Below, one piece after another: positions 1 through 64,000 of a stretch of 64,000 nucleotides of DNA. The notes below the pieces were generated by a model, which worked only from the letters and a program-made list of their open reading frames with translations, had not been told where the DNA came from and did not search any database. Numbering within the stretch: the stretch's first letter is position 1; the number at the start of each line of letters is the position of its first letter. The position numbers and the translations under genes were made by a program. The stretch is taken from assembly GCF_003966655.1 (NCBI RefSeq), contig NZ_AP018795.1:2435501-2499500 (forward strand), read 5' to 3'. The DNA comes from Acidithiobacillus ferridurans. Lineage in GTDB: Bacteria > Pseudomonadota > Gammaproteobacteria > Acidithiobacillales > Acidithiobacillaceae.

Positions 1-47
1 GATTCCCCCGCATAGGGCATACCGTTAAAGAGAGATGGTGTCAGCAT
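1..47 (-). CDS. Start of an unidentified gene leaving the window (partial)
   Basis: An ATG at 47-45 opens a frame that stays open to the window edge and begins MLTPSLFNGMPYAGE. It lies about 30 nt downstream, in the sense direction, of a GATCTATACC motif, in the same arrangement seen ahead of the TraB-like gene at 8185. That context suggests another element-borne, perhaps conjugation, gene. Only 15 codons are visible and I do not recognise the product. Confidence 0.3.
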   Translation of the reverse strand, partial: MLTPSLFNGMPYAGE

Positions 48-77
48 GCTTTTCCCGGCTTGACCCTTTCACGAATG

Positions 78-121
78 GGTATAGATCAGCGCTGGGCCAG
101 ATCGTCTACCGGGTAGACGAT
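78..121 (-). promoter_or_regulatory. Composite control module: GATCTATACC motif plus palindrome
   Basis: GGTATAGATC (78-87; sense GATCTATACC for a minus-strand gene) is followed after 13 bases by a perfect palindrome at 101-121, with arms ATCGTCTACC and GGTAGACGAT around a single G. The same 44-bp layout with similar spacer bases recurs at 8191-8234 ahead of the TraB-like gene. I infer a promoter with an operator for a regulator of the element. The palindrome also abuts the broken 5' end of the cytochrome P460-like gene. Confidence 0.5.
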
Positions 122-545
122 TTACGAAGGCTTTTCCAGGGTCCACAAGAGCAGCAACCAGCCGGCCAATGAAGCCATGGCCAAGACCGGAGGTATTCTC
201 AAGGTTCATCGCTATCCCGGCGGCGCATTGGTGGTCAAGGAGAACTTCGCGAAGGATAAGAAGCCGACCGGGGTCACGGCAATGCTCAAACTCAAGGGAT
301 ATGATTCGGCGGATAGGGATTGGGTGATGGCCGCCTACGATCCTCGGGGGAAGATATTGGCCTACGGCAAGATGGGATCCTGCATCGCCTGCCATGTGAT
401 GGGCCGCAAGCAGGATCTGGTTTTTGCTCCCCCGCCGACCCAACTCCTGCCGGTTTCTACCTGGAAGGCGTTTTTCCGAAAACAAGAGATTTCTCCGGTC
501 TACGCCCACCTCTTGAAAACGCATGCCGCGAATGTCATGCAGTGA
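117..545 (+). pseudogene. 5'-truncated cytochrome P460-like haem protein
   Basis: The open frame runs from the stop at 114-116 to 545. It reads TIYEGFSRV..., then a YPGGALVVKE stretch, and ends with a c-type haem motif CIACH followed by DLVF; this order matches the cytochrome P460 family. Family members are secreted and about 170-200 residues long, but no signal peptide or upstream half is present here. Recognisable sequence starts directly at the edge of the palindrome at 101-121, so the gene appears cut there. The first ATG (177) would give only 122 residues lacking the domain start. It is probably non-functional and converges on the aldo/keto reductase gene 10 nt downstream. Confidence 0.6.
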
Positions 546-555
546 TGGAGTGCGC

Positions 556-1554
556 TCAGACCATTCCCGGGCGCTTGGCTGGGGGCGCCATGAATTCCGG
601 CCCCACCGGGTTCGGTACACAGCGCGCAAGGATGGCTTCGATCTCTGTCTTGCAGTCGGCATCCAACTTCCAACCCTCCACCTCGTTCACCGAATCGATC
701 TGGCCGGGATGGCGCGCGCCCCAAAGCGCAATGGTTGGCCCCTGATCCAGTACCCAGCGCACGGCCAAAGCTAGTACAGATTTGCCATAGCGTCGCTGCG
801 CAAGTTCGCGCAGTTCATCCACCGCGCGGAGGTAATGGGGGAAGCGTTCGCCTTGGAATTTCGGGTCGATACGGCGGAGATCATCACCCTCGAATTTCGT
901 ATCTGCCTGTATTCGTCCGCTCAGGAGGCCGCGGCACAGCGCACCGTAACCGAGCACAGTGAGGCCGGTTTTCTCGGCGTAAGGCAGTTCGGCCGCCTCG
1001 ATGCCGCGCTCGAATAGGTTATAAGGAGACTGTAGCGCATCCAGCCGGGCAGCGGAGCGGAAAGCGTCCATCTGCGTTGGTGTGAAATTGCTGACTCCGA
1101 TGGCGAGGATCTTGCCTTCGCGGCAAAGATCCTCCAGCACTCGGGCGGTTTCCTCAAGCGGCGTCTCCAAGTCCGGCCAGTGCACCTGGTAGAGATCGAT
1201 CCGATCTGTGCGCAGGCGGTGCAGCGAATCCTCGATTTCCTGACGGATGCGAGTCGGACGGCTGTCGCGAAATACCTTGCCGTCCTTCCAGGCAAGACCG
1301 AGCTTGGTGGCAAGCTGTACTTTGTCCCGCAGTTTGCCTTCCTGAATCGCCCGGCCGACGATTTCCTCCGACCGTCCGAAACCGTAAACCGGGGCGGTAT
1401 CGATCAGCGTGATGCCGCGCTCTACGGCGCGTTGGATGGTTTGAATGGACTCCTTCTCATCTGTGCCGCCCCACATCCAGCCGCCGATGGCCCAAGTGCC
1501 GAGGCCGATACGTGAGGTGACAACGGCGCTATGGCCGATGGTAATGGTTTCCAT
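556..1554 (-). CDS. Aldo/keto reductase
   Basis: A 332-residue cytoplasmic NAD(P)H-dependent oxidoreductase of the aldo/keto reductase superfamily. Visible family landmarks are the N-terminal GLGTWAIGGW, the Asp and Tyr of DTAPVYGFGRSEE (near residues 53-65), the Lys of ATKLGL and the His of YQVHWPD, which make up the catalytic tetrad; IGVSNF follows. The length is normal for the YajO/Tas-like branch. It stands alone, convergent with the truncated P460 gene and divergent from the GGDEF-EAL gene across a 252-bp gap. The substrate cannot be predicted; it is cargo of the mobile element. Confidence 0.9.
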   Translation of the reverse strand: METITIGHSAVVTSRIGLGTWAIGGWMWGGTDEKESIQTIQRAVERGITLIDTAPVYGFGRSEEIVGRAIQEGKLRDKVQLATKLGLAWKDGKVFRDSRPTRIRQEIEDSLHRLRTDRIDLYQVHWPDLETPLEETARVLEDLCREGKILAIGVSNFTPTQMDAFRSAARLDALQSPYNLFERGIEAAELPYAEKTGLTVLGYGALCRGLLSGRIQADTKFEGDDLRRIDPKFQGERFPHYLRAVDELRELAQRRYGKSVLALAVRWVLDQGPTIALWGARHPGQIDSVNEVEGWKLDADCKTEIEAILARCVPNPVGPEFMAPPAKRPGMV

Positions 1555-1615
1555 GTACTGCTCCTGTATGGTCCAGTCAATACAAGCCTACCATGAAGGC
1601 AGGTCCGCACAAGGC

Positions 1616-1694
1616 GGATTGATCAGAGTCCACACGAATCCGGAGATCCGGTATGGTTTCCACTCTCATGCAGGCGGTGACCCGATCGGTTCAC
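1616..1694 (+). pseudogene. Short degenerate copy of the element-end gene at 28.8 kb
   Basis: About 79 bases align with 28830-28909, inside the hypothetical gene 28645-29175. They share the stretches encoding YESGDP and the run CATGCAGGC followed by CGATCGGTT. A one-base deletion near 1650-1660 breaks the frame and a stop follows. This is a remnant, not a gene. The rest of 1555-1806, between the divergent reductase and GGDEF-EAL genes, shows nothing else beyond room for their promoters. Confidence 0.5.
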
Positions 1695-1806
1695 CGATGC
1701 TGCTTCCGGAGGGGTGGAAGTTCGCCAGGAAGCTCGCATGGCAATAGTCGCCTTTCATATCGGCTGGAGAATCCCATACCGGCCCGCTCTGGTGGCGGTC
1801 GTTTAG

Positions 1807-4800
1807 ATGTTTTATAAATATGGTACCGACAACGTCCAGGGACGCAGTTTGAATCACTCGCACCCGCAATCGCCCCGACACAACTCCTATGTCCCGCGCT
1901 GGCTGCACCGGCTTTGGCTGGGTTTCATGGCGGTCGTGTTGGTGGCAGGGGCATGGCTGGCCTGGTCCGACTGGCAGCAAACCCGGTCTTGGGAGATATC
2001 CGGCCTTCGGACGCTGGTGGCATCGGTGGCGGAGGGGACGCGGGTGATGCTGGATGGCACCCGGATCTCGCTGGTGTTGCTGGGGCGGCAATTGGAGTCG
2101 GGTTCGCCGGTCCTGGGCCCCGGCGCAGGAAAAATGCTGCGGGACTATCTCGCGCTGCAGCCGGATCTGGCCGCTGTGGGGACCCGCATACCCGATGGGC
2201 AGGTGCTAACGGCAGGCGGAGGCCGGCATTTCCTCGCCGATCTCCTGTTTGCCCTCGATAACCCGGTGAATGCCCGGCGGCTGGGGCTAAATCCGGTGCA
2301 GCGGAGCGCGCTGGCCCAATGCCTGCATTCCCCGGGCTTCTGCCTTGGCCCTCCGGTACGCGATGTTTTCGCCGGGGCCGGTCATGGCCTCTGGATGATC
2401 CCCCTCTTTCAAGTAGTTCCGATCAAGGGCGGCAGCCGGCAATTGGTCGCCTTGCTGCCGCTCGTGGACGGTCGCATGCCGTCCTGGCGGGGGCTGCCGC
2501 TGCCATCCCGGGTGTCCATCTTCCTGCTGCGGGACGACGGCTTCCTGGAAAGCCGTTCTCCGCCGCCCACCCAGACCACCTACGCCGTCCGCCAGCACGG
2601 CATTGCCGCGCGCTATGTCCTTGCCCATCCGGAACTGCCGTCGGGCGTCTATTATGGCCTGTCCACGGCGGTGGACCAGTGGCGCCTGGGTGCCGTGCAG
2701 CGGATCAAAGGCTATCCCCTGGTGGCAGGGGTGGGCATTCCGCGTTCCGTTTTGTGGGCGGACTGGTGGAATAGCGTCGAGGGGCCAGCCGCCGGTGCGT
2801 TCGGTCTGCTGCTGTTGTCCATCTTCGGCTACGGCTACCTGCGGAGGGTCGGCCGAGAGCGGGAGGGGGAACGGCAAAGCGCGGAGCAGACCCTGTGGGA
2901 GGAGAAGGAGCGGGCGGAAGTCACCCTGCATTCCATCGGGGATGCGGTGATCACCACCGATACCGAAGGCCGGGTGATGGACATGAACGTCGTCGCCGAA
3001 GCGTTGATGGGCTATGCCCGGACGGAAGCCGTGGGCAGGCCCCTGGAAGACGTCTTCCGCATTGTCCAGGAAGGCAGCCATGCTCATTTGGACAATCCCG
3101 TCCGGCGAGTTCTGGAAGAGGGCCAGGTGGTGAGGCTGGCCAACCACACCATGCTCCTCACCAAGGACGGCCAGGAACGCGCCATCGAGGACAGCGCGGC
3201 GCCCATCCGAGACCGGCAGGGCGTACTGTTGGGCGTGGTCCTGGTCTTCCACGACGTCACCGAGAAGCGCCGGCTGATCGCCGAACTGGCCCATCAGGCC
3301 ACCCACGACGCCCTCACGGGCCTCCCCAACCGGGTGCTCTTCATGGACCGGCTGGGCCATGATCGAGCCCAGACCCTGCGCCATGAGCACCTGCTGGCGG
3401 TGGGTATCCTGGACCTGGACGGCTTCAAGCAGGTCAATGACCACTTCGGACATGCCTCCGGCGACGCGCTGCTGCAGGAAATGGCACAAAGGTTGCGTAG
3501 GGAAATGCGTTCCGGGGACACCTTGGCACGCATGGGCGGCGACGAGTTTGGGCTGCTCCTCCCGGATGTCGGGAACCTGGAACAGGTGGAAGACGCCTGC
3601 ACGCGCCTGCTGGAAGTGCTCCGCGCTCCCTTCTATCTGGGAGACGAGGAGATCCCGCTGTCCTCCAGCATCGGCCTGACCAGCTATCCGCTGGATGACA
3701 GCCTGCCAGAGGACCTCCTGCGCCATGCGGATCTGGCCCTCTATGCGGCCAAGGCCGCCGGGCGGGATCGCTATCATTGGTTCGACTGGCCGATGGATAA
3801 GCTGCAGCAAGAGGCCATGGAGGTGCGGAAGATGACGGAAAATGCGCTCGATCGGGGCCGCCTGCTGCTCCACTATCAGCCCGTGGTGGAGATCGGCAAT
3901 GGTCCCGTGGGCGTGGAGGCCCTGATCCGCCTCGACCACCCCGAGCGCGGCCTGCTGCCTCCCGCCGCCTTCGCCGCCGCCCTCGACGCACCGCGCCTGA
4001 CCCGGCGCATCGGCTGCTTCGTGCTTGCCACGGCTCTGACCCAGACCCAGACTTGGCATCGGCAGGGCATGCCCTTGCGCATCTCGGTGAATATCAGCGC
4101 CCACCATCTCCTGGACCAGCGCTTTCTGTCCGACCTGCGGGCCGCCCTCGACGCCCATCCGGATCTGCCCCCATCCGCCGTCGAGATCGAGATCACCGAA
4201 ACGGCCCCGCTGCTGGATTTCGCCGGGGCGCGGGAAACCCTGCTGGCCTGCAACCGCCTGGGAGTGCGCATCGCCCTCGACGACTTCGGCACCGGCAACG
4301 CCTCGCTGACCTATCTGCAGAAGCTGCCCGCGCAGACCATCAAGATCGATCAGAGCTTCGTGCGCGACATCATCAACGATCCCAAGGATTACGCCATCGT
4401 CTCCGGCGTGGTCACCAGCGCCCGACTCCTGGGCCTGGAAGTGATTGCCGAAGGGGTGGAAACGGCCGAACACGCCGCCATGCTTGGCCACTTGCAGTGC
4501 CACTGCCTGCAAGGCTATGCCATCGCCCGGCCCATGGCACCGGAAGCGATCCCGGGTTGGATCAGACAGTATAAGCCTTTGCGTTATCATGGTTTTTCTG
4601 CAACTCCTACCCCAACTGGCATGATTTCAATTCATAATCAACGTGTTAAAAGATTTATTGAGGCGCTGCGCCACCAGACTCCCTTTCCCTCCTTGGTCAT
4701 CGAACCCGAGGCGGAGCAGCAATGCCATCTGGGACTATGGTTGCAAGGGGAAGGGAGGCTCCAATATGGGGACGACGCGGCCTTCTACCAGCAATTGCTG

Positions 4801-4944
4801 GCACGGCATGCCCATCTGCACGCCCTGGCCCGGGAAGCCAAGGCCCTGTACGACGCGGGGGACGGGGAAGGGGCGGAGCAGAAAGGGGCGGAGTTGGAAC
4901 GGGAAAACCAAGCGCTGAACTCGCTCATCATCACAACTCATTGA
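1807..4944 (+). CDS. Membrane PAS-GGDEF-EAL protein with C-terminal CZB-like domain
   Basis: A 1045-residue bifunctional cyclic-di-GMP enzyme. A transmembrane helix (about residues 33-53), a roughly 270-residue putative periplasmic sensor and a second helix (about 320-345) come first. A PAS domain (VITTDTEGRVMDMN) follows. The GGDEF domain has an intact GGDEF motif at residues 577-581 (diguanylate cyclase). The EAL domain has EAL at 704-706 plus IALDDFGTG, IKIDQSF and IAEGVET, so phosphodiesterase activity looks intact too. The tail (about 950-1045) contains QQCHLGLWL...HAHLHALA, resembling the chemoreceptor zinc-binding (CZB) fold that gives zinc control to DgcZ. The first ATG is taken; the next plausible start would shorten only the N-terminal tail. 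It stands alone on its strand as element cargo. Confidence 0.9.
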   Translation: MFYKYGTDNVQGRSLNHSHPQSPRHNSYVPRWLHRLWLGFMAVVLVAGAWLAWSDWQQTRSWEISGLRTLVASVAEGTRVMLDGTRISLVLLGRQLESGSPVLGPGAGKMLRDYLALQPDLAAVGTRIPDGQVLTAGGGRHFLADLLFALDNPVNARRLGLNPVQRSALAQCLHSPGFCLGPPVRDVFAGAGHGLWMIPLFQVVPIKGGSRQLVALLPLVDGRMPSWRGLPLPSRVSIFLLRDDGFLESRSPPPTQTTYAVRQHGIAARYVLAHPELPSGVYYGLSTAVDQWRLGAVQRIKGYPLVAGVGIPRSVLWADWWNSVEGPAAGAFGLLLLSIFGYGYLRRVGREREGERQSAEQTLWEEKERAEVTLHSIGDAVITTDTEGRVMDMNVVAEALMGYARTEAVGRPLEDVFRIVQEGSHAHLDNPVRRVLEEGQVVRLANHTMLLTKDGQERAIEDSAAPIRDRQGVLLGVVLVFHDVTEKRRLIAELAHQATHDALTGLPNRVLFMDRLGHDRAQTLRHEHLLAVGILDLDGFKQVNDHFGHASGDALLQEMAQRLRREMRSGDTLARMGGDEFGLLLPDVGNLEQVEDACTRLLEVLRAPFYLGDEEIPLSSSIGLTSYPLDDSLPEDLLRHADLALYAAKAAGRDRYHWFDWPMDKLQQEAMEVRKMTENALDRGRLLLHYQPVVEIGNGPVGVEALIRLDHPERGLLPPAAFAAALDAPRLTRRIGCFVLATALTQTQTWHRQGMPLRISVNISAHHLLDQRFLSDLRAALDAHPDLPPSAVEIEITETAPLLDFAGARETLLACNRLGVRIALDDFGTGNASLTYLQKLPAQTIKIDQSFVRDIINDPKDYAIVSGVVTSARLLGLEVIAEGVETAEHAAMLGHLQCHCLQGYAIARPMAPEAIPGWIRQYKPLRYHGFSATPTPTGMISIHNQRVKRFIEALRHQTPFPSLVIEPEAEQQCHLGLWLQGEGRLQYGDDAAFYQQLLARHAHLHALAREAKALYDAGDGEGAEQKGAELERENQALNSLIITTH

Positions 4945-5070
4945 CCAAAATACGCGACAAGCTCCGCCCTCCAGGGTGGGGTAGTTGACGACCCGCACCG
5001 GTATCTGCACGGTCGCTATATTCCGCGACTTTTCGAAGCATCTTTTGGCCTCCAGCTTTAGTTCCCAAGG

Positions 5071-5706
5071 TTAGTCACCGTTCCGAAGCCAGAACTGACT
5101 CCCGGGAATCGTCCACCAGGGAACCGCTCGTTGCAGGATGCTGGTCTCCGGGACCGGGCCATAATAGCTGGAGTCAAAGGCATAGTTGCCCGGAGCGTAG
5201 AGCCAGATCTGCCCACGCTTCAGGTGATAGGTGCCGAAAGGGTAATGGACAATCCGGTGATGGTGGCCGGGCGTCCAGCGATCCACCCGGGAGTTCGGCA
5301 GAGTGTGCCCATCTACCCCGACCCCGGATCTCGTAAGCCGCACGGTCTGCCCGGGGATGGCGGCGATCTCTTTGATCCACGGCTGTCCAGCGGGAAACCA
5401 CTGGTACTTCAGGCCCTCCGCGACGGCGGCGTGATGGGAGGGGCCAGGAATCTCGACTTCGACCAGTTCTCCATCATGCAAAGGATAGGGCGAGCCGAGA
5501 AGCTGGTAGAGGCCCACCGGCTCGCAGGTCGAGTCGTTGAAGACCAGATGCTGGTACTGCATCCAAAGACCAACATCCGCGACCAGGGTGATCAGCCCGG
5601 TCCAGATCCAGAACATCCACCAGAATCCGCGTTTAGCGATGGTGATGAGTCGTGTGTTCAACCCGATGTCCCTCCGGAAGATTTGCGTTGGTGTATTTGC
5701 CAACAA
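5071..5706 (-). CDS. traF: TraF-like conjugation signal peptidase (S26 family)
   Basis: A 211-residue protein with one N-terminal membrane helix (about 28-48) and a periplasmic S26 peptidase-like domain, as in the TraF proteases that mature conjugative pilins. The nucleophile box normally reads N-x-T-x-S-x-P-x-G-L-Y; here it is NDSTCEPVGLY, with Cys (codon TGC) where the catalytic Ser is expected. The general-base Lys region, WIKEIAAIPGQTV, is intact. It reads in the same direction as the TraB-like gene upstream, from which it is separated by a TumE/TumA module on the other strand. The family call is fairly sure; activity is uncertain because of the Ser-to-Cys change. Confidence 0.7.
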   Translation of the reverse strand: MLANTPTQIFRRDIGLNTRLITIAKRGFWWMFWIWTGLITLVADVGLWMQYQHLVFNDSTCEPVGLYQLLGSPYPLHDGELVEVEIPGPSHHAAVAEGLKYQWFPAGQPWIKEIAAIPGQTVRLTRSGVGVDGHTLPNSRVDRWTPGHHHRIVHYPFGTYHLKRGQIWLYAPGNYAFDSSYYGPVPETSILQRAVPWWTIPGSQFWLRNGD

Positions 5707-5731
5707 CCAGGCGGGCGACTATGCTTCGTCC

Positions 5732-6028
5732 ATGAAAGCGGAAAAACTGTTTCAACGGCGGGTAATCCTCTCGGAGACGGCTTTCGCGGAAATCATGATT
5801 TGGCACGTCCCTGCACCGATATCCGGCAGCATACACTCGTACAAATACCGGCTTGCTTACGTGATTCGTGGGGAATGTGTGCTGCGATACGACAATGAGG
5901 CCGGAAAAGGCGATCATCGCCATATAAATGGTCGGGAGGAGGCGTATCGCTTCTCCAGCCCCCGTCAACTGATGACCGACTTCTTTGAAGAGATAAGGAG
6001 GTGGAGTGATGAGCATGCTGACGATTGA
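5732..6028 (+). CDS. TumE-type toxin (DUF6516 family)
   Basis: A 98-residue protein with the signature YKYRLAYVIRGE...VLRYDNEAGKGDHRH, ending EEAYRFSSPRQLMTDFFEEI, typical of DUF6516/TumE toxins. I take the ATG at 5732 rather than the longer frame, because residues before it are antisense to the TraF-like gene and do not resemble the family. The antitoxin ATG at 6009 lies inside its last codons, so the two are translationally coupled. The module interrupts the tra-like genes and probably stabilises the element. Confidence 0.75.
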   Translation: MKAEKLFQRRVILSETAFAEIMIWHVPAPISGSIHSYKYRLAYVIRGECVLRYDNEAGKGDHRHINGREEAYRFSSPRQLMTDFFEEIRRWSDEHADD

Positions 6029-6350
6029 TATTCGATCCCTCCGGGATACCCTGGACGATGCCGTGCAGGCGATGGAAAGATTGGAATGTTCACAGCCGCA
6101 TATCAGCTTTGAATCGCCGGAACTCCTATGGAAAATTCTGACTGGCAAGCGCTGGGAGATCCTGAGGGTCATGACGGCTGCGGGCCCCTTGGCGCTACGC
6201 GAGATCGCCCGGCGGGTCGGGCGCGACGTAAAGTCCGTACATCTGGATGTCCATGCGTTGCTGGACGCAGGACTCATCGAACGGCAGGACAATGGCTTTG
6301 TATTTCCATACGATGCCGTGCATGTGAATTTTCTGCTCAAGGCAGGTTGA
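6009..6350 (+). CDS. TumA-type helix-turn-helix antitoxin
   Basis: A 113-residue protein with a MarR/ArsR-like winged helix: KRWEILRVMTAAGPLALREIARRVGRDVKSVHLDVHALLDAGLIER. This is the usual DNA-binding partner of DUF6516 toxins. A GTG at 6006 and an ATG at 6015 are alternatives; ATG 6009 is best placed behind AGGAGGTG at 5996-6003. It overlaps the toxin gene by 20 nt. By family analogy it neutralises TumE and represses the operon. Confidence 0.75.
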   Translation: MSMLTIDIRSLRDTLDDAVQAMERLECSQPHISFESPELLWKILTGKRWEILRVMTAAGPLALREIARRVGRDVKSVHLDVHALLDAGLIERQDNGFVFPYDAVHVNFLLKAG

Positions 6351-6357
6351 GTTATAT

Positions 6358-6570
6358 TCATCGGCTTTTTCCGCCATGCGCTTTGGCGCGCTGGTCCAGA
6401 AAGAAACGCGCAGGCGCCGTGAATGGCCGAAAGGGGAAGAAGAATAGCCGCTCGAACTGGGTGGCCCCCCAAAGCAGGGCTTCGGCCACCTTGCGCGGGC
6501 CTGACCGCTCGAAGAAGGCGATGAGCCTCTGGTCAAGCCGAGCGATGACTTGTCGAAGAGGATTGCTCAC
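6358..6570 (-). CDS. Small hypothetical protein of the tra-like cluster
   Basis: A 70-residue basic protein (MSNPLRQVIARLDQRLIAFFERSG...) that I do not recognise. Its start overlaps the end of the preceding 109-residue gene by 38 nt, consistent with coupled translation in the operon headed by the TraB-like gene. No signal peptide or clear membrane helix is seen, although the middle (LLWGATQFERLFFFPF) is hydrophobic and aromatic. Confidence 0.45.
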   Translation of the reverse strand: MSNPLRQVIARLDQRLIAFFERSGPRKVAEALLWGATQFERLFFFPFRPFTAPARFFLDQRAKAHGGKSR

Positions 6571-6862
6571 GCACCCGCTCCTTCAGGACAATGATCGCCT
6601 TTTCCAGAGAGGCTTTCAGGGTAGCAATGTGCTGTTCAGCCGGAATCCGCGAATAATCCGCAGAGAGCACCTTTTCCCATTTGGCAATCCACTGTTGCGC
6701 GGTGAGGGGACGGGACAGGTGCGTCTTGAGCAGATCCTGGAGTCGTTCACGACCCTTAGCCTCCAGGGAATCCAGAACGGATTTCCAGGCCAGCATTGGA
6801 TCGCAGGGATCAGTTGGGTTTCCCATGGAAACCCCTGCCTTCATATGATCAGGCCTCTTCAT
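6533..6862 (-). CDS. Hypothetical protein downstream of TraB-like gene
   Basis: A 109-residue soluble, helix-rich protein (LTAQQWIAKWEKVLSADYSRI...LEKAIIVLKERVREQ), not recognised. It begins 12 nt after the TraB-like stop behind a GGGGGG-type ribosome site. In Ti-type plasmids traF, traB and traH sit together, so a mating-pair role is possible by position only. Internal ATGs at codons 7 and 13 are alternative starts. Confidence 0.5.
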   Translation of the reverse strand: MKRPDHMKAGVSMGNPTDPCDPMLAWKSVLDSLEAKGRERLQDLLKTHLSRPLTAQQWIAKWEKVLSADYSRIPAEQHIATLKASLEKAIIVLKERVREQSSSTSHRSA

Positions 6863-6874
6863 CCGTTCCCCCCA

Positions 6875-8185
6875 TCATTGATTCACCGCGAACAATACCG
6901 GCACGCTGAAGAACGCAGCCCAGGCCTTTGCCGACACTCTCTGGATGGCCGGGATATCCGTCCCCCGCGCCCACCAGTCATTGGCCGGTGCCAACAGGAT
7001 TTGTATCCCATGCGGGTATAGAACGAGGGCCGGCCACATCAGCAGTTGCTCATAGCAGATGAGATAGCCGACCTTTTTGCCGTCCATCTCCGTGGTTTCC
7101 GGTTTTCGGGAAAACGGGGCCATCCGGAAACTACCCTGGGGGCGCCACGGGTGCCACATCGAGAACGGCACAGGGATATGATCGGGCAGTACCGTCTGAT
7201 GGCCATCCTGGATCTTCACCAGGGCATCCAGGTAACCCTTGGCAAAGGGCACATCGGCCCCGAGCAACACGATTGGTTCTGGATGTCGCGCCGTCCAGCG
7301 GATGACCGGGCGCCAAATGGCCCGGGTGCCCGGCAGCCAGGGGCCCGCCACGGTTTCCGGGAGTAACACCACCTTGTCGCCAGAGCGCAGATCCGCCAGG
7401 ACCTTCGGAGCCAGTTTCATGGATGCATCGACATAGGAAAGATTGGAACGCAGGCGGCCCAGGTGGGTATCGCTGCCCACCCAGCCAGTGGGTGCCGTGG
7501 GCAGCGGGTGCCCCATCATGGCATTCAGGGAAGGGAAAGCAAAAGGCAAAAGCCAAAGAGCGACGACAACGAATCCAACCACCAGCGGACGGGCCAAGAT
7601 CTCTTGATTCTTCCGCGTCAAGCGCCCCAGAGCGAAGATCCCGAGAATGGTCAGCAGGATGCCGGTTGGGCCTGCGGCGACGGCGCCGAGCCAGGGGGAA
7701 GTCCAGCCGATGATTCCCAAAGGCGGGAAGATCGTGGATATGGCGGATGTGATGACGGTGGCCGTGACCGCGCCAAAACCGCCGCCAGCAAGGCTGCCGC
7801 CTGCAGGGCTGCCGCCATGGAAATACAGAGTAATGTACGGGTACGCCAGATAGGGCAGGGCAAAGGCCAGAGATGACAGCGACCAGAACCCAATACCGAG
7901 AAACAGCCCGGCGTGTAGGAAGAAAACCGACATGCCTTTGATGAGGCCGTAGGTCGTCGCCAGGTGGTAACCAAGCATCAGCAGAAACGGGTGCAACCAG
8001 TGCCGCTTGTTCACGATGGGCAGAAGCAGCAACGCCAGTGGGGCAAGCCAGATGGCATGAGGCCAGGCCAGGGCGCCAACCAGGGCACCCAGGAGTGCCG
8101 GAATGGCGAATCTGGAGACGGGAGCGGACTTTCTCCGCGAATCGTCTACCGGGTAGACGGAAACGAGTACGTATTTGCTCTGCAT
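6875..8185 (-). CDS. traB: TraB-like conjugation protein (apolipoprotein N-acyltransferase/nitrilase fold)
   Basis: A 436-residue protein with about six N-terminal membrane helices followed by a nitrilase-superfamily domain. LLPETVAG carries the Glu and GYLICYEQLL the Cys of the usual Glu-Lys-Cys triad. At the place of the Lys before LVPF in Lnt, this protein has DHIPVPFSMW, so the Lys seems absent. That pattern, and the neighbour TraF, point to Ti-plasmid-type TraB rather than true Lnt. The only ATG (8185) puts the palindrome 8141-8161 inside the coding region, where it encodes VYPVDD. The true N-terminus may therefore be altered or lie downstream. No good ribosome site is visible. Confidence 0.7.
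   Translation of the reverse strand: MQSKYVLVSVYPVDDSRRKSAPVSRFAIPALLGALVGALAWPHAIWLAPLALLLLPIVNKRHWLHPFLLMLGYHLATTYGLIKGMSVFFLHAGLFLGIGFWSLSSLAFALPYLAYPYITLYFHGGSPAGGSLAGGGFGAVTATVITSAISTIFPPLGIIGWTSPWLGAVAAGPTGILLTILGIFALGRLTRKNQEILARPLVVGFVVVALWLLPFAFPSLNAMMGHPLPTAPTGWVGSDTHLGRLRSNLSYVDASMKLAPKVLADLRSGDKVVLLPETVAGPWLPGTRAIWRPVIRWTARHPEPIVLLGADVPFAKGYLDALVKIQDGHQTVLPDHIPVPFSMWHPWRPQGSFRMAPFSRKPETTEMDGKKVGYLICYEQLLMWPALVLYPHGIQILLAPANDWWARGTDIPAIQRVSAKAWAAFFSVPVLFAVNQ
8141..8161. repeat. Palindrome family 1 copy inside the TraB-like 5' end
   Basis: ATCGTCTACC, G, GGTAGACGGA: the arms match the family consensus except for the last two bases. It lies 24-44 nt inside the annotated TraB-like start and may mark a sequence junction or an operator just downstream of the promoter. 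Confidence 0.6.
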
Positions 8186-8190
8186 GAGCA

Positions 8191-8234
8191 GGTATAGATC
8201 AATGGCGGGGCAGATCGTCTATCGGGTAGACGAT
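8191..8234 (-). promoter_or_regulatory. Composite control module ahead of TraB-like gene
   Basis: GGTATAGATC at 8191-8200 (sense GATCTATACC, 5 nt from the ATG at 8185) is separated by 13 bases from a palindrome at 8214-8234 (one mismatch, CTATC for CTACC). The layout matches 78-121. In the sense direction the GTAGACG half of the palindrome sits about where a -35 box would be if TCTATA were the -10. Confidence 0.5.
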
Positions 8235-8410
8235 AGGAAACCGTGCCCCCCTCCTGGCCTACGGGCCAGGAAGGGGAATGCGCGGGCATATGTTCAAAGC
8301 GGCAGGTCTTGTCCAAGCGAGGCGCCAAAATCCACGGCACTTGTCCTATCGCAGTGACAGAACCTGTCTGCAAGGCGGTGGGGTTTTAGACAAGGCGGAC
8401 ACTTGCTGTT

Positions 8411-8430
8411 CGTACATATACGTACGATAA
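8411..8430 (+). promoter_or_regulatory. Likely hicAB operator and -10 region
   Basis: CGTAC-N6-GTACG at 8411-8426 is an inverted repeat that runs into GATAAT (8425-8430), a plausible -10 box 30-40 nt before the hicA start. HicB proteins with DNA-binding domains repress their own promoter through such dyads. The assignment is by position and symmetry only. The preceding 8235-8410 has no gene. Confidence 0.4.
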
Positions 8431-8461
8431 TGAACACATCGTAATGGAATGGATGTGCTCG

Positions 8462-8674
8462 ATGACCGGGTCGGAGTTTGAAAAGCGTGTGAAGCGGTTA
8501 GGTCAGAAAACCGGACAACCGGTGCGGTTCGATAGGCGCCACGGCCATGGTAGCCATGGACGCCTCTACTACGGGACCAGGTTCACCACGCTCAAAGACC
8601 GCAAGAAAGAAATCGGCATAGGTTTGCTAAAAGCAATGTGTCTGCAACTGGGCATTAGTCCGGATGATCTATAA
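8462..8674 (+). CDS. hicA: HicA-type mRNA interferase toxin
   Basis: A small double-stranded-RNA-binding-fold toxin of 70 residues. The conserved core GHGSHGRLYYG with the family His, then LKDRKKEIGIGLLKAMCLQLGI, is clear. ATGs at 8444 and 8453 are alternative starts; 8462 (MTGSEFEKRV) fits the family N-terminus best. hicB follows 11 nt after its stop. HicA toxins cleave mRNA and are held inactive by HicB. Confidence 0.85.
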   Translation: MTGSEFEKRVKRLGQKTGQPVRFDRRHGHGSHGRLYYGTRFTTLKDRKKEIGIGLLKAMCLQLGISPDDL

Positions 8675-8685
8675 AGGAGTTTAAT

Positions 8686-9129
8686 ATGCGATATGTTTAC
8701 CCTGTAACGCTGGTAAAGGACGAGGATGGTGAGTTCCTCGCTACCTCTCGTGATGTTCCCGAAGCCATCACCAGCGGCGCCACCGAAAGCGAGGCGTTGC
8801 AAGCCATGAGCGATGCGCTGGGCGCGGCACTGGCAGGTTACGTGCTGGACCAGCAAGATGTTCCCTCACCCTCCACCCCCGCACAAGGCGAATACCTGGT
8901 GCCAGTAGCGGCGCTGGTAGCGGCCAAGTTGGCATTGAGATCAGCGATGCAATCAGAAGGCGTCAACAATACGGAACTGGCGCGACGCCTTCACCTATCT
9001 GAAGGAGCCATCCGTCGTCTGGTGGATATGGACCACGCATCGCGCATGGATAGGGTTATCGCGGCGCTGGCCGTCCTGGGCGCGGGCATCATCATCGAGG
9101 ATCAGCGGCAAACGATGGTTGCGGCTTAA
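8686..9129 (+). CDS. hicB: HicB-type antitoxin
   Basis: A 147-residue protein with the partial RNase-H-like HicB fold (YPVTLVKDEDGEFLATSRDVPEAITSGATESEAL) and a C-terminal helix-turn-helix (NNTELARRLHLSEGAIRRLVD). It has an AAGGAG ribosome site directly upstream. It neutralises HicA and is expected to autoregulate through its DNA-binding domain. Its stop is followed 25 nt later by a palindrome family 1 copy. Confidence 0.88.
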   Translation: MRYVYPVTLVKDEDGEFLATSRDVPEAITSGATESEALQAMSDALGAALAGYVLDQQDVPSPSTPAQGEYLVPVAALVAAKLALRSAMQSEGVNNTELARRLHLSEGAIRRLVDMDHASRMDRVIAALAVLGAGIIIEDQRQTMVAA

Positions 9130-9154
9130 CGCAGCGCCAAGAAGCAGCCCGCCA

Positions 9155-9171
9155 TGTCTACCGGGTAGACA
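9155..9171. repeat. Palindrome family 1 copy at a gene breakpoint
   Basis: TGTCTACC, G, GGTAGACA: the inner 17 bases of the family, perfectly symmetric, with the outer arm bases diverged. On its right the reading frame of a RelE/HigB-type toxin resumes at once; on its left there is only the hicB 3' flank. Confidence 0.65.
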
Positions 9172-9172
9172 G

Positions 9173-9232
9173 CGCACGCAAGAGAAGGACATCAAGGCGG
9201 CGAAGCGCCTGGCTGCTGAATGGAGTGAATGA
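9173..9232 (+). pseudogene. 3' remnant of a RelE/HigB-type toxin gene
   Basis: The frame reads RTQEKDIKAAKRLAAEWSE and a stop, which is the typical C-terminus of the addiction-module killer proteins that precede HigA-like antidotes (family form GGDK.TQ..DI..AK.LA..W). Everything upstream is missing and is replaced by the palindrome at 9155-9171. It overlaps the antidote remnant start. Confidence 0.6.
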
Positions 9233-9234
9233 CC

Positions 9235-9531
9235 ATGAGTGAAAAATTGCCTACTTTTGACCCTGCCGAAGGGCTGACATCAGACGCCGCCATCGCAGCC
9301 TTCATCGCCGGTACGTTTGAATCTGCAGACGCCGGCTACATTGCGCACGCGCTGGGCGTCGTGGCCCGCGCCAAGGGAATGGCTCAGATCGCTGGGGAAA
9401 CTGGTCTTTCGCGTGAATAGTTGTACCGCTCATTCAGCGAACGCGGCCATCCGACGCCCAAGACCACGCTAGCAGTCATAAAGGTCCTGGGGATTGAACT
9501 TACGGCAAAACCGGGCCCTCAGGGCCGATGA
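9235..9531 (+). pseudogene. HigA-like antidote broken by an amber codon
   Basis: The frame begins MSEKLPTFDPAEGLTSDAAIAAF and reads GVVARAKGMAQIAGETGLSRE before TAG at 9418-9420. It then continues in the same frame as LYRSFSERGHPTPKTTLAVIKVLG to a stop at 9529-9531. Family members have Gln-Leu-Tyr at the break, so a CAG-to-TAG change is the simplest explanation. With its toxin also truncated, the pair is dead. The 9532-9703 stretch after it holds no gene that I can see. Confidence 0.75.
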
Positions 9532-9708
9532 TGGCCAACCATATCGGTAAAGCCACCGACTATTAGACTATGCTCGCCAGTATCGACCGTTTTCTGAGCC
9601 TGGATAGCTCCGGTGTGCCATCACCGCACGACAACCAGGACTGCTGCAACAGGGATCGAGCGAAGAGATCTTCCTGACAAGCATCGTTCCACGCATTGTG
9701 CGCTTCAG

Positions 9709-11329
9709 CCTAAAAAAAGCAGTTAAGGTCCGGCAAGTGCCGGAAAAGTCCCCGGCGGTGACCATGGTGATCGCGTAATTTGCGCAACGATGTAGCTCAC
9801 GAGGAGGTCCCAGGGCTGGTGTTCCAGGAACTGCTCCGCAGTCTCCCGAACTATCCGCAACCCTCTACGGATATTCTCAATTCCGCGCTCCACCTTTTTC
9901 TGCGCGGCATGCATGGGTGTCAGAAAAAGATGAATCTGTCCAGCGTGTTTGGTGCTGCGACCTATAGCGGAGAGCAGCAATGGACGACTGGTGATGGCTT
10001 CTCTCCGTGACCCCGGAAAAGCCAGTCGGGAATACCAGCTCCACCAGTTGTAGACCAGCCCCACGGCACGCGCGGAGAGCCGACAACGGGCCAGATCACG
10101 AGTGGTGTACCCGCCCCATCCCCACTGGTTCTTGAGTTCGTCAAAACCGTTCTCCGCATCGGCCCGGTCGCGGTACAACTGCGCGATACTCAGAATGCCT
10201 TCTTGGATATCCGTCACCAGTACGGCGTATTCGTAGACCTTGGTCTGGCGACGGTCCACGAAAGCAAATTCCAGCTGGCCTTGATGTTCCTGGGTGGCGA
10301 TTAGATGGTCTTTGAGTAGGCGACGGAGAATGACTACCCGGCGGCTCTGCTGCCACCCGGCCAGTTGAATCGTGTCTTCGCGGCCTTCCCAGCCTTGTCC
10401 TGCATCCGCCCAGTCACGGCGGGTAAATTCCCGCTGTAACAGGCGCTTGACCCGGGGCGATTGACGCAATTTGAAGAGATAGGACTGCTGCCGCGCTTCC
10501 ATCTCGCGGATAACCGCATCATTGCCAAAGCCACAGTCGCCACGGACCAGATAAGGACGCTGTTCGGCACTCAGGGTGTCCAGTACGCGGTTCAGCCCCG
10601 GTTGGGCATGGTTGGAGGCCGTGGTGTTGCCGGCTGTCACTTCTACATCCAGCAATAGCCGCAGATTACCGACCCAGTACGCATGATAGGCATGGGATGG
10701 ACGCCCCGGTTTGTGCGGATTGTAGCCTACTTCAGCCCCTTGCTGATGCCCGAATAACGTTTTGATGGTGGTGTCGATATCAAGAATCCAAGGCGTGTCA
10801 CAGGCTGCCTTTGCGCTTTTGAACAAGTGCTTGCGCATCCATTCGGTGCCTTCGCCTTCGGGGATTTTACCCAGCGCCCGGCGCAGGGCGTCTTCGCTGA
10901 CGATCTTGCTCATCCCCAGAATCTGCGGACTGACACCATCACTGCGTAATCCAGTGACATGTGCATAGCGTCGGTGACCCGCCAGTATGGAGAGATCCCA
11001 AGTGCCCAATACATCGCGCTTCTTGGGTGCGTTGGGGCTGTTATAGATCAAGGGACATTCTTCTACCCAAGCATCAAACAAACCACTGACTTTCTGAAAC
11101 TCGGCAAAGAACACCAACTGGCCAAAGGGAGTGGCTGCCGATTCCTTATCCCAGGATACCTGAACACGACCGCCCATCGTATCCACAATCATGCTCTGTA
11201 TAGCCTCAGGAATGGGCTTTTGGGGCCGCTTAGTGCGTTCACCCATTGGGTGAGCCTCCAACACAGGGGAAAAATCAATCCTATCAGAGGAATCCTGCCA
11301 AATCAGCAGGGGTAACTGCCGAATTTAGG
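9709..11329 (-). mobile_element. IS1380-family insertion sequence
   Basis: A 1621-bp element. The ends are imperfect 17-bp inverted repeats starting CCTAAA: CCTAAAAAAAGCAGTTA on the left, and the complement of TAACTGCCGAATTTAGG on the right. A 5-bp target duplication TTCAG lies at 9704-9708 and 11330-11334. It contains a single transposase gene. It landed between the HigBA remnant and the palindrome array. Confidence 0.85.
9723..11264 (-). CDS. IS1380-family DDE transposase
   Basis: A 513-residue DDE transposase. ILDIDTTIKTLFG holds the first Asp, RGDCGFGND the second, and YRDRADAENGFDELKNQWGWGGY the Glu with the characteristic family signature. It fills the element between its inverted repeats. 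The alternative start MGERTKRP is six codons in. It appears intact. Confidence 0.9.
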   Translation of the reverse strand: MLEAHPMGERTKRPQKPIPEAIQSMIVDTMGGRVQVSWDKESAATPFGQLVFFAEFQKVSGLFDAWVEECPLIYNSPNAPKKRDVLGTWDLSILAGHRRYAHVTGLRSDGVSPQILGMSKIVSEDALRRALGKIPEGEGTEWMRKHLFKSAKAACDTPWILDIDTTIKTLFGHQQGAEVGYNPHKPGRPSHAYHAYWVGNLRLLLDVEVTAGNTTASNHAQPGLNRVLDTLSAEQRPYLVRGDCGFGNDAVIREMEARQQSYLFKLRQSPRVKRLLQREFTRRDWADAGQGWEGREDTIQLAGWQQSRRVVILRRLLKDHLIATQEHQGQLEFAFVDRRQTKVYEYAVLVTDIQEGILSIAQLYRDRADAENGFDELKNQWGWGGYTTRDLARCRLSARAVGLVYNWWSWYSRLAFPGSRREAITSRPLLLSAIGRSTKHAGQIHLFLTPMHAAQKKVERGIENIRRGLRIVRETAEQFLEHQPWDLLVSYIVAQITRSPWSPPGTFPALAGP

Positions 11330-11373
11330 TTCAGTTGTTTTTTGGGGGACAGGGCAGGGCAGCGGGGCGGGCG

Positions 11374-11803
11374 ATCGTCTACCGGGTAGACGGTCACGCG
11401 GGCCACGTTTTCCCGGAAAACGGTTCCGTCTTCCCGGAAAACGCCCACATGACCCCTTCTTTATCTTGCGTTCCGCTTTTTTTTCGGTAGACGCTTTTTT
11501 GGGCGTTTTCGTCTACCCGGTAGACGATTCTTTTGGGCAGTGTTTTCTGGGAAGATAATTTTATTAGCCGATAATAGGGCGACCGTCTACCGGGTAGACG
11601 ATTACCTTGAAGCGTTACCCCCAAAATCCACGGCCAGAAGCCCAGACAACGAAGCTAGGTCCAACCGGACCCCTGGCGGCAAGCCGGGGCGTGGCCCGGC
11701 TGGTCCCCTGCAAGGGGAGCCGTCCACAAGGCGGTGGAGCTGCGGGGATAACGCGACCATATGTCCTGCGGGAAAAACGCGGATCGTCTACCCGGTAGAC
11801 GAT
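11374..11803. repeat. Gene-free palindrome array (four family 1 copies)
   Basis: The 512 bp between the IS1380 target duplication (11334) and the small gene ending at 11842 contain no convincing gene. They hold four copies of palindrome family 1: 11374-11394, 11508-11528 (C centre), 11582-11602 and 11783-11803 (C centre, perfect arms). A half-site GGTAGACG lies at 11486-11493. Family 2 palindromes lie at 11406-11443, with several GC-rich hairpins between 11660 and 11740. Parts of 11602-11780 (CCAAAATCCACGGC, CAAGGCGGTGG) recur after the 8214-8234 copy at 8320-8390. The density suggests a cis-acting locus (transfer, replication, partition or regulator binding). Confidence 0.7.
11406..11443. 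repeat. Palindrome family 2, two copies
   Basis: CGTTTTCC, C, GGAAAACG at 11406-11422 is a perfect 17-base palindrome with one central base. CGTCTTCC, C, GGAAAACG at 11427-11443 is a one-mismatch copy 4 nt away. The architecture (8-base arms, single S centre) mirrors family 1. Confidence 0.6.
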
Positions 11804-11841
11804 TCGGCGATGTCGTTTTTTTTCGGAAAGACGATTTTATA

Positions 11842-12090
11842 TCAGTAGTCATCATCATCATCGAGAGCGGGTGGTTGAATGTGTGACTTCCGGGAATTTC
11901 TGACCGGGCCACCAAAAATATCTCTGAGTCGGATGAAAATATATTCACGGCCATCCTCGCCGACATATTTCCGACCGGACAACAAATACACCTGTCCGTC
12001 GATTTTTGCTTTGCCTGTGAAATCAGGAATACTCTTCCCCTCGATCCTGCTGTGTGTGAGACATCCAGTCTTCTCTTCTAACGTACTCAT
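11842..12090 (-). CDS. Small hypothetical protein coupled to topB
   Basis: An 82-residue protein whose ATG overlaps the topB stop as ATGA, so translation is coupled. The sequence (IPDFTGKAKIDGQVYLLSGRKYVGEDGREYIFIRLRDIF) suggests a small beta-rich fold, and the tail is strongly acidic (PPALDDDDDY). This could mimic DNA or bind a basic partner. Not recognised. Confidence 0.6.
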   Translation of the reverse strand: MSTLEEKTGCLTHSRIEGKSIPDFTGKAKIDGQVYLLSGRKYVGEDGREYIFIRLRDIFGGPVRNSRKSHIQPPALDDDDDY

Positions 12091-14138
12091 TCTTTTCTAG
12101 CCCCCCACTTCGTTCCGAGCTTCTTGTCATCCTGTTTGTCCGGCCACCAGCAGGACTGGCAGCCCTCGCACTTGAAAAAGACATCGCCCTTCTTCGTCTT
12201 CAGGGCGATGGTCAGCTTCTTGCAGTCCGGGCAGGCGGGGCCAGTCTTTTGTCCGACGCCCCGCGTTTTTCCGGTTGACGCCTTACCCCGCGCGCTCGTG
12301 GAGGACCGCGCCTGACCGACAGCAACGGGCGTCGCCTTGGCCGCCTCGATCATACGCACCACGAATTTGCGCTGGGCTTCCTCGAACTGCTGTAGCGTCA
12401 CGCGGCCCTGAGACACGGATGACAGGGCATCTTCCCAGCGCGCCGTCAGGACGGGATCCGTGAGGTCTTTGGGCAGCGCGTGAACCAGCGCCCGCCCTGC
12501 CTGGGTGGAGAGAATCTGCTTGCCTTTGCGCCCCATGAATCCCCGGGTCAGCAGCGTTTCAATGATGCTGGCCCGAGTGGCCTCGGTTCCCAGGCCAGAG
12601 GTTTCCTTGAGTTTGGCCTTGGCGGCCTCATCCTCCACCACCTTATGGATGTTGCTCATGGCCTCAATGAGCGACCCATCCGTAAATCGTGCCGGCGGCT
12701 TGGTCTGTTTTGCCTGGACATCTGCATCCTGGACGGTCAGAACCTGGCCTTTTTTGAGCGCCGGGATCGGCTGGGCGGGGGTGTCATCATTATCGTCATC
12801 GGTCATCCCATACACGGCTTTCCAGCCTACGGATACCGGGATGTTGGCAGTCGCCTTCCAGTCCTCGCTGGTGCAAGTCAGTAGGGCCTTGATCGCCCGG
12901 TACAAATAGGGCGGATAGAACTGCGCGAGATAGGAGCGGACGATGATCTCGTAGACTTTGGCCACTGCGGGGCTCATAGAGCCCTGCATGGAGCCGGTCG
13001 GAATGATGGCGTGGTGCGCCGTCACTTTGCCCGTATTCCAGATGGCCGACTTCCGGTTGGAATCGGCGGCTTTCACCAGATTCGCAAATCCGGCTTTTGT
13101 CAGGCCGGACAGTATCTGTCTGGCATCCCCATGCTGTTCTTCCGGAAGATAGCGGCAATCGGTCCGGGGATAGGTCGCCGCCTTGTGCTCCTCGTACAGC
13201 GCCTGGGCCGCATCAAGGACACTTTGTGCCGACATGCCGAGCTTGGCGGAGCAGACCTTTTGTAACTCGGCAAGGGAGAAGCCTAATGGTGCCTGCTGCT
13301 GTTTTTCGGCGCTGGTGAAGTCCTTCACCGACGCCTTGCCGTCTGCTTTGGCCCGGGTTACCAGCCGGTCAGCGGCTTTCCGGTCGGTGAGATACCCTTC
13401 GGCATCGACCCCCTCGAAATCCTCCCGCAACTCCCAGGTGGCCCAGAAGCCCGCGTTGATGCGCGGAACGTAGTAGTCCTTCGGCTTGAAGTGCTCGATC
13501 TTCTCGTCACGGGCCACGACCAGAGCCAACGTTGGCGTCTGCACACGGCCCACGGAGACGACCCCGGCGCCGCTGTTGCGCAGAGTGAATGCGCGGGTGA
13601 GATTCATGCCCATGAGCCAGTCCGCGCGGGCACGGGCTTCGGCGGAGTTTCGGAGATTCTGGTAGTCCTGGTTATCCTTGAGCGATGCCAGAGCCTTACG
13701 CACGGACTGCTCATCGAGGGCGGACAGCCAAATGCGTTGCGTAGGCCCATTCCAGCGGAGCTCTTCCAGAACCTCATCCACCAGCAGCTGGCCCTCTCGG
13801 TCCGGGTCGCCGGCATTGACTACGGACGAGGCTTTCCGGAGCAGATCTCGGATCACCTTGATCTGGGCCTTGGCGTCATCTTTTGCCCGCTTCTTCCATT
13901 GCTCAGGAAAAATGGGCAGTTCCTCAAAGCGCCATTTCTTCTTGCCCTTCGGCGTGGTGGGGACATCATCGGGCGTGTAGAAGTCCGGCTCTTCCTGCTC
14001 GAAGATATGGCCGAAGCACCAGGTCACGACTGTATCGGACCCGCACTGGATGAATCCATTGCCTTTGCTCTTCCCGCCGGGAAGATGTTCGGCGATACCC
14101 TTGCCCAGGCTGGGCTTCTCGGCAATGTATACTTTCAT
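12087..14138 (-). CDS. topB: DNA topoisomerase III
   Basis: A 683-residue type IA topoisomerase of the kind carried by plasmids and integrative elements. It has the Toprim start MKVYIAEKPSLGKGIAEHLPG and metal-binding NAGDPDREGQLLVDEVL. The active-site Tyr is in YPRTDCRYLP (about residue 323; the family form is YPRTDSRYLP). A C-terminal zinc-ribbon-like stretch is CPDCKKL...FFKCEGCQSCWW. It decatenates single-stranded intermediates during transfer or replication. It heads a short operon with the 82-residue gene and is preceded by both element motifs. Confidence 0.95.
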   Translation of the reverse strand: MKVYIAEKPSLGKGIAEHLPGGKSKGNGFIQCGSDTVVTWCFGHIFEQEEPDFYTPDDVPTTPKGKKKWRFEELPIFPEQWKKRAKDDAKAQIKVIRDLLRKASSVVNAGDPDREGQLLVDEVLEELRWNGPTQRIWLSALDEQSVRKALASLKDNQDYQNLRNSAEARARADWLMGMNLTRAFTLRNSGAGVVSVGRVQTPTLALVVARDEKIEHFKPKDYYVPRINAGFWATWELREDFEGVDAEGYLTDRKAADRLVTRAKADGKASVKDFTSAEKQQQAPLGFSLAELQKVCSAKLGMSAQSVLDAAQALYEEHKAATYPRTDCRYLPEEQHGDARQILSGLTKAGFANLVKAADSNRKSAIWNTGKVTAHHAIIPTGSMQGSMSPAVAKVYEIIVRSYLAQFYPPYLYRAIKALLTCTSEDWKATANIPVSVGWKAVYGMTDDDNDDTPAQPIPALKKGQVLTVQDADVQAKQTKPPARFTDGSLIEAMSNIHKVVEDEAAKAKLKETSGLGTEATRASIIETLLTRGFMGRKGKQILSTQAGRALVHALPKDLTDPVLTARWEDALSSVSQGRVTLQQFEEAQRKFVVRMIEAAKATPVAVGQARSSTSARGKASTGKTRGVGQKTGPACPDCKKLTIALKTKKGDVFFKCEGCQSCWWPDKQDDKKLGTKWGARKE

Positions 14139-14150
14139 CAGACACCCTCA

Positions 14151-14201
14151 ATCGTCTACCGGGTAGACGCTCTGCGTCACCCCAACGCGAGGGTATAGAT
14201 C
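14151..14201 (-). promoter_or_regulatory. topB control region: palindrome and GATCTATACC
   Basis: In the sense direction, GATCTATACC (14201-14192) is followed after 20 bases by a palindrome family 1 copy (14171-14151, outermost bases of one arm diverged) and, 12 bases later, by the topB ATG. If GATCTATACC is a promoter element, the palindrome is placed as an operator in the 5' leader. 14202-14428 holds no recognisable gene. Confidence 0.5.
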
Positions 14202-14428
14202 GTTGTTGGGTCGGTCACTGTCACCGACCGGCAGACGTTAAATCCGAACGACCAAGATGCAGCGTAAGCGGTCGTCCAGCGAACTGATCATCATGTTCTG
14301 GATTTACACAAGGGATTGAGTAGAGAAGAATGGTTGCCAAATTTGAGCACGTCAAAGGCGAGATGCGGCAACCTGTCAGTTTGATGGGCATGGGTTGCAT
14401 TGAACCGATTGTTGTGATGACCGAGTAT

Positions 14429-14460
14429 GGTTAAATTGTAACCTGGTTCAATTCAAGGAG
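14429..14460 (+). promoter_or_regulatory. Dyad and ribosome site ahead of yghU
   Basis: GGTTA-N5-TAACC at 14429-14443 is a short inverted repeat directly upstream of an AAGGAG ribosome site at 14455-14460 and the yghU ATG at 14469. A repressor site is possible but the regulator is unknown. Confidence 0.3.
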
Positions 14461-14593
14461 AATCATTCATGACCAATTCAACGGACTACGTGCCCCCTAA
14501 GATTTGGGTCTGGAACAAGACTGAAGCAGCTAGTGCTGTCACGCTCCTCAACCGTAAACGTTCAGCCAACCCACCCTTGCGGGTTGGCGCCAA

Positions 14594-16231
14594 TCAGGCT
14601 AATGCAGATTTTTTCCAGTTCCACGGCAAGAGTTCGTGGAGTTTTTTGTTGGGCCAGGTCGGGAGCTTTTCGAGCACGTCACAGAGGTACGCGAAGGGCT
14701 CGATGCCGTTGAGTTTGCACGTTTCGATGATGCTGTAGAAGGACGCGGCACGCTCGCCACCGGCATCATTTCCAACAAATAAAAAATTCTTGCGACCAAT
14801 GGCCACGCCCCGCAGCGCTCGCTCCACCGGATTATTATCGATGCTGAGTTGTCCTTCTTCGAGGTAGAGCGTCAGTGCTTTCCAACGCTTCAGCGCATAG
14901 CCGATGGCTTTAGCGATGCCACTTTTCGGCGCCACCTGCATCTGGGTTTCCGTGAGCCAGGCATGGAAGGCTTCCAGCAGGGGACCGGCACGCTGCTGCC
15001 GGGCGGCGACTTTCTGATCTGGTAGAGATTCCTTGATCTCCGCTTCGATGGCGTAGAGTTTGACGATCCAGGCCAGGGCCTTCTGGGCTACCGGACTGGG
15101 ACCCCGCTGTTCCACGTCATAGAAGTGGCGGCGGACATGCGCCCAGCATCCCGCTTCGATGATCTGTTCCTTGCGGTAGAGGGCATCATACCCCCCATAG
15201 TCATCGGTCTGGAGGATGCCTTGCCAGTCACCCAGAAAGTGCTGCGCGTGGATCCCCTTACGGTCCGGGGCATAATCAAAGACCACGACGGGATGCGGGG
15301 CATCCGCCTGGCTGCGATACACCCAGAGATAGGCTTTGTCCGTCTTGCTGCTGCCGGGGTTGAGGACCGGCAAGGGCGTCTCGTCGGCGTGCAGAATCTT
15401 TCCTTCCAGCAAGGCCCTTTTGCAGGCTTCGGCGAGCAGGCTGATCCAGTATTCGCCCTGACCCAGCCAGCTGCAGAGGGTGGCGCGAGAGATCGGTACG
15501 CCCGCTCGCTGGTACTGGGTTTCCTGCCGGTACAAAGGCAGGTGATCCACGTGTTTCGCCGTCATCACATGGGCCACCAGGCGCGCCGTGGGCAAGCCCT
15601 TGTCAATCACCTGTGCCGGTAATGCCGGACTTTCGAGGGTACCGCAGGGGCGGCAGGCCAGTTTGGGGCGGATATGGCGAATGACCTGGAAGCGTCCGGG
15701 GATATAATCCAGTTTTTCGCTGATCTCTTCCCCGACCGTTTCGAGTGGACCCCCACATTGCGCGCAAGTGCAAGTCTTGGGATCGTGACGTACTTCTACC
15801 CGGGGCAGATGGGCGGGGATCGCCATGCGGCCGGGGTGCCGGCGTACGGGACGGGCGGGGACCGTTACGGTCTGCGCGTCGGCGGCTGCTCCCTCTGCAC
15901 GGCCAGCGGTCACGGCCGCACTGTCTTCCAGAACGGTTTCGAGGAGGCTTTCCATCGCCGCGATTTCGGTATCCAGCGCTTCTTCCCAAAGACTGATCTG
16001 GTCGGGAGAGAGCTTTTCCGAACGGCGTCCGAATCGCCAGCGCTGCAGTTTGGCGATGGTGCTTTCCAGGCGGGCGATGGTTTCATCGCGCAGGGCAATG
16101 GCCGCTTGCTGTTGGGCGATGATCCGGGTGCGTTCCGCTTCCTGTTCCTCCTGCTGTTGCAGCAGGCTCAGCACCAGATCGCGCAGGGCGTCCGGGCTGG
16201 TGGGAAGAGGCGTTTGCGGCGCTGAAATCAT
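14594..16231 (-). CDS. tnpC: IS66 transposase TnpC
   Basis: A 545-residue IS66 transposase. It has an N-terminal coiled coil with leucine-zipper character (residues 20-70) and a zinc-binding segment CTCAQCGG...CRPCG. The DDE domain includes HADETPLPV, DDYGGYDALY and NNPVERALRGVAIGRKNFLF. It looks intact. It differs from copy 2 at one residue (NPGSSK versus NPGSGK). Confidence 0.93.
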   Translation of the reverse strand: MISAPQTPLPTSPDALRDLVLSLLQQQEEQEAERTRIIAQQQAAIALRDETIARLESTIAKLQRWRFGRRSEKLSPDQISLWEEALDTEIAAMESLLETVLEDSAAVTAGRAEGAAADAQTVTVPARPVRRHPGRMAIPAHLPRVEVRHDPKTCTCAQCGGPLETVGEEISEKLDYIPGRFQVIRHIRPKLACRPCGTLESPALPAQVIDKGLPTARLVAHVMTAKHVDHLPLYRQETQYQRAGVPISRATLCSWLGQGEYWISLLAEACKRALLEGKILHADETPLPVLNPGSSKTDKAYLWVYRSQADAPHPVVVFDYAPDRKGIHAQHFLGDWQGILQTDDYGGYDALYRKEQIIEAGCWAHVRRHFYDVEQRGPSPVAQKALAWIVKLYAIEAEIKESLPDQKVAARQQRAGPLLEAFHAWLTETQMQVAPKSGIAKAIGYALKRWKALTLYLEEGQLSIDNNPVERALRGVAIGRKNFLFVGNDAGGERAASFYSIIETCKLNGIEPFAYLCDVLEKLPTWPNKKLHELLPWNWKKSALA

Positions 16232-16280
16232 CAGAAAATAGTATCGGAACTGGGCTATTTATACAAGAAATTCCCGCTAG

Positions 16281-16628
16281 TTACAGCAGTGTTGGTGTGC
16301 ATTTTTCCAGGCTCGGTAACGGCGTCCACGGGCGCCCCTCTACCAGCATCGCCCACTGCGCAGCGGAGAGTTCTATGGCACCGGCATCGGCGCGGGGCCA
16401 ATGGAGTCGTCCCTGATCCAGACGGCGATACACCAGCCAGAAGCCCAGTCCATCCCACAGTAACAATTTCAGACGATCCCCTCGGCGGTTGCGAAAGACA
16501 AAAGCATGACCGCAAAAAGGATCGGCAGCCAATACCCCCTGTACCTTGGCCGCCAGGCCATCAAAGCCTAACCGCATATCTACGGGCGCTGCCGCGAGCC
16601 AGATCCGGCTGCTCGAATTTAGCCACAT
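16281..16628 (-). CDS. tnpB: IS66 accessory protein TnpB
   Basis: A 115-residue TnpB ('Orf2') protein with PVDMRLGFDGLAAKVQ, FVFRNRRGDRLKLLLWDGLGFWLVYRRL and FRNRRGDRLK features conserved in the family. It is needed for transposition, with an unknown biochemical role. Its start overlaps the tnpA end by 10 nt. Confidence 0.92.
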   Translation of the reverse strand: MWLNSSSRIWLAAAPVDMRLGFDGLAAKVQGVLAADPFCGHAFVFRNRRGDRLKLLLWDGLGFWLVYRRLDQGRLHWPRADAGAIELSAAQWAMLVEGRPWTPLPSLEKCTPTLL

Positions 16629-16957
16629 GGTCTTTCCAGAATCTGCACCAAGGTCTGGAGCCAGCTGGTATCTACCGGCGCCGCAAGCTTCAGGCTACGA
16701 CCGGATAACAGGTGAATTTCCACCGGTGAAACAGGCGTCCTGACCGGCGCGGCCAGAGTTACCGGCAAAAACCCTTCGGGCACGGCGGACAGCAACGGCG
16801 TTTGTGCAGAATCGGCAAAGCGTTTGCGCCAGTAATGCAGCGTGGCTACGGTGATCCCCGCCTGCGCACAATAATTCTTGACCGACTGTCCGCTCGCCTG
16901 AAATCCCTCTACCTGCTGCCGCCAATAAGCGACTTTCTCTTCTTTCTTCATCACCAT
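16619..16957 (-). CDS. tnpA: IS66 accessory protein TnpA
   Basis: A 112-residue protein with an N-terminal helix-turn-helix (AYWRQQVEGFQASGQSVKNYCAQAGITVATLHYWRKRF), the IS66 Orf1 type. It is first in the three-gene transposition operon. It differs from the second copy at two residues (T/A and A/V). Confidence 0.9.
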   Translation of the reverse strand: MVMKKEEKVAYWRQQVEGFQASGQSVKNYCAQAGITVATLHYWRKRFADSAQTPLLSAVPEGFLPVTLAAPVRTPVSPVEIHLLSGRSLKLAAPVDTSWLQTLVQILERPCG

Positions 16958-17945
16958 CCCTCCGCGCTGAATGCAGATCAGGATCGGTCAGGTCAGGAAA
17001 TTTGGGAAGGTGGGTTGCTTAGACGCTTACCCTCAACCGTCCCGTTTCAGGACCAACCCACGATAAAAAACTCCCCGTCGGTCATCACCCATTGCAACTG
17101 TACTCTCTGGCGACGCCCAATGGCCAAAAAGTAACAATCCTGCTAGAAGAGTTGTTAGCACAGGGTCATATCGGTGCAGAATACGACGCGTGGCTAATCC
17201 GTATCCGTGACGGGGATCAATTTGGAAGTGGTTTTGTAGCAGTGAATCCGAACTCCAAGATCCCAGCTCTCGTGGATCACAGCGGTTCACAGCCTATTCG
17301 GGTTTTTGAGTCTGGTGCGATCATGCTGTATTTAGCACAGAAATTTGCGGCGTTCCTGCCTACCGATCCAAGTAGGCGCGCCGAGTGCCTATCATGGCTA
17401 TTCTGGCAGATGGGGAGCGCCCCTTACCTGGGTGGCGGATTCGGTCATTTCTACGCCTATGCCCCAGAAAAGATTGAATATGCAATCAATCGTTTTGCTA
17501 TGGAAGCCAAGCGACAACTTGACGTGCTTGATAAACGGCTCTCGGAAAATGAATATATAGTAGGTAGCGAATATACGATTGCTGATATGGCCATCTGGTC
17601 TTGGTATGGTGGTTTGGTTAAAGGTTGGCTGTACGATGCTGCGGAGTTTCTTTCGGTGAAGGACTACCCGAATGTTCGGCGCTGGACAGACAACATCTAT
17701 GCCCGTCCTGAGGTACAACGCGGGATCAAAGTCAACCGTATCGTTGGCGAACTTTCCAGCCAGTTGCATGAACGCCATGATGTGAGTGACTTTGATCTAC
17801 GCACGCAAGATAAGCTCGTAAATGCCAAGCTATAATCAAAGGCTTGGCCATTCATACTGAAGCAAACCTCGTTCCTTTGGGGGGTTAGTGACGAGCTTCT
17901 TCTGTCATGGAAAAAAACTAAATTCTGCAATTGTGATCATGGATA

Positions 17946-18016
17946 ATGAATGACCGCTTTCTACTGCCGACCATCGGGACTCAAGGCGACATGGCAGCGG
18001 AAGCTGTCATTCACAG
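17946..18016. repeat. Imperfect long inverted repeat downstream of yghU
   Basis: GAATGACCGCTTTCTACTGCC at the left edge pairs, with mismatches, with GGCAGCGGAAGCTGTCATTC at the right, giving a roughly 70-nt hairpin. Related half-elements appear at 14252-14270, 23105-23118, and around the second IS66 (GCAGCGGAAGCGGTCGTTCA after removing the IS). I cannot assign a function. The rest of 17836-18055 shows nothing else. Confidence 0.4.
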
Positions 18017-18352
18017 GTTTGTAGGGCAGTACTGCAATCGTTGCTCACATAAGGTGTAAAACAGCGTGCAAAAGTGAGCAGGAATCCGGGGGAAACAGCG
18101 TCCAAAATTGACCACCCCTGGTTGTGCCACACTCCGTCGTTTAGGCGGAGGTCATCCTGGAGTGCTTTGCATGGAAACCATCGGCAAGATTCGCCGTCGA
18201 CATCAGGTGGGCGGGGAGAGCATTAGCGCTATCGCCCGTTCTTTAAATCTCTCGCGTAATACGGTCAAGAAGTACCCCCCGGTGTCAGGGTAGTTGTCGC
18301 CTCTCTGAAATGGAGTCAGGCATAGGGTGGGGGCGGAAAGTGGATTATCGGG

Positions 18353-18853
18353 ATGAAGCATTATTCAGCAGAACGTAAGGCCGCTGTATTGCAGAAGATG
18401 TTGCCGCCCACCAGTTTGTCCGTGGCAGAACTGGCCAAACAGGAAGGGATTTCTGATGTTACGCTGTACCATTGGCGTAAGCAGGCGATAGCGAGTGGGG
18501 CGATGAGTGCAGTGACCAAGAAGACAGCAGAGGGTTGGTCTGCCGAGTCCAAACTGGCAGCGGTGGTGGAAACGGCCCTGCTGTCCGAGGTGGAGTTGAG
18601 CGAATATTGCCGGGAGAAAGGGCTGTATCCAGACCAGGTAAAAGCGTGGAAACAGGCTTGTATCGTTGGACAGCAGACCGCCACCCAACAGAAACAGACA
18701 GCGGGTGCGCAAGCCCGTGCAGACCAGAGACGGATTCGTGAGCTGGAGCGGGAACTGCGTCGCAAAGACAAGGCCTTAGCCGAGGCGGCTGCGCTGTTGA
18801 TCTTGCGAAAAAAATTGAACGCCCTCTGGGGGGACGACGCCGGGGAAGATTAA
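18353..18853 (+). CDS. IS3 OrfA (DNA-binding protein)
   Basis: A 166-residue helix-turn-helix protein (LSVAELAKQEGISDVTLYHWRKQ) with a second HTH-like part (LSEYCREKGLYPDQVKAWKQ) and a leucine-rich coiled coil (IRELERELRRKDKALAEAAALLILRKKL). The slippery A7 at 18808-18814 near its end allows a -1 shift into orfB, producing the OrfAB transposase expected for this family. Confidence 0.85.
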   Translation: MKHYSAERKAAVLQKMLPPTSLSVAELAKQEGISDVTLYHWRKQAIASGAMSAVTKKTAEGWSAESKLAAVVETALLSEVELSEYCREKGLYPDQVKAWKQACIVGQQTATQQKQTAGAQARADQRRIRELERELRRKDKALAEAAALLILRKKLNALWGDDAGED

Positions 18854-18876
18854 CCCCGGTCCCGGAGCGGCAACAA

Positions 18877-19899
18877 TTGGTCGCCTGGATACAGGAAGCG
18901 GCTGACGGCGGCGCCCGCCGGTCGCGGGCCTGCGCAGAAGCAGGTTTATCATTACGCACCGTCCAGCGATGGACAGAGGAGCAGGGAATGGTGAAGGCGG
19001 ATGCCCGCACGACGGTCGAACGACTGGCACCCAGCAATAAGCTGAGTGAAGCCGAGGTGCAGGAGGTGCTGGACGCCTGTCATCGTCCGGATACTGCACA
19101 CCTGCCACCGACCCAGATTGTGCCACGGCTGGCGGATGAGGGGGTTTATCTGGCATCGGAGTCCACCTTCTACCGGATCCTCAAGGCCGAGGGCATGGGG
19201 GCACGGCGTGGCCGTGCGCACCCGCCCCGCAAGGAGAAGTTACCCACCACCCATACGGCCACCGCAGCCAACACCGTCTGGTCTTGGGACATCACCTATT
19301 TGCCGTCGCCGGTGCGTGGGCAGTACTACTATCTCTACCTCTTTGAGGATCTTTACAGCCGCAAGGCGGTGGCCTGGGAGGTCCATACGGAGGAGAGTGG
19401 CGAGTATGCCGCTGCGCTCATCCAGAGGGGTTTTATGGCGGAGCAATGCTGGCGGCAGCCACTGGTCTTGCACTCCGACAATGGCGCCCCGATGAAATCA
19501 TCTACCCTGCTGGCCAAGCTCTACGATCTGGGGATCACCCCATCCCGGGGCCGACCACGGGTCAGCAATGACAACCCGTATTCAGAGTCGCTGTTCCGGA
19601 CGCTGAAATACTGCCCACAGTGGCCGGAAAGCGGCTTTGCGGACCTCGACACCGCACGAATCTGGGTGCGTGACTTCATCGCCTGGTACAACCATGAGCA
19701 TCGTCACAGCCGCATTCGCTTCGTCACCCCCGCCCAGCGTCACCGGGGCGAGGATCATGTGCTGCTGGCGAAGCGCCATGCCCTCTATGAGGCAGCCAAG
19801 GCGAGAAACCCAGCGCGCTGGTCAGGCCGCACACGCAATTGGACACCGATCGGTGCGGTAGATCTGAACCCGCAGCGACAGGATAAAAAGGCCGCTTAA
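18877..19899 (+). CDS. IS3 OrfB (DDE transposase)
   Basis: An integrase-core transposase: WSWDITYLPSPVRG (Asp 1), VLHSDNGAPM (Asp 2) and SNDNPYSESLFRTLKY (Glu). The frame continues upstream without a start as far as the A7 slip site, so the natural product is probably an OrfA-OrfB fusion; TTG at 18877 is only a nominal start. It appears intact. Confidence 0.88.
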   Translation: MVAWIQEAADGGARRSRACAEAGLSLRTVQRWTEEQGMVKADARTTVERLAPSNKLSEAEVQEVLDACHRPDTAHLPPTQIVPRLADEGVYLASESTFYRILKAEGMGARRGRAHPPRKEKLPTTHTATAANTVWSWDITYLPSPVRGQYYYLYLFEDLYSRKAVAWEVHTEESGEYAAALIQRGFMAEQCWRQPLVLHSDNGAPMKSSTLLAKLYDLGITPSRGRPRVSNDNPYSESLFRTLKYCPQWPESGFADLDTARIWVRDFIAWYNHEHRHSRIRFVTPAQRHRGEDHVLLAKRHALYEAAKARNPARWSGRTRNWTPIGAVDLNPQRQDKKAA

Positions 19900-21321
19900 A
19901 AAATGGGTGACGCGACAACTACCTTGACAGACGCCGGTACCTTGGCATGCTGGCCGAACCGGCCTATCGGCGATCCACCCAACCCAAACCGCAACTCGGG
20001 CCTTTCTCAACCATGCTTGAGCAATGGCTGGCTTTTGATGCCACCTTACCCAAAGCCCGGCGGCGCAGCGCCCAGCGTTTGTTCGAGAGCTTGCAGGCCG
20101 AGGGCTATCACGGAGCCTATGACAGCGTTCAGCGCCATGTGAAGACATGGAAGACAGCGTCATCGGGGCGTGGCACGGTCACGCAAGCCTTCGTGCCCCT
20201 GTCCTTTGCAGCCGGCGAGGTCGGCCAGTTCGACTGGAGTTACGAGCATGTGGTACTGGGCGGGGTGACGCAGACGATCAAGTTGGCGCACTTTCGGCTG
20301 GCCCACAGCCGGGCAATGTTCGTGGTCGCCTATCCCCGTGAGACGCAGGAGATGGTATTGGATGCCCATGATCGGGCATTCGCCTTCTTCGGCGGTGTGC
20401 CGCAGAAGATGGTCTACGACAACCTCAAGACGGTGGTCGATGCGGTGTTCAGCGGCAAGGAACGCCAGTTCAACCGACGTTTTCTGGCGCTGGCTAATCA
20501 CTACCTGTTCGAGCCGGTGGCCTGTACGCCTGCCTCGGGCTGGGAGAAAGGGCAGGTCGAGAATCAGGTGGGCAATATCCGGGAGTGGTTATTCACCCCG
20601 ACGCCCCATTTTGCTGACTTTGCTGAACTCAATGTTTGGCTTGAGCGTCGCTGCCGGGAACTGGCCGAACGAATGCATCCGAACAAGCTCTGCCGCATTA
20701 CCGAGGCTTGGGCGGCGGAGCAACCGGCACTGCGGCCGGTCACGATGCCGTTCGACGGTTATGTCGAACAACCGCAGCGGGTGTCCAGTACCTGTCTCAT
20801 CTCGGTCGACCGTAACCGGTACAGCGTGCCAGCCGCCTGGGCGGGTAAAGTGATTTCAGTGCGTATCAGCGCCACCCATGTGCGGATCGTGGCCGAGGGG
20901 AACGCAATTGCTGAACATGAACGTCTGTTCGGGCGGGATCAACTGGTCTGCCAGCCCTGGCACTATGTGCCGATCCTCGAAACCAAGCCCGGGGCACTGA
21001 GGCATGGTCAGCCCTTCATCGAATGGCAGCTCCCTTTGGCTATTGAGCGGGTGCGCACCTTTCTGCTCAAGCAGCCCAAGGGCGACCGGGCCTTCGCTGA
21101 TCTGTTGCTGGCCGCCCGCAGTAGCGGGCTCGAAGCGCTGGATGTGGCGTGCCAGTTGGCCTCGGAGCATGGGCAACCCCATGCCTCGGTGGTGCTCAAT
21201 GAGTTACGCCGTCTGACCGAGCCGGAACGAAGTCCTGCGATGGCGGTGCCTGCCGTCCTGATCCTGCGTAATGAGCCAGTCGCCGACTGCGGGCGCTACG
21301 ATAGCTTGTTGGGAGGATGCC

Positions 21322-22059
21322 ATGTCTGAGTCCAGCCACCTGAACCGCTTGCGCGGCTTGAAGTTGTACGGCATGGCCGAGGCGTGGCGGGAATTGCAGG
21401 CGGAGTCGCCCAGGCACCCCATCCCGCCCGAAGGCATCCTGATGCGCCTGCTGGATGCCGAACAGGCCGACCGTCAAGCACGTAGCCTGGCCTATCAGCT
21501 CAAGGCCGCACGCTTTCCCGTACACCGGGATCTCAGTGGTTTCAATTGGCAGGAAGGTCCACTAGAGCAGGCTCGGATCGAACAGCTCGCCCAAGGCGGC
21601 TACCTCGACACTGCCCACAACCTGATCCTGGTCGGCGGCACGGGTACCGGTAAAACCCATCTCGCCACAGCCCTCGGTGTCGCTGCCGTGCAGCAGGGCA
21701 AGCGCGTGCGCTTCTACAACGCCGTGGATCTGGTCAATCTGCTGGATAAGGAAAAGCAACTGGCCAAGACCGGGCATCTGGCCCGCCAACTCACCCTGAT
21801 GGACGCGGTCATCTTGGATGAACTCGGCTATTTGCCTTTCCCCGAATCCGGCGGCGCCTTGCTTTTCCACCTTATCAGCCAGCTCTACGAGAAAACCTCG
21901 CTGATTGTCACCACAAACCTGAGCTTCGGCGAATGGGTCAACGTGTTCGGCGACGCAAAAATGACCACTGCCCTGCTTGATCGCGTCACCCATCACTGCG
22001 ACATCCTTGAGACCGGAAACGACTCCTACCGCTTCAAACAGCGTAAAAAGTCAGCCTAA
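21322..22059 (+). CDS. istB: IS21 helper ATPase IstB
   Basis: A 245-residue AAA+ protein related to DnaC. It has Walker [15 protein letters not shown] and Walker [13 protein letters not shown]. It acts as the ATP-dependent regulator of IstA target choice. I choose ATG 21322, which overlaps the istA stop (ATGTCTGA); an upstream alternative start exists at 21271. Confidence 0.92.
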
Positions 22060-22293
22060 ACCCTGGTCAAAATTGGACGCTGTTAGGCGGTCAATTTTCG
22101 ACACTGATTGACACATAAGGTCACCTCACAGTTTGTAAAGAAACCATCCCTCACGAGAGGACTGAGGCTCTATGTTGAATTCAGATGCTCACACTTGCCA
22201 CCACATCCTCCGCGCATCGGCTTCGTCCAACAGTGTTTTTTCCTTGACTGAGGAGTCCACTATAACCTACGGTTAACTTGTTGGTGGAGTTGG

Positions 22294-22357
22294 TATAATT
22301 ATTATCCGCTAACATTAAAATACCGTGATTTATTTTTGCGACTTACCCAGTGAGGTG
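22294..22357 (+). promoter_or_regulatory. Candidate -10 and ribosome site of the carbonic anhydrase gene
   Basis: TATAAT at 22294-22299 in an A+T-rich leader and GAGGTG at 22352-22357 precede the ATG at 22365. No matching -35 at normal spacing is evident. A dyad-like stretch, AACCTACGGTTAA, lies just upstream at about 22264-22276. The remaining 22121-22290 holds no gene. Confidence 0.3.
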
Positions 22358-22364
22358 TAATGTC

Positions 22365-22949
22365 ATGAGCAAGATCAGAGACGAAGTATTATCAGCGAAT
22401 AGTAAGTATACTAAAGATTTTGGAGACAAGGCCAAGCTTCCTATGCCTCCTGGTCGTAGATTTGCCATCTTAACCTGTATGGATGCTCGCTTGGATCCGG
22501 CAAGGTATGCCGGACTGGCTGAAGGAGACGCTCACGTCATCCGTAATGCCGGTGGCAGGGCAAGTGATGATGCCATCCGTTCTTTAGTGATTTCCTATAA
22601 ACTATTAGGCACACGAGAATGGTTTGTCATCCATCATACGGACTGTGGTATGCAGACATTCACAGATGAGATTATGTGCAATCTTTTGCGCAGCAGTCTT
22701 AAAGGAGCAAGCATTGATGCGAGTGGTTGGCACGATGCGGGTGGCGGTGGTGGCTCTACAGAAGGCGATTATATTAAATGGCTTACTATTGGTAAACAGG
22801 AACCAAGCGTTCTGGAAGACGTGCAACGCATTCGTAATCACCCACTAGTACCCTCAGATATTCCAATCCATGGCTACATCTATGACGTGCATAGTGGGAA
22901 GTTGGTTGAGGTTCCAGAAGCGTGTGCAGCCGGACGCGCAAAAAATTAA
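22365..22949 (+). CDS. Beta-class carbonic anhydrase
   Basis: A 194-residue protein that interconverts CO2 and bicarbonate, with zinc ligands in CMDARLDP (Cys, with the Asp-Arg dyad) and HHTDCGM (His...Cys). [15 protein letters not shown] is the conserved active-site loop. A GTG start 15 nt upstream is possible. The base composition is visibly A+T-richer than neighbouring element genes, suggesting separate acquisition. In an autotroph it could aid carbon supply or pH balance. It is followed by a hairpin terminator. Confidence 0.88.
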
Positions 22950-23029
22950 CCCTCTTTCGGTTCAGTTAAATCTCTTCGAGTCTGATTCCCCAATGCTTGC
23001 AGAAAAATCTAACAAATACTACCTGAGAT

Positions 23030-23060
23030 AAGACCCGCGGCTTGCTGTTGGGTCTTTTAT
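23030..23060 (+). terminator. Rho-independent terminator after carbonic anhydrase gene
   Basis: Stem AAGACCC (23030-23036) pairs with GGGTCTT (23050-23056), closing a 13-nt loop and followed by TTATTTGTTT. It lies 80 nt past the carbonic anhydrase stop. 23061-23174 holds no gene. Confidence 0.65.
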
Positions 23061-23174
23061 TTGTTTGGAATACAAAATATCCAGCATTCGATCAACCCCT
23101 TGGACCTAATGACCGCTTTCAGTCTTTAAGAGTCATCTTAAGTGCGAAAAAACTTCTGTGGTACTCCTTTTAGA

Positions 23175-23384
23175 TCACGCCGCGCGAATACTTTTGTTTG
23201 GAGCGTAGTGCAGCGGCATGAGGCGATCCTCCGCAACCGCTAGGGTGATATAGTCGTCGCCCACAAGGAACTCCACTTCCACGTAACCAGGATCTAACTC
23301 TTCCACGACAGTCCCGACCTGGCCACGCAGAAGATGTTGCTCTGGTATGGGTTCCAAAAGCGCTACAACGTCGAGTAGTTTCAT
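23175..23384 (-). CDS. DUF4926-family small protein (probable immunity/antitoxin partner)
   Basis: A 69-residue protein, MKLLDVVALLEPIPEQHLLRGQVGTVVEEL...YVEVEF, with the SH3-like DUF4926 pattern. I use ATG 23384, which overlaps the preceding stop as ATGA; the longer frame starting at 23444 runs antisense-free but lacks family similarity. DUF4926 proteins habitually follow DUF6883-type genes, so a toxin-antidote pair is likely. Confidence 0.7.
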   Translation of the reverse strand: MKLLDVVALLEPIPEQHLLRGQVGTVVEELDPGYVEVEFLVGDDYITLAVAEDRLMPLHYAPNKSIRAA

Positions 23385-23719
23385 GATGTCCTCACATAGC
23401 AACTTGTCAGCCTGGGAACGTCTTCTCCAGTCCTGATGATCCAACCTGTGCGAACGATCGCGGACTTTCCCTGGTGCTGCATGACAAAATCCACCTGGTA
23501 TCGCTTGCCATGGCTGTCGGCCACCTTCTCGGTGGCCTCATTGCTTAGTATGGCACGGAGGCATGCTGAGCGCAGCAGCTCGGCATCTTGCTGGCCTATC
23601 CCCAGGCACGAGGCGAACACCCTGGCCTTGTTGCCTCCGGCAAGGTGACCGGGATTCAGGGTGTATTCTCGTAGCTTGCGAATGTCCAGGATCGCCCTTT
23701 CTGCATTGGGTAGCATCAT
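23381..23719 (-). CDS. DUF6883-family protein (probable toxin)
   Basis: A 112-residue protein beginning MMLPNAERAILDIRKLREYTLNPGHLAGGNKARVFAS, with KRYQVDFVMQ, VRTGWIIR and EDVPRLTSCYV, the conserved DUF6883 core. A longer frame to 23818 exists, but its first 33 residues do not look like the family. It overlaps DUF4926 by 4 nt. The function is not established; the pairing suggests a toxin-antitoxin unit. 23820-23959 upstream holds no gene that I recognise. Confidence 0.65.
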   Translation of the reverse strand: MMLPNAERAILDIRKLREYTLNPGHLAGGNKARVFASCLGIGQQDAELLRSACLRAILSNEATEKVADSHGKRYQVDFVMQHQGKSAIVRTGWIIRTGEDVPRLTSCYVRTS

Positions 23720-24007
23720 ATCTGTCAGAGGCAAGCCTTCGATTACAAACGAATACCAGACAGGATCATAGTGCATTTCCTGCAGCTGGACCATATCTAT
23801 GCGAGTCAGCCCCGGCAATTCTCAGCCTCACGCGGCTGAATAAGGAGTAGCAAGTTTTGCCCTTTATCCGAAGTTTCCCGGATTGGTCCCGATGCCGACC
23901 ATGAAGTTCCGGAGCACCGGGTGGCGTGATCTGGGCGCTGTGGAATGGTCGGTGATGCAGCGGAAGCGTAAACGTTCAGCCAACCCACCCTTGCGGGTTG
24001 GCGCCAA

Positions 24008-25645
24008 TCAGGCTAATGCAGATTTTTTCCAGTTCCACGGCAAGAGTTCGTGGAGTTTTTTGTTGGGCCAGGTCGGGAGCTTTTCGAGCACGTCACAGAG
24101 GTACGCGAAGGGCTCGATGCCGTTGAGTTTGCACGTTTCGATGATGCTGTAGAAGGACGCGGCACGCTCGCCACCGGCATCATTTCCAACAAATAAAAAA
24201 TTCTTGCGACCAATGGCCACGCCCCGCAGCGCTCGCTCCACCGGATTATTATCGATGCTGAGTTGTCCTTCTTCGAGGTAGAGCGTCAGTGCTTTCCAAC
24301 GCTTCAGCGCATAGCCGATGGCTTTAGCGATGCCACTTTTCGGCGCCACCTGCATCTGGGTTTCCGTGAGCCAGGCATGGAAGGCTTCCAGCAGGGGACC
24401 GGCACGCTGCTGCCGGGCGGCGACTTTCTGATCTGGTAGAGATTCCTTGATCTCCGCTTCGATGGCGTAGAGTTTGACGATCCAGGCCAGGGCCTTCTGG
24501 GCTACCGGACTGGGACCCCGCTGTTCCACGTCATAGAAGTGGCGGCGGACATGCGCCCAGCATCCCGCTTCGATGATCTGTTCCTTGCGGTAGAGGGCAT
24601 CATACCCCCCATAGTCATCGGTCTGGAGGATGCCTTGCCAGTCACCCAGAAAGTGCTGCGCGTGGATCCCCTTACGGTCCGGGGCATAATCAAAGACCAC
24701 GACGGGATGCGGGGCATCCGCCTGGCTGCGATACACCCAGAGATAGGCTTTGTCCGTCTTGCCGCTGCCGGGGTTGAGGACCGGCAAGGGCGTCTCGTCG
24801 GCGTGCAGAATCTTTCCTTCCAGCAAGGCCCTTTTGCAGGCTTCGGCGAGCAGGCTGATCCAGTATTCGCCCTGACCCAGCCAGCTGCAGAGGGTGGCGC
24901 GAGAGATCGGTACGCCCGCTCGCTGGTACTGGGTTTCCTGCCGGTACAAAGGCAGGTGATCCACGTGTTTCGCCGTCATCACATGGGCCACCAGGCGCGC
25001 CGTGGGCAAGCCCTTGTCAATCACCTGTGCCGGTAATGCCGGACTTTCGAGGGTACCGCAGGGGCGGCAGGCCAGTTTGGGGCGGATATGGCGAATGACC
25101 TGGAAGCGTCCGGGGATATAATCCAGTTTTTCGCTGATCTCTTCCCCGACCGTTTCGAGTGGACCCCCACATTGCGCGCAAGTGCAAGTCTTGGGATCGT
25201 GACGTACTTCTACCCGGGGCAGATGGGCGGGGATCGCCATGCGGCCGGGGTGCCGGCGTACGGGACGGGCGGGGACCGTTACGGTCTGCGCGTCGGCGGC
25301 TGCTCCCTCTGCACGGCCAGCGGTCACGGCCGCACTGTCTTCCAGAACGGTTTCGAGGAGGCTTTCCATCGCCGCGATTTCGGTATCCAGCGCTTCTTCC
25401 CAAAGACTGATCTGGTCGGGAGAGAGCTTTTCCGAACGGCGTCCGAATCGCCAGCGCTGCAGTTTGGCGATGGTGCTTTCCAGGCGGGCGATGGTTTCAT
25501 CGCGCAGGGCAATGGCCGCTTGCTGTTGGGCGATGATCCGGGTGCGTTCCGCTTCCTGTTCCTCCTGCTGTTGCAGCAGGCTCAGCACCAGATCGCGCAG
25601 GGCGTCCGGGCTGGTGGGAAGAGGCGTTTGCGGCGCTGAAATCAT
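24008..25645 (-). CDS. tnpC: IS66 transposase TnpC (copy 2)
   Basis: 545 residues, with the DDE and zinc-binding motifs described for copy 1. It has Gly in place of Ser in NPGSGKTDKAYL. It is intact. Confidence 0.93.
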   Translation of the reverse strand: MISAPQTPLPTSPDALRDLVLSLLQQQEEQEAERTRIIAQQQAAIALRDETIARLESTIAKLQRWRFGRRSEKLSPDQISLWEEALDTEIAAMESLLETVLEDSAAVTAGRAEGAAADAQTVTVPARPVRRHPGRMAIPAHLPRVEVRHDPKTCTCAQCGGPLETVGEEISEKLDYIPGRFQVIRHIRPKLACRPCGTLESPALPAQVIDKGLPTARLVAHVMTAKHVDHLPLYRQETQYQRAGVPISRATLCSWLGQGEYWISLLAEACKRALLEGKILHADETPLPVLNPGSGKTDKAYLWVYRSQADAPHPVVVFDYAPDRKGIHAQHFLGDWQGILQTDDYGGYDALYRKEQIIEAGCWAHVRRHFYDVEQRGPSPVAQKALAWIVKLYAIEAEIKESLPDQKVAARQQRAGPLLEAFHAWLTETQMQVAPKSGIAKAIGYALKRWKALTLYLEEGQLSIDNNPVERALRGVAIGRKNFLFVGNDAGGERAASFYSIIETCKLNGIEPFAYLCDVLEKLPTWPNKKLHELLPWNWKKSALA

Positions 25646-25694
25646 CAGAAAATAGTATCGGAACTGGGCTATTTATACAAGAAATTCCCGCTAG

Positions 25695-26042
25695 TTACAG
25701 CAGTGTTGGTGTGCATTTTTCCAGGCTCGGTAACGGCGTCCACGGGCGCCCCTCTACCAGCATCGCCCACTGCGCAGCGGAGAGTTCTATGGCACCGGCA
25801 TCGGCGCGGGGCCAATGGAGTCGTCCCTGATCCAGACGGCGATACACCAGCCAGAAGCCCAGTCCATCCCACAGTAACAATTTCAGACGATCCCCTCGGC
25901 GGTTGCGAAAGACAAAAGCATGACCGCAAAAAGGATCGGCAGCCAATACCCCCTGTACCTTGGCCGCCAGGCCATCAAAGCCTAACCGCATATCTACGGG
26001 CGCTGCCGCGAGCCAGATCCGGCTGCTCGAATTTAGCCACAT
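25695..26042 (-). CDS. tnpB: IS66 accessory protein TnpB (copy 2)
   Basis: 115 residues, identical in translation to the copy 1 TnpB, with the PVDMRLGFDGL and NRRGDRLKLL blocks. It overlaps tnpA by 10 nt. Confidence 0.92.
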   Translation of the reverse strand: MWLNSSSRIWLAAAPVDMRLGFDGLAAKVQGVLAADPFCGHAFVFRNRRGDRLKLLLWDGLGFWLVYRRLDQGRLHWPRADAGAIELSAAQWAMLVEGRPWTPLPSLEKCTPTLL

Positions 26043-26371
26043 GGTCTTTCCAGAATCTGCACCAAGGTCTGGAGCCAGCTGGTATCTACCGGCGCCGCAA
26101 GCTTCAGGCTACGACCGGATAACAGGTGAATTTCCACCGGTGAAACAGGCGTCCTGACCGGCGCGGCCAGAGTTACCGGCAAAAACCCTTCGGGCACGGC
26201 GGACAGCAACGGCGTTTGTACAGAATCGGCAAAGCGTTTGCGCCAGTAATGCAGCGTGGCTACGGCGATCCCCGCCTGCGCACAATAATTCTTGACCGAC
26301 TGTCCGCTCGCCTGAAATCCCTCTACCTGCTGCCGCCAATAAGCGACTTTCTCTTCTTTCTTCATCACCAT
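26033..26371 (-). CDS. tnpA: IS66 accessory protein TnpA (copy 2)
   Basis: 112 residues, with the same helix-turn-helix protein as copy 1 except for two substitutions (Ala for Thr in AGIAVATLHYW, Val for Ala in ADSVQT). First gene of the operon. Confidence 0.9.
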   Translation of the reverse strand: MVMKKEEKVAYWRQQVEGFQASGQSVKNYCAQAGIAVATLHYWRKRFADSVQTPLLSAVPEGFLPVTLAAPVRTPVSPVEIHLLSGRSLKLAAPVDTSWLQTLVQILERPCG

Positions 26372-26522
26372 CCCTCCGCGCTGAATGCAGATCAGGATCG
26401 GTCAGGTCAGGAAATTTGGGAAGGTGGGTTGCTTAGACGCTTACGCGGAAGCGGTCGTTCACATCTAGACTGGAATGGGTAATATCTGCCAGACACGGTC
26501 AACCTTGACGCGACTACCCCCC

Positions 26523-27587
26523 TTAATCTATAAATTCTAGATTGTTAAAGACCATTTTTACCTCTTCCTCACCATATTTTCGCTCCAATCGTTTGATTGT
26601 AAAATGGCCAGTAGCCATATCTTGATAATGGTCTATAAATAGCGTGTTTATAGTTGCACCACCAGCAGCACCAATAATTGGAATTAGCTGTGCCATAGCC
26701 ATTTCAGAAACCTGCACATTAAATCTAACAGTTATCTTAGTTACAAGATTTATCAGAGCCGGAATATTGCTAGAAGCAATCTCTGTTACATTTTTTGAAG
26801 AAAGATATGATGCCGCTTCAGTTATCAAACTGGCTAGTGAAGCTCTTATTGCATAATAAGATGAATCACCAAGGTTTTCAGAGGACTTTCCAGCGCCAAA
26901 AGAAAAAACTGATAAGCATTCAAGCATTACATCATCTTGTTTTATGTTTTCCCCATTCTCTCTTGCTATATCCGCAATAGATCTTAACATTATGGTTGTT
27001 GATATTGGTAACTCTACTGCTATAGCCATTACGCCAAACGCTCCGCCAATAGCTCCAGTAGCTGCTGCAGCCATCATATGTAATCCTTTTCTTGATTTTT
27101 TTTGTTCGGAATCCAGAGTCCTAAGAGCAACTTCAAGCGCTTTATTTAATGATGCATTCGTAGCTTTTGCTATTTTTTCCTGTACATTTTTAGGCAAGAT
27201 GTTGATGCCTGATTCTATCGGCTTCCCAATCACATTAGTTATTTTAACTATAAATGGTGAACCATCTAAAATACTTTTAGCATTTATTATCTCATCAATT
27301 TCTTCTTTTTTTATTTTTGTTTTAATTTTGGCTGGCAGCCTGTATTTTAAATCCTTATTGGTTGCTCTTAAATGTTGCCCAGACGCCGCCGTTGCAAAGT
27401 TTTTAATAAGACTTATAGCCCCATCTATTTTATTCTCATTATCAGAATATATTGTAGAAGCGTTTTTTGCTGCATCTAACGCTTTGCCAGTGATATCTTT
27501 CAATGTCATATCATACCCCGTTTGTTGTGATTCGTATTTTATTGGTTGGCTTTTCTTTGCTGTGATGGGCTTGGACGGTTTATTCAT
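26523..27587 (-). CDS. EcsC-family protein
   Basis: A 354-residue protein of the EcsC family. The C-terminal block GAAGGATINTLFIDHYQDMATGHFTIKRLERKYGEEEV is diagnostic, and a glycine/alanine-rich amphipathic centre (MMAAAATGAIGGAFGVMAIAVELPISTTIMLRSIADIA) suggests membrane association. The family's biochemical role is not settled. Codon use is strongly A+T-biased compared with every neighbour, so it is probably a recent import. Its ATG overlaps the preceding frame as ATGA. Confidence 0.85.
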   Translation of the reverse strand: MNKPSKPITAKKSQPIKYESQQTGYDMTLKDITGKALDAAKNASTIYSDNENKIDGAISLIKNFATAASGQHLRATNKDLKYRLPAKIKTKIKKEEIDEIINAKSILDGSPFIVKITNVIGKPIESGINILPKNVQEKIAKATNASLNKALEVALRTLDSEQKKSRKGLHMMAAAATGAIGGAFGVMAIAVELPISTTIMLRSIADIARENGENIKQDDVMLECLSVFSFGAGKSSENLGDSSYYAIRASLASLITEAASYLSSKNVTEIASSNIPALINLVTKITVRFNVQVSEMAMAQLIPIIGAAGGATINTLFIDHYQDMATGHFTIKRLERKYGEEEVKMVFNNLEFID

Positions 27588-27823
27588 TGTCGGTAATTAA
27601 GCGCAGGAGCGCGATAATTTCGCTGCCAGAATCCAACACCCACCCATAACCAGCCATATTTCAAAGATGCCTCTTTGTCCGGTTTGGCCGAAGTCCGGGC
27701 GCTGACTATTCCCACCTTGAATGGCCGCTTTGGGTCATTTGCCTCCCGCTGCTGAATGTCTGCAAGCAGTCTTGAACTGCCGTTCAGCCTGGCCCCGCTG
27801 CCAGCGATTTTACCACCGATCAT
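27584..27823 (-). CDS. Small hypothetical frame coupled to the EcsC gene
   Basis: 79 codons ending in a TGA that overlaps the EcsC ATG. The frame stays open upstream of ATG 27823 for about 25 more codons without another ATG. A hydrophobic tail segment (YGWLWVGVGFW) could be a membrane anchor. Not recognised. The overlap argues for a real gene, but the G+C-rich composition differs sharply from the EcsC gene. Confidence 0.35.
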   Translation of the reverse strand: MIGGKIAGSGARLNGSSRLLADIQQREANDPKRPFKVGIVSARTSAKPDKEASLKYGWLWVGVGFWQRNYRAPALNYRQ

Positions 27824-27949
27824 GGAGTAGCCCGATTCAACGACGGCACCAAGTCTTCGGAGTGTGCATCCTTCTTCAAGGCATTGCCGTCGTCAGGCAT
27901 CCTCCTTCCCTCTGGGTTCCACGTCAATCAGATTTCGGGCAACTACCCC

Positions 27950-28255
27950 TCATAGCCAAAATACCACAACTTTTCGTGGCTTCTCACCTTTCCTGCGGAT
28001 GCGCTGCTCGATGTGCCCCGTGATCTCTCCGCCAGCGTCGAGCTTTTGCAGTACGGCATCCCGATTGCCGTCTTTGCGATAAAGCCATCCAAGAGGCGTT
28101 TGCGGGTAACCTCCCAGCCAAATCCCCACCGCATTAGGATCATAGGGATTGGCTGTATCCCGAGCAACCCGAACCTGGTTATCCGCTGGAATGCCAGACA
28201 GGCCAGAAGCTTCAGGGAACTCCTGGTTAAACGCAAGATTTGAAATTCGTCGCAT
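27950..28255 (-). CDS. HIRAN-domain protein
   Basis: A 101-residue stand-alone HIRAN domain: ...GLSGIPADNQVRVARDTANPYDPNAVGIWLGGYPQTPLGWLYRKDGNRDAVLQKLDAGG. The NPYDPNAV signature is clear. HIRAN domains bind DNA 3' ends in Rad5/HLTF-type repair proteins; bacterial single-domain versions are common on mobile elements with unknown partners. 27824-27949 has no separate gene. Confidence 0.8.
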   Translation of the reverse strand: MRRISNLAFNQEFPEASGLSGIPADNQVRVARDTANPYDPNAVGIWLGGYPQTPLGWLYRKDGNRDAVLQKLDAGGEITGHIEQRIRRKGEKPRKVVVFWL

Positions 28256-28388
28256 GGTTACTAGCTATAGCTTGCGGAACCAGCCACCGGAGCATTAGCC
28301 CCGGTCCTGTTGCAGCCCAAAGTCGCCATGCAGGCCGTAACAAAAGCACCTTTGAACATCGGGCATTCCTCCATATCAGAACCCGCTT

Positions 28389-28448
28389 GGGTATAGATCA
28401 AAGAATCTGGAGATACCTGAAGAGGCGCACCCGAGTCCGATCTATACC
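28389..28448. promoter_or_regulatory. Inverted pair of GATCTATACC motifs
   Basis: GGGTATAGATC at 28389-28399 and GATCTATACC at 28439-28448 face outward, 39 bases apart. The right one is sense-oriented 36 nt before the ATG at 28485. The left one faces the HIRAN gene, 134 nt away. This fits a divergent pair of like-regulated promoters. Confidence 0.45.
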
Positions 28449-28484
28449 TGGCCAGGAATCAGACTCAGAGTGAGGGTGAGAGGG

Positions 28485-28658
28485 ATGAACTACGAGGAAA
28501 TCGAGATCCCAGACGAGCTGCTTTGTGGGGGAGCTTTTATCGAGGGCGGGGCGCCAGACCTGCTCATCGCCGCGGCTTGGGCCATAAATGGGTATCGGTG
28601 CCCTGTTGACCATTTGCAGCAAGTAGAACCAGAGGAAGACATCGATGATGCGGAGTGA
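28485..28658 (+). CDS. Small acidic hypothetical protein
   Basis: 57 residues, MNYEEIEIPDELLCGGAFIEGGAPDLLIAAAWAINGYRCPVDHLQQVEPEEDIDDAE, not recognised. An upstream GTG start is possible. It overlaps the next gene by 14 nt, suggesting a two-gene operon under the GATCTATACC motif. Confidence 0.5.
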   Translation: MNYEEIEIPDELLCGGAFIEGGAPDLLIAAAWAINGYRCPVDHLQQVEPEEDIDDAE

Positions 28659-29175
28659 ATTAACTCTCAACGCGATCCCGCAAGACCTTAGAAAAGAACT
28701 TGTCTTACTGGCCGACTTGCTCCCAGAGCAAAGCCCATTGCCATATACAAAGGCCAAACTCCTGGTACTGTCTTGGAGCAGGCTCGGCCAGGATGCCCTG
28801 GCCTGGGCCGGAGCAAACCTGATCATCAAGATTGATCCAGCCCCCTACGAATCTGGAGATCCGGCATACGGCCCCACTCCCATGCAGGCAGTGAACCGAT
28901 CGGTTGACCTTTGGAAGCCGTTCACACTTGAGCACTGGCGAGAACATGTGCGAGAAATGAGCCTGTTCGACCTGGCTGTTTACCTGAAACTGAAGGTGGG
29001 AACGTGGGGAACGACGCCGATAGCCCGCCGGCGGCATGTCACAAAAGATCGGCTTGATGATCTTGGACTTGGGTGTCAGATTCACCCTGCCAACTCGACT
29101 ACCTCGCTCTTCATATGTGGCGAGCGATCGCTGCTTGAGATTGTTGAATTAGACCTTGCGGACCAGATCAAGTGA
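28645..29175 (+). CDS. Hypothetical protein at the element end
   Basis: 176 residues of unknown function (ELTLNAIPQDLRKELVLLADLLPEQSPLPYTKAKLLVLSWSRLGQ...). The C-terminal half is predicted mixed alpha/beta with no motif that I know. It is the last gene before the attachment site. A degenerate piece of the same sequence lies at 1616-1694, so it may belong to a family repeated within such elements. Confidence 0.6.
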   Translation: MMRSELTLNAIPQDLRKELVLLADLLPEQSPLPYTKAKLLVLSWSRLGQDALAWAGANLIIKIDPAPYESGDPAYGPTPMQAVNRSVDLWKPFTLEHWREHVREMSLFDLAVYLKLKVGTWGTTPIARRRHVTKDRLDDLGLGCQIHPANSTTSLFICGERSLLEIVELDLADQIK

Positions 29176-29375
29176 TGTTTTGCGCACCACTTTGGAGCTG
29201 GCTGGCCATGTCGGATTTGTACCGCGCGGAGGGACATTGGTGGTGTGGGCCGGAGCGCAGATCTGCTTAGTAGTGACGGCAGAGGTTGAGTGCAGTCTGA
29301 GTGCAATTTGTTGCACTCTACTGGCTGTCAACGCCTTTCAGTTCCTTTTTAAATAAGTATCCACAAGCATGCAAA

Positions 29376-29424
29376 TGCCTTCACACGGCAGGGGTCGCAG
29401 GTTCGAACCCTGCACCGCCCACCA
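29376..29424 (+). other. Attachment-site remnant: 3' half of tRNA-Val(CAC)
   Basis: TGCC-TTCACAC-GGCA forms an anticodon arm with anticodon CAC. GCAGG-TTCGAAC-CCTGC forms the T arm, and ACCGCCC-ACCA the acceptor strand with encoded CCA. No D arm or 5' acceptor strand (expected GGGCGGT) precedes it; the sequence to the left is unrelated. This is the duplicated end left when an element integrates into the 3' part of a tRNA gene. The intact tRNA gene should lie at the left end of the element, outside the window. 29176-29375 holds no gene. Confidence 0.75.
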
Positions 29425-29440
29425 GATAAAACAAAATGTT

Positions 29441-29468
29441 AGGCGCTACCACGAGCGCCTTTATTTTT
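29441..29468 (+). terminator. Rho-independent terminator of the tRNA locus
   Basis: AGGCGCT (29441-29447) pairs with AGCGCCT (29454-29460) over a 6-nt loop, followed by TTATTTTTCT. It sits 16 nt past the CCA end and would have terminated the original tRNA transcript. The rest of 29469-29641 shows no gene. Confidence 0.75.
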
Positions 29469-29641
29469 CTCTGTGTAATTTCTGGCGTAAATCCGCTAAA
29501 AGCCGCGTCCATAGCCTTTCTCTGGGCTGGAGCCCTACGCCCAAGGCGGGTACGGTCTTCGCCTTGGTTTATACCTTAGCTACAAGTCGCGACGACGGCT
29601 CGACCGGCGGGATCGGGGTTTCCATGTGAGTTGGTTGGCAC

Positions 29642-32251
29642 TCATAACCCGTCTTGCCTCGCCAGTTCTTTGAGTGCGTAAATCAGGTCTAGGGCCTGTC
29701 TGGGGCTGAGTTGGTCCGGTTCCACCTGGCTCAATCGGTGTACCGCCGGATGGGGAGCGGCCTGGAAGAGGGAGAGTTGGGCGGGCGCCGGTTGGCTGAG
29801 CGACGGCCTGGAACTTTCTTCCAGTTGACGGAGGCGTTGGCGGGCGCGCTGCACAACCGGGTCAGGAACCCCGGCAAGCCGGGCGACCGCCAGTCCATAA
29901 CTCTGCGCGGCTGGACCACTCTCTACCCGATGTAGAAACACGACCTGATCGCCTTGTGTCAGAGCGTCGAGATGGGCATTGCGCAAACCGGGCATATCCA
30001 GCTCCGTCAATTCAAAATAGTGAGTGGCAAAAAGTGTGCGGGCGCCCCGTTCCGCCAGGGCTTCCGCTGTGGCCCAGGCGATGGACAGGCCGTCGTGGGT
30101 GGCCGTACCCCGACCGATTTCATCCAGAATCACCAAGCTTTGTGCCGTGGCGAGATGGAGGATACGCGCCGTTTCGCTCATTTCCACCATGAAGGTGGAA
30201 CGACCTCCGGCGAGATCGTCGGCGGCGCCGATACGGGTGAAAATCTGGTCGATGGGGCCGATGATCGCTTCGCGGGCAGGCACCCAACTGCCGATGTGGG
30301 CGAGCAGGACGATGAGCGCCGTTTGCCGCATGTAGGTGGATTTGCCGCCCATATTGGGACCGGTAATGAGCAACATACGCCGTTCTTCGTCAAAATCGAG
30401 ATCGTTCGGGACAAAATTGCTGCCAATCTGAGCTTCGACGACCGGATGACGGCCGTCATGGATGTGTAACACCGGTTCCGCGACGAAATGCGGGGCGCTC
30501 CAGTGCAGGGTGACGGCGCGCTCGGCCAGTGTGCTGAGCGCGTCCAGTTCGGCGACTGCGGCCATGGCGTCCTGTAAGGCCGGCACCTCGGGTGATAGGG
30601 TTTCCAGCAGTTGCGTGAAGAGCAGACGTTCCCGGCTCAGGGCCAGACTTTCCGCCGAGAGGGCCTGGTCTTCAATCGCTTTCAATGCATCATTGATGTA
30701 ACGTTCGGCGTTCTTGGTGGTCTGGCGGCGGCGATAGTCGTCGGGAATGGGGCCCTGGTAACTGCGGGCGATTTCGATATAAAAACCATGTACCCGGTTG
30801 AACTGGATTTTGAGCTGAGCGATGCCGGTGCGCTGGCGCTCCTGCTGCTCCAGGTCACGCAGCACCTCCTGCAGATTCCGGCTGAGTTGCTGCAGGCGAT
30901 CCAGCTCCGCATCGTGGCCGGCACGGATGTAGCCTCCATCCCGCTGGGTCATGGGTGGAGTGTCCACCAGGGCCTTTTCCAGCAGGATGCGGAGGCTGAC
31001 GAAAAGCGCTATGCGCTCATGAAAGACGTCCAGGGCGGGATGCCCTGTTTCCTGGAGGACGAGCCGCAGTCCGGGGAGTGCCTGGAGGGTGCTGCGGAGC
31101 TGGGCGAGATCGCGGGGGCTGGCGTTGTTCAGGGCTATGCGGGTGAGAATGCGTTCGGCGTCCGCGATACCGTGCAAGGCTTTCTGAATGGCAACCGGTC
31201 CGCTGCCTGGGGTGAGTGCGGCGACGACTTCCTGGCGGGCCGCCACCACGGGTCCTTGCCGCAGCGGCCGCAAGAGCCAGCGGCGGAGCAGGCGCGCACC
31301 CATGGTGGTCTGGGTTTTTTGCAGCAAGGCGAGCAGCGTAGGGCCATTCCCATGCATGCTTTCCACCACCTCCAGCGCCCGTAAAGCGGTTGCGTCGAGA
31401 TGGAGCTCCTCCTCGGCGCGCTCCGGATGAATCCGCTGGATTTGGCTCAGACTGCTGCGCAACCGAGTCTCGGCATAGTTCAGGAGTGCGGCGGCAGCGC
31501 GCAGGGCGAGGGGCCAGTCATTACACCCGAAACCCACCAGCCGTTCTCCGAAATAGCGTTCAAGTACTGCATCGCAGCGTCGCGTCTGAAAGCCGGTTTT
31601 CTCCAGAAATTGCAAGTTTTTCGGGTCGATTCCAGGGGGGACCGACGTATCTTCCGGGGCGATGATTTCGGCGGCAGGGCGGCGCGCGAGCATATCCGCG
31701 ACAGCCGTGTCGGCCACTTCACGCACCATGAGGCGGCCGCCGGCGGCGTCCAGCCAGGCCATGCCGCAATGTGTGCCTTCCGGACACAGGGCGAGCAGCA
31801 GGGGCTCCTGTCCGCCATCCAGCAGGGCACCGTCAATGATGGTGCCGGGGGTGATGATCCGCACTATGGCGCGTTCCACCGGACCCTTGGCAGTAGCGGG
31901 GTCGCCGATCTGCTCACCGATGGCCACTCGTTCGCCCAGACGCACCAGTTTGGCGAGATAGCCATCTACGCTCTGGACGGGTACCCCGGCCATGGGGATG
32001 GCCCGTCCCGCGCTCTGCCCGCGGCTGGTGAGAGTGATGCCGAGGAGCGGGGCGGCCTTTTCGGCGTCGTCAAAAAATAGTTCGTAGAAATCCCCCATGC
32101 GGTAGAACAGCAGGGCATCCGGGCACTGTTCCTTGAGCTCGAAGTACTGGCGCATCATGGGGGTGTGCCGAAGGGCGCCGGGATCATTCACCGGGCCGGC
32201 GCCCCGTTCCCGCTCCGCAAGCGGCGGGGCGGGTGTGCTGCGCTGTTCCAT
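29642..32251 (-). CDS. mutS: DNA mismatch repair protein MutS
   Basis: 869 residues, a normal MutS length. The mismatch-recognition domain begins [28 protein letters not shown] with the conserved Phe-x-Glu (FYE). The ATPase has Walker [10 protein letters not shown] (about residue 630), followed by [22 protein letters not shown] and ATHYFELT. It binds mispairs and, with MutL, starts strand-specific repair. The annotated start adds a 30-residue lead before MMRQYFELK, so a shorter start is possible. First core gene next to the tRNA-borne element. Confidence 0.97.
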
Positions 32252-32276
32252 CGCGACGGGTTGCTTGTTTTTCGGC

Positions 32277-32513
32277 TCAGGCCGATGCCATCCGATAGAT
32301 CTCGTCCTTGAGGGCGAGGCGGCGTTTTTTCATTTGTTCCAGCACGCTCTCGCCGGCGGTAGCATCGTTGCGCTCGATATGTTCGATTTCCGCGGTGAGG
32401 GCGTTGAACTCGTCAAGGGCCTTGGCAAAGTGCACATTACTTTGTTGCAGGACATCCATGTGGGCCGCGAGTTGGGGAAATTCCTTTTTCAGATCCTGGT
32501 GTTCCGTTTGCAT
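32277..32513 (-). CDS. YdcH-family (DUF465) small coiled-coil protein
   Basis: A 78-residue helical protein. [40 protein letters not shown] and [15 protein letters not shown] match the YdcH/DUF465 pattern of two helices. The function is unknown. It lies 25 nt upstream of mutS on the same strand. Confidence 0.8.
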
Positions 32514-32838
32514 CTTGCGCTCCTTCCGGTTGCCTGGGCCCGAGATCAGGCCTAGGGTGCTAGCCTACGAACTGCAAATTAGCATTGTGCCCGTTGGCTG
32601 GGCAAGCGTCTGCGTCCTTGTGGTTGAAGGAAACGGGAGTGGGCGTTACCATGAATAACAGCAAATATGACTTCAAGGGCTCCAAGACGATCAGGAAACG
32701 GGAGGTGCAAGCCAGCATCCAGGGGATCAACTGCGGGTGTCGGGCAAGCGCAGGGACAAGTTGCAGACGATCATTGCCGCTTGCGCGGGCAGGGTTTTCG
32801 GTTCCGCCCCTACGGTTCAGTAATTTTCGGGATTGACC
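32514..32838. other. 325-bp intergenic stretch, no gene seen
   Basis: It lies between divergent ydcH-like and glycosyltransferase genes and must hold both promoters. A frame from 32652 (MNNSKYDFKGSKTIRKREVQ) stays open for about 60 codons, but resembles nothing I know and has poor ribosome context. I see no RNA structure to report. Confidence 0.4.
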
Positions 32839-34083
32839 ATGAAAGACGCTGTCCTGCGGGCTAGGCACTCCTTGATGCCCACAGATCGTCCTTCGACCGG
32901 GCCGACGCTGCGGGCCAGTAAGGGGCGGTTTCGGCTTCTGCAGGTCTTGGGCGGCGATGGCCGTGGCGGGGCGGACCAGGTTGCCCTGGCGTTGGCCGAT
33001 GGCCTGCACGAGCAGGGTTTTGCGGTGGCGTTCTTCGTGCCTGAGGGCTTCGTGCGCCATCAGCGGGAGCGCCTGCGCGGGCGGGCGGTCACCGTTGCCC
33101 AGTCATTTTCCCCCTTCAGCGTAGCGACCCTGGGGGCCCTGCGCCGGGCGGCGCAAGGGACTGATCTGGTGCTTACCCATGATTCCCCGGCCCGGCATCT
33201 GACCCTGACGGCCAAGGCCCTGGGTGACCTGCAAGCCCCTTTGTGGTTCATGCGTCATTGCATCGTGCGCCCGCCGGCCCTGCCCTGGGCGCCTTGGCAG
33301 CGGCTCTGGGTGGCGCATCAACTGGCCGCCAGCGAAGTGATCGCCGAGAGTCTCGTCGCCAGTGGCTATCCTGCCCAGCGGGTCACCCGTCTTTATGCGG
33401 GCCGCGATCTCTCGTCTTTTTTCACGGCAGACTCTCCGACCATCGGCGTGCTGCGGGGCCGTCTCGGCCTTGATCTCCATCCGGCGCCTTTTTGCATCGG
33501 CATGGTGGCCCGTTTCGATCGCTGGTCGGGCTGGCATCCCGAGGTGGCGCATCCCAAAGGCTTTGATGTGCTTTTCGCAGCCCTGTCGCGGCTGGATTTT
33601 CCCTATCGCGTCCTGCTGCTGGGTCCGCCTCATCCAGAAGACCACGAAGCCCTGCGCGCCATGGCCCAGATCCACGGCGCGCGTCCCGACTGGCTGATTT
33701 TTCTCGGCTTTCAGAATGACATCTCGGCCTATTATGGGCTGATGGATGTGAATGTCCTACCCTCGCGGCGCGAGGGGCTGGGTCTGGCGCTGGTGGAAGG
33801 ACTGGCCGCCGGGGTGCCGGTGTTGGGTAGTGGCAGCGGCGGTATTCGCGAAGTGATCCGGGATGGGCACAATGGTTTTTTCTTTCCGGAGGGTGACGCT
33901 GTCGCCCTGGCAGGTCTGTTGATCCGGCTGGCGCAGGATCCGGAGTTGCGGCGGCGCCTGGGTGAGGAGGGCAGACGACAACTGCAGGAGGCCGCCTTTG
34001 ATGAAGGCCACCTCGTGGATGGTTTTATGGACTGTTTGGCACGGGAGCATCCGGTCTCTGTGCAAGGCGAGAGGATGCCGTAA
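32839..34083 (+). CDS. GT4-type glycosyltransferase
   Basis: A 414-residue GT-B fold glycosyltransferase. It has GGDGRGGADQVALALADGL near the N-terminus and GMVARFDRW...KGFDVLFAAL in the middle. The donor-site block is VNVLPSRREGLGLALVEGLAAGVPVLGSGSGGIREVI, with the E-x7-E type signature. The substrate is unknown; such enzymes build lipopolysaccharide or exopolysaccharide. A TTG two codons upstream is an alternative start. It stands alone; 34084-34335 after it shows no gene. Confidence 0.85.
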   Translation: MKDAVLRARHSLMPTDRPSTGPTLRASKGRFRLLQVLGGDGRGGADQVALALADGLHEQGFAVAFFVPEGFVRHQRERLRGRAVTVAQSFSPFSVATLGALRRAAQGTDLVLTHDSPARHLTLTAKALGDLQAPLWFMRHCIVRPPALPWAPWQRLWVAHQLAASEVIAESLVASGYPAQRVTRLYAGRDLSSFFTADSPTIGVLRGRLGLDLHPAPFCIGMVARFDRWSGWHPEVAHPKGFDVLFAALSRLDFPYRVLLLGPPHPEDHEALRAMAQIHGARPDWLIFLGFQNDISAYYGLMDVNVLPSRREGLGLALVEGLAAGVPVLGSGSGGIREVIRDGHNGFFFPEGDAVALAGLLIRLAQDPELRRRLGEEGRRQLQEAAFDEGHLVDGFMDCLAREHPVSVQGERMP

Positions 34084-34335
34084 CGCGGTGGGGGAAAGGG
34101 CAGTGGGGTGTAGGCGCGGTATCATCACAGGAGCGCAACGGGTGGAAGCAGTGGAACAGCAATTGCAGGCATTGGTGGGGCGGCCGCCCTGTTCAACCGC
34201 GAGGTAGTGTTTCCCTGGCGACGATGGTGGGATGCCAAGGCGGATGCGGCCCCAAGGATGACCGCAGGGCGGATGGTGTGTGCCATGCTTGCGGAAGCAT
34301 CGTCCTTCCCGCCGCGCGCAGGAAGGACGCCGGGA

Positions 34336-35028
34336 TCAATTGCGGTTGCCGCCGAAAATTTCGAGCAGCGCCATGAAGAGGTTGATGATATCCAGATAGA
34401 GACCGACGACCAGCAGGACTGGCTCCTGAATGCCGCCGCGAATCATCCGCTGGGTGTCAAAAAGGATCAGGCCGCTGAAGACCAGCACCAGGACGCCCGC
34501 AATGGCGAGTTGCAACGCGGGGATGTGCAGTAAGAAGATGTTCAGCAGAGAGACCACGATGGCCAGCACCAGACCGGTGATCAGGAAACCGCCGATGTTG
34601 CTGAAATCCCGTCGTGTGGTGACTGCATAGGCGGAAAGTCCGACAAACATGGCTGCGGTAGTACCCAGGGCTTCGGCGATGATGGAGGCGCCGCCCGGCA
34701 TCCGCAGATACATCTCGATGGCGGGACCCATCATCATGCCCATGCCACCCGCAAACAGAAAGACCAGGGGGACGGCGAAGGGGCTGCGATGCGCGCCGGT
34801 GTACTGCACCGCAAAGAGCAGGGCAAAGGAACCGATCATCAGGATGAAGGGATGTTCATAGGCAAACGGCGAATGCATGCCGTAAATGGACGCTATGGTT
34901 GAAACGACAAGCGTGGCCGCAAGCAGTGCATAGGTCTTACCCATCAGCGTGCCGATGGCTGTGCCGCTGCCCGACCCGGGCGGATTCATGCTGTCCGGAA
35001 ATTGGTAAGGGTTCTGGTCCTGATTCAT
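34336..35028 (-). CDS. Bax inhibitor-1 / YccA-family inner-membrane protein
   Basis: A 230-residue protein with seven predicted membrane helices and the UPF0005 features GTTAAMFVGLSAYAVTTRRDFS and LFDTQRMIRGG. The C-terminal Asp pair region (YLDIINLFMALLEIFGG) is also present. Bacterial relatives are ion-leak channels or modulators of FtsH. A single gene with its own A+T-rich promoter region (35029-35100). Confidence 0.9.
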   Translation of the reverse strand: MNQDQNPYQFPDSMNPPGSGSGTAIGTLMGKTYALLAATLVVSTIASIYGMHSPFAYEHPFILMIGSFALLFAVQYTGAHRSPFAVPLVFLFAGGMGMMMGPAIEMYLRMPGGASIIAEALGTTAAMFVGLSAYAVTTRRDFSNIGGFLITGLVLAIVVSLLNIFLLHIPALQLAIAGVLVLVFSGLILFDTQRMIRGGIQEPVLLVVGLYLDIINLFMALLEIFGGNRN

Positions 35029-35256
35029 GTCTGACTCCTGTGAATGATCACGCCGCTAGCATAACGTAAATTACGTTTTCTCGCCTCTTTCCGAGGAATG
35101 GGGACGCCGGAGGAAAAAAGCAATACCTGGGCAAAGCGGCCGGGCAAACAATGAGATGCTGCGTTTTCAGCAAAGTTCCCCAGGCACGGGCGCTTGCCCT
35201 AGGCGAGACAGGCATTTACCCTGCATCTTTTCGCCGGGTCCCGGACGAGGTTTTGC

Positions 35257-35919
35257 ATGCGCGCATTGATTTTTGATACAGAAACGACGGGTCGGGTGGA
35301 GCCTGAGCTGATCGAGGCCGCCTGGCTGGCGGTAAGCGATCTGCGGACGCTGGAGGTCGAGGAGCAGTTCGTGCAGCGTTATCGGCCGGCCAAGCCCATC
35401 GAGATGGGAGCCTTGGCGGTGCACCATATTCTTGAGGAGGACCTCCTCGAGAGCCCGCCCGCCAGCAGTTTTCGCCTGCCCGAGGACACCGGGTACCTGG
35501 TCGGTCACAGTATAGATTACGACTGGGGTGTGATCGGCAAGCCCGACGTTAAACGCATCTGCACCTATGCCATGACCCGCAAACTCTGGCCCGAGGTGGA
35601 CAGCCATTCCCAGTCGGCATTGATGTACCACTTCAGCAAGGATAAGAGAAAGACCCGGGACAACCTCAAAAATGCCCACTCGGCACTGGCCGACGTGAAG
35701 TTCTGCCGGATTCTGCTGAACAAGGTCATCCTCTCGGTACGGCCCAATTCCTGGGAAGATTTATGGGAGTTCAGCGAGCGCGCCAGGATTCCCGAAACCA
35801 TGCCCTTCGGCAAGCACAAGGGTGTGAAGATAGCCGACCTGCCCGATGATTACCGGCGCTGGGCTCTGAACAACCTTACCGATATGGATATCTACCTGCG
35901 CAAGGCGCTGGAAGCCTGA
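35257..35919 (+). CDS. DEDDh 3'-5' exonuclease with DUF3820 tail
   Basis: 220 residues. The N-terminal exonuclease domain has DTETTG (Exo I), HSIDYDW (Exo II) and HSALADVKFC (Exo IIIe, His...Asp), similar to exodeoxyribonuclease X/RNase T. It is followed by a C-terminal DUF3820-like segment MPFGKHKGVKIADLPDDYRRWALNN. It probably trims DNA or RNA 3' ends. Its 3' end overlaps the convergent aldolase gene by 28 nt. Confidence 0.82.
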   Translation: MRALIFDTETTGRVEPELIEAAWLAVSDLRTLEVEEQFVQRYRPAKPIEMGALAVHHILEEDLLESPPASSFRLPEDTGYLVGHSIDYDWGVIGKPDVKRICTYAMTRKLWPEVDSHSQSALMYHFSKDKRKTRDNLKNAHSALADVKFCRILLNKVILSVRPNSWEDLWEFSERARIPETMPFGKHKGVKIADLPDDYRRWALNNLTDMDIYLRKALEA

Positions 35920-36518
35920 GCTTCGGCAACCTTGTTCAACAGCAGGGTGCCGGTTTCCCAGCCGCTGTGACCGGCGGCGATGAGCCCGTCTTCGTGGCCG
36001 GCCATCCGGATGAGCAGCGGTAAGTGTGTCTTTCCGGCAAGATCGGATACGGCCAGGGCCATGGCGGGGGTGCCGTATTCCGCATCCGGGGGAGTGGCCG
36101 CCAATCCCAGAGCTGCCGCCTGTCGCCAGAGCTGCGGATGGTGGATATGAAAAACCCAGCAAATATCAGGATGGGCGTCATAACAGGCGGCATGGCTGAG
36201 GGCCTCCGAGGAGGGCGGCTGTGGTCCTTCGGCACAGATTCGGTTATGGACGATGTCCCAGTGGGTGACCTGACAGAAATGTTCCGGCGCCAGCGCCCTG
36301 AGGTGAGCAGTCTGGGTGGCGGTGATCAGAAAGCCGCTGCGGCAACGACAGCTCACGTTGCCAAAACCGATACCGCCGTAACGGGCGGGGTCTGCGCCGA
36401 TCAGTCCATGGGCGTGCAGGACATCGCGCCAATGGCTGAGGGTGGCCCGGAGTGCGCAGGCGATGACCGGCCCCGCCTGCCAGTCCAGTTGAAATTTGAT
36501 CACGCCTTCCTGAGTCAT
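35892..36518 (-). CDS. Class II aldolase/adducin-like protein
   Basis: 208 residues from ATG 36518 (MTQEGVIKFQLDW), 8 nt after the Smr stop; a longer frame exists but would overlap smr. The fold pattern of class II aldolases is seen in GIGFGNVSCR, FLITATQT and the zinc-type FHIHHPQLW, with a later AGHEDGLIAAGHS. It lacks an obvious full set of zinc His, so the reaction cannot be predicted. Confidence 0.65.
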   Translation of the reverse strand: MTQEGVIKFQLDWQAGPVIACALRATLSHWRDVLHAHGLIGADPARYGGIGFGNVSCRCRSGFLITATQTAHLRALAPEHFCQVTHWDIVHNRICAEGPQPPSSEALSHAACYDAHPDICWVFHIHHPQLWRQAAALGLAATPPDAEYGTPAMALAVSDLAGKTHLPLLIRMAGHEDGLIAAGHSGWETGTLLLNKVAEAQASSALRR

Positions 36519-36526
36519 ATCCCGCC

Positions 36527-36916
36527 TCAATGCCTGACGAAAATGCGGTGTAACAGCCGGTACCAGCCCGGCACCCTCCTTGGCCGGTGTGCTTTTGCCT
36601 CCGGGGGACGGCGCGGGGGCAGGGGGACATTCAGTGGATAGATATCCACCAGTGTTGCGCCCCAACTGCTGCGATCGTTGGCGAGATGAAAACCCCGGAC
36701 CACCGGCTCGCGCCGGAGAATGGCATGTACCGTTTCGCGCAGCACGCCTTTGCCTTTACCGTGGATGATACGGATTTTCGTGATATGCCTGGTCCGACAG
36801 GCATGAAGATATTCGCGGATCAGGTCGGGCACTTCCTGGGGGCGAAAGGAATGCAGGTCGAGGACTCCGTCGATGGGTGCCTGTACGGGATGCGTATTCG
36901 GCTCGGGGGTTGTCAC
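36527..36916 (-). CDS. Smr-domain protein
   Basis: A 129-residue protein. The small MutS-related (Smr) domain is shown by LDLHSFRPQEVPDLIREYLHACR and IIHGKGKGVLRETVHAIL (HGKGxG motif), ending in a WGATLVDIYPL strand. Smr domains are nucleases acting on DNA or RNA; the LDLH and HGKG motifs are both intact. It lies 46 nt downstream of the large oxidoreductase in the same transcription direction. Confidence 0.88.
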   Translation of the reverse strand: MTTPEPNTHPVQAPIDGVLDLHSFRPQEVPDLIREYLHACRTRHITKIRIIHGKGKGVLRETVHAILRREPVVRGFHLANDRSSWGATLVDIYPLNVPLPPRRPPEAKAHRPRRVPGWYRLLHRIFVRH

Positions 36917-36962
36917 CGGTTCGCACCTTCAGCGCGCGGTATCTGGGCCGGGATGCCAGCCA

Positions 36963-39900
36963 TCAGAGTAAAACCCGCTCGATACCCCCCTGGTGCGCGG
37001 CATCGATAAAACCTTGCTGCCACTGGGGGCCAAGTATCTTGCGCGCAAGTTCCACGACGATGTAGTCGGTGTCGAGACCCGTATCTTCACGGTAGCGTTC
37101 CAGACCCTGCTGGCAGGCTGGGCAACTGGTGAGCAGTCTGACGTTGCCGTCCTTGGCCCGTGCGCCTCCGGTGAGTTGCAGGATGCCCTCCTTGAGGATC
37201 TCTTCCTTGCGGAAACGGAGCTGGGTGGCGATGTCCGGGCGACTGCTGGCCAGAGTGCCCGCCTCACCACAGCAACGCGCGGAGTCCAGCACCTGCTGCC
37301 CGAGTAATTGCGACGCCACGGCCTGGGGTTTGTGGGTTTTCATGGGACTGTGGCAGGGATCGTGGTAGAGATACTGGACGCCCTCCACACCATCGAGGGC
37401 GACGCCCTTTTCCATCAGGTACTCGTGAATGTCCAGCAGGCGGCAGCCGGGGAAAATCTGCTGAAACTGATACTGCAGAAGTTGATCCATGCAGGTGCCA
37501 CAGGACAGAATCACGGTCTTGATATCCAGGTAGTTCAGCGTGTTCGCTACACGATGAAAGAGCACCTGATTGCGCACGGAGACTTCCTGGCCTTTGTCTT
37601 CCTGGCCACCGGCCGTCTGCGGATAGCCACAGCAGAGATAGCCGGGTGGCAATACGGTCTGCGCACCGACGTGGTGCAACATGGCCAGCGTAGCCAGGCC
37701 GATATCGCTGAAGAGCCTCTCGCTGCCACAACCAGGAAAGTAGAATACCGCATCGCTGTCCTCCGTCACTTTGGTGCTGTCCCGGATGATGGGGACGGTT
37801 TTATCGTCGACGATGGCGAGGAGCTGGCGCATGGTCCGCGCGCCCATGTCCGCAGGCAGTGGTTTGCGCAGGAAGTGGATGACTTCGGCGCGCAACGGGG
37901 CCTTGCCGGTGGTGGCCGGCGGTGGTCCCTTGGGTAGCAGTGGCTTGAAGATTCTGTGGGCGAGTGCCTGCGCTTTATAGGCGGTTTGCAGCACACCTTG
38001 CCGTATCAAATGAACCCTGCGTGGTTCCGTGGAGTTGAGGTAGAGCATGGCCAGACGTGTGCCCATATTGAACGATTTTTCTCCGCGAGCACGGAGAATG
38101 TTGCGCATCTGAATGGAGACCTTGCCAAAATCGATATCCACTGGGCAGGGGGTCTCACATTTGTGGCAGGTGGTACAGTGGTCTGCCACGTCGTTGAGGG
38201 CTGCAAAATGCTGCTGGGATACTCCCCGCCGGGTCTGTTCCTCGTAAAGGAAGGCCTCGATGAGCAGACCGGTCGCGAGGATTTTGTTGCGTGGCGAATA
38301 AAGCAGGTTGGCGCGGGGGATATGGGTCATGCAGACCGGCTTGCACTTGCCGCAGCGCAGGCAGTCCTTGATCTCACGATTCAGGGCGCCCAGCGCGCTG
38401 GCTTCCAGTAACAAGGCTTCCTGCTCCACCAGTTGTAGTGAAGGCGTGTAAGCGGTTTCCAGCCCGGAACCGGCCAGCAGTTTACCCGGATTGAAGAGAT
38501 TGTCCGGATCGACCTGTGCTTTGTAGCGGGCAAAGGCTGCAATTTTATCCGGCTCCATCCAGCGCATTTTGGTGATACCGATGCCGTGCTCGCCGGAGAT
38601 TACGCCGCCCAGGCCCAGGGCGATGGCCATGATCCGGTCCACTACCCGGTCGGCTTCCTGGAGCATGGCGTAATCACTGGAAAGCACCGGAATATTGGTG
38701 TGAATGTTACCATCGCCGGCATGCATGTGCAGCGCGACAAACAGGCGGGTCCGGCGTACCTCCTCGTGGATTTCGCGGATACGTCCGCGCACTGCGGCAA
38801 ACGCATCACCCGCAAACAGGGCCTCCAACGGTTTGCCCACATGTTCCCGGTAGCTCACCCGCAGGACACCGCGTAGCAAGAGGCTGGCCAGTGTGTCGCC
38901 TTGATGCACGGCAGACAGCATATGGACATCCAGCAATTCGGGATGCTCCATGGCCGGCATGTCCAGCTTCTCCAGCAGGGATTGCCAGCGCCCGCGTGTG
39001 TTGCTGATCAGTGCCCTGGCAGCGGACTTCTTGGCGTCGACGATGGCCTGATCCTCGCTGCTGTCTTCATAGTCCTTGGCCTTGCGGACTTCGGCCAGAT
39101 CGCCGGCGACATATTCCTCCAGTGCGCTCAGGCTCGCCAGCTTACTGTGGATGGCCTGCTCAATGTTGATTCGCTCGATTGCGCGGCTGTACTGCGCCAG
39201 ATTTTCCAGAGGAATGACCACATCTTCATTGATTTTGAAGGCGTTGGTGTGGGCGGAAATGGCTGCGGTACGGCTGCGGTCGGCCCAGAAGCGGCGTCGC
39301 GACTCGGGTGTGGTAGCGACAAAGCCTTCGCCGCCCCGGGCGTTGGCAATACGCACCACCGCCGCTGCTGCCGCGCCGGCCGCACCGGGGTCGTCACTGG
39401 CGATATCGGCGAGCAGCAGCATTTTCGGGCGTTCGTGGCGGGGAGCCTTGTTACTGTACTTGATGGCTTTGAGATAGCGCTCATCCAGATGCTCCAGACC
39501 GGTGAGCAAGACGTGCTCCAATCCCTCCACATAGGATTTTACTTCGACGATAGCGGGTACGGCGGCATCCAGATCGCTGCCATAAAATTCCAGACAGACC
39601 GTGCGTATATGGGCAGGCATCCGATGCAGCAGGAAACGTCCGGAAGTGATGATCCCGTCGCAGCCTTCCTTCTGGATGCCAGGGAGACCGCCGAGAAACT
39701 TGTCGGTGACATCCTTGCCCAGCCCCGCCTTGCGGAAGGCGGTACCAGGCAGGATTAGTGTTTCCGGCTCTCCCAGCGCCGTGTGCCCATCGGCGGCAAA
39801 GCGGTTCAGGCGAAACCGGACTTCCGGCTGATCGTGAATCCGGCCAAGATTATGATTCAGGCGCTCCACTTCCAGCCAGTTGCCGTCGGGGGTCACCATG

Positions 39901-40796
39901 CGCCAGGAGAGCAGGTTGTCCAGGGCCGTGCCCCAGAGTACCGCCTTCTTGCCCCCCGCATTCATGGCGATATTGCCGCCGATGGTGGAGGCATCCAGGG
40001 ATGTCGGGTCGACGGCGAAGACCAGTCCTGCCGCGTCGGCCGCGTCGGCCACGACCTTGGTGACCACGCCCGCACCAGCGAAGATGCTGTGGACGGCGCC
40101 GTTCAGGCCGGGTGGTATGACCTTTTCCACCGCTGAAATCTGCTCCAGCTTTTCGGTGTTGATGACCGCACAGTGGCGGCGCAGAGGAATGGCACCGCCG
40201 GTATATCCGGTACCACCACCACGCGGGATGATGGACAATCCGAGTTCCCGGCATGCGGAGACCATGCGCTGGACCTCTTGCTCGTCCACGGGGTAGAGGA
40301 CGACAAAGGGCAATTCCACACGCCAGTCGGAGGCATCGGTGACGTGAGAGACGCGCGCGTAGGCGCTGAAGTCCACGTTGTCCTTTGCGGTGATCCGGAG
40401 CAGGCGGCGCTCCGCTTTCCTGCGCAGCATCAGATCTTCATCAAATTGCCGCGTAAAGCCGCTCACCGCCGCGCGGGCGCTGTTCAGTAGACGGAGTACC
40501 AGCGGATTCCCGTCGGCGCGACCGGCAATGTCGTTCAGGCGATAAGCCAGGGCATCCCATAGGGCCTGGCGGCGGCGCCGATTCTGCGCCAGGTCATCCT
40601 GAATATAGGGGTTGCGCTGCACCACCCAGAGGTCGCCCAGCACTTCAAAAAGCATTCGTGCCGAGCGTCCGGTAACCCGCCGCTCCCGTAGGTCTTCCAG
40701 CAGTCGCCAGGCATCCGCTCCAAGCAGGCGATGCACGATCTCTGCGTCAGAATACGAGGTGTAATTGTAAGGAATTTCGCGGAGGCGATGATTCAT
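36963..40796 (-). CDS. Giant FAD-linked oxidase / Fe-S / CCG-domain oxidoreductase (DUF3683 type)
   Basis: 1277 residues. An N-terminal DUF3683-like region (1-130) is followed by an FAD-binding domain ([15 protein letters not shown], about 205) and an FAD-oxidase C-terminal domain with the [10 protein letters not shown] block. Two 4Fe-4S sites come next: [11 protein letters not shown] (about 812) and [11 protein letters not shown] (about 873). Two CCG/DUF224 domains end it (GCGSERLF...CCGYP about 1021, and CGTCM...CCGEAGT about 1174). It combines the GlcD, GlcF and LutA-like parts of glycolate/D-lactate dehydrogenases in one chain and probably oxidises a 2-hydroxyacid into the quinone pool. 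Its ATG shares a base with the panC stop (TGATG). Confidence 0.88.
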
Positions 40797-41632
40797 CAGG
40801 AAATGATGACGTTATCAATGAGCCGGACCTGGCCAAGCCGGGCAGCCGCAAACCAGCGTGCTCCAGGCTGTGGTAAGGCAAGGGACTGCAAGGTCTGCGC
40901 GTTGCGCAGTTCCAGATATTCCGGCAGGAAACCCGCCCGTTCAAGGCGTTCCCAACCCGTCGCGGCAAGATCAGACACCTTTGCGTCGCCGGTACTGCGC
41001 CGGGCGAGGTCGAAAAGTGTTTCCGCGAGGAGCGGGGCTACCTGCCGTTCCGCCAAGTTCAGATAAGTGTTACGGGAACTGTAGGCGAGCCCGTCTGCCT
41101 CTCTTTGCAGCGGCCCCGGCAGGAGCTGCACGTTGAGGTTCAAATCGGCCACCATCTGCTGAACGATGCGCAGTTGTTGATAGTCTTTCTCTCCGAGAAT
41201 GAGTATTTCCGGCGCGACCATGTGCAACAGTTTGCTGAGCACCGTGCAGACTCCGGCAAAATGACCGGGGCGGCTGGCGCCGCAAAGCACCTTGCTGAGG
41301 CTGCGCGGCGGCATGACGATACTGATATCCTGGCGTCCCCGCGGATACATCAGCCCGTCATCCGGGGTAAATATGGTCTGGCAACCGGCCTCATGCAGGC
41401 GTTGCAGATCCTGGTCCAGGGTGCGCGGATAGTTCGCGAAGTCTTCCCCGGGTCCAAACTGCAACGGATTCACGTAGATGCTGACCAACACATGTTCGGC
41501 ACGGTTGGTGGCCAGCCGCACCAGCGCGAGGTGGCCTTCGTGCAGGTTGCCCATGGTGGGTACCAGGGCCAAAGTGCCATGCAGACTCTGACGCCACTGG
41601 CGCAACCCGGCTATATCCTTGAATATCGCCAT
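40796..41632 (-). CDS. panC: Pantothenate synthetase
   Basis: 278 residues; joins pantoate and beta-alanine using ATP, the last step to pantothenate. ATP-site signatures are [15 protein letters not shown] (HIGH-like) and [31 protein letters not shown] (KMSKS-like region), with SSRNTYLN. I use ATG 41632, one base after the panB stop region; the longer frame overlaps panB. It couples to the downstream oxidoreductase. Confidence 0.95.
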
Positions 41633-41633
41633 A

Positions 41634-42419
41634 TTAACGTTTTCGGCGCGGCGGGAACTGGCTGTTACCCACTTCCCGCACATATTCGGCCAAGGCGTCC
41701 CTCACGATCCTTCCGCCCTCGATGTAGCGCCGCGCAAAGGGCGGGCTTTCGGTTCCCAGTCCTAGCAGGTCGTGTATTACCAGCACCTGGGCATCCGTAT
41801 CCGGCCCCGCGCCGATGCCGATCGTGGGTATGGTGATATCGCGGGTAATATTTGCCGCCAGCGCATCGGGAACCGCTTCCAAAACCAGGAAGCGGGCACC
41901 CGCATCCGCCAGTGCCCCGGCGTCGGCCTGCAAGCGACGTGCACTGTCCGCATCGGTGCCCTGTCGCTGAAAACTGCCCCACTGCCGTACTCGTTGGGGA
42001 GTCAGGCCGATATGGGCGCAGATGTTGATGCCACGTTCGGCACAGAAGGCCACGGTGGAGGCCATTTCCGCACCTCCCTCCAGCTTGACCACATCGGCGC
42101 CGGCGCGGAGCAGAGTTACGGCTGTAGCCCAGGCCTGCTCCGGTCCTTTTTCATAGCTTCCAAAGGGCAGGTCGGCAAATACCAGACAGTCACCCGCTCC
42201 TCGCACCACCATCCCGGTGTGATAAGCCATCTGCTCCAGAGTAACACCGAGGGTATCACCGCCGCCGCCGACCACCATGCCGAGAGAGTCGCCCACCAAT
42301 ATGCCATGTACCCCGGCCTCGGCGGCAAGGCGGGCAAGGGGATAGTCATAGGCGGTCACCACGGCGCGTTTGATGCCGCTTTTTTTGTCCTGCACCCAGC
42401 GGGCGATTTTCTTATGCAT
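41634..42419 (-). CDS. panB: 3-methyl-2-oxobutanoate hydroxymethyltransferase
   Basis: 261 residues; adds a one-carbon unit from methylene-THF to ketoisovalerate. It shows [29 protein letters not shown] (metal Asp), [10 protein letters not shown] (Lys), HIGLTPQ and [23 protein letters not shown]. The next gene panC starts immediately after it, and its start overlaps the deoxynucleoside kinase stop by 8 nt. Confidence 0.96.
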
Positions 42420-43023
42420 CTTGCTCCTCAGCGTCTTTCAGGCGATGCCTGACGGCGTCGATCAGTCGTTCAGTGTGCCGCGGATCGTGGACAAAATCTA
42501 CCTGCGCCGAATCGACATTCATGCGGGGCAGGGCATAGTCGGCCTGCCACGCACGGTAAGCCGCCTGCACCCGCGCCAGATAATCAGGCGCCAATGCCTG
42601 TTCGTAGGCATCTCCACGGGCCCGGATGCGTTTCATCAGGACCGGCAGCGGCGCATCCAGGAATATCATCAGATCCGCGGGTGCAGGGTGAAAATCCAGC
42701 GCCATGCGCAACGCATTAAAAAGATGGCGCTCTTCCGCATCCAGAGTGAGAGGGGTAAAAATTTCGTCTTTACGGGCGCTGTGGTCGCTGATGATCCAGG
42801 GGCTGTCATCTCTATGCCGCCACCGCTCACGGCGTTGCATGAAAAACTGCAACTCGGTCGCCAGCGCGGCGCCCGGACCCTGGTAGAACCGGGAGAGAAA
42901 AGGGTTTTGGGCTGGTTCTTCGAGGATCATCCGTCCGCCCAAGGATTGGGCCAACAGCCGGGCAAGGCTGGTTTTACCGGCGCCCATGGGGCCTTCGATG
43001 CTGATGATGCGGGGGCTGGTCAT
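42412..43023 (-). CDS. Deoxynucleoside kinase
   Basis: A 203-residue P-loop kinase of the dCK/dGK type. It has Walker A IEGPMGAGKTS, the substrate-side EEPAQNPFL and a lid with RIRARGDAYEQ. It phosphorylates deoxynucleosides for salvage. It lies between folK and panB with overlaps at both ends (ATGA with the folK stop), so it is translated as part of the folate/pantothenate operon. Confidence 0.82.
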   Translation of the reverse strand: MTSPRIISIEGPMGAGKTSLARLLAQSLGGRMILEEPAQNPFLSRFYQGPGAALATELQFFMQRRERWRHRDDSPWIISDHSARKDEIFTPLTLDAEERHLFNALRMALDFHPAPADLMIFLDAPLPVLMKRIRARGDAYEQALAPDYLARVQAAYRAWQADYALPRMNVDSAQVDFVHDPRHTERLIDAVRHRLKDAEEQDA

Positions 43024-43550
43024 GCCTGGACGGAACGACTCTGGTACATATCCATCTCAGGGGCATGATCCGGGATGCAAATCACGGATTGATCGGCCAC
43101 TGCGGACAGGTGTCGGGCGATGCACCCGCAGCCGGGAATGATCAGTTCCGGATCAAACTCGGCAAGAGGCACAAGCACGAAGGCCCTTTCGTGCAGGCGG
43201 GGGTGGGGCAGGGTGAGTTTCGGATCAGTCGAGTGTGTGCTTCCGTAACTTAGCAGGTCGAGGTCCAGCACCCGCGGACCCCAGTAAATTTCCACGGCGC
43301 GGCGGCGCCCCGCCGCTGCCTCCAGCATTTGCAGATGACTGAGGAGATCGCGATCCGGTAACGCCGTCTGCAACCGGGCGACTGCATTGATAAATGCAGG
43401 CTGTGGAACACCACCCACTGGTGCTGTCTGGTAAAGATGGGAATGCCACAGCAAGGTGCTTTCGGGTACGGTGGCCAGGGATTCCAGCGCCTGTCGCACC
43501 TGCGCCACGGGCAAGTCCAGGTTGCTGCCGATGCTGATCCAGGCGATCAC
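43020..43550 (-). CDS. folK: HPPK, 6-hydroxymethyl-dihydropterin pyrophosphokinase
   Basis: 176 residues from GTG 43550, whose GTGA overlaps the stop of the preceding gene; a longer ATG frame (43589) would intrude into it. HPPK marks: ISIGSNLD, the substrate loop, WGPRVLDLDLLSYG (signature with metal Asp pair) and LPHPRLHERAFVLVPLAEF. It supplies the activated pterin for folate synthesis. Confidence 0.93.
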   Translation of the reverse strand: MIAWISIGSNLDLPVAQVRQALESLATVPESTLLWHSHLYQTAPVGGVPQPAFINAVARLQTALPDRDLLSHLQMLEAAAGRRRAVEIYWGPRVLDLDLLSYGSTHSTDPKLTLPHPRLHERAFVLVPLAEFDPELIIPGCGCIARHLSAVADQSVICIPDHAPEMDMYQSRSVQA

Positions 43551-44899
43551 GGTTGGATGGACGGCAGGATGCCTTGTCTGATAAGCCATTGTCGCGCGGT
43601 TTCCTTATCTTCGATCTCGCCATCCAGGTGGGCTTCGTACAGGCGGCGCAGTACCTTACCAAGTTGAGGGCCGGGCGCCAAGCCCATGGCTTGCAGATCC
43701 CGACCGCTGAGCGGCGATTTCAGACCACGCTGCTTCAGCAGATAGTGGCGGCCACTTTCGGCAACGACGCCGCTTTCCGGATGCTCTGCAAGCAGCGCGA
43801 GTATGCCGGGTAGCGATAGCGCCGCCCATAATTGCGCCGCCGCACTGGGGCGAGTGGCCTTCGCCAGGGCCGCTGATACTTCGGACAGGAATTGCAGATC
43901 CCTCAGAATATGGTGACCGTCGGCCACAGGCCAACAGTGTATGCGTTTCTCCGCCTCTGCCCAAGGGATATGCCGCCAGAGCAGGGTCAGCAATACGGCG
44001 GTATCGAAAAGTTTCTCGTCAGGGAAGTGGTGGTGAAACCAGGTGATCTCCTGTCGACCGCGCTGCATGCTGGCAAGGAGCGTCTCCGGTTCCGGTGGTG
44101 CCGGGCGCAACAGAGGCCATAACTGCCAGGCATCCAGCCTTTCGAAAACCCCGGCGAGATCGTCCAGTTCAAGCACATACTTCAGCTCACGCCATAAACG
44201 TGCGCCGCTGAGCCGGGCGAAAACATCCCGGGCCAGTGCCGTCTTGAGCAGAATATGGGTACCAGGTTCCAGTCGAAGGTGAAAACGCACGGCAAAACGC
44301 AGTCCGCGCAGCATGCGGGTGGGGTCATCCACAAAGGAAAGGGGGTGCAGCACCCGCAGCAGGCCGAGTTGCAGATCCATGCGTCCGCCATGGGGGTCCA
44401 GGAAGCTGCCAAAACTGCTCGGATCCAGGGAGATAGCCATGGCATTGATAGTGAAATCGCGGCGGGCGAGATCCGCGACGATATCGCCGGGCCGTACTTC
44501 CGGCAGAGCGGCAGGTGCAGGGTAGTGCTCGACGCGGCAACGCGCCAGATCCAGCCGGAATCCGTCGGGGTACTCGAGGATGGCGGTACCAAATTGTGGA
44601 TGATAGGTACATTGCATGCCGGACAACTGGGCGGTGCAAGCTTTAGCGACGGCGCGGACATCTCCCTCTATGGCCAGATCCGTGTCCGGTGCAGGATGGT
44701 TTTGTAGAAGGTCGCGAACGCACCCACCTACCAGATAGGCCGGTGTGCCGAGCCGTGCAGCGGTTCTGCCGATATCCTGCAGACGCTGCAGGCGCGCCTC
44801 GCCCCAATGCTGCCGCAGCAACTGGTGGATCTGTGCTGCGGATGGGGGGTTGTCGGTGCCGGATACGGTCTGGTGAGAGTTCAGCGCGGTTCGCCCCAT
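43547..44899 (-). CDS. cca: Class II tRNA nucleotidyltransferase / A-adding enzyme family
   Basis: 450 residues. The head domain carries YLVGGCVRDLL and DTDLAIEGD (catalytic Asp pair), RRDFTINAMA and DDPTRMLRGLRFA. The RLDLARCRVEHY segment and body length fit the bacterial CCA- or A-adding enzymes. Whether it adds CC, A or CCA cannot be decided by eye. A second family member (pcnB) lies 21 nt upstream, which would mature tRNA 3' ends and tail RNA respectively. Confidence 0.85.
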   Translation of the reverse strand: MGRTALNSHQTVSGTDNPPSAAQIHQLLRQHWGEARLQRLQDIGRTAARLGTPAYLVGGCVRDLLQNHPAPDTDLAIEGDVRAVAKACTAQLSGMQCTYHPQFGTAILEYPDGFRLDLARCRVEHYPAPAALPEVRPGDIVADLARRDFTINAMAISLDPSSFGSFLDPHGGRMDLQLGLLRVLHPLSFVDDPTRMLRGLRFAVRFHLRLEPGTHILLKTALARDVFARLSGARLWRELKYVLELDDLAGVFERLDAWQLWPLLRPAPPEPETLLASMQRGRQEITWFHHHFPDEKLFDTAVLLTLLWRHIPWAEAEKRIHCWPVADGHHILRDLQFLSEVSAALAKATRPSAAAQLWAALSLPGILALLAEHPESGVVAESGRHYLLKQRGLKSPLSGRDLQAMGLAPGPQLGKVLRRLYEAHLDGEIEDKETARQWLIRQGILPSIQP

Positions 44900-44920
44900 A
44901 GTGGAGACGCGGGCCCGGGA

Positions 44921-46414
44921 TCAATCGTTGCCGGCTGGTCCGTCGTCATGGCCGTCGTCCGAGCTGCCCGGCTGGGAGGCTTCACCCTGTTTCGCAGGAT
45001 TGCTGCGCCGTCGCCGCCGAGGACGGCGCCGCGAAGTGACCGGAAGTGGTCCCAGCGCGGGCTCCTGTTCCGTTTCTTCGAGGCGGGCGCGTTCGATAAG
45101 GGCGCGCCGGCCGTCATGATCTGCGATCTGGAATTGTTCCCACCATTCTACCAAAGTAGCTGGTATTTCTCCGCTCTGGCTGCGCAGGTTCAGGAAATCG
45201 AAGGCGGCGCGGAAACGCGGATGGGCTAGCAGCGCATGGGGGCGGCGCCCGCCACGGCGCAGGAAACGCGCCTGTAAGTCCCAGATTTCACGCATGGGTA
45301 GGGCGAAGCGGCGGGGGACCGAGACCCGCCCTGCGCACTCGTGCAGCACGTTGGTGGCGGCCTGCTGCAGGGCGACGGTCTCGGGCTTCCCCTGTTGTTC
45401 CAGCAACTGTCGTTCCTGCTGCAGGGCAGGCCAGAGCAACGCCGCAAAGAGAAACGCGGGGGTCACCGATTTGCCGTCGAGCAGCCGCGCATCGGTGCCC
45501 TGCAAGGCACCTTGCAGGAGGATGCGGGCGGAGTCGTATCGTGCGTCGTCCAGAAGCGCATCCACCTGTGGAAACAGGGCCACAAACAATCCCATCTGGC
45601 GCAGGTGCTCAAAGCTGGTCTGCGCATTGCCGGTCAGGAAAAGCTTCAGCGTTTCCTCAAACAATCGCGCCGAGGGCACTTCCTGCAGGAGTTCCCGGCA
45701 GGAAGCTATGGGTGCCTGGGCAGAGGCATCCAGAGTGAACCCGAGCTTCGCGGCGAAACGGACGGCCCGCAGCATCCGCACAGGGTCTTCCCGGTAGCGC
45801 TGCTCCGGATCACCGATGACGCGCAATCGGCCGGCTCGCAAATCTTCCATGCCGGTGGAGAAATCCAGAATGCTGCGGTCGGCGATATTATAATAGAGCG
45901 CGTTGGCGGTGAAATCCCTGCGTCGGGCGTCCTCTTCCAGAGAGCCGTAGACGTTGTCTGCCAATATGCGTCCCGTTTCGCTGTGTTCGCTGGATTCGTC
46001 TTTCTTGCCGTTCGCACTGCCGCGGAAGGTGGCTACTTCTATGATCTCGTTGCCAAACTGTACATGGACCAGAATGAACCGTCGGCCGATCAGCCGGGCA
46101 TTGCGGCGGAATAACTTGCGGACCTGTTCCGGGTGCGCATCTGTTGCGACGTCGAAATCCTTGGGCTCCCGTCCGAGCAGCAGATCGCGGACGCTGCCGC
46201 CTACCAGATAAGCCTGAAAACCGGCACGATGCAGGCCATTGAGCACTTGCAGCGCACTGTCGCTGATCTGCAGCCGGGATACGTTGTGCTGACTGCGCGG
46301 TGTGACTCGCGCACCGGGGATACCAGGCGATAACGATGAGGGCGCCGCCGCCATTTCGACGGCACCGTCGGGCAGGTTCAACTGCTTGGTAATAAATGAT
46401 TTTATGGATACCAA
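44921..46414 (-). CDS. pcnB: Poly(A) polymerase I
   Basis: About 497 residues from TTG 46414 (LVSIKSFITKQLN); an ATG at 46354 or a longer frame to 46600, overlapping the GT2 gene, are alternatives. E. coli pcnB also has a non-ATG start. PcnB marks: YLVGGSVRDLLLGREPKDFDVATDA, RFILVHVQFGNEIIEVATFRG (PcnB-specific), RRDFTANALYYN and EDPVRMLRAVRFAAKLGF. The C-terminus is very basic (SRRRPRRRRRS), typical for RNA binding. It adds poly(A) tails that promote RNA decay. Confidence 0.9.
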   Translation of the reverse strand: MVSIKSFITKQLNLPDGAVEMAAAPSSLSPGIPGARVTPRSQHNVSRLQISDSALQVLNGLHRAGFQAYLVGGSVRDLLLGREPKDFDVATDAHPEQVRKLFRRNARLIGRRFILVHVQFGNEIIEVATFRGSANGKKDESSEHSETGRILADNVYGSLEEDARRRDFTANALYYNIADRSILDFSTGMEDLRAGRLRVIGDPEQRYREDPVRMLRAVRFAAKLGFTLDASAQAPIASCRELLQEVPSARLFEETLKLFLTGNAQTSFEHLRQMGLFVALFPQVDALLDDARYDSARILLQGALQGTDARLLDGKSVTPAFLFAALLWPALQQERQLLEQQGKPETVALQQAATNVLHECAGRVSVPRRFALPMREIWDLQARFLRRGGRRPHALLAHPRFRAAFDFLNLRSQSGEIPATLVEWWEQFQIADHDGRRALIERARLEETEQEPALGPLPVTSRRRPRRRRRSNPAKQGEASQPGSSDDGHDDGPAGND

Positions 46415-46548
46415 GGGCGATCTCTGGGTTGGTAGGCGGTAATCTGGGCGACAGTGTACCTGAAAAGTTAGGGAAAAGCAGTGGTTGCTGAAAAGCGGGT
46501 ACCTTGAATGCCGGAACGCATATTGGACGTGGCGCCCTGAAAACCCAT

Positions 46549-47553
46549 TCAGGGATGCTCCTGCGGCTGAACCGCCTGGGTGGGATGCTCCCCGCCCCAC
46601 ACTTGTCTGACCAGGTAAATCGGTCTGTGCTTGCTTTCCTCATAGATCCGACCGAGGTACTCGCCGATCACCCCCAGGGCCATGAGCTGTACGCCACCCA
46701 GGAACAGTAGGGTAACCATGATGGACGGATAACCCTTTACCGGGTTTCCATACACCAGGGTGCTGATTACCAGCCAGACGGCATAAAGAAAGGCCAACAG
46801 CGATACCGCAAAACCCAGATAAGCGGCAAGTTGTAATGGTACCTGGCTAAAGGAAGTAATACCTTCCAGGGCGAGATTCCATAGCCGCCAATAGCTCCAG
46901 GTGGTTTTCCCCGCATGGCGGGGCGCACGATGGTAGTACACATTCGTGCTGCGAAAGCCGACCCAGGCAAACAAACCCTTCATGAATCGTCTGCGTTCGG
47001 GAAGCGCCTGCAGGGCCTCCAGAACCGGACGAGACAACAGCCGGAAATCACCCGTGTCCGGCGGTATCTCCACGTCGCTCATGCGATTGATGATCCGGTA
47101 AAAGACATGCGCAGAGGCGCGTTTGAGCCACGATTCTCCTTCGCGGGAGAGGCGAACGGCGTTCACCACATCAAATCCATCCCGCCATCGGGCAAGAAGC
47201 TCGGGAATCAGTTCGGGCGGGTCTTGCAGGTCAGCATCCAGCGGAATGGCGGCTTCTCCCTGTGCGGCATCGAGTCCGGCGGTGAGCGCCGCTTCCTTGC
47301 CAAAATTCCTGGACAAATCAATAACTCTGACCCGACGATCCTGGCGATGCAGGGCAATCAACTGCAACAGCGTATCATCTCCGCTGCCGTCATTGATGCA
47401 AATCATCTCCCACGGTTCGCCCGATTCGTCCATGACGGCACGGACACGGGTGTAGAGGGCCTGGAGACTCCCGGATTCGTTGTGGCATGGGACGATGATG
47501 GAAGCCGTCACGCTGCTGCGTTGCGGGTCTGGTCGTGGAGATGATTGAGTCAT
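46549..47553 (-). CDS. GT2 polyprenyl-phosphate sugar transferase (GtrB/DPM1-like)
   Basis: 334 residues. The GT-A domain has ASIIVPCHNESGSL, CINDGSGDDT and the DXD-type LDADLQDPPELI, followed by two C-terminal membrane helices (about 235-258 and 270-292). This is the layout of undecaprenyl/dolichyl-phosphate glucosyl or mannosyl transferases (GtrB, ArnC). It makes lipid-linked sugar for surface glycan modification. It heads the minus-strand run. Confidence 0.9.
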   Translation of the reverse strand: MTQSSPRPDPQRSSVTASIIVPCHNESGSLQALYTRVRAVMDESGEPWEMICINDGSGDDTLLQLIALHRQDRRVRVIDLSRNFGKEAALTAGLDAAQGEAAIPLDADLQDPPELIPELLARWRDGFDVVNAVRLSREGESWLKRASAHVFYRIINRMSDVEIPPDTGDFRLLSRPVLEALQALPERRRFMKGLFAWVGFRSTNVYYHRAPRHAGKTTWSYWRLWNLALEGITSFSQVPLQLAAYLGFAVSLLAFLYAVWLVISTLVYGNPVKGYPSIMVTLLFLGGVQLMALGVIGEYLGRIYEESKHRPIYLVRQVWGGEHPTQAVQPQEHP

Positions 47554-47691
47554 CGCAGAAAATTACAAGAGTGCGTCCGCCACGTCAAACGAGACTGGAA
47601 AATTCATATCCGCTTCGGTATAGTGCGGAATGCCTTGAACCATGGGGCTGGGACGCAACGGCCCGGCCCCTTTCTTGTTAGGTGAATCACT

Positions 47692-49152
47692 ATGCAACTG
47701 ATCGGCGAAGCCCTCACCTTTGACGATGTGCTCCTCGTTCCCGCCCATTCGGCGGTGCTCCCCCGTGATGTGCAGATCGCGACCGAACTCAGCCGACGCA
47801 TCCGACTGAACATTCCGCTGCTCTCGGCCGCGATGGATACGGTAACCGAGGCTGCCATGGCCATCGGACTTGCACAAGAGGGCGGGATCGGCATCATTCA
47901 TAAGAATATGTCTCCGGACCAGCAGGCCGCTTTGGTGCGGCGAGTCAAAAAGTTCGAGTCTGGCGTTATCAAAGACCCCATTACCACCAGCGCCGATGTG
48001 AGCATTCGCGAAGTGTTGCAGGTGATGGCCGTGCATGGAATTTCCGGGGTGCCCGTCGTGGATGGCGAACATCTGGAGGGGATTGTGACGCACCGCGATC
48101 TGCGCTTTGAAACACGCATGGATGCCCCGGTGAGCAGTGTCATGACGCCCAGGGAACGACTGGTCACGGTGCCGGAAGGAACCAGTCTGGATGTCACCAA
48201 GGCATTGCTGCACCAGCATCGCATTGAAAAAATCCTGGTGGTGAATGACCGCTTTGAATTGCGCGGGCTGATTACGGTCAAGGATATCCGAAAAGCTACT
48301 GAACACCCGCTGGCCTGTCGTGATGCGCAAGGCCGCCTGCTGGTGGGCGCGGCGGTGGGCGTCGGCGAAGGTACTGACGCGCGGGTACAGGCGCTGGCGG
48401 AGGCCGGGGTCGATGTCATTATCGTCGATACGGCCCATGGTCACAGCCAGGGTGTGCTTGACCGGGTGCGCTGGGTGAAGAATCACTTTCCGGATGTGGA
48501 CGTGATCGGCGGCAACATCGCTACTGGAGAGGCCGCCTTGGCGCTGGTGGACGCGGGCGCTGATGCCGTCAAGGTGGGTATCGGACCGGGCTCCATCTGT
48601 ACGACGCGTATTGTTGCCGGGGTCGGTGTACCACAGGTCACGGCCATCAGTAATGTGGCGAACGCGCTGGCGGGTACCGGCGTATCGCTCATTGCCGATG
48701 GCGGCATCCGCTATTCCGGGGACTTCGCCAAGGCCTTGGCGGCGGGGGCGCATGCGGTCATGGTCGGTGGCCTGCTCGCGGGCACCGACGAAGCGCCGGG
48801 CGAAATCGAACTCTATCAGGGCCGTTCCTACAAGGCGTATCGTGGCATGGGCTCGCTGGGGGCCATGCAGCAGGGGTCTGCCGACCGCTATTTTCAGGAT
48901 GCCAGTCCGGAGGCCCCCAAGCTGGTACCCGAAGGCGTGGAAGGCCGGGTACCCTATAAGGGGCCGGCCGGGCAGGTGATTCACCAGCTCCTCGGTGGCT
49001 TGCGCTCCAGCATGGGCTACCTGGGGGCAGAAGATTTGTCGGCCCTGCGCAGCCGTGCCCGCTTCATCAAGATTACCCAGGCGGGCGTGCGTGAGAGCCA
49101 TGTCCACGACGTGAATATCACCAAGGAAGCGCCCAATTACCGGGTGGAGTGA
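47692..49152 (+). CDS. guaB: Inosine-5'-monophosphate dehydrogenase
   Basis: A 486-residue (beta/alpha)8 barrel with a CBS pair inserted (about residues 95-205). The active-site loop GSICTTRI has Cys303. [36 protein letters not shown] and RGMGSLGAM complete the family set. It makes XMP from IMP with NAD, the committed step to GMP. guaA starts 3 nt after its stop. The 138-bp upstream gap holds its promoter; I saw no riboswitch. Confidence 0.97.
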
Positions 49153-49155
49153 ACC

Positions 49156-50700
49156 ATGCAAGAACGTATCCTGATTCTCGATTTTGGTTCGCAGTTCACT
49201 CAGCTTATTGCGCGGCGGGTGCGCGAAGCTCACGTCTATTGCGAAATTCACCCCTACCATATGGCGCTGGCGGAGATACGGGCTTGGCGGCCCAAAGGGA
49301 TCATTCTGTCCGGAGGGCCATCATCGGTGCACGATATCGATGCCCCATCTGTTGATCCTGCCCTGTTTGCCATGGGCTTGCCAGTCCTCGGTATTTGCTA
49401 CGGCCTGCAGTTGATGGCCCAGTTATTGGGCGGGCGGGTAGGCAAAGCGGAGCATCGGGAATACGGCCGCGCGCACCTTCAGATAAAGGAAGCGATCGGC
49501 CCGTTGTTACCCTTTGGGGCTGCAGGTGCTGCCGAAGAAGTCTGGATGAGTCACGGCGACCGGATAGAATCCATGCCCGATGGTTTCCGGGTGCTGGCCA
49601 GCAGTGCCAATTCACCGCTGGCAGCCATTGGCGACCCGGCGCGAAACTTTTATGGTGTACAGTTCCATCTGGAGGTCGCCCATACCCCCCGCGGCGCGGA
49701 GATGCTCACGGCCTTCGTGCGCGGCGTATGCGGCTGCACCGGCGACTGGACCATGCACTCTTATGTGGACACGGCAGTGGCGACGATCCGTGCCCAGGTG
49801 GGTAAGGGTCGGGTCATCGCCGCGCTTTCCGGCGGGGTGGATTCGGCCGTGGCAGCGGTGCTCATTCATCGCGCCATCGGCGACCAGCTCACCTGTATTT
49901 TTGTCGATAACGGGCTGTTGCGCTTTGGGGAAGCGGAGAAGGTGGCGACGGTTTTTCGCAATTACTTTCAGATTCCCCTGCAGGTGGTGGATGCCCGGCA
50001 GCGTTTTCTGGAGGTGCTGGCGGATGTCGCTGATCCCGAAAGGAAGCGCAAGGCCATCGGTAAACTGTTCATCGAGATTTTTGAGGAAGAGTCGAAGCAT
50101 CTGGAAGGCGCCGACTTCCTGGCGCAAGGCACCCTTTATCCTGACGTGATCGAGTCCATTTCGTTCAAGGGGCCCAGTGCGACCATCAAGTCTCACCATA
50201 ACGTGGGTGGCTTGCCGGAACGCATGCACCTGCAACTGGTCGAGCCTTTGCGGGAACTGTTCAAGGACGAAGTACGGGAACTCGGTCGTGAGCTGGGCAT
50301 GCCCGAAGAAGTGATCCGGCGTCAGCCCTTCCCGGGGCCTGGTTTGGCCATCCGCTGTCTGGGGTCGGTTGATGAACATCGCCTGGGAGTCCTGCGCCGT
50401 GCCGACCGTATCGTCATGGAAGAGATCCATGACGCCGGATTGTATGACCGCCTCTGGCAAGCTTTTGCGGTATTGCTGCCGGTGCGCAGTGTCGGCGTGA
50501 TGGGCGATGCGCGGACCTATGATGAAACCGTCGCCTTACGCGCGGTGGAGTCGGCGGATGGCATGACCGCAGATTGGGCGCACCTACCCTATGAAGTGCT
50601 GGGACGCATCTCCACCCGAATCATCAACGAGGTCGCCGGGATCAATCGCGTGGTTTACGATATATCATCCAAGCCCCCGGCCACCATCGAGTGGGAATGA
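49156..50700 (+). CDS. guaA: GMP synthase (glutamine-hydrolysing)
   Basis: 514 residues. The class I glutaminase has GICYGLQ (Cys81), VQFHLEV (His) and the later Glu. The PP-loop ATP site is SGGVDS (225-230), and the C-terminal dimer domain is [15 protein letters not shown] to the end KPPATIEWE. It converts XMP to GMP. Its 3' end is a known hotspot for integrative elements, and element 2 starts directly after its stop. Confidence 0.97.
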
Positions 50701-51006
50701 TTCGGCGTCTGGCAATGACTGGCATGGAAAGGCATCTAACTCTATTTAATGATTTGGTTTTTATGTAGTTTTTCATTTCTGGCTGGCACGGTCTGGCAAC
50801 GTCAAGTAATTCCAAGCAAGCTTTTTTCATGGCACATCTGATGGTATTCTTTGGCTACGATGCCATGAGCGAGTCCGATACCATGTTACCCTGCGGCGCT
50901 ATGCTATGGCATTAAGAACTCATAACATGATGATATATAACTATATTATTCTGTTTTTTTGAGGCCATTCTGATCATGGTATAGAACGCCAGAAAGGATC
51001 GAAGCC
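50701..51006. other. Left end of element 2: attachment and integrase leader region
   Basis: 306 bp without a gene between the guaA stop and the integrase ATG. It has the A+T-rich character and short direct repeats expected of an att and arm-binding region: GTCTGGCAATGAC at 50706-50718, GTCTGGCAACGTCA near 50789-50802, and several TGGCA and ATGGCA words. AAAGGA at 50993-50998 is the integrase ribosome site. The matching right end lies outside the window, so the core repeat cannot be defined. Confidence 0.5.
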
Positions 51007-51876
51007 ATGCTGACTGATACCAAGCTGCGAAACCTCAAGTCGCGGGACAAACTCTACAAGGTGAACGATCGCGATGGTCTCTATGTGGCCGTTACCCCTG
51101 CTGGAGCGATCTCGTTCCGCTATAACTACGCGATTAACGGGCGGCAGGAGACCATCACCTTTGGTCGTTATGGCATCGGCGGCATTACCCTGTCGGAAGC
51201 CCGCGTGCAGCTTGCCGAGGCCAAGAAGCTGATCGCGGGTGGCAAGTCGCCGGCAAAAGAAAAAGCGCGAGACAAAGCGCGCGTCAAAGATACTGAGACA
51301 TTCGGTGCGTGGGCAGAAAAGTGGCTGCGCGGCTACCAGATGGCCGACTCCACCCGTGACATGCGCCGGGCGGTCTACGAGCGCGAGATAAAACCGAAAT
51401 TCGGCAACCAAAAGCTGGTCGAAATTACCCACGAGGACTTGCGGGCACTCACTGATGCCATTGTGGAGCGGGGCGCGCCGGCTACAGCCGTCCATTCCCG
51501 CGAAGTGGTGTTACAGGTCTACCGCTGGGCCATCGAGCGCGGCCAGAAGGTCGAGAATCCGGCGGATCTGGTACGCCCCACGGCCATTGCCAAGTTCGAG
51601 CCGCGCGACCGGGCGCTGACACCGGACGAGATCGCGCTGATGTATCAGTACATGGAACGCATCGGCACCACGCCTTCCATTCGGGCTGCGGCTAAACTGC
51701 TGTTGCTGACGATGGTGCGAAAGAGTGAGCTTACCAAGGCGACGTGGAGTGAGATCAATTTCAGCGAGGCCCTGTGGATTATTCCGAAAGAGCGGATGAA
51801 GCGGCGCAATCCGCATCTGGTGTTTCTGTCCAGGCAGGCGCTGGATATTTTTATTGCCTGAAGTTTAGACATACAG

Positions 51877-51897
51877 CCCGGCTCCGCCGGGTTTTTT
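51877..51897 (+). terminator. Terminator inside the left end of the IS4-type element
   Basis: CCCGGC-TCC-GCCGGG followed by TTTTTT. Just inside the left inverted repeat, it would stop transcription entering from the integrase gene, a common way for an IS to limit impinging expression of its transposase. Confidence 0.75.
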
Positions 51898-52005
51898 CTA
51901 TTTTTGCTACGAAAGTGCTTGACACAGTGATAGTGCCGTGCGGCCGACCCTTGTAAAAAAGGGTCGGCCAATGAGAAGCGTTTTAGGCTTCTCGGAATCA
52001 CTGTC

Positions 52006-53328
52006 ATGCCCTTTCATCGTCTCGTTGCCCTCCGCCTCTCGGAGTGGATTTCCTACTTTCTGACGGTCGTGCCGCCCCGCTCGCGGCGCAGTTTTGTGGA
52101 GCTGCTTTGCGGTTGCCTGATCTCGCCCGAAGGCTGGGTCACCCGCGCCCTCAGCAGCATCTCCCTCCGCTGCCACTGGACCACCTATTACAAACTCCTG
52201 GAGCGTGCGTCCTTGCGTACACAGGCGTTGGCCATAACCCAGGTACGCTGGCTCCTGCAGTCCTTGCCCAAGCCCCTGATCGTCGAGTTAGTCGTCGACG
52301 ACACGATGGTCCTGCGGCACTCTACCAAGGCCCCAGGCGCGGCCATCCGCTTCGACCACAGTCATAAGCACAACCGCCCCAGTTATGTCCTCGCCCAGAA
52401 TTGGGTGGGTCTGGCGTTGACCCTGCGTACCCGTTCCGGCAAAGCCATTTCCTTTCCCATCCGCTTGCGCCTGGTGCCCAGTACCGGCAACACCCACAAG
52501 CTGAAAATCGCCGGAGCATTGCTGCGCGCCTTTATACCCCACATCCCCGTACCCGTCCGGTTGCTCACCGATGCTTGGTTCATGCGGCGGCGCCTGCTCT
52601 TGCCCCTGTTGCGTCAGCACGGCCTGCAGCCGGCAGGCCAGTTCATCGGCCAGGTGCGCAAAGATACTGTACTGCTCCGCGACCCACCGCCGAGGACATC
52701 CCAACGCGGGCGTCCTCGGATATATGGAAACAAGTACACCGTGGAAGACATGGCTGCGCTGCCCACCGAGATCGTCTCTCTGGATCTCTATGGGAAACGG
52801 CAGAAGGTCCGTCTTCAATCCATCATCGCCAATGCACGATTCCTGAACGGCCATCCGGTCCGTGCCGTATGGAGTGCGATCTACGATGAAAAGCATCATC
52901 GGTGGTCTCCCACCCGCCTCTATCTCGCTTCCGAGACGGATCTCACCGCCAGCGAAATCGTCGTCCTCTACAGCAACCGCTGGCAGATCGAACCGATCTT
53001 CCACAATCTCAAACGCTGGTGGGGCATCCATAACCTCTGGCAGCAAAAACGCACCGTCTTGGAACGCTGGATGCAAATCCGCTGCATCGCTTGGTCCATG
53101 GTGCAACTCCTCGCCGAAACCCTATCCGAAGATTTCCCCATGACTGCAGTAGCGCCCTGGCGTATCGCTACTCCTGTCACCGCAGGACTCATGGCCCAAT
53201 GGCTTCATCTGCAATTTCTGCGGGTTCCATTCTGGAAGGGCTACGACCCGAAGTCCGGGAAATTCCAGTGCCCCGCCCCCGCCTTTTGGGCCGATACCGA
53301 TGACCCACCCCGCAAAAAGGTCGCCTGA
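52006..53328 (+). CDS. IS4-superfamily DDE transposase
   Basis: 440 residues. ELVVDDTMVLRHSTKAPG (Asp 1), RLLTDAWFMRR (Asp 2) and VVLYSNRWQIEPIFHNLKRWWGI (Y-x2-R-x3-E-x6-K type signature with Glu) define an IS4-like transposase; subgroup uncertain. It appears intact, so the element may still be active. Confidence 0.85.
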   Translation: MPFHRLVALRLSEWISYFLTVVPPRSRRSFVELLCGCLISPEGWVTRALSSISLRCHWTTYYKLLERASLRTQALAITQVRWLLQSLPKPLIVELVVDDTMVLRHSTKAPGAAIRFDHSHKHNRPSYVLAQNWVGLALTLRTRSGKAISFPIRLRLVPSTGNTHKLKIAGALLRAFIPHIPVPVRLLTDAWFMRRRLLLPLLRQHGLQPAGQFIGQVRKDTVLLRDPPPRTSQRGRPRIYGNKYTVEDMAALPTEIVSLDLYGKRQKVRLQSIIANARFLNGHPVRAVWSAIYDEKHHRWSPTRLYLASETDLTASEIVVLYSNRWQIEPIFHNLKRWWGIHNLWQQKRTVLERWMQIRCIAWSMVQLLAETLSEDFPMTAVAPWRIATPVTAGLMAQWLHLQFLRVPFWKGYDPKSGKFQCPAPAFWADTDDPPRKKVA

Positions 53329-53757
53329 CTCAATCCTGCTCCACATTTACTACGCCATATCGCCACACATAGAAGCTGGCGAGGAGGCTGCATGTCTAAA
53401 CTTCAGTTTTTATTGCTTTGAAGACCTTTTCTGGCGGATCGGAGTATGTGCTGCCGTCGCGGTATGATTCGGATACGCCAATGAGCAGCGCAACGCTCAA
53501 TCAAGTGCTAACGTTGACGTACCGGCTTGCGCAAAAAGAGGGGAAGACCCTCGCCAAATTCGGTCCGCACGACCTGCGGCGCACGGCCAGCACGCTGCTT
53601 CATGAGGCTGGCTATAACACGGACTGGATCGAGAAATGCCTGGCGCATGAGCAGAAAGGAGTCAGGGCCGTCTACAACAAGGCCGAGTATCGAGAGCAGC
53701 GCATGTCGATGCTGCAAGATTGGTCGGACATGATTGACGAATGGACGCTGAAAAAAA

Positions 53758-53985
53758 TTACGAAGTGAGCCCAGGCCGTGTCGCCGGTATATTATTGGAT
53801 CGCCGAGCTTCGATCCACTGATCGACCTCAGCAAGATCCCAAGCGACATTTCGGCTGGTGAGCGCTATGCGGCGAGGGAACTCTCCACGCTTTTCCAAAT
53901 TAAAAATCGTTCTCTCTGATAGCGGTATCATCGCCAGCAACATTTTCCGATTGATTAATACCTTGTGGACAGGCTCATTATTCAT
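53758..53985 (-). CDS. AlpA-family excision/regulatory protein
   Basis: 75 residues from ATG 53985 (behind AAAGGTG); GTG 53994 is an alternative. The MerR-like winged helix reads INRKMLLAMIPLSERTIFNLEKRGEFPRRIALTSRNVAWDLAEVDQWIE, the AlpA/Cox pattern found beside P4-type integrases. It is likely an excisionase or an integrase activator. It converges on the integrase gene. Confidence 0.82.
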   Translation of the reverse strand: MNNEPVHKVLINRKMLLAMIPLSERTIFNLEKRGEFPRRIALTSRNVAWDLAEVDQWIEARRSNNIPATRPGLTS

Positions 53986-54051
53986 CGCGAACACCTTTGC
54001 AAATTTCCTGAGGAGCTTTTTTTTCAGATAGGGAGAGCCAGTAACAGACGC

Positions 54052-54648
54052 TCATGACACCCTCCGCGTCCGCTGCAGAAGCGTTTCCACCAACACCGGG
54101 TAATCCATTGGATCGTCAATGACCCCCACATCACTCGTTGGCGTTTCCAGCCCCGCATATCGCCGGTCCAGCAGGGCGGACAGGTGAACCACCGCAGCCG
54201 CCGCATTGGCATTGTCCGGCTGGTCATCCAGAAAAGCCAAAGCACCGATGCGCTGAAGCGCTGCGGCTTTCTCAGCAGGCGCACGGAGTGGATTGACACA
54301 CACCACCAGACCGGCGGGCAGCAACCCACAGAGAGAATTAACCCGGGCCTGATGGAATTCGTCCCGGATGCTGGTGACCGCCCACACCTGACAGCCCAGG
54401 TCTTCCAGCGCATAAACCAGATCCGGAGTGTGGGCGTAGAACGGTACGTTGGCCCATGCAACCTCGTTATTGAAGGTACCCCAGACCCGTTTTGCGTCTG
54501 AACGGGTGATCCCGTAGCGGTCATGCAAATGATAAGCGTCATTCAGTCGTCTGATACCTGACCAGTCCAACACCCGACGCGCGTAATCCATCCAGTGTTG
54601 ATCGAAGTCGCAGAGGACGCCATCAATGTCCAAGGCTACGGCCGCCAT
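54052..54648 (-). CDS. HAD-superfamily 5'-nucleotidase-like protein
   Basis: 198 residues. It opens VALDIDGVLCDFD, the DxD nucleophile motif of the NT5C-type phage/bacterial 5'(3')-deoxyribonucleotidases. AVTSIR (motif II) and LAFLDDQPDN (motif IV Asp pair) follow. It may hydrolyse deoxynucleotides or a modified nucleotide, which would fit the DNA-modification genes downstream. Its ATG overlaps the previous stop (TGATG) in an operon controlled by the 54931-54947 operator. Confidence 0.75.
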   Translation of the reverse strand: MAAVALDIDGVLCDFDQHWMDYARRVLDWSGIRRLNDAYHLHDRYGITRSDAKRVWGTFNNEVAWANVPFYAHTPDLVYALEDLGCQVWAVTSIRDEFHQARVNSLCGLLPAGLVVCVNPLRAPAEKAAALQRIGALAFLDDQPDNANAAAAVVHLSALLDRRYAGLETPTSDVGVIDDPMDYPVLVETLLQRTRRVS

Positions 54649-54881
54649 CAGAGCACTACCTTTCGCACTGGGCCCGCACGACTGATCATGGACACCAAAT
54701 CCATGATGGTCGTGGAGCGGTCGAAGAGGAAAGTCAGTAGAGCGCCGTCACGATACGAGACGGTTACCGTTGATGGATTCTGAGGGGATATGAGAAGGCG
54801 AGATTCTGAGGGGTAATCTGTTTCGCATGGGGATGAAACCCTTGCCTGACTGGTTTCACCTTTGAACATGACGCTTTGCAT
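54648..54881 (-). CDS. Small hypothetical protein, first in HAD operon
   Basis: 77 residues, MQSVMFKGETSQARVSS...STVTVSYRDGALLTFLFDRSTTIMDLVSMISRAG, not recognised; the second half looks like a small beta-alpha fold. A GGAG ribosome site lies 7 nt upstream. The one-base stop/start overlap with the HAD gene supports it. Confidence 0.6.
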   Translation of the reverse strand: MQSVMFKGETSQARVSSPCETDYPSESRLLISPQNPSTVTVSYRDGALLTFLFDRSTTIMDLVSMISRAGPVRKVVL

Positions 54882-54930
54882 AGCTGGTCTCCATGATGCC
54901 GCTCCGGTTGGGTGGCTTCGATGGGGACAA

Positions 54931-54958
54931 TATAGCCGTAAGCTATACTAATGGTCAA
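54931..54958. promoter_or_regulatory. Repressor operator 3 and promoter of the HAD operon
   Basis: TATAGC-CGTAA-GCTATA at 54931-54947 is identical in arms and spacing to the two operators in the repressor/cro gap. On the minus strand it lies between TTGACC (54958-54953) and TATATT, a -35/-10 pair at about 18 bp, so a bound repressor would block the promoter. Confidence 0.65.
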
Positions 54959-54986
54959 TAGCGTGTAGATGGAGATTTTGGACAGA

Positions 54987-55130
54987 ATGTTTATGATCTG
55001 TGGATGGTCAACTTATAAGGGGGCGCTGCGCAAGCGAACGATGGGCAAAAGTAAACTGGCGCAGGCCGGTTCGGTGGACTGCTGGCGATACCTAAAAGTC
55101 AGATGCAAAGTAGCTTGGTCTTTCATTTGA
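54987..55130 (+). CDS. Possible 47-residue basic peptide
   Basis: A frame (MFMICGWSTYKGALRKRTMGKSKLAQAG...) divergent from the HAD operon, sharing operator 3 as a possible control site. It is rich in Lys and Arg. There is no ribosome site at good spacing and no family match, and its end overlaps the antisense repressor gene by 8 nt. Otherwise 54959-55122 is empty. Confidence 0.22.
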   Translation: MFMICGWSTYKGALRKRTMGKSKLAQAGSVDCWRYLKVRCKVAWSFI

Positions 55131-55848
55131 TCGCCTTGATCAACATGTTCGTGCTCTCCACGACACGGCCCAGGACCTTGATGTGCTCCAGATCCTGCGC
55201 CGGGACTACCACGTCCGGTTCCGATGGGTTAAAAGACCGGACGATCAGACCGCCATCGTAGCGCCGAAATAGAAACTTGACCGAGATCTGGTCCCCATAG
55301 CGCAGCAGGTAGACGCTCCCGTCTGTTACTTGCGTTGTTCCCATCTCGACGGTGATCCAGCTCCCATCGCTGATAAAGGGGTCCATGCTGGAACCGCGTA
55401 CCTTGTATCGGATCAACTTGTCCGCTTTGAGCCCATAGCGCCGTACCCATTCCAGGGAATAGCGGAAGCGGCGTTCTTCTTCCACGGGTTCCGTGTGGAT
55501 GCGGTTTCCTGCGCCAACTGCGACGTTCAGCGCGGGGATCTCGATCTCGCCATCATCCAATGGCTCTTCGGGATGGTAAGCGACGACCGGGACAGCGCCT
55601 GAGAGGGCGCCGCTCGCTGAGTGGTCGTTGTCCATCCAGTTTACGGGGAGATTGAGGGACGCCTCAAGCAGCCTAGCTGATTCGTCGTCAATATTTCGGC
55701 TCCCCTTGGCCGGGCTTTTCCTGGCCTTTGCTGCCCACTGTTGAACTTGCCCTGGGCTTCTCTGGATACGGCGTCCAATCTCGGCCTGCTTATACCGACC
55801 GAGAAGGGCCAAGAAGTTTTCAAGCCGAATTTCGTCAATAGATTTCAT
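55123..55848 (-). CDS. CI-like repressor with S24 self-cleavage domain
   Basis: 241 residues from ATG 55848 (MKSIDEIRLENFLALLGRYKQAEIGRRIQRSPGQVQQWAAKARKSP), an N-terminal helix-turn-helix. The C-terminal S24 peptidase has the nucleophile in VRGSSMDPFISDGSWITVE and the Lys in ISVKFLFRRYDGG. It should keep the element silent and be inactivated by RecA-stimulated self-cleavage, as in lambda. The longer frame to 56022 runs across the operators and is rejected. The ATG lies 6 nt after TATAAA, so the message may be leaderless. Confidence 0.88.
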   Translation of the reverse strand: MKSIDEIRLENFLALLGRYKQAEIGRRIQRSPGQVQQWAAKARKSPAKGSRNIDDESARLLEASLNLPVNWMDNDHSASGALSGAVPVVAYHPEEPLDDGEIEIPALNVAVGAGNRIHTEPVEEERRFRYSLEWVRRYGLKADKLIRYKVRGSSMDPFISDGSWITVEMGTTQVTDGSVYLLRYGDQISVKFLFRRYDGGLIVRSFNPSEPDVVVPAQDLEHIKVLGRVVESTNMLIKAIK

Positions 55849-55856
55849 GTTGTATT

Positions 55857-55873
55857 TATAGCCTGTTGCTATA
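55857..55873. promoter_or_regulatory. Repressor operator 1 (over the repressor's own promoter)
   Basis: TATAGC-CTGTT-GCTATA, 17 bases with perfect 6-base arms. Its left arm overlaps the TATAAA box of the repressor gene on the minus strand, so occupancy would autorepress it. Confidence 0.7.
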
Positions 55874-55897
55874 GCATCGGCGACATGCGCCACGCTG

Positions 55898-55928
55898 TTG
55901 ACGATTGTATAGCTATGAGCTATATAAT
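55898..55928 (+). promoter_or_regulatory. Operator 2 and cro promoter
   Basis: TTGACG (55898-55903) and TATATA (55921-55926, 17-bp spacing; TATAAT is offset two bases) form the cro promoter. TATAGC-TATGA-GCTATA (55908-55924) fills the spacer between them. A repressor bound here would block cro and the whole replication operon. Confidence 0.7.
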
Positions 55929-55935
55929 GGCACCC

Positions 55936-56166
55936 ATGGACATCCGAACTTACGCAATCAAGCATGGTGGCTTCCCTCGCATTGCCGAGATTCTTGGTTT
56001 CAATGCCGAGTTCTTGCGCCAAGTAGCCAAGGGCAGACGCCGCGTTTCAGCAGAAAACGCGGCACGAATTGAGCTACTCACCCACGGCACCGTCACCCGC
56101 GAGGAACTCCGCCCCGACATCTTCGGCCCGCTCCACCATGAACCTCAAGACCGAGGGGCCGCATGA
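55936..56166 (+). CDS. Cro/YdaS-type DNA-binding protein
   Basis: 76 residues, MDIRTYAIKHGGFPRIAEILGFNAEFLRQVAKGRRRVSAENAARIELLTHG, a Cro/YdaS-like helix-turn-helix of the 'antitoxin YdaS' family, encoded divergently from the S24 repressor. ATG 55927 is an alternative start, inside the -10 region. ATG 55936 sits about 7 nt after the -10 box and has no ribosome site, suggesting leaderless translation. It should act as the anti-repressor switch protein. Confidence 0.75.
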   Translation: MDIRTYAIKHGGFPRIAEILGFNAEFLRQVAKGRRRVSAENAARIELLTHGTVTREELRPDIFGPLHHEPQDRGAA

Positions 56167-56291
56167 GCGCATTACCTATCACCACTTCTATGCCAGGAAA
56201 CGGGGGCACCCGGATTGCGCTTCCAGCCGCGCGATCACTCCTGGCACCTATTCGAAGGGCTGGAAAGGCTGGAAGAGACCATGCCGGGTGA
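56163..56291 (+). CDS. 42-residue peptide overlapping cro
   Basis: ATGA overlap with the cro stop, and an 11-nt overlap with the next gene, place a short frame (MSALPITTSMPGNGGTRIALPAARSL...) in the operon chain. It may be a real small protein or only a coupling device. No similarity recognised. Confidence 0.35.
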   Translation: MSALPITTSMPGNGGTRIALPAARSLLAPIRRAGKAGRDHAG

Positions 56292-57276
56292 TGCACAAAA
56301 ACCAGATTGTTCAGCACTTCCGCCCCCACCAGTACCAGCAGAAATTGATCTGCGTTCCTATTGCTGGATGAAGCTGGACCTGAACCGACTTCATTCCAGC
56401 GACTTCATCCACTTGGCCAGTAATGAAGAGTTCGGCGCAGCGGTAAAGCTGTGGACCGAATCCATGCGGCAAGTGCCCGCTGGCAGTATTCCCAACGATG
56501 ACAAGATACTGGCATCTCTTGCTGGTTATCGTGGATCCCCCCGACGATGGATGAAAGTCAAGGCTATTGCATTGCATGGCTTCTCCCTTTGCTCCGATGG
56601 CCGCCTGTACCATCCCGTGCTTGCGGAAATGGTACTGGATGCCTGTGGCAACAAGACCCAACAGCCACCATCAAGCCCTTCGGATCCACGCGCCAAGGAT
56701 CGTGAGCGCCTTCGTCGCTGGCGAGCGGAACAAAAGGCCAAGCAGGGGAGCAGCAAATCTACCATGACTGAGGACGAGCACTCTACCCAGGTCGATGAAA
56801 CGGCTGAAACGTTTCAAGGCCGTTTCACTGAAACGTTTCCTGAAACGGCTGAAACGTTTCATATAAGAGAAAGAGAGAAAGAAAGAGAGAGAGAAGAAAC
56901 GTTAAATAGCGTTTCAGAAACGGCGGATGAAACGTTTCAGGAAACGCAGTCAACAGAATCCTCCCCAATGCCGCCAGCAACCCGCGAAGGCACGTTGTGC
57001 AAGAAACTACGGTCACTTGGCGTCCGCGCAGCTCCCCACATGGTCATTGTGCATGAGATGTGCGCCCACCATTCCGACGAACACATTCTGGCCGCAGCGG
57101 AAATCGCTCTGGAGAAAAAAGGCGCGGGCATTCACGTCGGCTACATCGCCGCGATGCTGAAAGACCCTGGGAAATCTTCAGGGAAAAACGGAAAGCATAA
57201 ACAAGCAGACGCTCCACCCAACCGTTCTCTCTTGCTCCCCCTTGTCGTTGGACAATCAAACCATATTCGCCTGTAG
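56281..57276 (+). CDS. DUF1376-domain replication-type protein with intragenic iterons
   Basis: 331 residues from ATG 56281 (ribosome site GGAAGAG). Residues about 22-125 form a DUF1376 domain: YCWMKLDLNRLHSSDFIHLASNEEFGAAVKLWTESMRQVPAGSIPNDDKILA...WMKVKAIALHGFSLCSDGRLYHPVL. This domain is common in phage replication regions. A low-complexity linker (ETAETF... then REREKEREREE) is encoded by the iteron and purine-rich tract. The C-terminus (GVRAAPHMVIVHEMCAHHSDEHILAAAEIAL) resembles primosome-type initiator tails. The gene directly before dnaC plus the internal repeats parallel lambda gene O and its origin. Confidence 0.78.
   Translation: MPGDAQKPDCSALPPPPVPAEIDLRSYCWMKLDLNRLHSSDFIHLASNEEFGAAVKLWTESMRQVPAGSIPNDDKILASLAGYRGSPRRWMKVKAIALHGFSLCSDGRLYHPVLAEMVLDACGNKTQQPPSSPSDPRAKDRERLRRWRAEQKAKQGSSKSTMTEDEHSTQVDETAETFQGRFTETFPETAETFHIREREKEREREETLNSVSETADETFQETQSTESSPMPPATREGTLCKKLRSLGVRAAPHMVIVHEMCAHHSDEHILAAAEIALEKKGAGIHVGYIAAMLKDPGKSSGKNGKHKQADAPPNRSLLLPLVVGQSNHIRL
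56805..56939. repeat. Intragenic iteron array, candidate replication origin
   Basis: Palindromic TGAAACGTTTCA occurs at 56805-56816, 56850-56861 and 56928-56939, with an 11-base copy at 56829-56839. Additional half-sites GAAACGG or CGTTTC lie at 56797, 56821, 56842, 56910 and 56916. A strand-biased purine tract (56866-56899, almost only A and G) sits between copies and could be the unwinding element. Confidence 0.65.
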
Positions 57277-57286
57277 GAGACTTATC

Positions 57287-58111
57287 ATGACCATGCCGAA
57301 AAAGTCTGAGCGCAAGCATCCGCCATTGGCACACGCGGGCGATGTCGCCAAAGGCCTGCTGGCCCGTTGGGGATTCGATCCTGATAATGTGGCGATCCTA
57401 CCTGACCGCCATCCACAGTACCGAGCGTGTGAACGACATGGACGCTATCCGATTTCCATGGTGGATGAGCAGGATGTCATCCGGTACATGGCGCCAGTCT
57501 GCCCGGTGTGCGCGGCGGAGCAGGCGTCGCGTCGGCTCATGGAGAGCGCGGCCATTCCAAAGCGGTACATGGGCTGCGGTTTCGACAACTATGTGGTCGA
57601 GGTCGCCGGTCAGCAAACGGCTCTCGATGTCTGTCGGGACTACGCAGATCATTTTGAGGACCGTGCCTGTAAAGGATCCTGTCTTATCCTCTGTGGGAAT
57701 CCGGGCACGGGAAAAAACCATCTGGCGTCTGCTATTGCTCAGGCCGTTCTGTCCAAAGGGCACAGCGTGCTCCAGGTTACGGCTTACGACATCATCGCCC
57801 GTATTCGCCAGACCTGGCAGCGGGGGGCCGACAATAAGGCCGAGCTCGACGTTATCCGCGAATTTGCGGAGGCGAGGCTACTCATCATTGATGAGGTCGG
57901 GAAAACCTTTGGCAGCGATGGAGAGCGGGTACATCTCTTCGAGGTCATCGATCACCGATACCGCGATCTGAAGCCGACCATCATCCTGTCCAATGAAAGC
58001 ATTGCTGGCATAGAGAAATACCTGGGATCGGCGGCCTTCGACCGGCTTTGCCAGAATGGCGATCTACTGCTCTTTGACTGGAAAAGCCATCGTCGGGGGG
58101 GAGCACTATGA
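57287..58111 (+). CDS. DnaC-like helicase loader
   Basis: 274 residues. An N-terminal cysteine motif (CERHGR...CPVC) is followed by an AAA+ domain. Walker A is GNPGTGKNHLASAIA with the Lys-Asn-His variant that E. coli DnaC also has. Walker B is ARLLIIDEVGKTF, and sensor I is TIILSN. It should load DnaB helicase at the element's origin. ATG 57287 follows AGGAGA; a longer frame begins at 57242. It overlaps the next gene by ATGA. Confidence 0.9.
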   Translation: MTMPKKSERKHPPLAHAGDVAKGLLARWGFDPDNVAILPDRHPQYRACERHGRYPISMVDEQDVIRYMAPVCPVCAAEQASRRLMESAAIPKRYMGCGFDNYVVEVAGQQTALDVCRDYADHFEDRACKGSCLILCGNPGTGKNHLASAIAQAVLSKGHSVLQVTAYDIIARIRQTWQRGADNKAELDVIREFAEARLLIIDEVGKTFGSDGERVHLFEVIDHRYRDLKPTIILSNESIAGIEKYLGSAAFDRLCQNGDLLLFDWKSHRRGGAL

Positions 58112-59298
58112 ACACGCATCTGCAGAGCGACTACAGTGATTCCTCAGAAGAAGCCGCACCCAGGCAAAAGCCTCTTCCTGTGCGCCATGGCCGCGCTCGA
58201 AACACAACCGGAAGCATGGCTTTTTACCTGATTGACCTTGGACCTTTTTTCTCCGAACCCAAGCAATTCCTGGAGGATTTGCGCATGACGGATTTTGCGC
58301 CCAAGGGATACGATTGCAGCGTGCAGGTAGCTATCCGCCTGATGCGCTGGGCGCAGAGTATCCGGCTCACCCCACGCCAAAATCATGTGATGGAGCAGGT
58401 CGTATCCGAAGCCATCCGGCGTGGTACGGCGATCATCTTGTCAAAAATCGTAGCGGCGGAATGGTCTATACCAGATCATCGTGGCGATCACCATGACTTG
58501 GCCAAATCCGCAGCAACCAAGGCGCTACAACATTTCTCCGAGAAGCACGATCTCAGCAACGTGCCGCATCCTAACATTGCCACATTTGTTGAGGTGCATA
58601 CCCGATTTGCCTCACGCGAAGCGTTGGAAGATTTCATTTACCGGAAGCCAATGGAATCCGAAGCCAAGCGCCCGCAGGACGCTGTGTTCTCGAAAGCCTT
58701 ATTGGAAAGGGCTATCCGACAAAAAAGATCCGAACTCAAGAAACATACTGGAGAAACGCGCCAGAAAAAATTGCGGGAACTGGAAAAACTGGAAGCGACG
58801 CTTCACGGAACCCGAACAGAAGTACGCCTGGAATATGCGCTCGAAGAGCGGGGTGAGCACGAAGTGCGCGGCAGCAACGAACGCCTGTCTCCAGAAGATC
58901 ATCTCTCCATTGCGGTTGACGATATGGATATTGATGAGGACGGCGACTATGGAATACCCGCCGATCATCGTGAGTTTCTGGAGATGCTCATTCTCGTGGG
59001 GAAAAAAGAAATTGCCGCCAAGGAATTGATACCGTACCTGGTCGAAGCGAGAGAATATCGCGCTATTCTCGGGCTACTGCGCGTGTTGAGCAAAGCCGGT
59101 GACGACATTGAATCCTCGTGCCTTCGTGAGTTGCTGGGCAACCGCGCGTTGACGGACATTCGCAAGCAGATCCTGCGCGTAAACCGGGATGATGCCTGCG
59201 AGGTGGTGTCTCTTCTTGACTCATGCAAAGCGTACCTTCGGGGTGAAAGTGATGGATACGAAGTAACGCTGGCGGCGTTGCAGGTTGCTTCCGTATGA
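58108..59298 (+). CDS. Hypothetical protein of the replication operon
   Basis: 396 residues, not recognised. An N-terminal globular part (about 40-190) includes FAPKGYDCSVQVAIRLMRWAQSIRLTPRQNHVMEQVV. A charged coiled coil follows (about 200-255: ALLERAIRQKRSELKKHTGETRQKKLRELEKLEATL), with an acidic stretch VDDMDIDEDGDYG and a helical C-terminal domain. ATGA overlaps on both sides tie it to dnaC and the adenine methylase, so a role in replication initiation or in element maintenance is likely. Confidence 0.7.
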   Translation: MNTHLQSDYSDSSEEAAPRQKPLPVRHGRARNTTGSMAFYLIDLGPFFSEPKQFLEDLRMTDFAPKGYDCSVQVAIRLMRWAQSIRLTPRQNHVMEQVVSEAIRRGTAIILSKIVAAEWSIPDHRGDHHDLAKSAATKALQHFSEKHDLSNVPHPNIATFVEVHTRFASREALEDFIYRKPMESEAKRPQDAVFSKALLERAIRQKRSELKKHTGETRQKKLRELEKLEATLHGTRTEVRLEYALEERGEHEVRGSNERLSPEDHLSIAVDDMDIDEDGDYGIPADHREFLEMLILVGKKEIAAKELIPYLVEAREYRAILGLLRVLSKAGDDIESSCLRELLGNRALTDIRKQILRVNRDDACEVVSLLDSCKAYLRGESDGYEVTLAALQVASV

Positions 59299-60191
59299 GC
59301 ATGAGGATCCGTCCGCCGTTCCCCTGGATGGGTGGAAAAGGCAAGCTGGTTGACCAGATTGCTGCGAGGCTTCCTCAACCGTCTCGGGAACTCACCTATG
59401 TTGAACCATACTTCGGTGGTGGCGCGGTGTTTTTTGCCCGCCGACCATCCGGCATTGAGGTCATCAATGACGCCAATGGCGAGATTGTGACCTTCTTTCG
59501 GGTGCTCCGTGACCGGGCAGGCGATTTAATCCGGTATTTGCAGAATACGCCCTACTCACGACAGCTTTTTTATGAATGGCGGGTTATTCAAGATACTGAA
59601 CGGCTGCCAGAGCTAGAGCGTGCTGCGCGGTTTTTTTATATTGCGCGATCCGCATTCGGCGCGGAATCCACGCGCAAAAACCCGGCCTGGGCCTTTGCCA
59701 AGGTTTTTGACAATAAGGCACGTTCTATGGCGGCAGTCATTGATTCAGAATTGCTGCAGGTTCGGGATCGATTGCGGTACGCGCTGATCGAGAACGATGA
59801 TGCGATGGCGGTTATCCGGCGATTTGATAGTGCATCTGCTGTCATCTATTGTGATCCGCCGTATGTCCAGACTACCCGCAGAGACGGGGAATATGCCGAC
59901 GAGATGAGTGACCACGATCATGAAAACCTGCTTCGGGTGCTTTCAGCGTGTGATGCCTATGTTGCGATTTCTGGCTATCCCAGTGATTTGTATGCGGATC
60001 ATTTAGAATCCAGGCAGGGGTGGTCCTATGTGGATTTTGCCCATACCTGTCATGTGAACCGCTCAGGGAAAGTTATGGAAAATATTGAACAAGAGAGGAC
60101 GGAACGGTTATGGCTGAACCCGCGCCTGACGGATTGGTACGAGCGGTGTGCGCCACGACAATGCGGTTTGTTGGACCTGTTGGCCGTTTAA
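59295..60191 (+). CDS. D12-class N6-adenine DNA methyltransferase
   Basis: 298 residues. The AdoMet-binding FPWMGGKGKLVDQIA, YVEPYFGGGAVFF, and catalytic YCDPPY (D-P-P-Y) are in the order of Dam/D12 enzymes. The target sequence is unknown. The start overlaps the preceding stop; ATG 59301 is an alternative. It probably modifies element DNA for regulation or protection. Confidence 0.9.
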   Translation: MSMRIRPPFPWMGGKGKLVDQIAARLPQPSRELTYVEPYFGGGAVFFARRPSGIEVINDANGEIVTFFRVLRDRAGDLIRYLQNTPYSRQLFYEWRVIQDTERLPELERAARFFYIARSAFGAESTRKNPAWAFAKVFDNKARSMAAVIDSELLQVRDRLRYALIENDDAMAVIRRFDSASAVIYCDPPYVQTTRRDGEYADEMSDHDHENLLRVLSACDAYVAISGYPSDLYADHLESRQGWSYVDFAHTCHVNRSGKVMENIEQERTERLWLNPRLTDWYERCAPRQCGLLDLLAV

Positions 60192-60200
60192 CCCGTCTCT

Positions 60201-60211
60201 GATCTATACCC
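60201..60211 (+). promoter_or_regulatory. GATCTATACC motif ahead of ssb
   Basis: GATCTATACCC at 60201-60211, 38 nt before the ssb ATG and in the sense direction, matches the motif found five times in element 1. It breaks the otherwise overlapping operon and may mark an internal promoter. GGAAGGAG (60235-60242) is the ssb ribosome site. Confidence 0.5.
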
Positions 60212-60248
60212 ACATGAGGCAAATTTCATCGTCAGGAAGGAGAACGAC

Positions 60249-60737
60249 ATGGCTGGTGTGAACAGGATGATTTTGATGGGGCACCTGGGCAAAGACCCGG
60301 AAATGAGATACATGCCGGATGGTACGGCAAATGCGAGCTTTAGTGTTGCCACATCCGAGTCCTTTAAGGACAAAGAAGGGAACAAACAGGAACGCACAGA
60401 GTGGCATCGTGTGGTTCTCTGGGGCCGCATTGCTGAGATTGCAGGCGAATATCTGCGTAAAGGGAGCCAGGCGTACATTGAGGGGCGGATACGCACGCGC
60501 AAGTGGACCGACAAGGAAGGGCAGGAGCGATTCACCGCGGAAATTGTTGGGGACCGTCTCCAGCTGATCGGTGGTCGAGGCAGCAACACGCCAGAGGATA
60601 AGGATTCTGCGCCACAGCATGGCGGTGGCAGTGATGACATGGGAACCCCGCCGATGGACGACGATGGGATCCCGTTCATCACCAGCGCAGAAATTCTCTG
60701 CCAACCGCGCGCCTTGCTGCGCCGTGTTCGGTTTTAA
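60249..60737 (+). CDS. ssb: Single-stranded DNA-binding protein
   Basis: 162 residues with a full OB fold: [68 protein letters not shown]. The acidic tip MDDDGIPF, normally the very C-terminus, is followed by 19 further residues ending ALLRRVRF. The usual partner docking through a terminal Phe would therefore be lost or changed. It serves replication of the element. Confidence 0.92.
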
Positions 60738-60756
60738 TCCGAGCAAGGGCCATCCT

Positions 60757-62478
60757 ATGCTGACGAATTACCGGGAGATCCGCCATTTTCACTTGTTCTG
60801 CGGCCTTGGCGGCGGTTCCGCAGGCTTCAACCGTGGTCAGGCTCGCGTCGGTTCCATGCGGGCCCGTTACCGTTGCCTGGGCGGTGTGGATTCTGATCAG
60901 AGGGCCGTCGCGGACTTTTCGCGACTGGCCGGCGTGCCTGGGACCGTGCTGGATCTCTTCGACCGGGATCAGTACCGCGCCTTTCACGGCGAGGAGCCGC
61001 CTGCGGGTTGGCGCGAGGCGACGTCGGCGGACATCCGCAAGGCGGCGGGCAATGAGCGGCCCCATATCGTCTTTACCAGCCCGCCGTGCAAGGCGTTCTC
61101 CGGACTCCTGTCCGAAGGCAAGAGCAAGACCGAGAGATACCAGGCTCTCAACCGGCTCACTGTGCGCGGCATTTGGCTGACCCTGGAGGCATGGAAAGAC
61201 GATCTCCCCGAGTTTGTGATTCTGGAGAACGTCCCACGGATACAAAACCGTGGTCGGCACCTACTGGATCAGATTGGTGGGCTGCTGCGTCGCTATGGGT
61301 ATGCGGTGGCCGAGACCACGCACGATTGCGGCGAGTTGGGCGGCCTTGCCGAAACGCGCAAGCGGTTCCTGATGGTGGCCCGACACATGGAAAAGGTACC
61401 GCCTTTCCTCTATGAGCCGGAAAAGCGCCCCTTGCTGGCCGTGGGCGACATTCTGGGCCGGATGCCCATGCCTGGAGATCCCTCTGGCGGCGCCATGCAC
61501 CGAGTCCCTTCTCTGCAATGGAAGACCTGGGTGCGTCTGGCCTTCGTGGAGGTCGGCGGCGATTGGCGATCACTCAACAAACTGGCGGTCCAGGATGGAA
61601 CCCTCAAGGATTATTTGATTCTGCCGGAGCGCCGCGTCCACTACCTGGGCGTCAATGCCTGGAATGCCCCGAGCGGGACCATTTCGGGGCGTGGCGGTGT
61701 CACCAATGGGCGCTACGCTGTAGCCGATCCGCGTTTCCAGGGGACCGCTGAGTATGGCCAGTACGGTGTCCGGGATTGGGAAGACAGCATCGGTGCTATC
61801 AGCGGGCAATCCGCGCCTGGCGGTGGCCGGTACGCGGTCGCCGACCCGCGATCAGGCTACAAGAGCACTACGCACCAGAACATATATCGCATCGTCCCGT
61901 GGGACAGCGTGAGTAAAACCGTCGTGGGCGCATCCCATGTGGCTGGCGGTGCCCTCGCTGTAGCTGATCCCCGCACGGGCCTGACCCGTACCAAAGGCGA
62001 TAATTATCTCAAGGCGGCCCATTACGGTGTTGTGCCGTGGACGGATGCCTGCGGGGCGGTATCGGCGGCAGCCGGACATGATAACGGCAAGTGGAGCGTA
62101 GCTGACCCGCGCGCTTCCTGTTTTTCGACCGTGAATGAGGCGGACGAAATGCCCGCTCAGAGCGCCAAGCTGGTGGCCATCAAACGCGCTCTGGACAACA
62201 CCTGGCATCGGGCATTCACCACTCTGGAGCTGGCGGCCCTGCAAGGGCTGGTGGACCCCGAAGAGCATCTGGAACTGGAAGGCCTCAGCGATTCGGCCTG
62301 GAGGGAACGCATTGGAAACGCAGTTCCCCCGTCGGCGGCACAGGCCATCGCCGCGGTGATGGGTCAAACACTCCTGCTGGCGTGGTCCGGAGAGACGTTC
62401 ATGCTCTATGCCCTGCCCATCTGGGTGCAGCCGGTGGCGGTGGTACTGAGCGTCAGTCCTGGGGTTAAGGCTCAGTGA
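60757..62478 (+). CDS. C5-cytosine DNA methyltransferase with VADPR repeats
   Basis: 573 residues from ATG 60757 (AAGGG 7 nt upstream); a longer frame running antisense-free through ssb is rejected. Motif I is FCGLGGGSAGF, motif IV is TSPPCKAFSG with catalytic Cys111, motif VI is ENV (157-159), and motif IX/X is GNAVPPSAAQAIA. The target-recognition region carries four roughly 40-residue repeats each ending VADPR (Val at 322, 361, 402, 448). The specificity is unknown. The stop overlaps the next start (GTGA). Confidence 0.9.
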   Translation: MLTNYREIRHFHLFCGLGGGSAGFNRGQARVGSMRARYRCLGGVDSDQRAVADFSRLAGVPGTVLDLFDRDQYRAFHGEEPPAGWREATSADIRKAAGNERPHIVFTSPPCKAFSGLLSEGKSKTERYQALNRLTVRGIWLTLEAWKDDLPEFVILENVPRIQNRGRHLLDQIGGLLRRYGYAVAETTHDCGELGGLAETRKRFLMVARHMEKVPPFLYEPEKRPLLAVGDILGRMPMPGDPSGGAMHRVPSLQWKTWVRLAFVEVGGDWRSLNKLAVQDGTLKDYLILPERRVHYLGVNAWNAPSGTISGRGGVTNGRYAVADPRFQGTAEYGQYGVRDWEDSIGAISGQSAPGGGRYAVADPRSGYKSTTHQNIYRIVPWDSVSKTVVGASHVAGGALAVADPRTGLTRTKGDNYLKAAHYGVVPWTDACGAVSAAAGHDNGKWSVADPRASCFSTVNEADEMPAQSAKLVAIKRALDNTWHRAFTTLELAALQGLVDPEEHLELEGLSDSAWRERIGNAVPPSAAQAIAAVMGQTLLLAWSGETFMLYALPIWVQPVAVVLSVSPGVKAQ

Positions 62479-63560
62479 CGTCTATCTGCCATGTGGTGAG
62501 CGTATCAGGAGGCAAGGACTCGACAGCGACCTTGCTGCTGGCTCTGGAGCGCGTACCCCGTGAGCAGATTGTGGCGATTTTTTGCGATACGGGCAATGAA
62601 ATCCCCATTACCTATATCTATCTGGACGATCTGGAGCGTCATCTGGGTATCAGGGTCCATCGCCTCAAGGCGGACTTTTCTGCGGAGATCGCCGCCAAGC
62701 GAAGATTTATCGCCCGCGACCAACGGACCAATCGCGAATATCAACGGGTACCTGTATTGGACGTATATGGGAACCCTGTCCCATCCAGGGACTCCCAGGG
62801 TCGCATTCACTATCGCACAGTTATTCGCAAAGGGATTAAACAGCAAGAAATTGTCCCGAAAATGCGAAAGGCGCATGGTAAAAAGGTGCGCTGGTCTAAC
62901 AAGGCCAAGAGGCGGGCGCTCACAGTCTTACAGCCAACCGGCAACCCATTCTTGGATCTGTGCTTATGGAAAGGGCGCTTTCCGTCTCGCATGGCCCAAT
63001 TCTGCACCGAAGAACTCAAGCGCAATATCGCCGTAACTTTTCAACTCGATCTGATTGACCACGGCTTTTCGGTCGTCTCCTGGCAAGGGATTCGCCGTGA
63101 TGAATCCCAGAATCGCCGTAACGCGAAACGCCTGGAACGTATCGGCCCAAAGCTATGGGCTTTTCGGCCTCTGGTGGACTGGACCGCACAACAGACCGTG
63201 GATTTTGTACGCTCCCAGGACTGCCCCTTGAATCCTCTTTATTCTCAGGGGCAAAGCCGGGTTGGGTGCGTGTGCATCAATACCAACAAGCAAGGTTTAG
63301 CCCAGACCGCTTATCGCTATCCAGATGAAATAGACCGCATAGAAGATTGGGAATGGTTAGTTGGGCAAGCATCCAAGAGGGGGTTTTCCACCTTTATGTG
63401 TGATGCCGACGATCGTAAAGATCGTAGGGCCATTTTTGCCGACCTTAACATCCGATCCCGTGTGGAGTGGGCGATGGGCGGTAACGGTACCATGGATCTG
63501 TTTGCTGACGTTCCCATAGATATTCCAGTTTGCGCGTCTGCCTATGGGCTGTGCGAATAA
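62475..63560 (+). CDS. PAPS-reductase-family (PP-loop) protein
   Basis: 361 residues from a GTG start. The PP-loop VSVSGGKDSTATLLL (S11-GGKDS), AIFCDTGNE and a C-terminal GCVCIN cysteine pair place it in the phosphoadenosine-phosphosulfate reductase/DndC-like superfamily common in phages. It lacks the reductase tail C-terminus, so assimilatory sulfate reduction is unlikely. ATP-dependent nucleotide or thiolation chemistry is more plausible given the two methylases beside it. Confidence 0.8.
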   Translation: MTSICHVVSVSGGKDSTATLLLALERVPREQIVAIFCDTGNEIPITYIYLDDLERHLGIRVHRLKADFSAEIAAKRRFIARDQRTNREYQRVPVLDVYGNPVPSRDSQGRIHYRTVIRKGIKQQEIVPKMRKAHGKKVRWSNKAKRRALTVLQPTGNPFLDLCLWKGRFPSRMAQFCTEELKRNIAVTFQLDLIDHGFSVVSWQGIRRDESQNRRNAKRLERIGPKLWAFRPLVDWTAQQTVDFVRSQDCPLNPLYSQGQSRVGCVCINTNKQGLAQTAYRYPDEIDRIEDWEWLVGQASKRGFSTFMCDADDRKDRRAIFADLNIRSRVEWAMGGNGTMDLFADVPIDIPVCASAYGLCE

Positions 63561-63621
63561 TCATGGGGGAGACATCAATGATTGGCGTAATACTCTGTGT
63601 TCGCGTGTTCTGTTGTATGCT

Positions 63622-64000
63622 TCATACCGCCAAGTCAAGCGGTAAATCTGAAATGTCTTTCAGGCGATTGCCATTAACCATTACTGCCAGAAGATCAGCT
63701 GCGTCATCCATGCCGAGAGTCTGCACGGTTTCCTGCAGTTCGTACAAAGCGAAGTGATACACGCAGTCAATGTCCCCTGTTCCCAAGGCGATCGAAGCAA
63801 GACGACTTGGTGTTGGCTCTGCTGTGACGACCACAATGTGCGGCAGGCGTCCCTTGCGGTTACGTACCAGGTTTAAGGCTTCCGACCTGGCGTTTTGTGC
63901 CCTATCACTGCGAATTGTCCATTTGCAGGAAATGCTTGCGTGCAGTAAGGGATGGCCGCTATTTTTCTTTCGGAGGCTGGAAAGCGTAGTTACGTGATCA
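63622..64000 (-). CDS. NgoMIV-like type II restriction endonuclease (3' part)
   Basis: The frame enters from the right edge and ends at 63622. It gives about 125 residues: ...LLHASISCKWTIRSDRAQNARSEALNLVRNRKGRLPHIVVVTAEPTPSRLASIALGTGDIDCVYHFALYEL.... The Ser-x-Lys in ISCKW followed by RSDRAQN resembles the active-site region of the NgoMIV family as I remember it. It converges on the PAPS-like gene. The N-terminus is outside the window. With the nearby C5 methylase it could form a restriction-modification system. Confidence 0.65.
   Translation of the reverse strand, partial: DHVTTLSSLRKKNSGHPLLHASISCKWTIRSDRAQNARSEALNLVRNRKGRLPHIVVVTAEPTPSRLASIALGTGDIDCVYHFALYELQETVQTLGMDDAADLLAVMVNGNRLKDISDLPLDLAV

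Follow-up and report, generated by a model that had tools for sequence, protein, structure and literature searches.

Origins Within Initiator Genes

Several described replicons keep their origin inside the gene of the initiator. In phage lambda, oriλ lies inside gene O, and the helicase-loader gene, P, follows directly (excerpts of PMC5043065 and PMC7466680). The RepA_N initiators of plasmids pSK41 and pTZ2162 have a winged-helix N-terminal domain, and their binding sites are central in the rep gene; there the origin encodes the central linker of the protein, and in the hybrid pPR9 the N-domain and the origin were swapped together (excerpts of PMC5703833). RepA_N initiators are found mainly in Firmicutes (excerpts of PMC7145576). 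The mechanism considered below is already known, because RepA_N plasmids and lambda both keep the origin inside the initiator gene and the pPR9 swap has been described. Phages KIRK and MD8, too, have been described as holding a putative origin or repeats within a replication gene (excerpts of PMC7924643 and PMC8508860). The Rac prophage has an active origin, oriJ (excerpts of PMC3945230); the excerpts returned by our literature search contained no map position for oriJ and no statement placing it within ydaU.

An earlier, sequence-only reading of the DNA analyzed here proposed a lambda O/P-like replication module with its origin inside a gene of the DUF1376 family, and remarked that such proteins have no well-established role as initiators. 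In the literature mentioning DUF1376, as excerpted and with most subscription journals outside its coverage, no initiator or origin proposal was found. However, PHROG families 22470 and 3992 are already annotated 'replication protein' and 'primosomal protein'; these names give a replication role, and no origin, iteron or binding specificity was attached to them in the scan output. All 56 members of one alignment (A2) match both families. Within the literature searched, the DUF1376 assignment, its scale and the cassette exchange reported below appear undescribed.

The DUF1376 Locus of Acidithiobacillus ferridurans

The stretch analyzed (the window) comprises 64,000 nucleotides of the 2.92-Mb genome of A. 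ferridurans. It contains a prophage-like module in the order S24-type repressor (on the minus strand), YdaS/Cro-like frame, DUF1376 gene, DnaC-like gene, a gene without family, D12 methylase, single-strand DNA-binding protein (SSB), C5 methylase and PAPS-reductase-like gene (Table 1). For the DUF1376 gene the ATG at 56281 was chosen as start over a TTG at 56215; the stop codon occupies 57274-57276. The best six matches to this DUF1376 family among named genomes were all from Acidithiobacillus.

Table 1. Features of the replication module, in window coordinates.
Feature	Position	Strand	Evidence
S24 peptidase-type repressor, divergent from the replication genes	55123..56022	-	PF00717, 3.5e-15
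Open frame with YdaS/Cro-like regulator	55741..56166	+	PF15943, 5e-12
DUF1376 gene, proposed replication initiator, 331 aa	56281..57276	+	Pfam PF07120, E=1.8e-7; PHROG 22470 'replication protein', 3.3e-32
N-terminal winged-helix domain, about residues 28-125, proposed iteron-binding	56362..56655	+	AlphaFold2 pLDDT mostly >90
Left iteron array including half-sites 56796, 56821, 56841	56796..56861	.	Half-site listing
Iteron, full palindrome TGAAACGTTTCA	56805..56816	.	Exact-match listing
Iteron TGAAACGTTTCC, one end base off the palindrome	56829..56840	.	Exact-match listing
Iteron, full palindrome TGAAACGTTTCA	56850..56861	.	Exact-match listing
35-nt purine-only run, proposed unwinding region	56865..56899	+	Base composition
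Right-hand half-sites and iteron past the purine run	56895..56946	.	Half-site listing
Iteron, full palindrome, 3' of the purine tract	56928..56939	.	Exact-match listing
C-terminal helical domain, about residues 233-297, proposed partner-recruiting	56977..57171	+	pLDDT mostly >90
DnaC-like AAA+ helicase loader	57287..58111	+	PHROG 50, 2.8e-67 (scan on a longer frame starting at 57242); E. coli DnaC 6qel, E=1.1e-30
Single-strand DNA-binding protein, possible accessory	60249..60737	+	PF00436, 7.5e-38

Several observations concern the surroundings of the module. The 396-aa gene directly 3' of the loader (58108-59298) has no Pfam or PHROG family. The same genome holds a second prophage-like copy (G000:C1:2288000-2304000, locus L195) with integrase, S24 repressor, DUF1376 gene, DnaC-like gene, a relative of the 396-aa gene, D12 methylase and SSB; its DUF1376 gene has GAAACG iterons, as in the window. 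Relatives of the 396-aa gene, about 70% identical, occupy the same position in L195 and in locus L003. Upstream of the module, a phage integrase is interrupted by a DDE-transposase insertion (PF01609, 8.9e-21; 51007-51861, 52006-53328 and 53418-53768), the C-terminal integrase piece coming after the transposase. The C5 DNA methylase with its repetitive middle and the PAPS-reductase-like gene (60571-63560) possibly serve to modify DNA or to take over the host. Over 50-64 kb, the cumulative GC skew is lowest at 56000-58000. This turn was dropped as origin evidence because the genes diverge at the same spot and the skew is confounded by gene direction.

The AlphaFold2 model of the DUF1376 protein contains two folded domains separated by a low-complexity linker of low predicted confidence. 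The N-domain (mean pLDDT 90) is a winged helix by the order of its elements. The protein belongs to DUF1376 with 31.9 bits against a curated cut-off of 30.1 for PF07120, and DUF1376 gave its only hits in a Pfam scan at E up to 1; neither RepA_N (PF06970) nor Phage_rep_O, which we take to be the lambda O family, was matched at that threshold. The same limit yielded nothing for the C-terminal region (56890-57273), a PHROG scan of the protein gave no O-like hit, and NCBIfam has no name for it or for YdaU of the Rac prophage. Profile searches of solved structures returned no PDB chain at E up to 1 for the full-length alignment and two chance-level rows (E 0.23 and 0.46) for the N-domain alignment. 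In Foldseek searches, no PDB row reached E<=0.001 with the full-length model, and the first four rows for the N-domain model were RepA_N initiator chains, all weak (E 0.22-0.57 overall). A solved structure of lambda O was absent from the rows listed, which counts neither for nor against the assignment. The leading rows 4pta, 5kbj and 4pql had E values of 0.22-0.32, 4pql giving the best Z (5.1; 81 aligned, rmsd 3.4). MarR- and CRP-type regulators are also among the structural neighbours of this domain.

The sequence-only reading had described four copies of GAAACGTTTC with half-sites flanking a purine-only tract in the DUF1376 gene, and an exact search of all 64,000 bases bore this out: there are four copies, every one within that gene. 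TGAAACGTTTC starts at 56805, 56829, 56850 and 56928, and seven additional GAAACG half-sites start at 56796, 56821, 56841, 56895, 56910, 56916 and 56940. A 21-bp unit is repeated exactly at 56796 and 56841. The A+T content at 56862-56900 is 67%, compared with 47% for the whole DUF1376 gene, and all iterons, half-sites and the purine run lie within its reading frame. When up to two mismatches were allowed, 22 matches were found in the window against a shuffle mean of 12.1, and 3 of 100 shuffles reached 22; the pattern with mismatches is thus only slightly out of the ordinary, and the signal lies in the exact cluster.

In its layout the locus resembles lambda O/P, which likewise has iterons in the middle of the initiator gene, a purine-asymmetric A+T region adjoining them and a helicase-loader gene next. 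It differs in that the N-domain is DUF1376 with no lambda O hit in the Pfam scan, the loader is DnaC-like instead of a lambda P homologue (P-like in at least 11 of 134 relatives), and the iterons flank the purine tract on both sides. With RepA_N plasmids it shares the winged-helix N-domain and the mid-gene position of its putative binding sites; however, there is no RepA_N hit, the fold match is weak and DUF1376 is found in proteobacterial phages. The gene order is similar to that of Rac (divergent repressor, ydaS, DUF1376 gene, DnaC-like gene, with ydaT following ydaS in Rac), where ydaU also has internal repeats and an A+T/purine tract, but the iteron and the O-like C-terminal part differ.

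Repeats in Excess of Coding Requirements

Repeats were scored as repeated 8-mer pairs and compared with versions of each gene in which synonymous codons had been shuffled, so that protein sequence and codon usage stayed unchanged. The window DUF1376 gene holds 141 such pairs, compared with 31.0 +/- 8.5 in shuffles (z=12.9; 0 of 200 reach 141), and inverted pairs alone give z=10.5. In the same test the positive control, lambda O, gave z=5.8, and the negative control, lambda P, gave z=1.1.

Two gene sets were examined. Set 1 drew on the window, genus relatives, IMG/VR contigs, and phage and plasmid records, with 103 genes reduced to 75 without near-duplicates. Set 2 came from named genomes, 80 loci being reduced to 69 after 3 short and 8 redundant ones were dropped. 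Other genes in the DUF1376 loci were used as controls (159 in set 1 and 193 in set 2). The organism's own genome and genus contributed 16 loci (L001, L002 and L004-L017, L001 being the window gene), of which L004, L005, L010, L014, L016 and L017 are absent from all sets and L011, a second, short DUF1376 frame beside L015, was left out. Such side-by-side DUF1376 matches with one short frame were seen in two genus genomes (G004:C143:2648-3383, L011/L015; G015:C81:1415-2070, L014/L016).

The sequence-only reading had suggested looking for internal palindromic repeats in other DUF1376 genes. Internal repeats were found in most of them: z exceeded 3 in 48 of 75 genes against 14 of 159 controls (set 1) and in 42 of 69 against 21 of 193 (set 2). 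The remaining 27 of 75 and 27 of 69 genes (54 of 144 together) had z<=3, with z about 0 for L028 and L059, and one control gene in set 2 (z=31.5) scored higher than all DUF1376 genes. When inverted repeats alone were counted, z>3 was reached by 25 of 75 genes versus 9 of 159 controls in set 1, and the result was weak in set 2 (8 of 69 versus 11 of 193; p=0.011). The repeats are concentrated at residues 125-225, in the linker that joins the two folded parts of the modelled protein. In set 1, words present at least three times cover 7-8% of positions at residues 175-224 and <1% before residue 125, and the peak in set 2 is in the same place. The iteron words vary by phage and include TGAAACGTTTCA, CGTAACGTTACG, TTGTCCC..GGGACAA, CTGTCAC..GTGACAG, TTCCGGCGGAA, GAAACGCGTTTC and others. 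Repeats in the DUF1376 linker are a family trait.

The linker is also biased toward purines on the coding strand. The purine score exceeds the pyrimidine score in 73 of the 75 genes of set 1, and the bias is above that of synonymous shuffles (p<=0.05) in 41 of 75. An (AGGGAS)n tract is present in 64 of 144 genes, where it is read in frames 0, 1 and 2 in 13, 41 and 10 genes, respectively, and translated as ER/DR, GQ/GE or TG repeats. Frames differ even among closely related genes: L007, L002 and L009, all close to the window gene, have AGAAGAAACGT in frame 0, whereas the window gene and L003 have it in frame 2. The end of the window's 35-nt purine run is likewise read in another frame in L007, L002 and L009. 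A clear tract is present in 90 of 144 genes; there, A+T content averages 54% over the 15 bases 3' of the tract, compared with 37% for the genes. The commonest repeated word outside the tract was mostly upstream in 62 of 87 genes and mostly downstream in 23, so that the recurrent order of iterons followed by tract is a tendency. As evidence against itself, the sequence-only reading had named homologues encoding the same linker with different codons and no repeats. The opposite was seen: the DNA elements persist although the encoded amino acids differ, even through use of another reading frame.

Exchange of N-Domain and Iterons as One Cassette

Natural chimeras revealed which part of the protein the iterons accompany. 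In two Acidithiobacillus pairs, L006/L003 and L012/L013, the N-domains are 56% and 51% identical, respectively, the C-domains are 96% identical in both, and the iterons are GTAACG versus GAAACG. Counted in blocks of 50 columns, DNA identity stays at 32-68% until the iteron array ends and is at least 84% past it in the C-domain part, the last block of L012/L013 excepted. Both iteron types occur in Acidithiobacillus ferruginosus CF3, in one gene each: L113 has 14 GAAACG and no GTAACG, with a protein identical to that of L013, and L115 has 6 GTAACG and 1 GAAACG, with a protein identical to that of L006. In a Pseudomonas pair, L022 (phage Alize) and L088 (IMG/VR), the genes are 98-100% identical from just past the purine tract, the iterons before it are unrelated, and the break falls in the tract.

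The same relation was seen in pair counts over 144 genes (145 less one duplicate, L006 being the same as L115). Words holding GGGAC and their kin were left out, which keeps out the purine tract and also hides TTGTCCC-type iterons. The top iteron word is common to 40 of 43 pairs with N-domain identity of at least 75% and C-part identity of at least 60%, versus 5 of 19 pairs with N-domain identity below 60% and the same C-part limit; four of those five involve L015. For unrelated C-parts, it is common to 67 of 162 pairs with N-domains at least 75% identical and to 739 of 7664 pairs below 60%. The iteron type follows the N-terminal domain and not the C-part, and the breakpoints of the chimeras lie at the origin elements or directly behind them. 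By computation, N-domain and iterons are exchanged as one cassette.

Partners of DUF1376 Domains and the E. coli Bridge

The sequence-only identification of the gene following DUF1376 as DnaC-like was confirmed (Table 1). This AAA+ ATPase scores 143.7 bits against the NCBIfam DnaC equivalog, under its cut-off of 357. Its Walker A motif, GTGKNHLA, had been called a rare GKNH variant, a description that does not hold, as E. coli DnaC (PDB 6qel) and YdaV carry the identical motif. Of 144 genes, 138 had an identifiable next frame, and 134 of these frames were scanned after L015, L002, L007 and L009 were dropped. Among the 134 next genes, at least 13 encode a DnaC-like loader, at least 11 a P-like loader and at least 10 a DnaB-like helicase; these are lower bounds because the frame choice was crude. 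The largest loader family accounts for at least 13 of the 134.

YdaU of the Rac prophage is a DUF1376 protein (Pfam, 2.7e-26) whose residues 112-259 match 'replication initiation O-like' phrog_678 (2.5e-24). Its gene contains internal TGTTCAAAC repeats (z=3.8) followed by an A+T-rich/purine tract, and the adjoining ydaV is DnaC-like. A ydaU match was present in 1,492 E. coli genomes, from which 40 evenly spaced rows were sampled. In 15 of them the match begins only at nt 485 or 497 (the C-part; a frameshifted copy from E. coli M3, L198, is still among them), and in 3 only nt 45-506 match. Of the others, 19 cover at least 96%, 1 has an IS3 insertion and 2 match other parts. The match edges fall inside the tract 3' of the ydaU repeats (nt 465-515). 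The row with the IS3 insertion, H64, was considered as an N/C swap and rejected; the insertion lies in ydaU, and the row was not counted.

One row of each partial kind was examined closely. In UC4316 (L196, 1508-2969), an N-domain 95% identical to that of YdaU is joined to a DnaT-type DNA-binding domain, and the gene after this fusion encodes a lambda P homologue (PF06992, 3e-15). In EC17CM7 (L199, 1068-1859), an N-domain without Pfam hit is found on a C-part 84% identical to that of YdaU, and the gene has its own repeats (z=4.4). The origin-in-gene anatomy is thus seen outside DUF1376 too. By fusions and neighbours, DUF1376 domains are tied to O-like C-parts (YdaU) and to lambda P homologues. 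YdaU shares the anatomy of the window gene, and E. coli forms the bridge to lambda.

Proposed Mechanism and Alternative Explanations

Very probably, the DUF1376 gene encodes a phage replication initiator and contains that initiator's own origin. On the best reading, DUF1376 would be the winged-helix origin-binding domain of lambda-O-like initiators, with the DnaC-like neighbour loading host DnaB. We infer DNA binding, dimer formation, melting, contacts with loader and DnaB, and origin activity as follows. The N-terminal winged helix would bind the TGAAACGTTTCA palindromes in the linker-encoding DNA, probably as a dimer, and several bound copies would form a complex straining the adjacent A/G-only tract until it melts. 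The C-terminal helical domain would then recruit the DnaC-like protein of the next gene, which would load host DnaB, and the phage SSB would coat the opened strand. The lambda O/P-like module that had been proposed is supported in its central point, an origin inside the initiator gene, by the repeats, frame changes and chimeras; the likeness is incomplete in that the loader is DnaC-like and not a P homologue, and some DUF1376 genes are repeat-free.

Other functions for the palindromes are improbable to different degrees. They may be operators through which the DUF1376 protein or another phage regulator controls transcription of the replication genes, with the origin elsewhere. Palindromic sites and a winged helix would suit a repressor, as would the MarR- and CRP-type structural neighbours, but the sites are mid-gene, about 515 bp past the start codon and beside a purine tract as in lambda ori. 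Replication partners also argue against operators: DnaC-like, P-like and DnaB-like next genes number at least 13, 11 and 10 of 134 loci, UC4316 pairs the DUF1376 domain with a P homologue, and YdaU and EC17CM7 have a common C-part despite different N-domains. We consider this explanation unlikely. Less likely still is a partition, incompatibility, packaging or recombination locus for a different protein; the breakpoints of cassette exchange are indeed located here, but the iteron type tracks the DUF1376 domain and not the C-terminal part, and array plus purine tract match the anatomy of lambda O (excerpts of PMC5043065).

In the least credible alternative, the DNA repeats simply reflect a protein linker that is itself repetitive (ETAETF, EREREK, GQGQGQ). 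The low complexity and low predicted confidence of the linker fit such an origin of the repeats, yet they lie far above protein-preserving synonymous shuffles and the same DNA is found in different reading frames; on these two results, protein-driven repeats were rejected.

With the initiator reading preferred, many related phages appear to have the same layout with different site sequences. It is likely, though held with less confidence than the assignment of the window gene, that DUF1376 is a large unnamed proteobacterial-phage family of origin-binding domains, each with its in-gene origin as a cassette. Cassettes of many iteron types would recombine, in or just after the tract and iterons, onto different C-parts, each suited to a partner that is DnaC-like, lambda-P-like or DnaB-encoding. 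The oriJ of Rac would then be one of these origins, located within ydaU.

Implications

The initiator assignment would provide a concrete role, and a DNA target that can be read from sequence, for a domain of unknown function present in the phages and prophages of many proteobacteria, E. coli K-12 among them. A single open reading frame would encode a protein and also contain the DNA that this protein probably targets, the DNA layer being strong enough for its sequence to survive a shift of reading frame. From genes with clear repeats the iterons can be read directly, and origins and probable incompatibility groups would become predictable from sequence. The natural chimeras offer ready specificity swaps for work on protein-DNA recognition. 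If the cassette reading is true, the replicon specificity of a prophage could be changed in one crossover.
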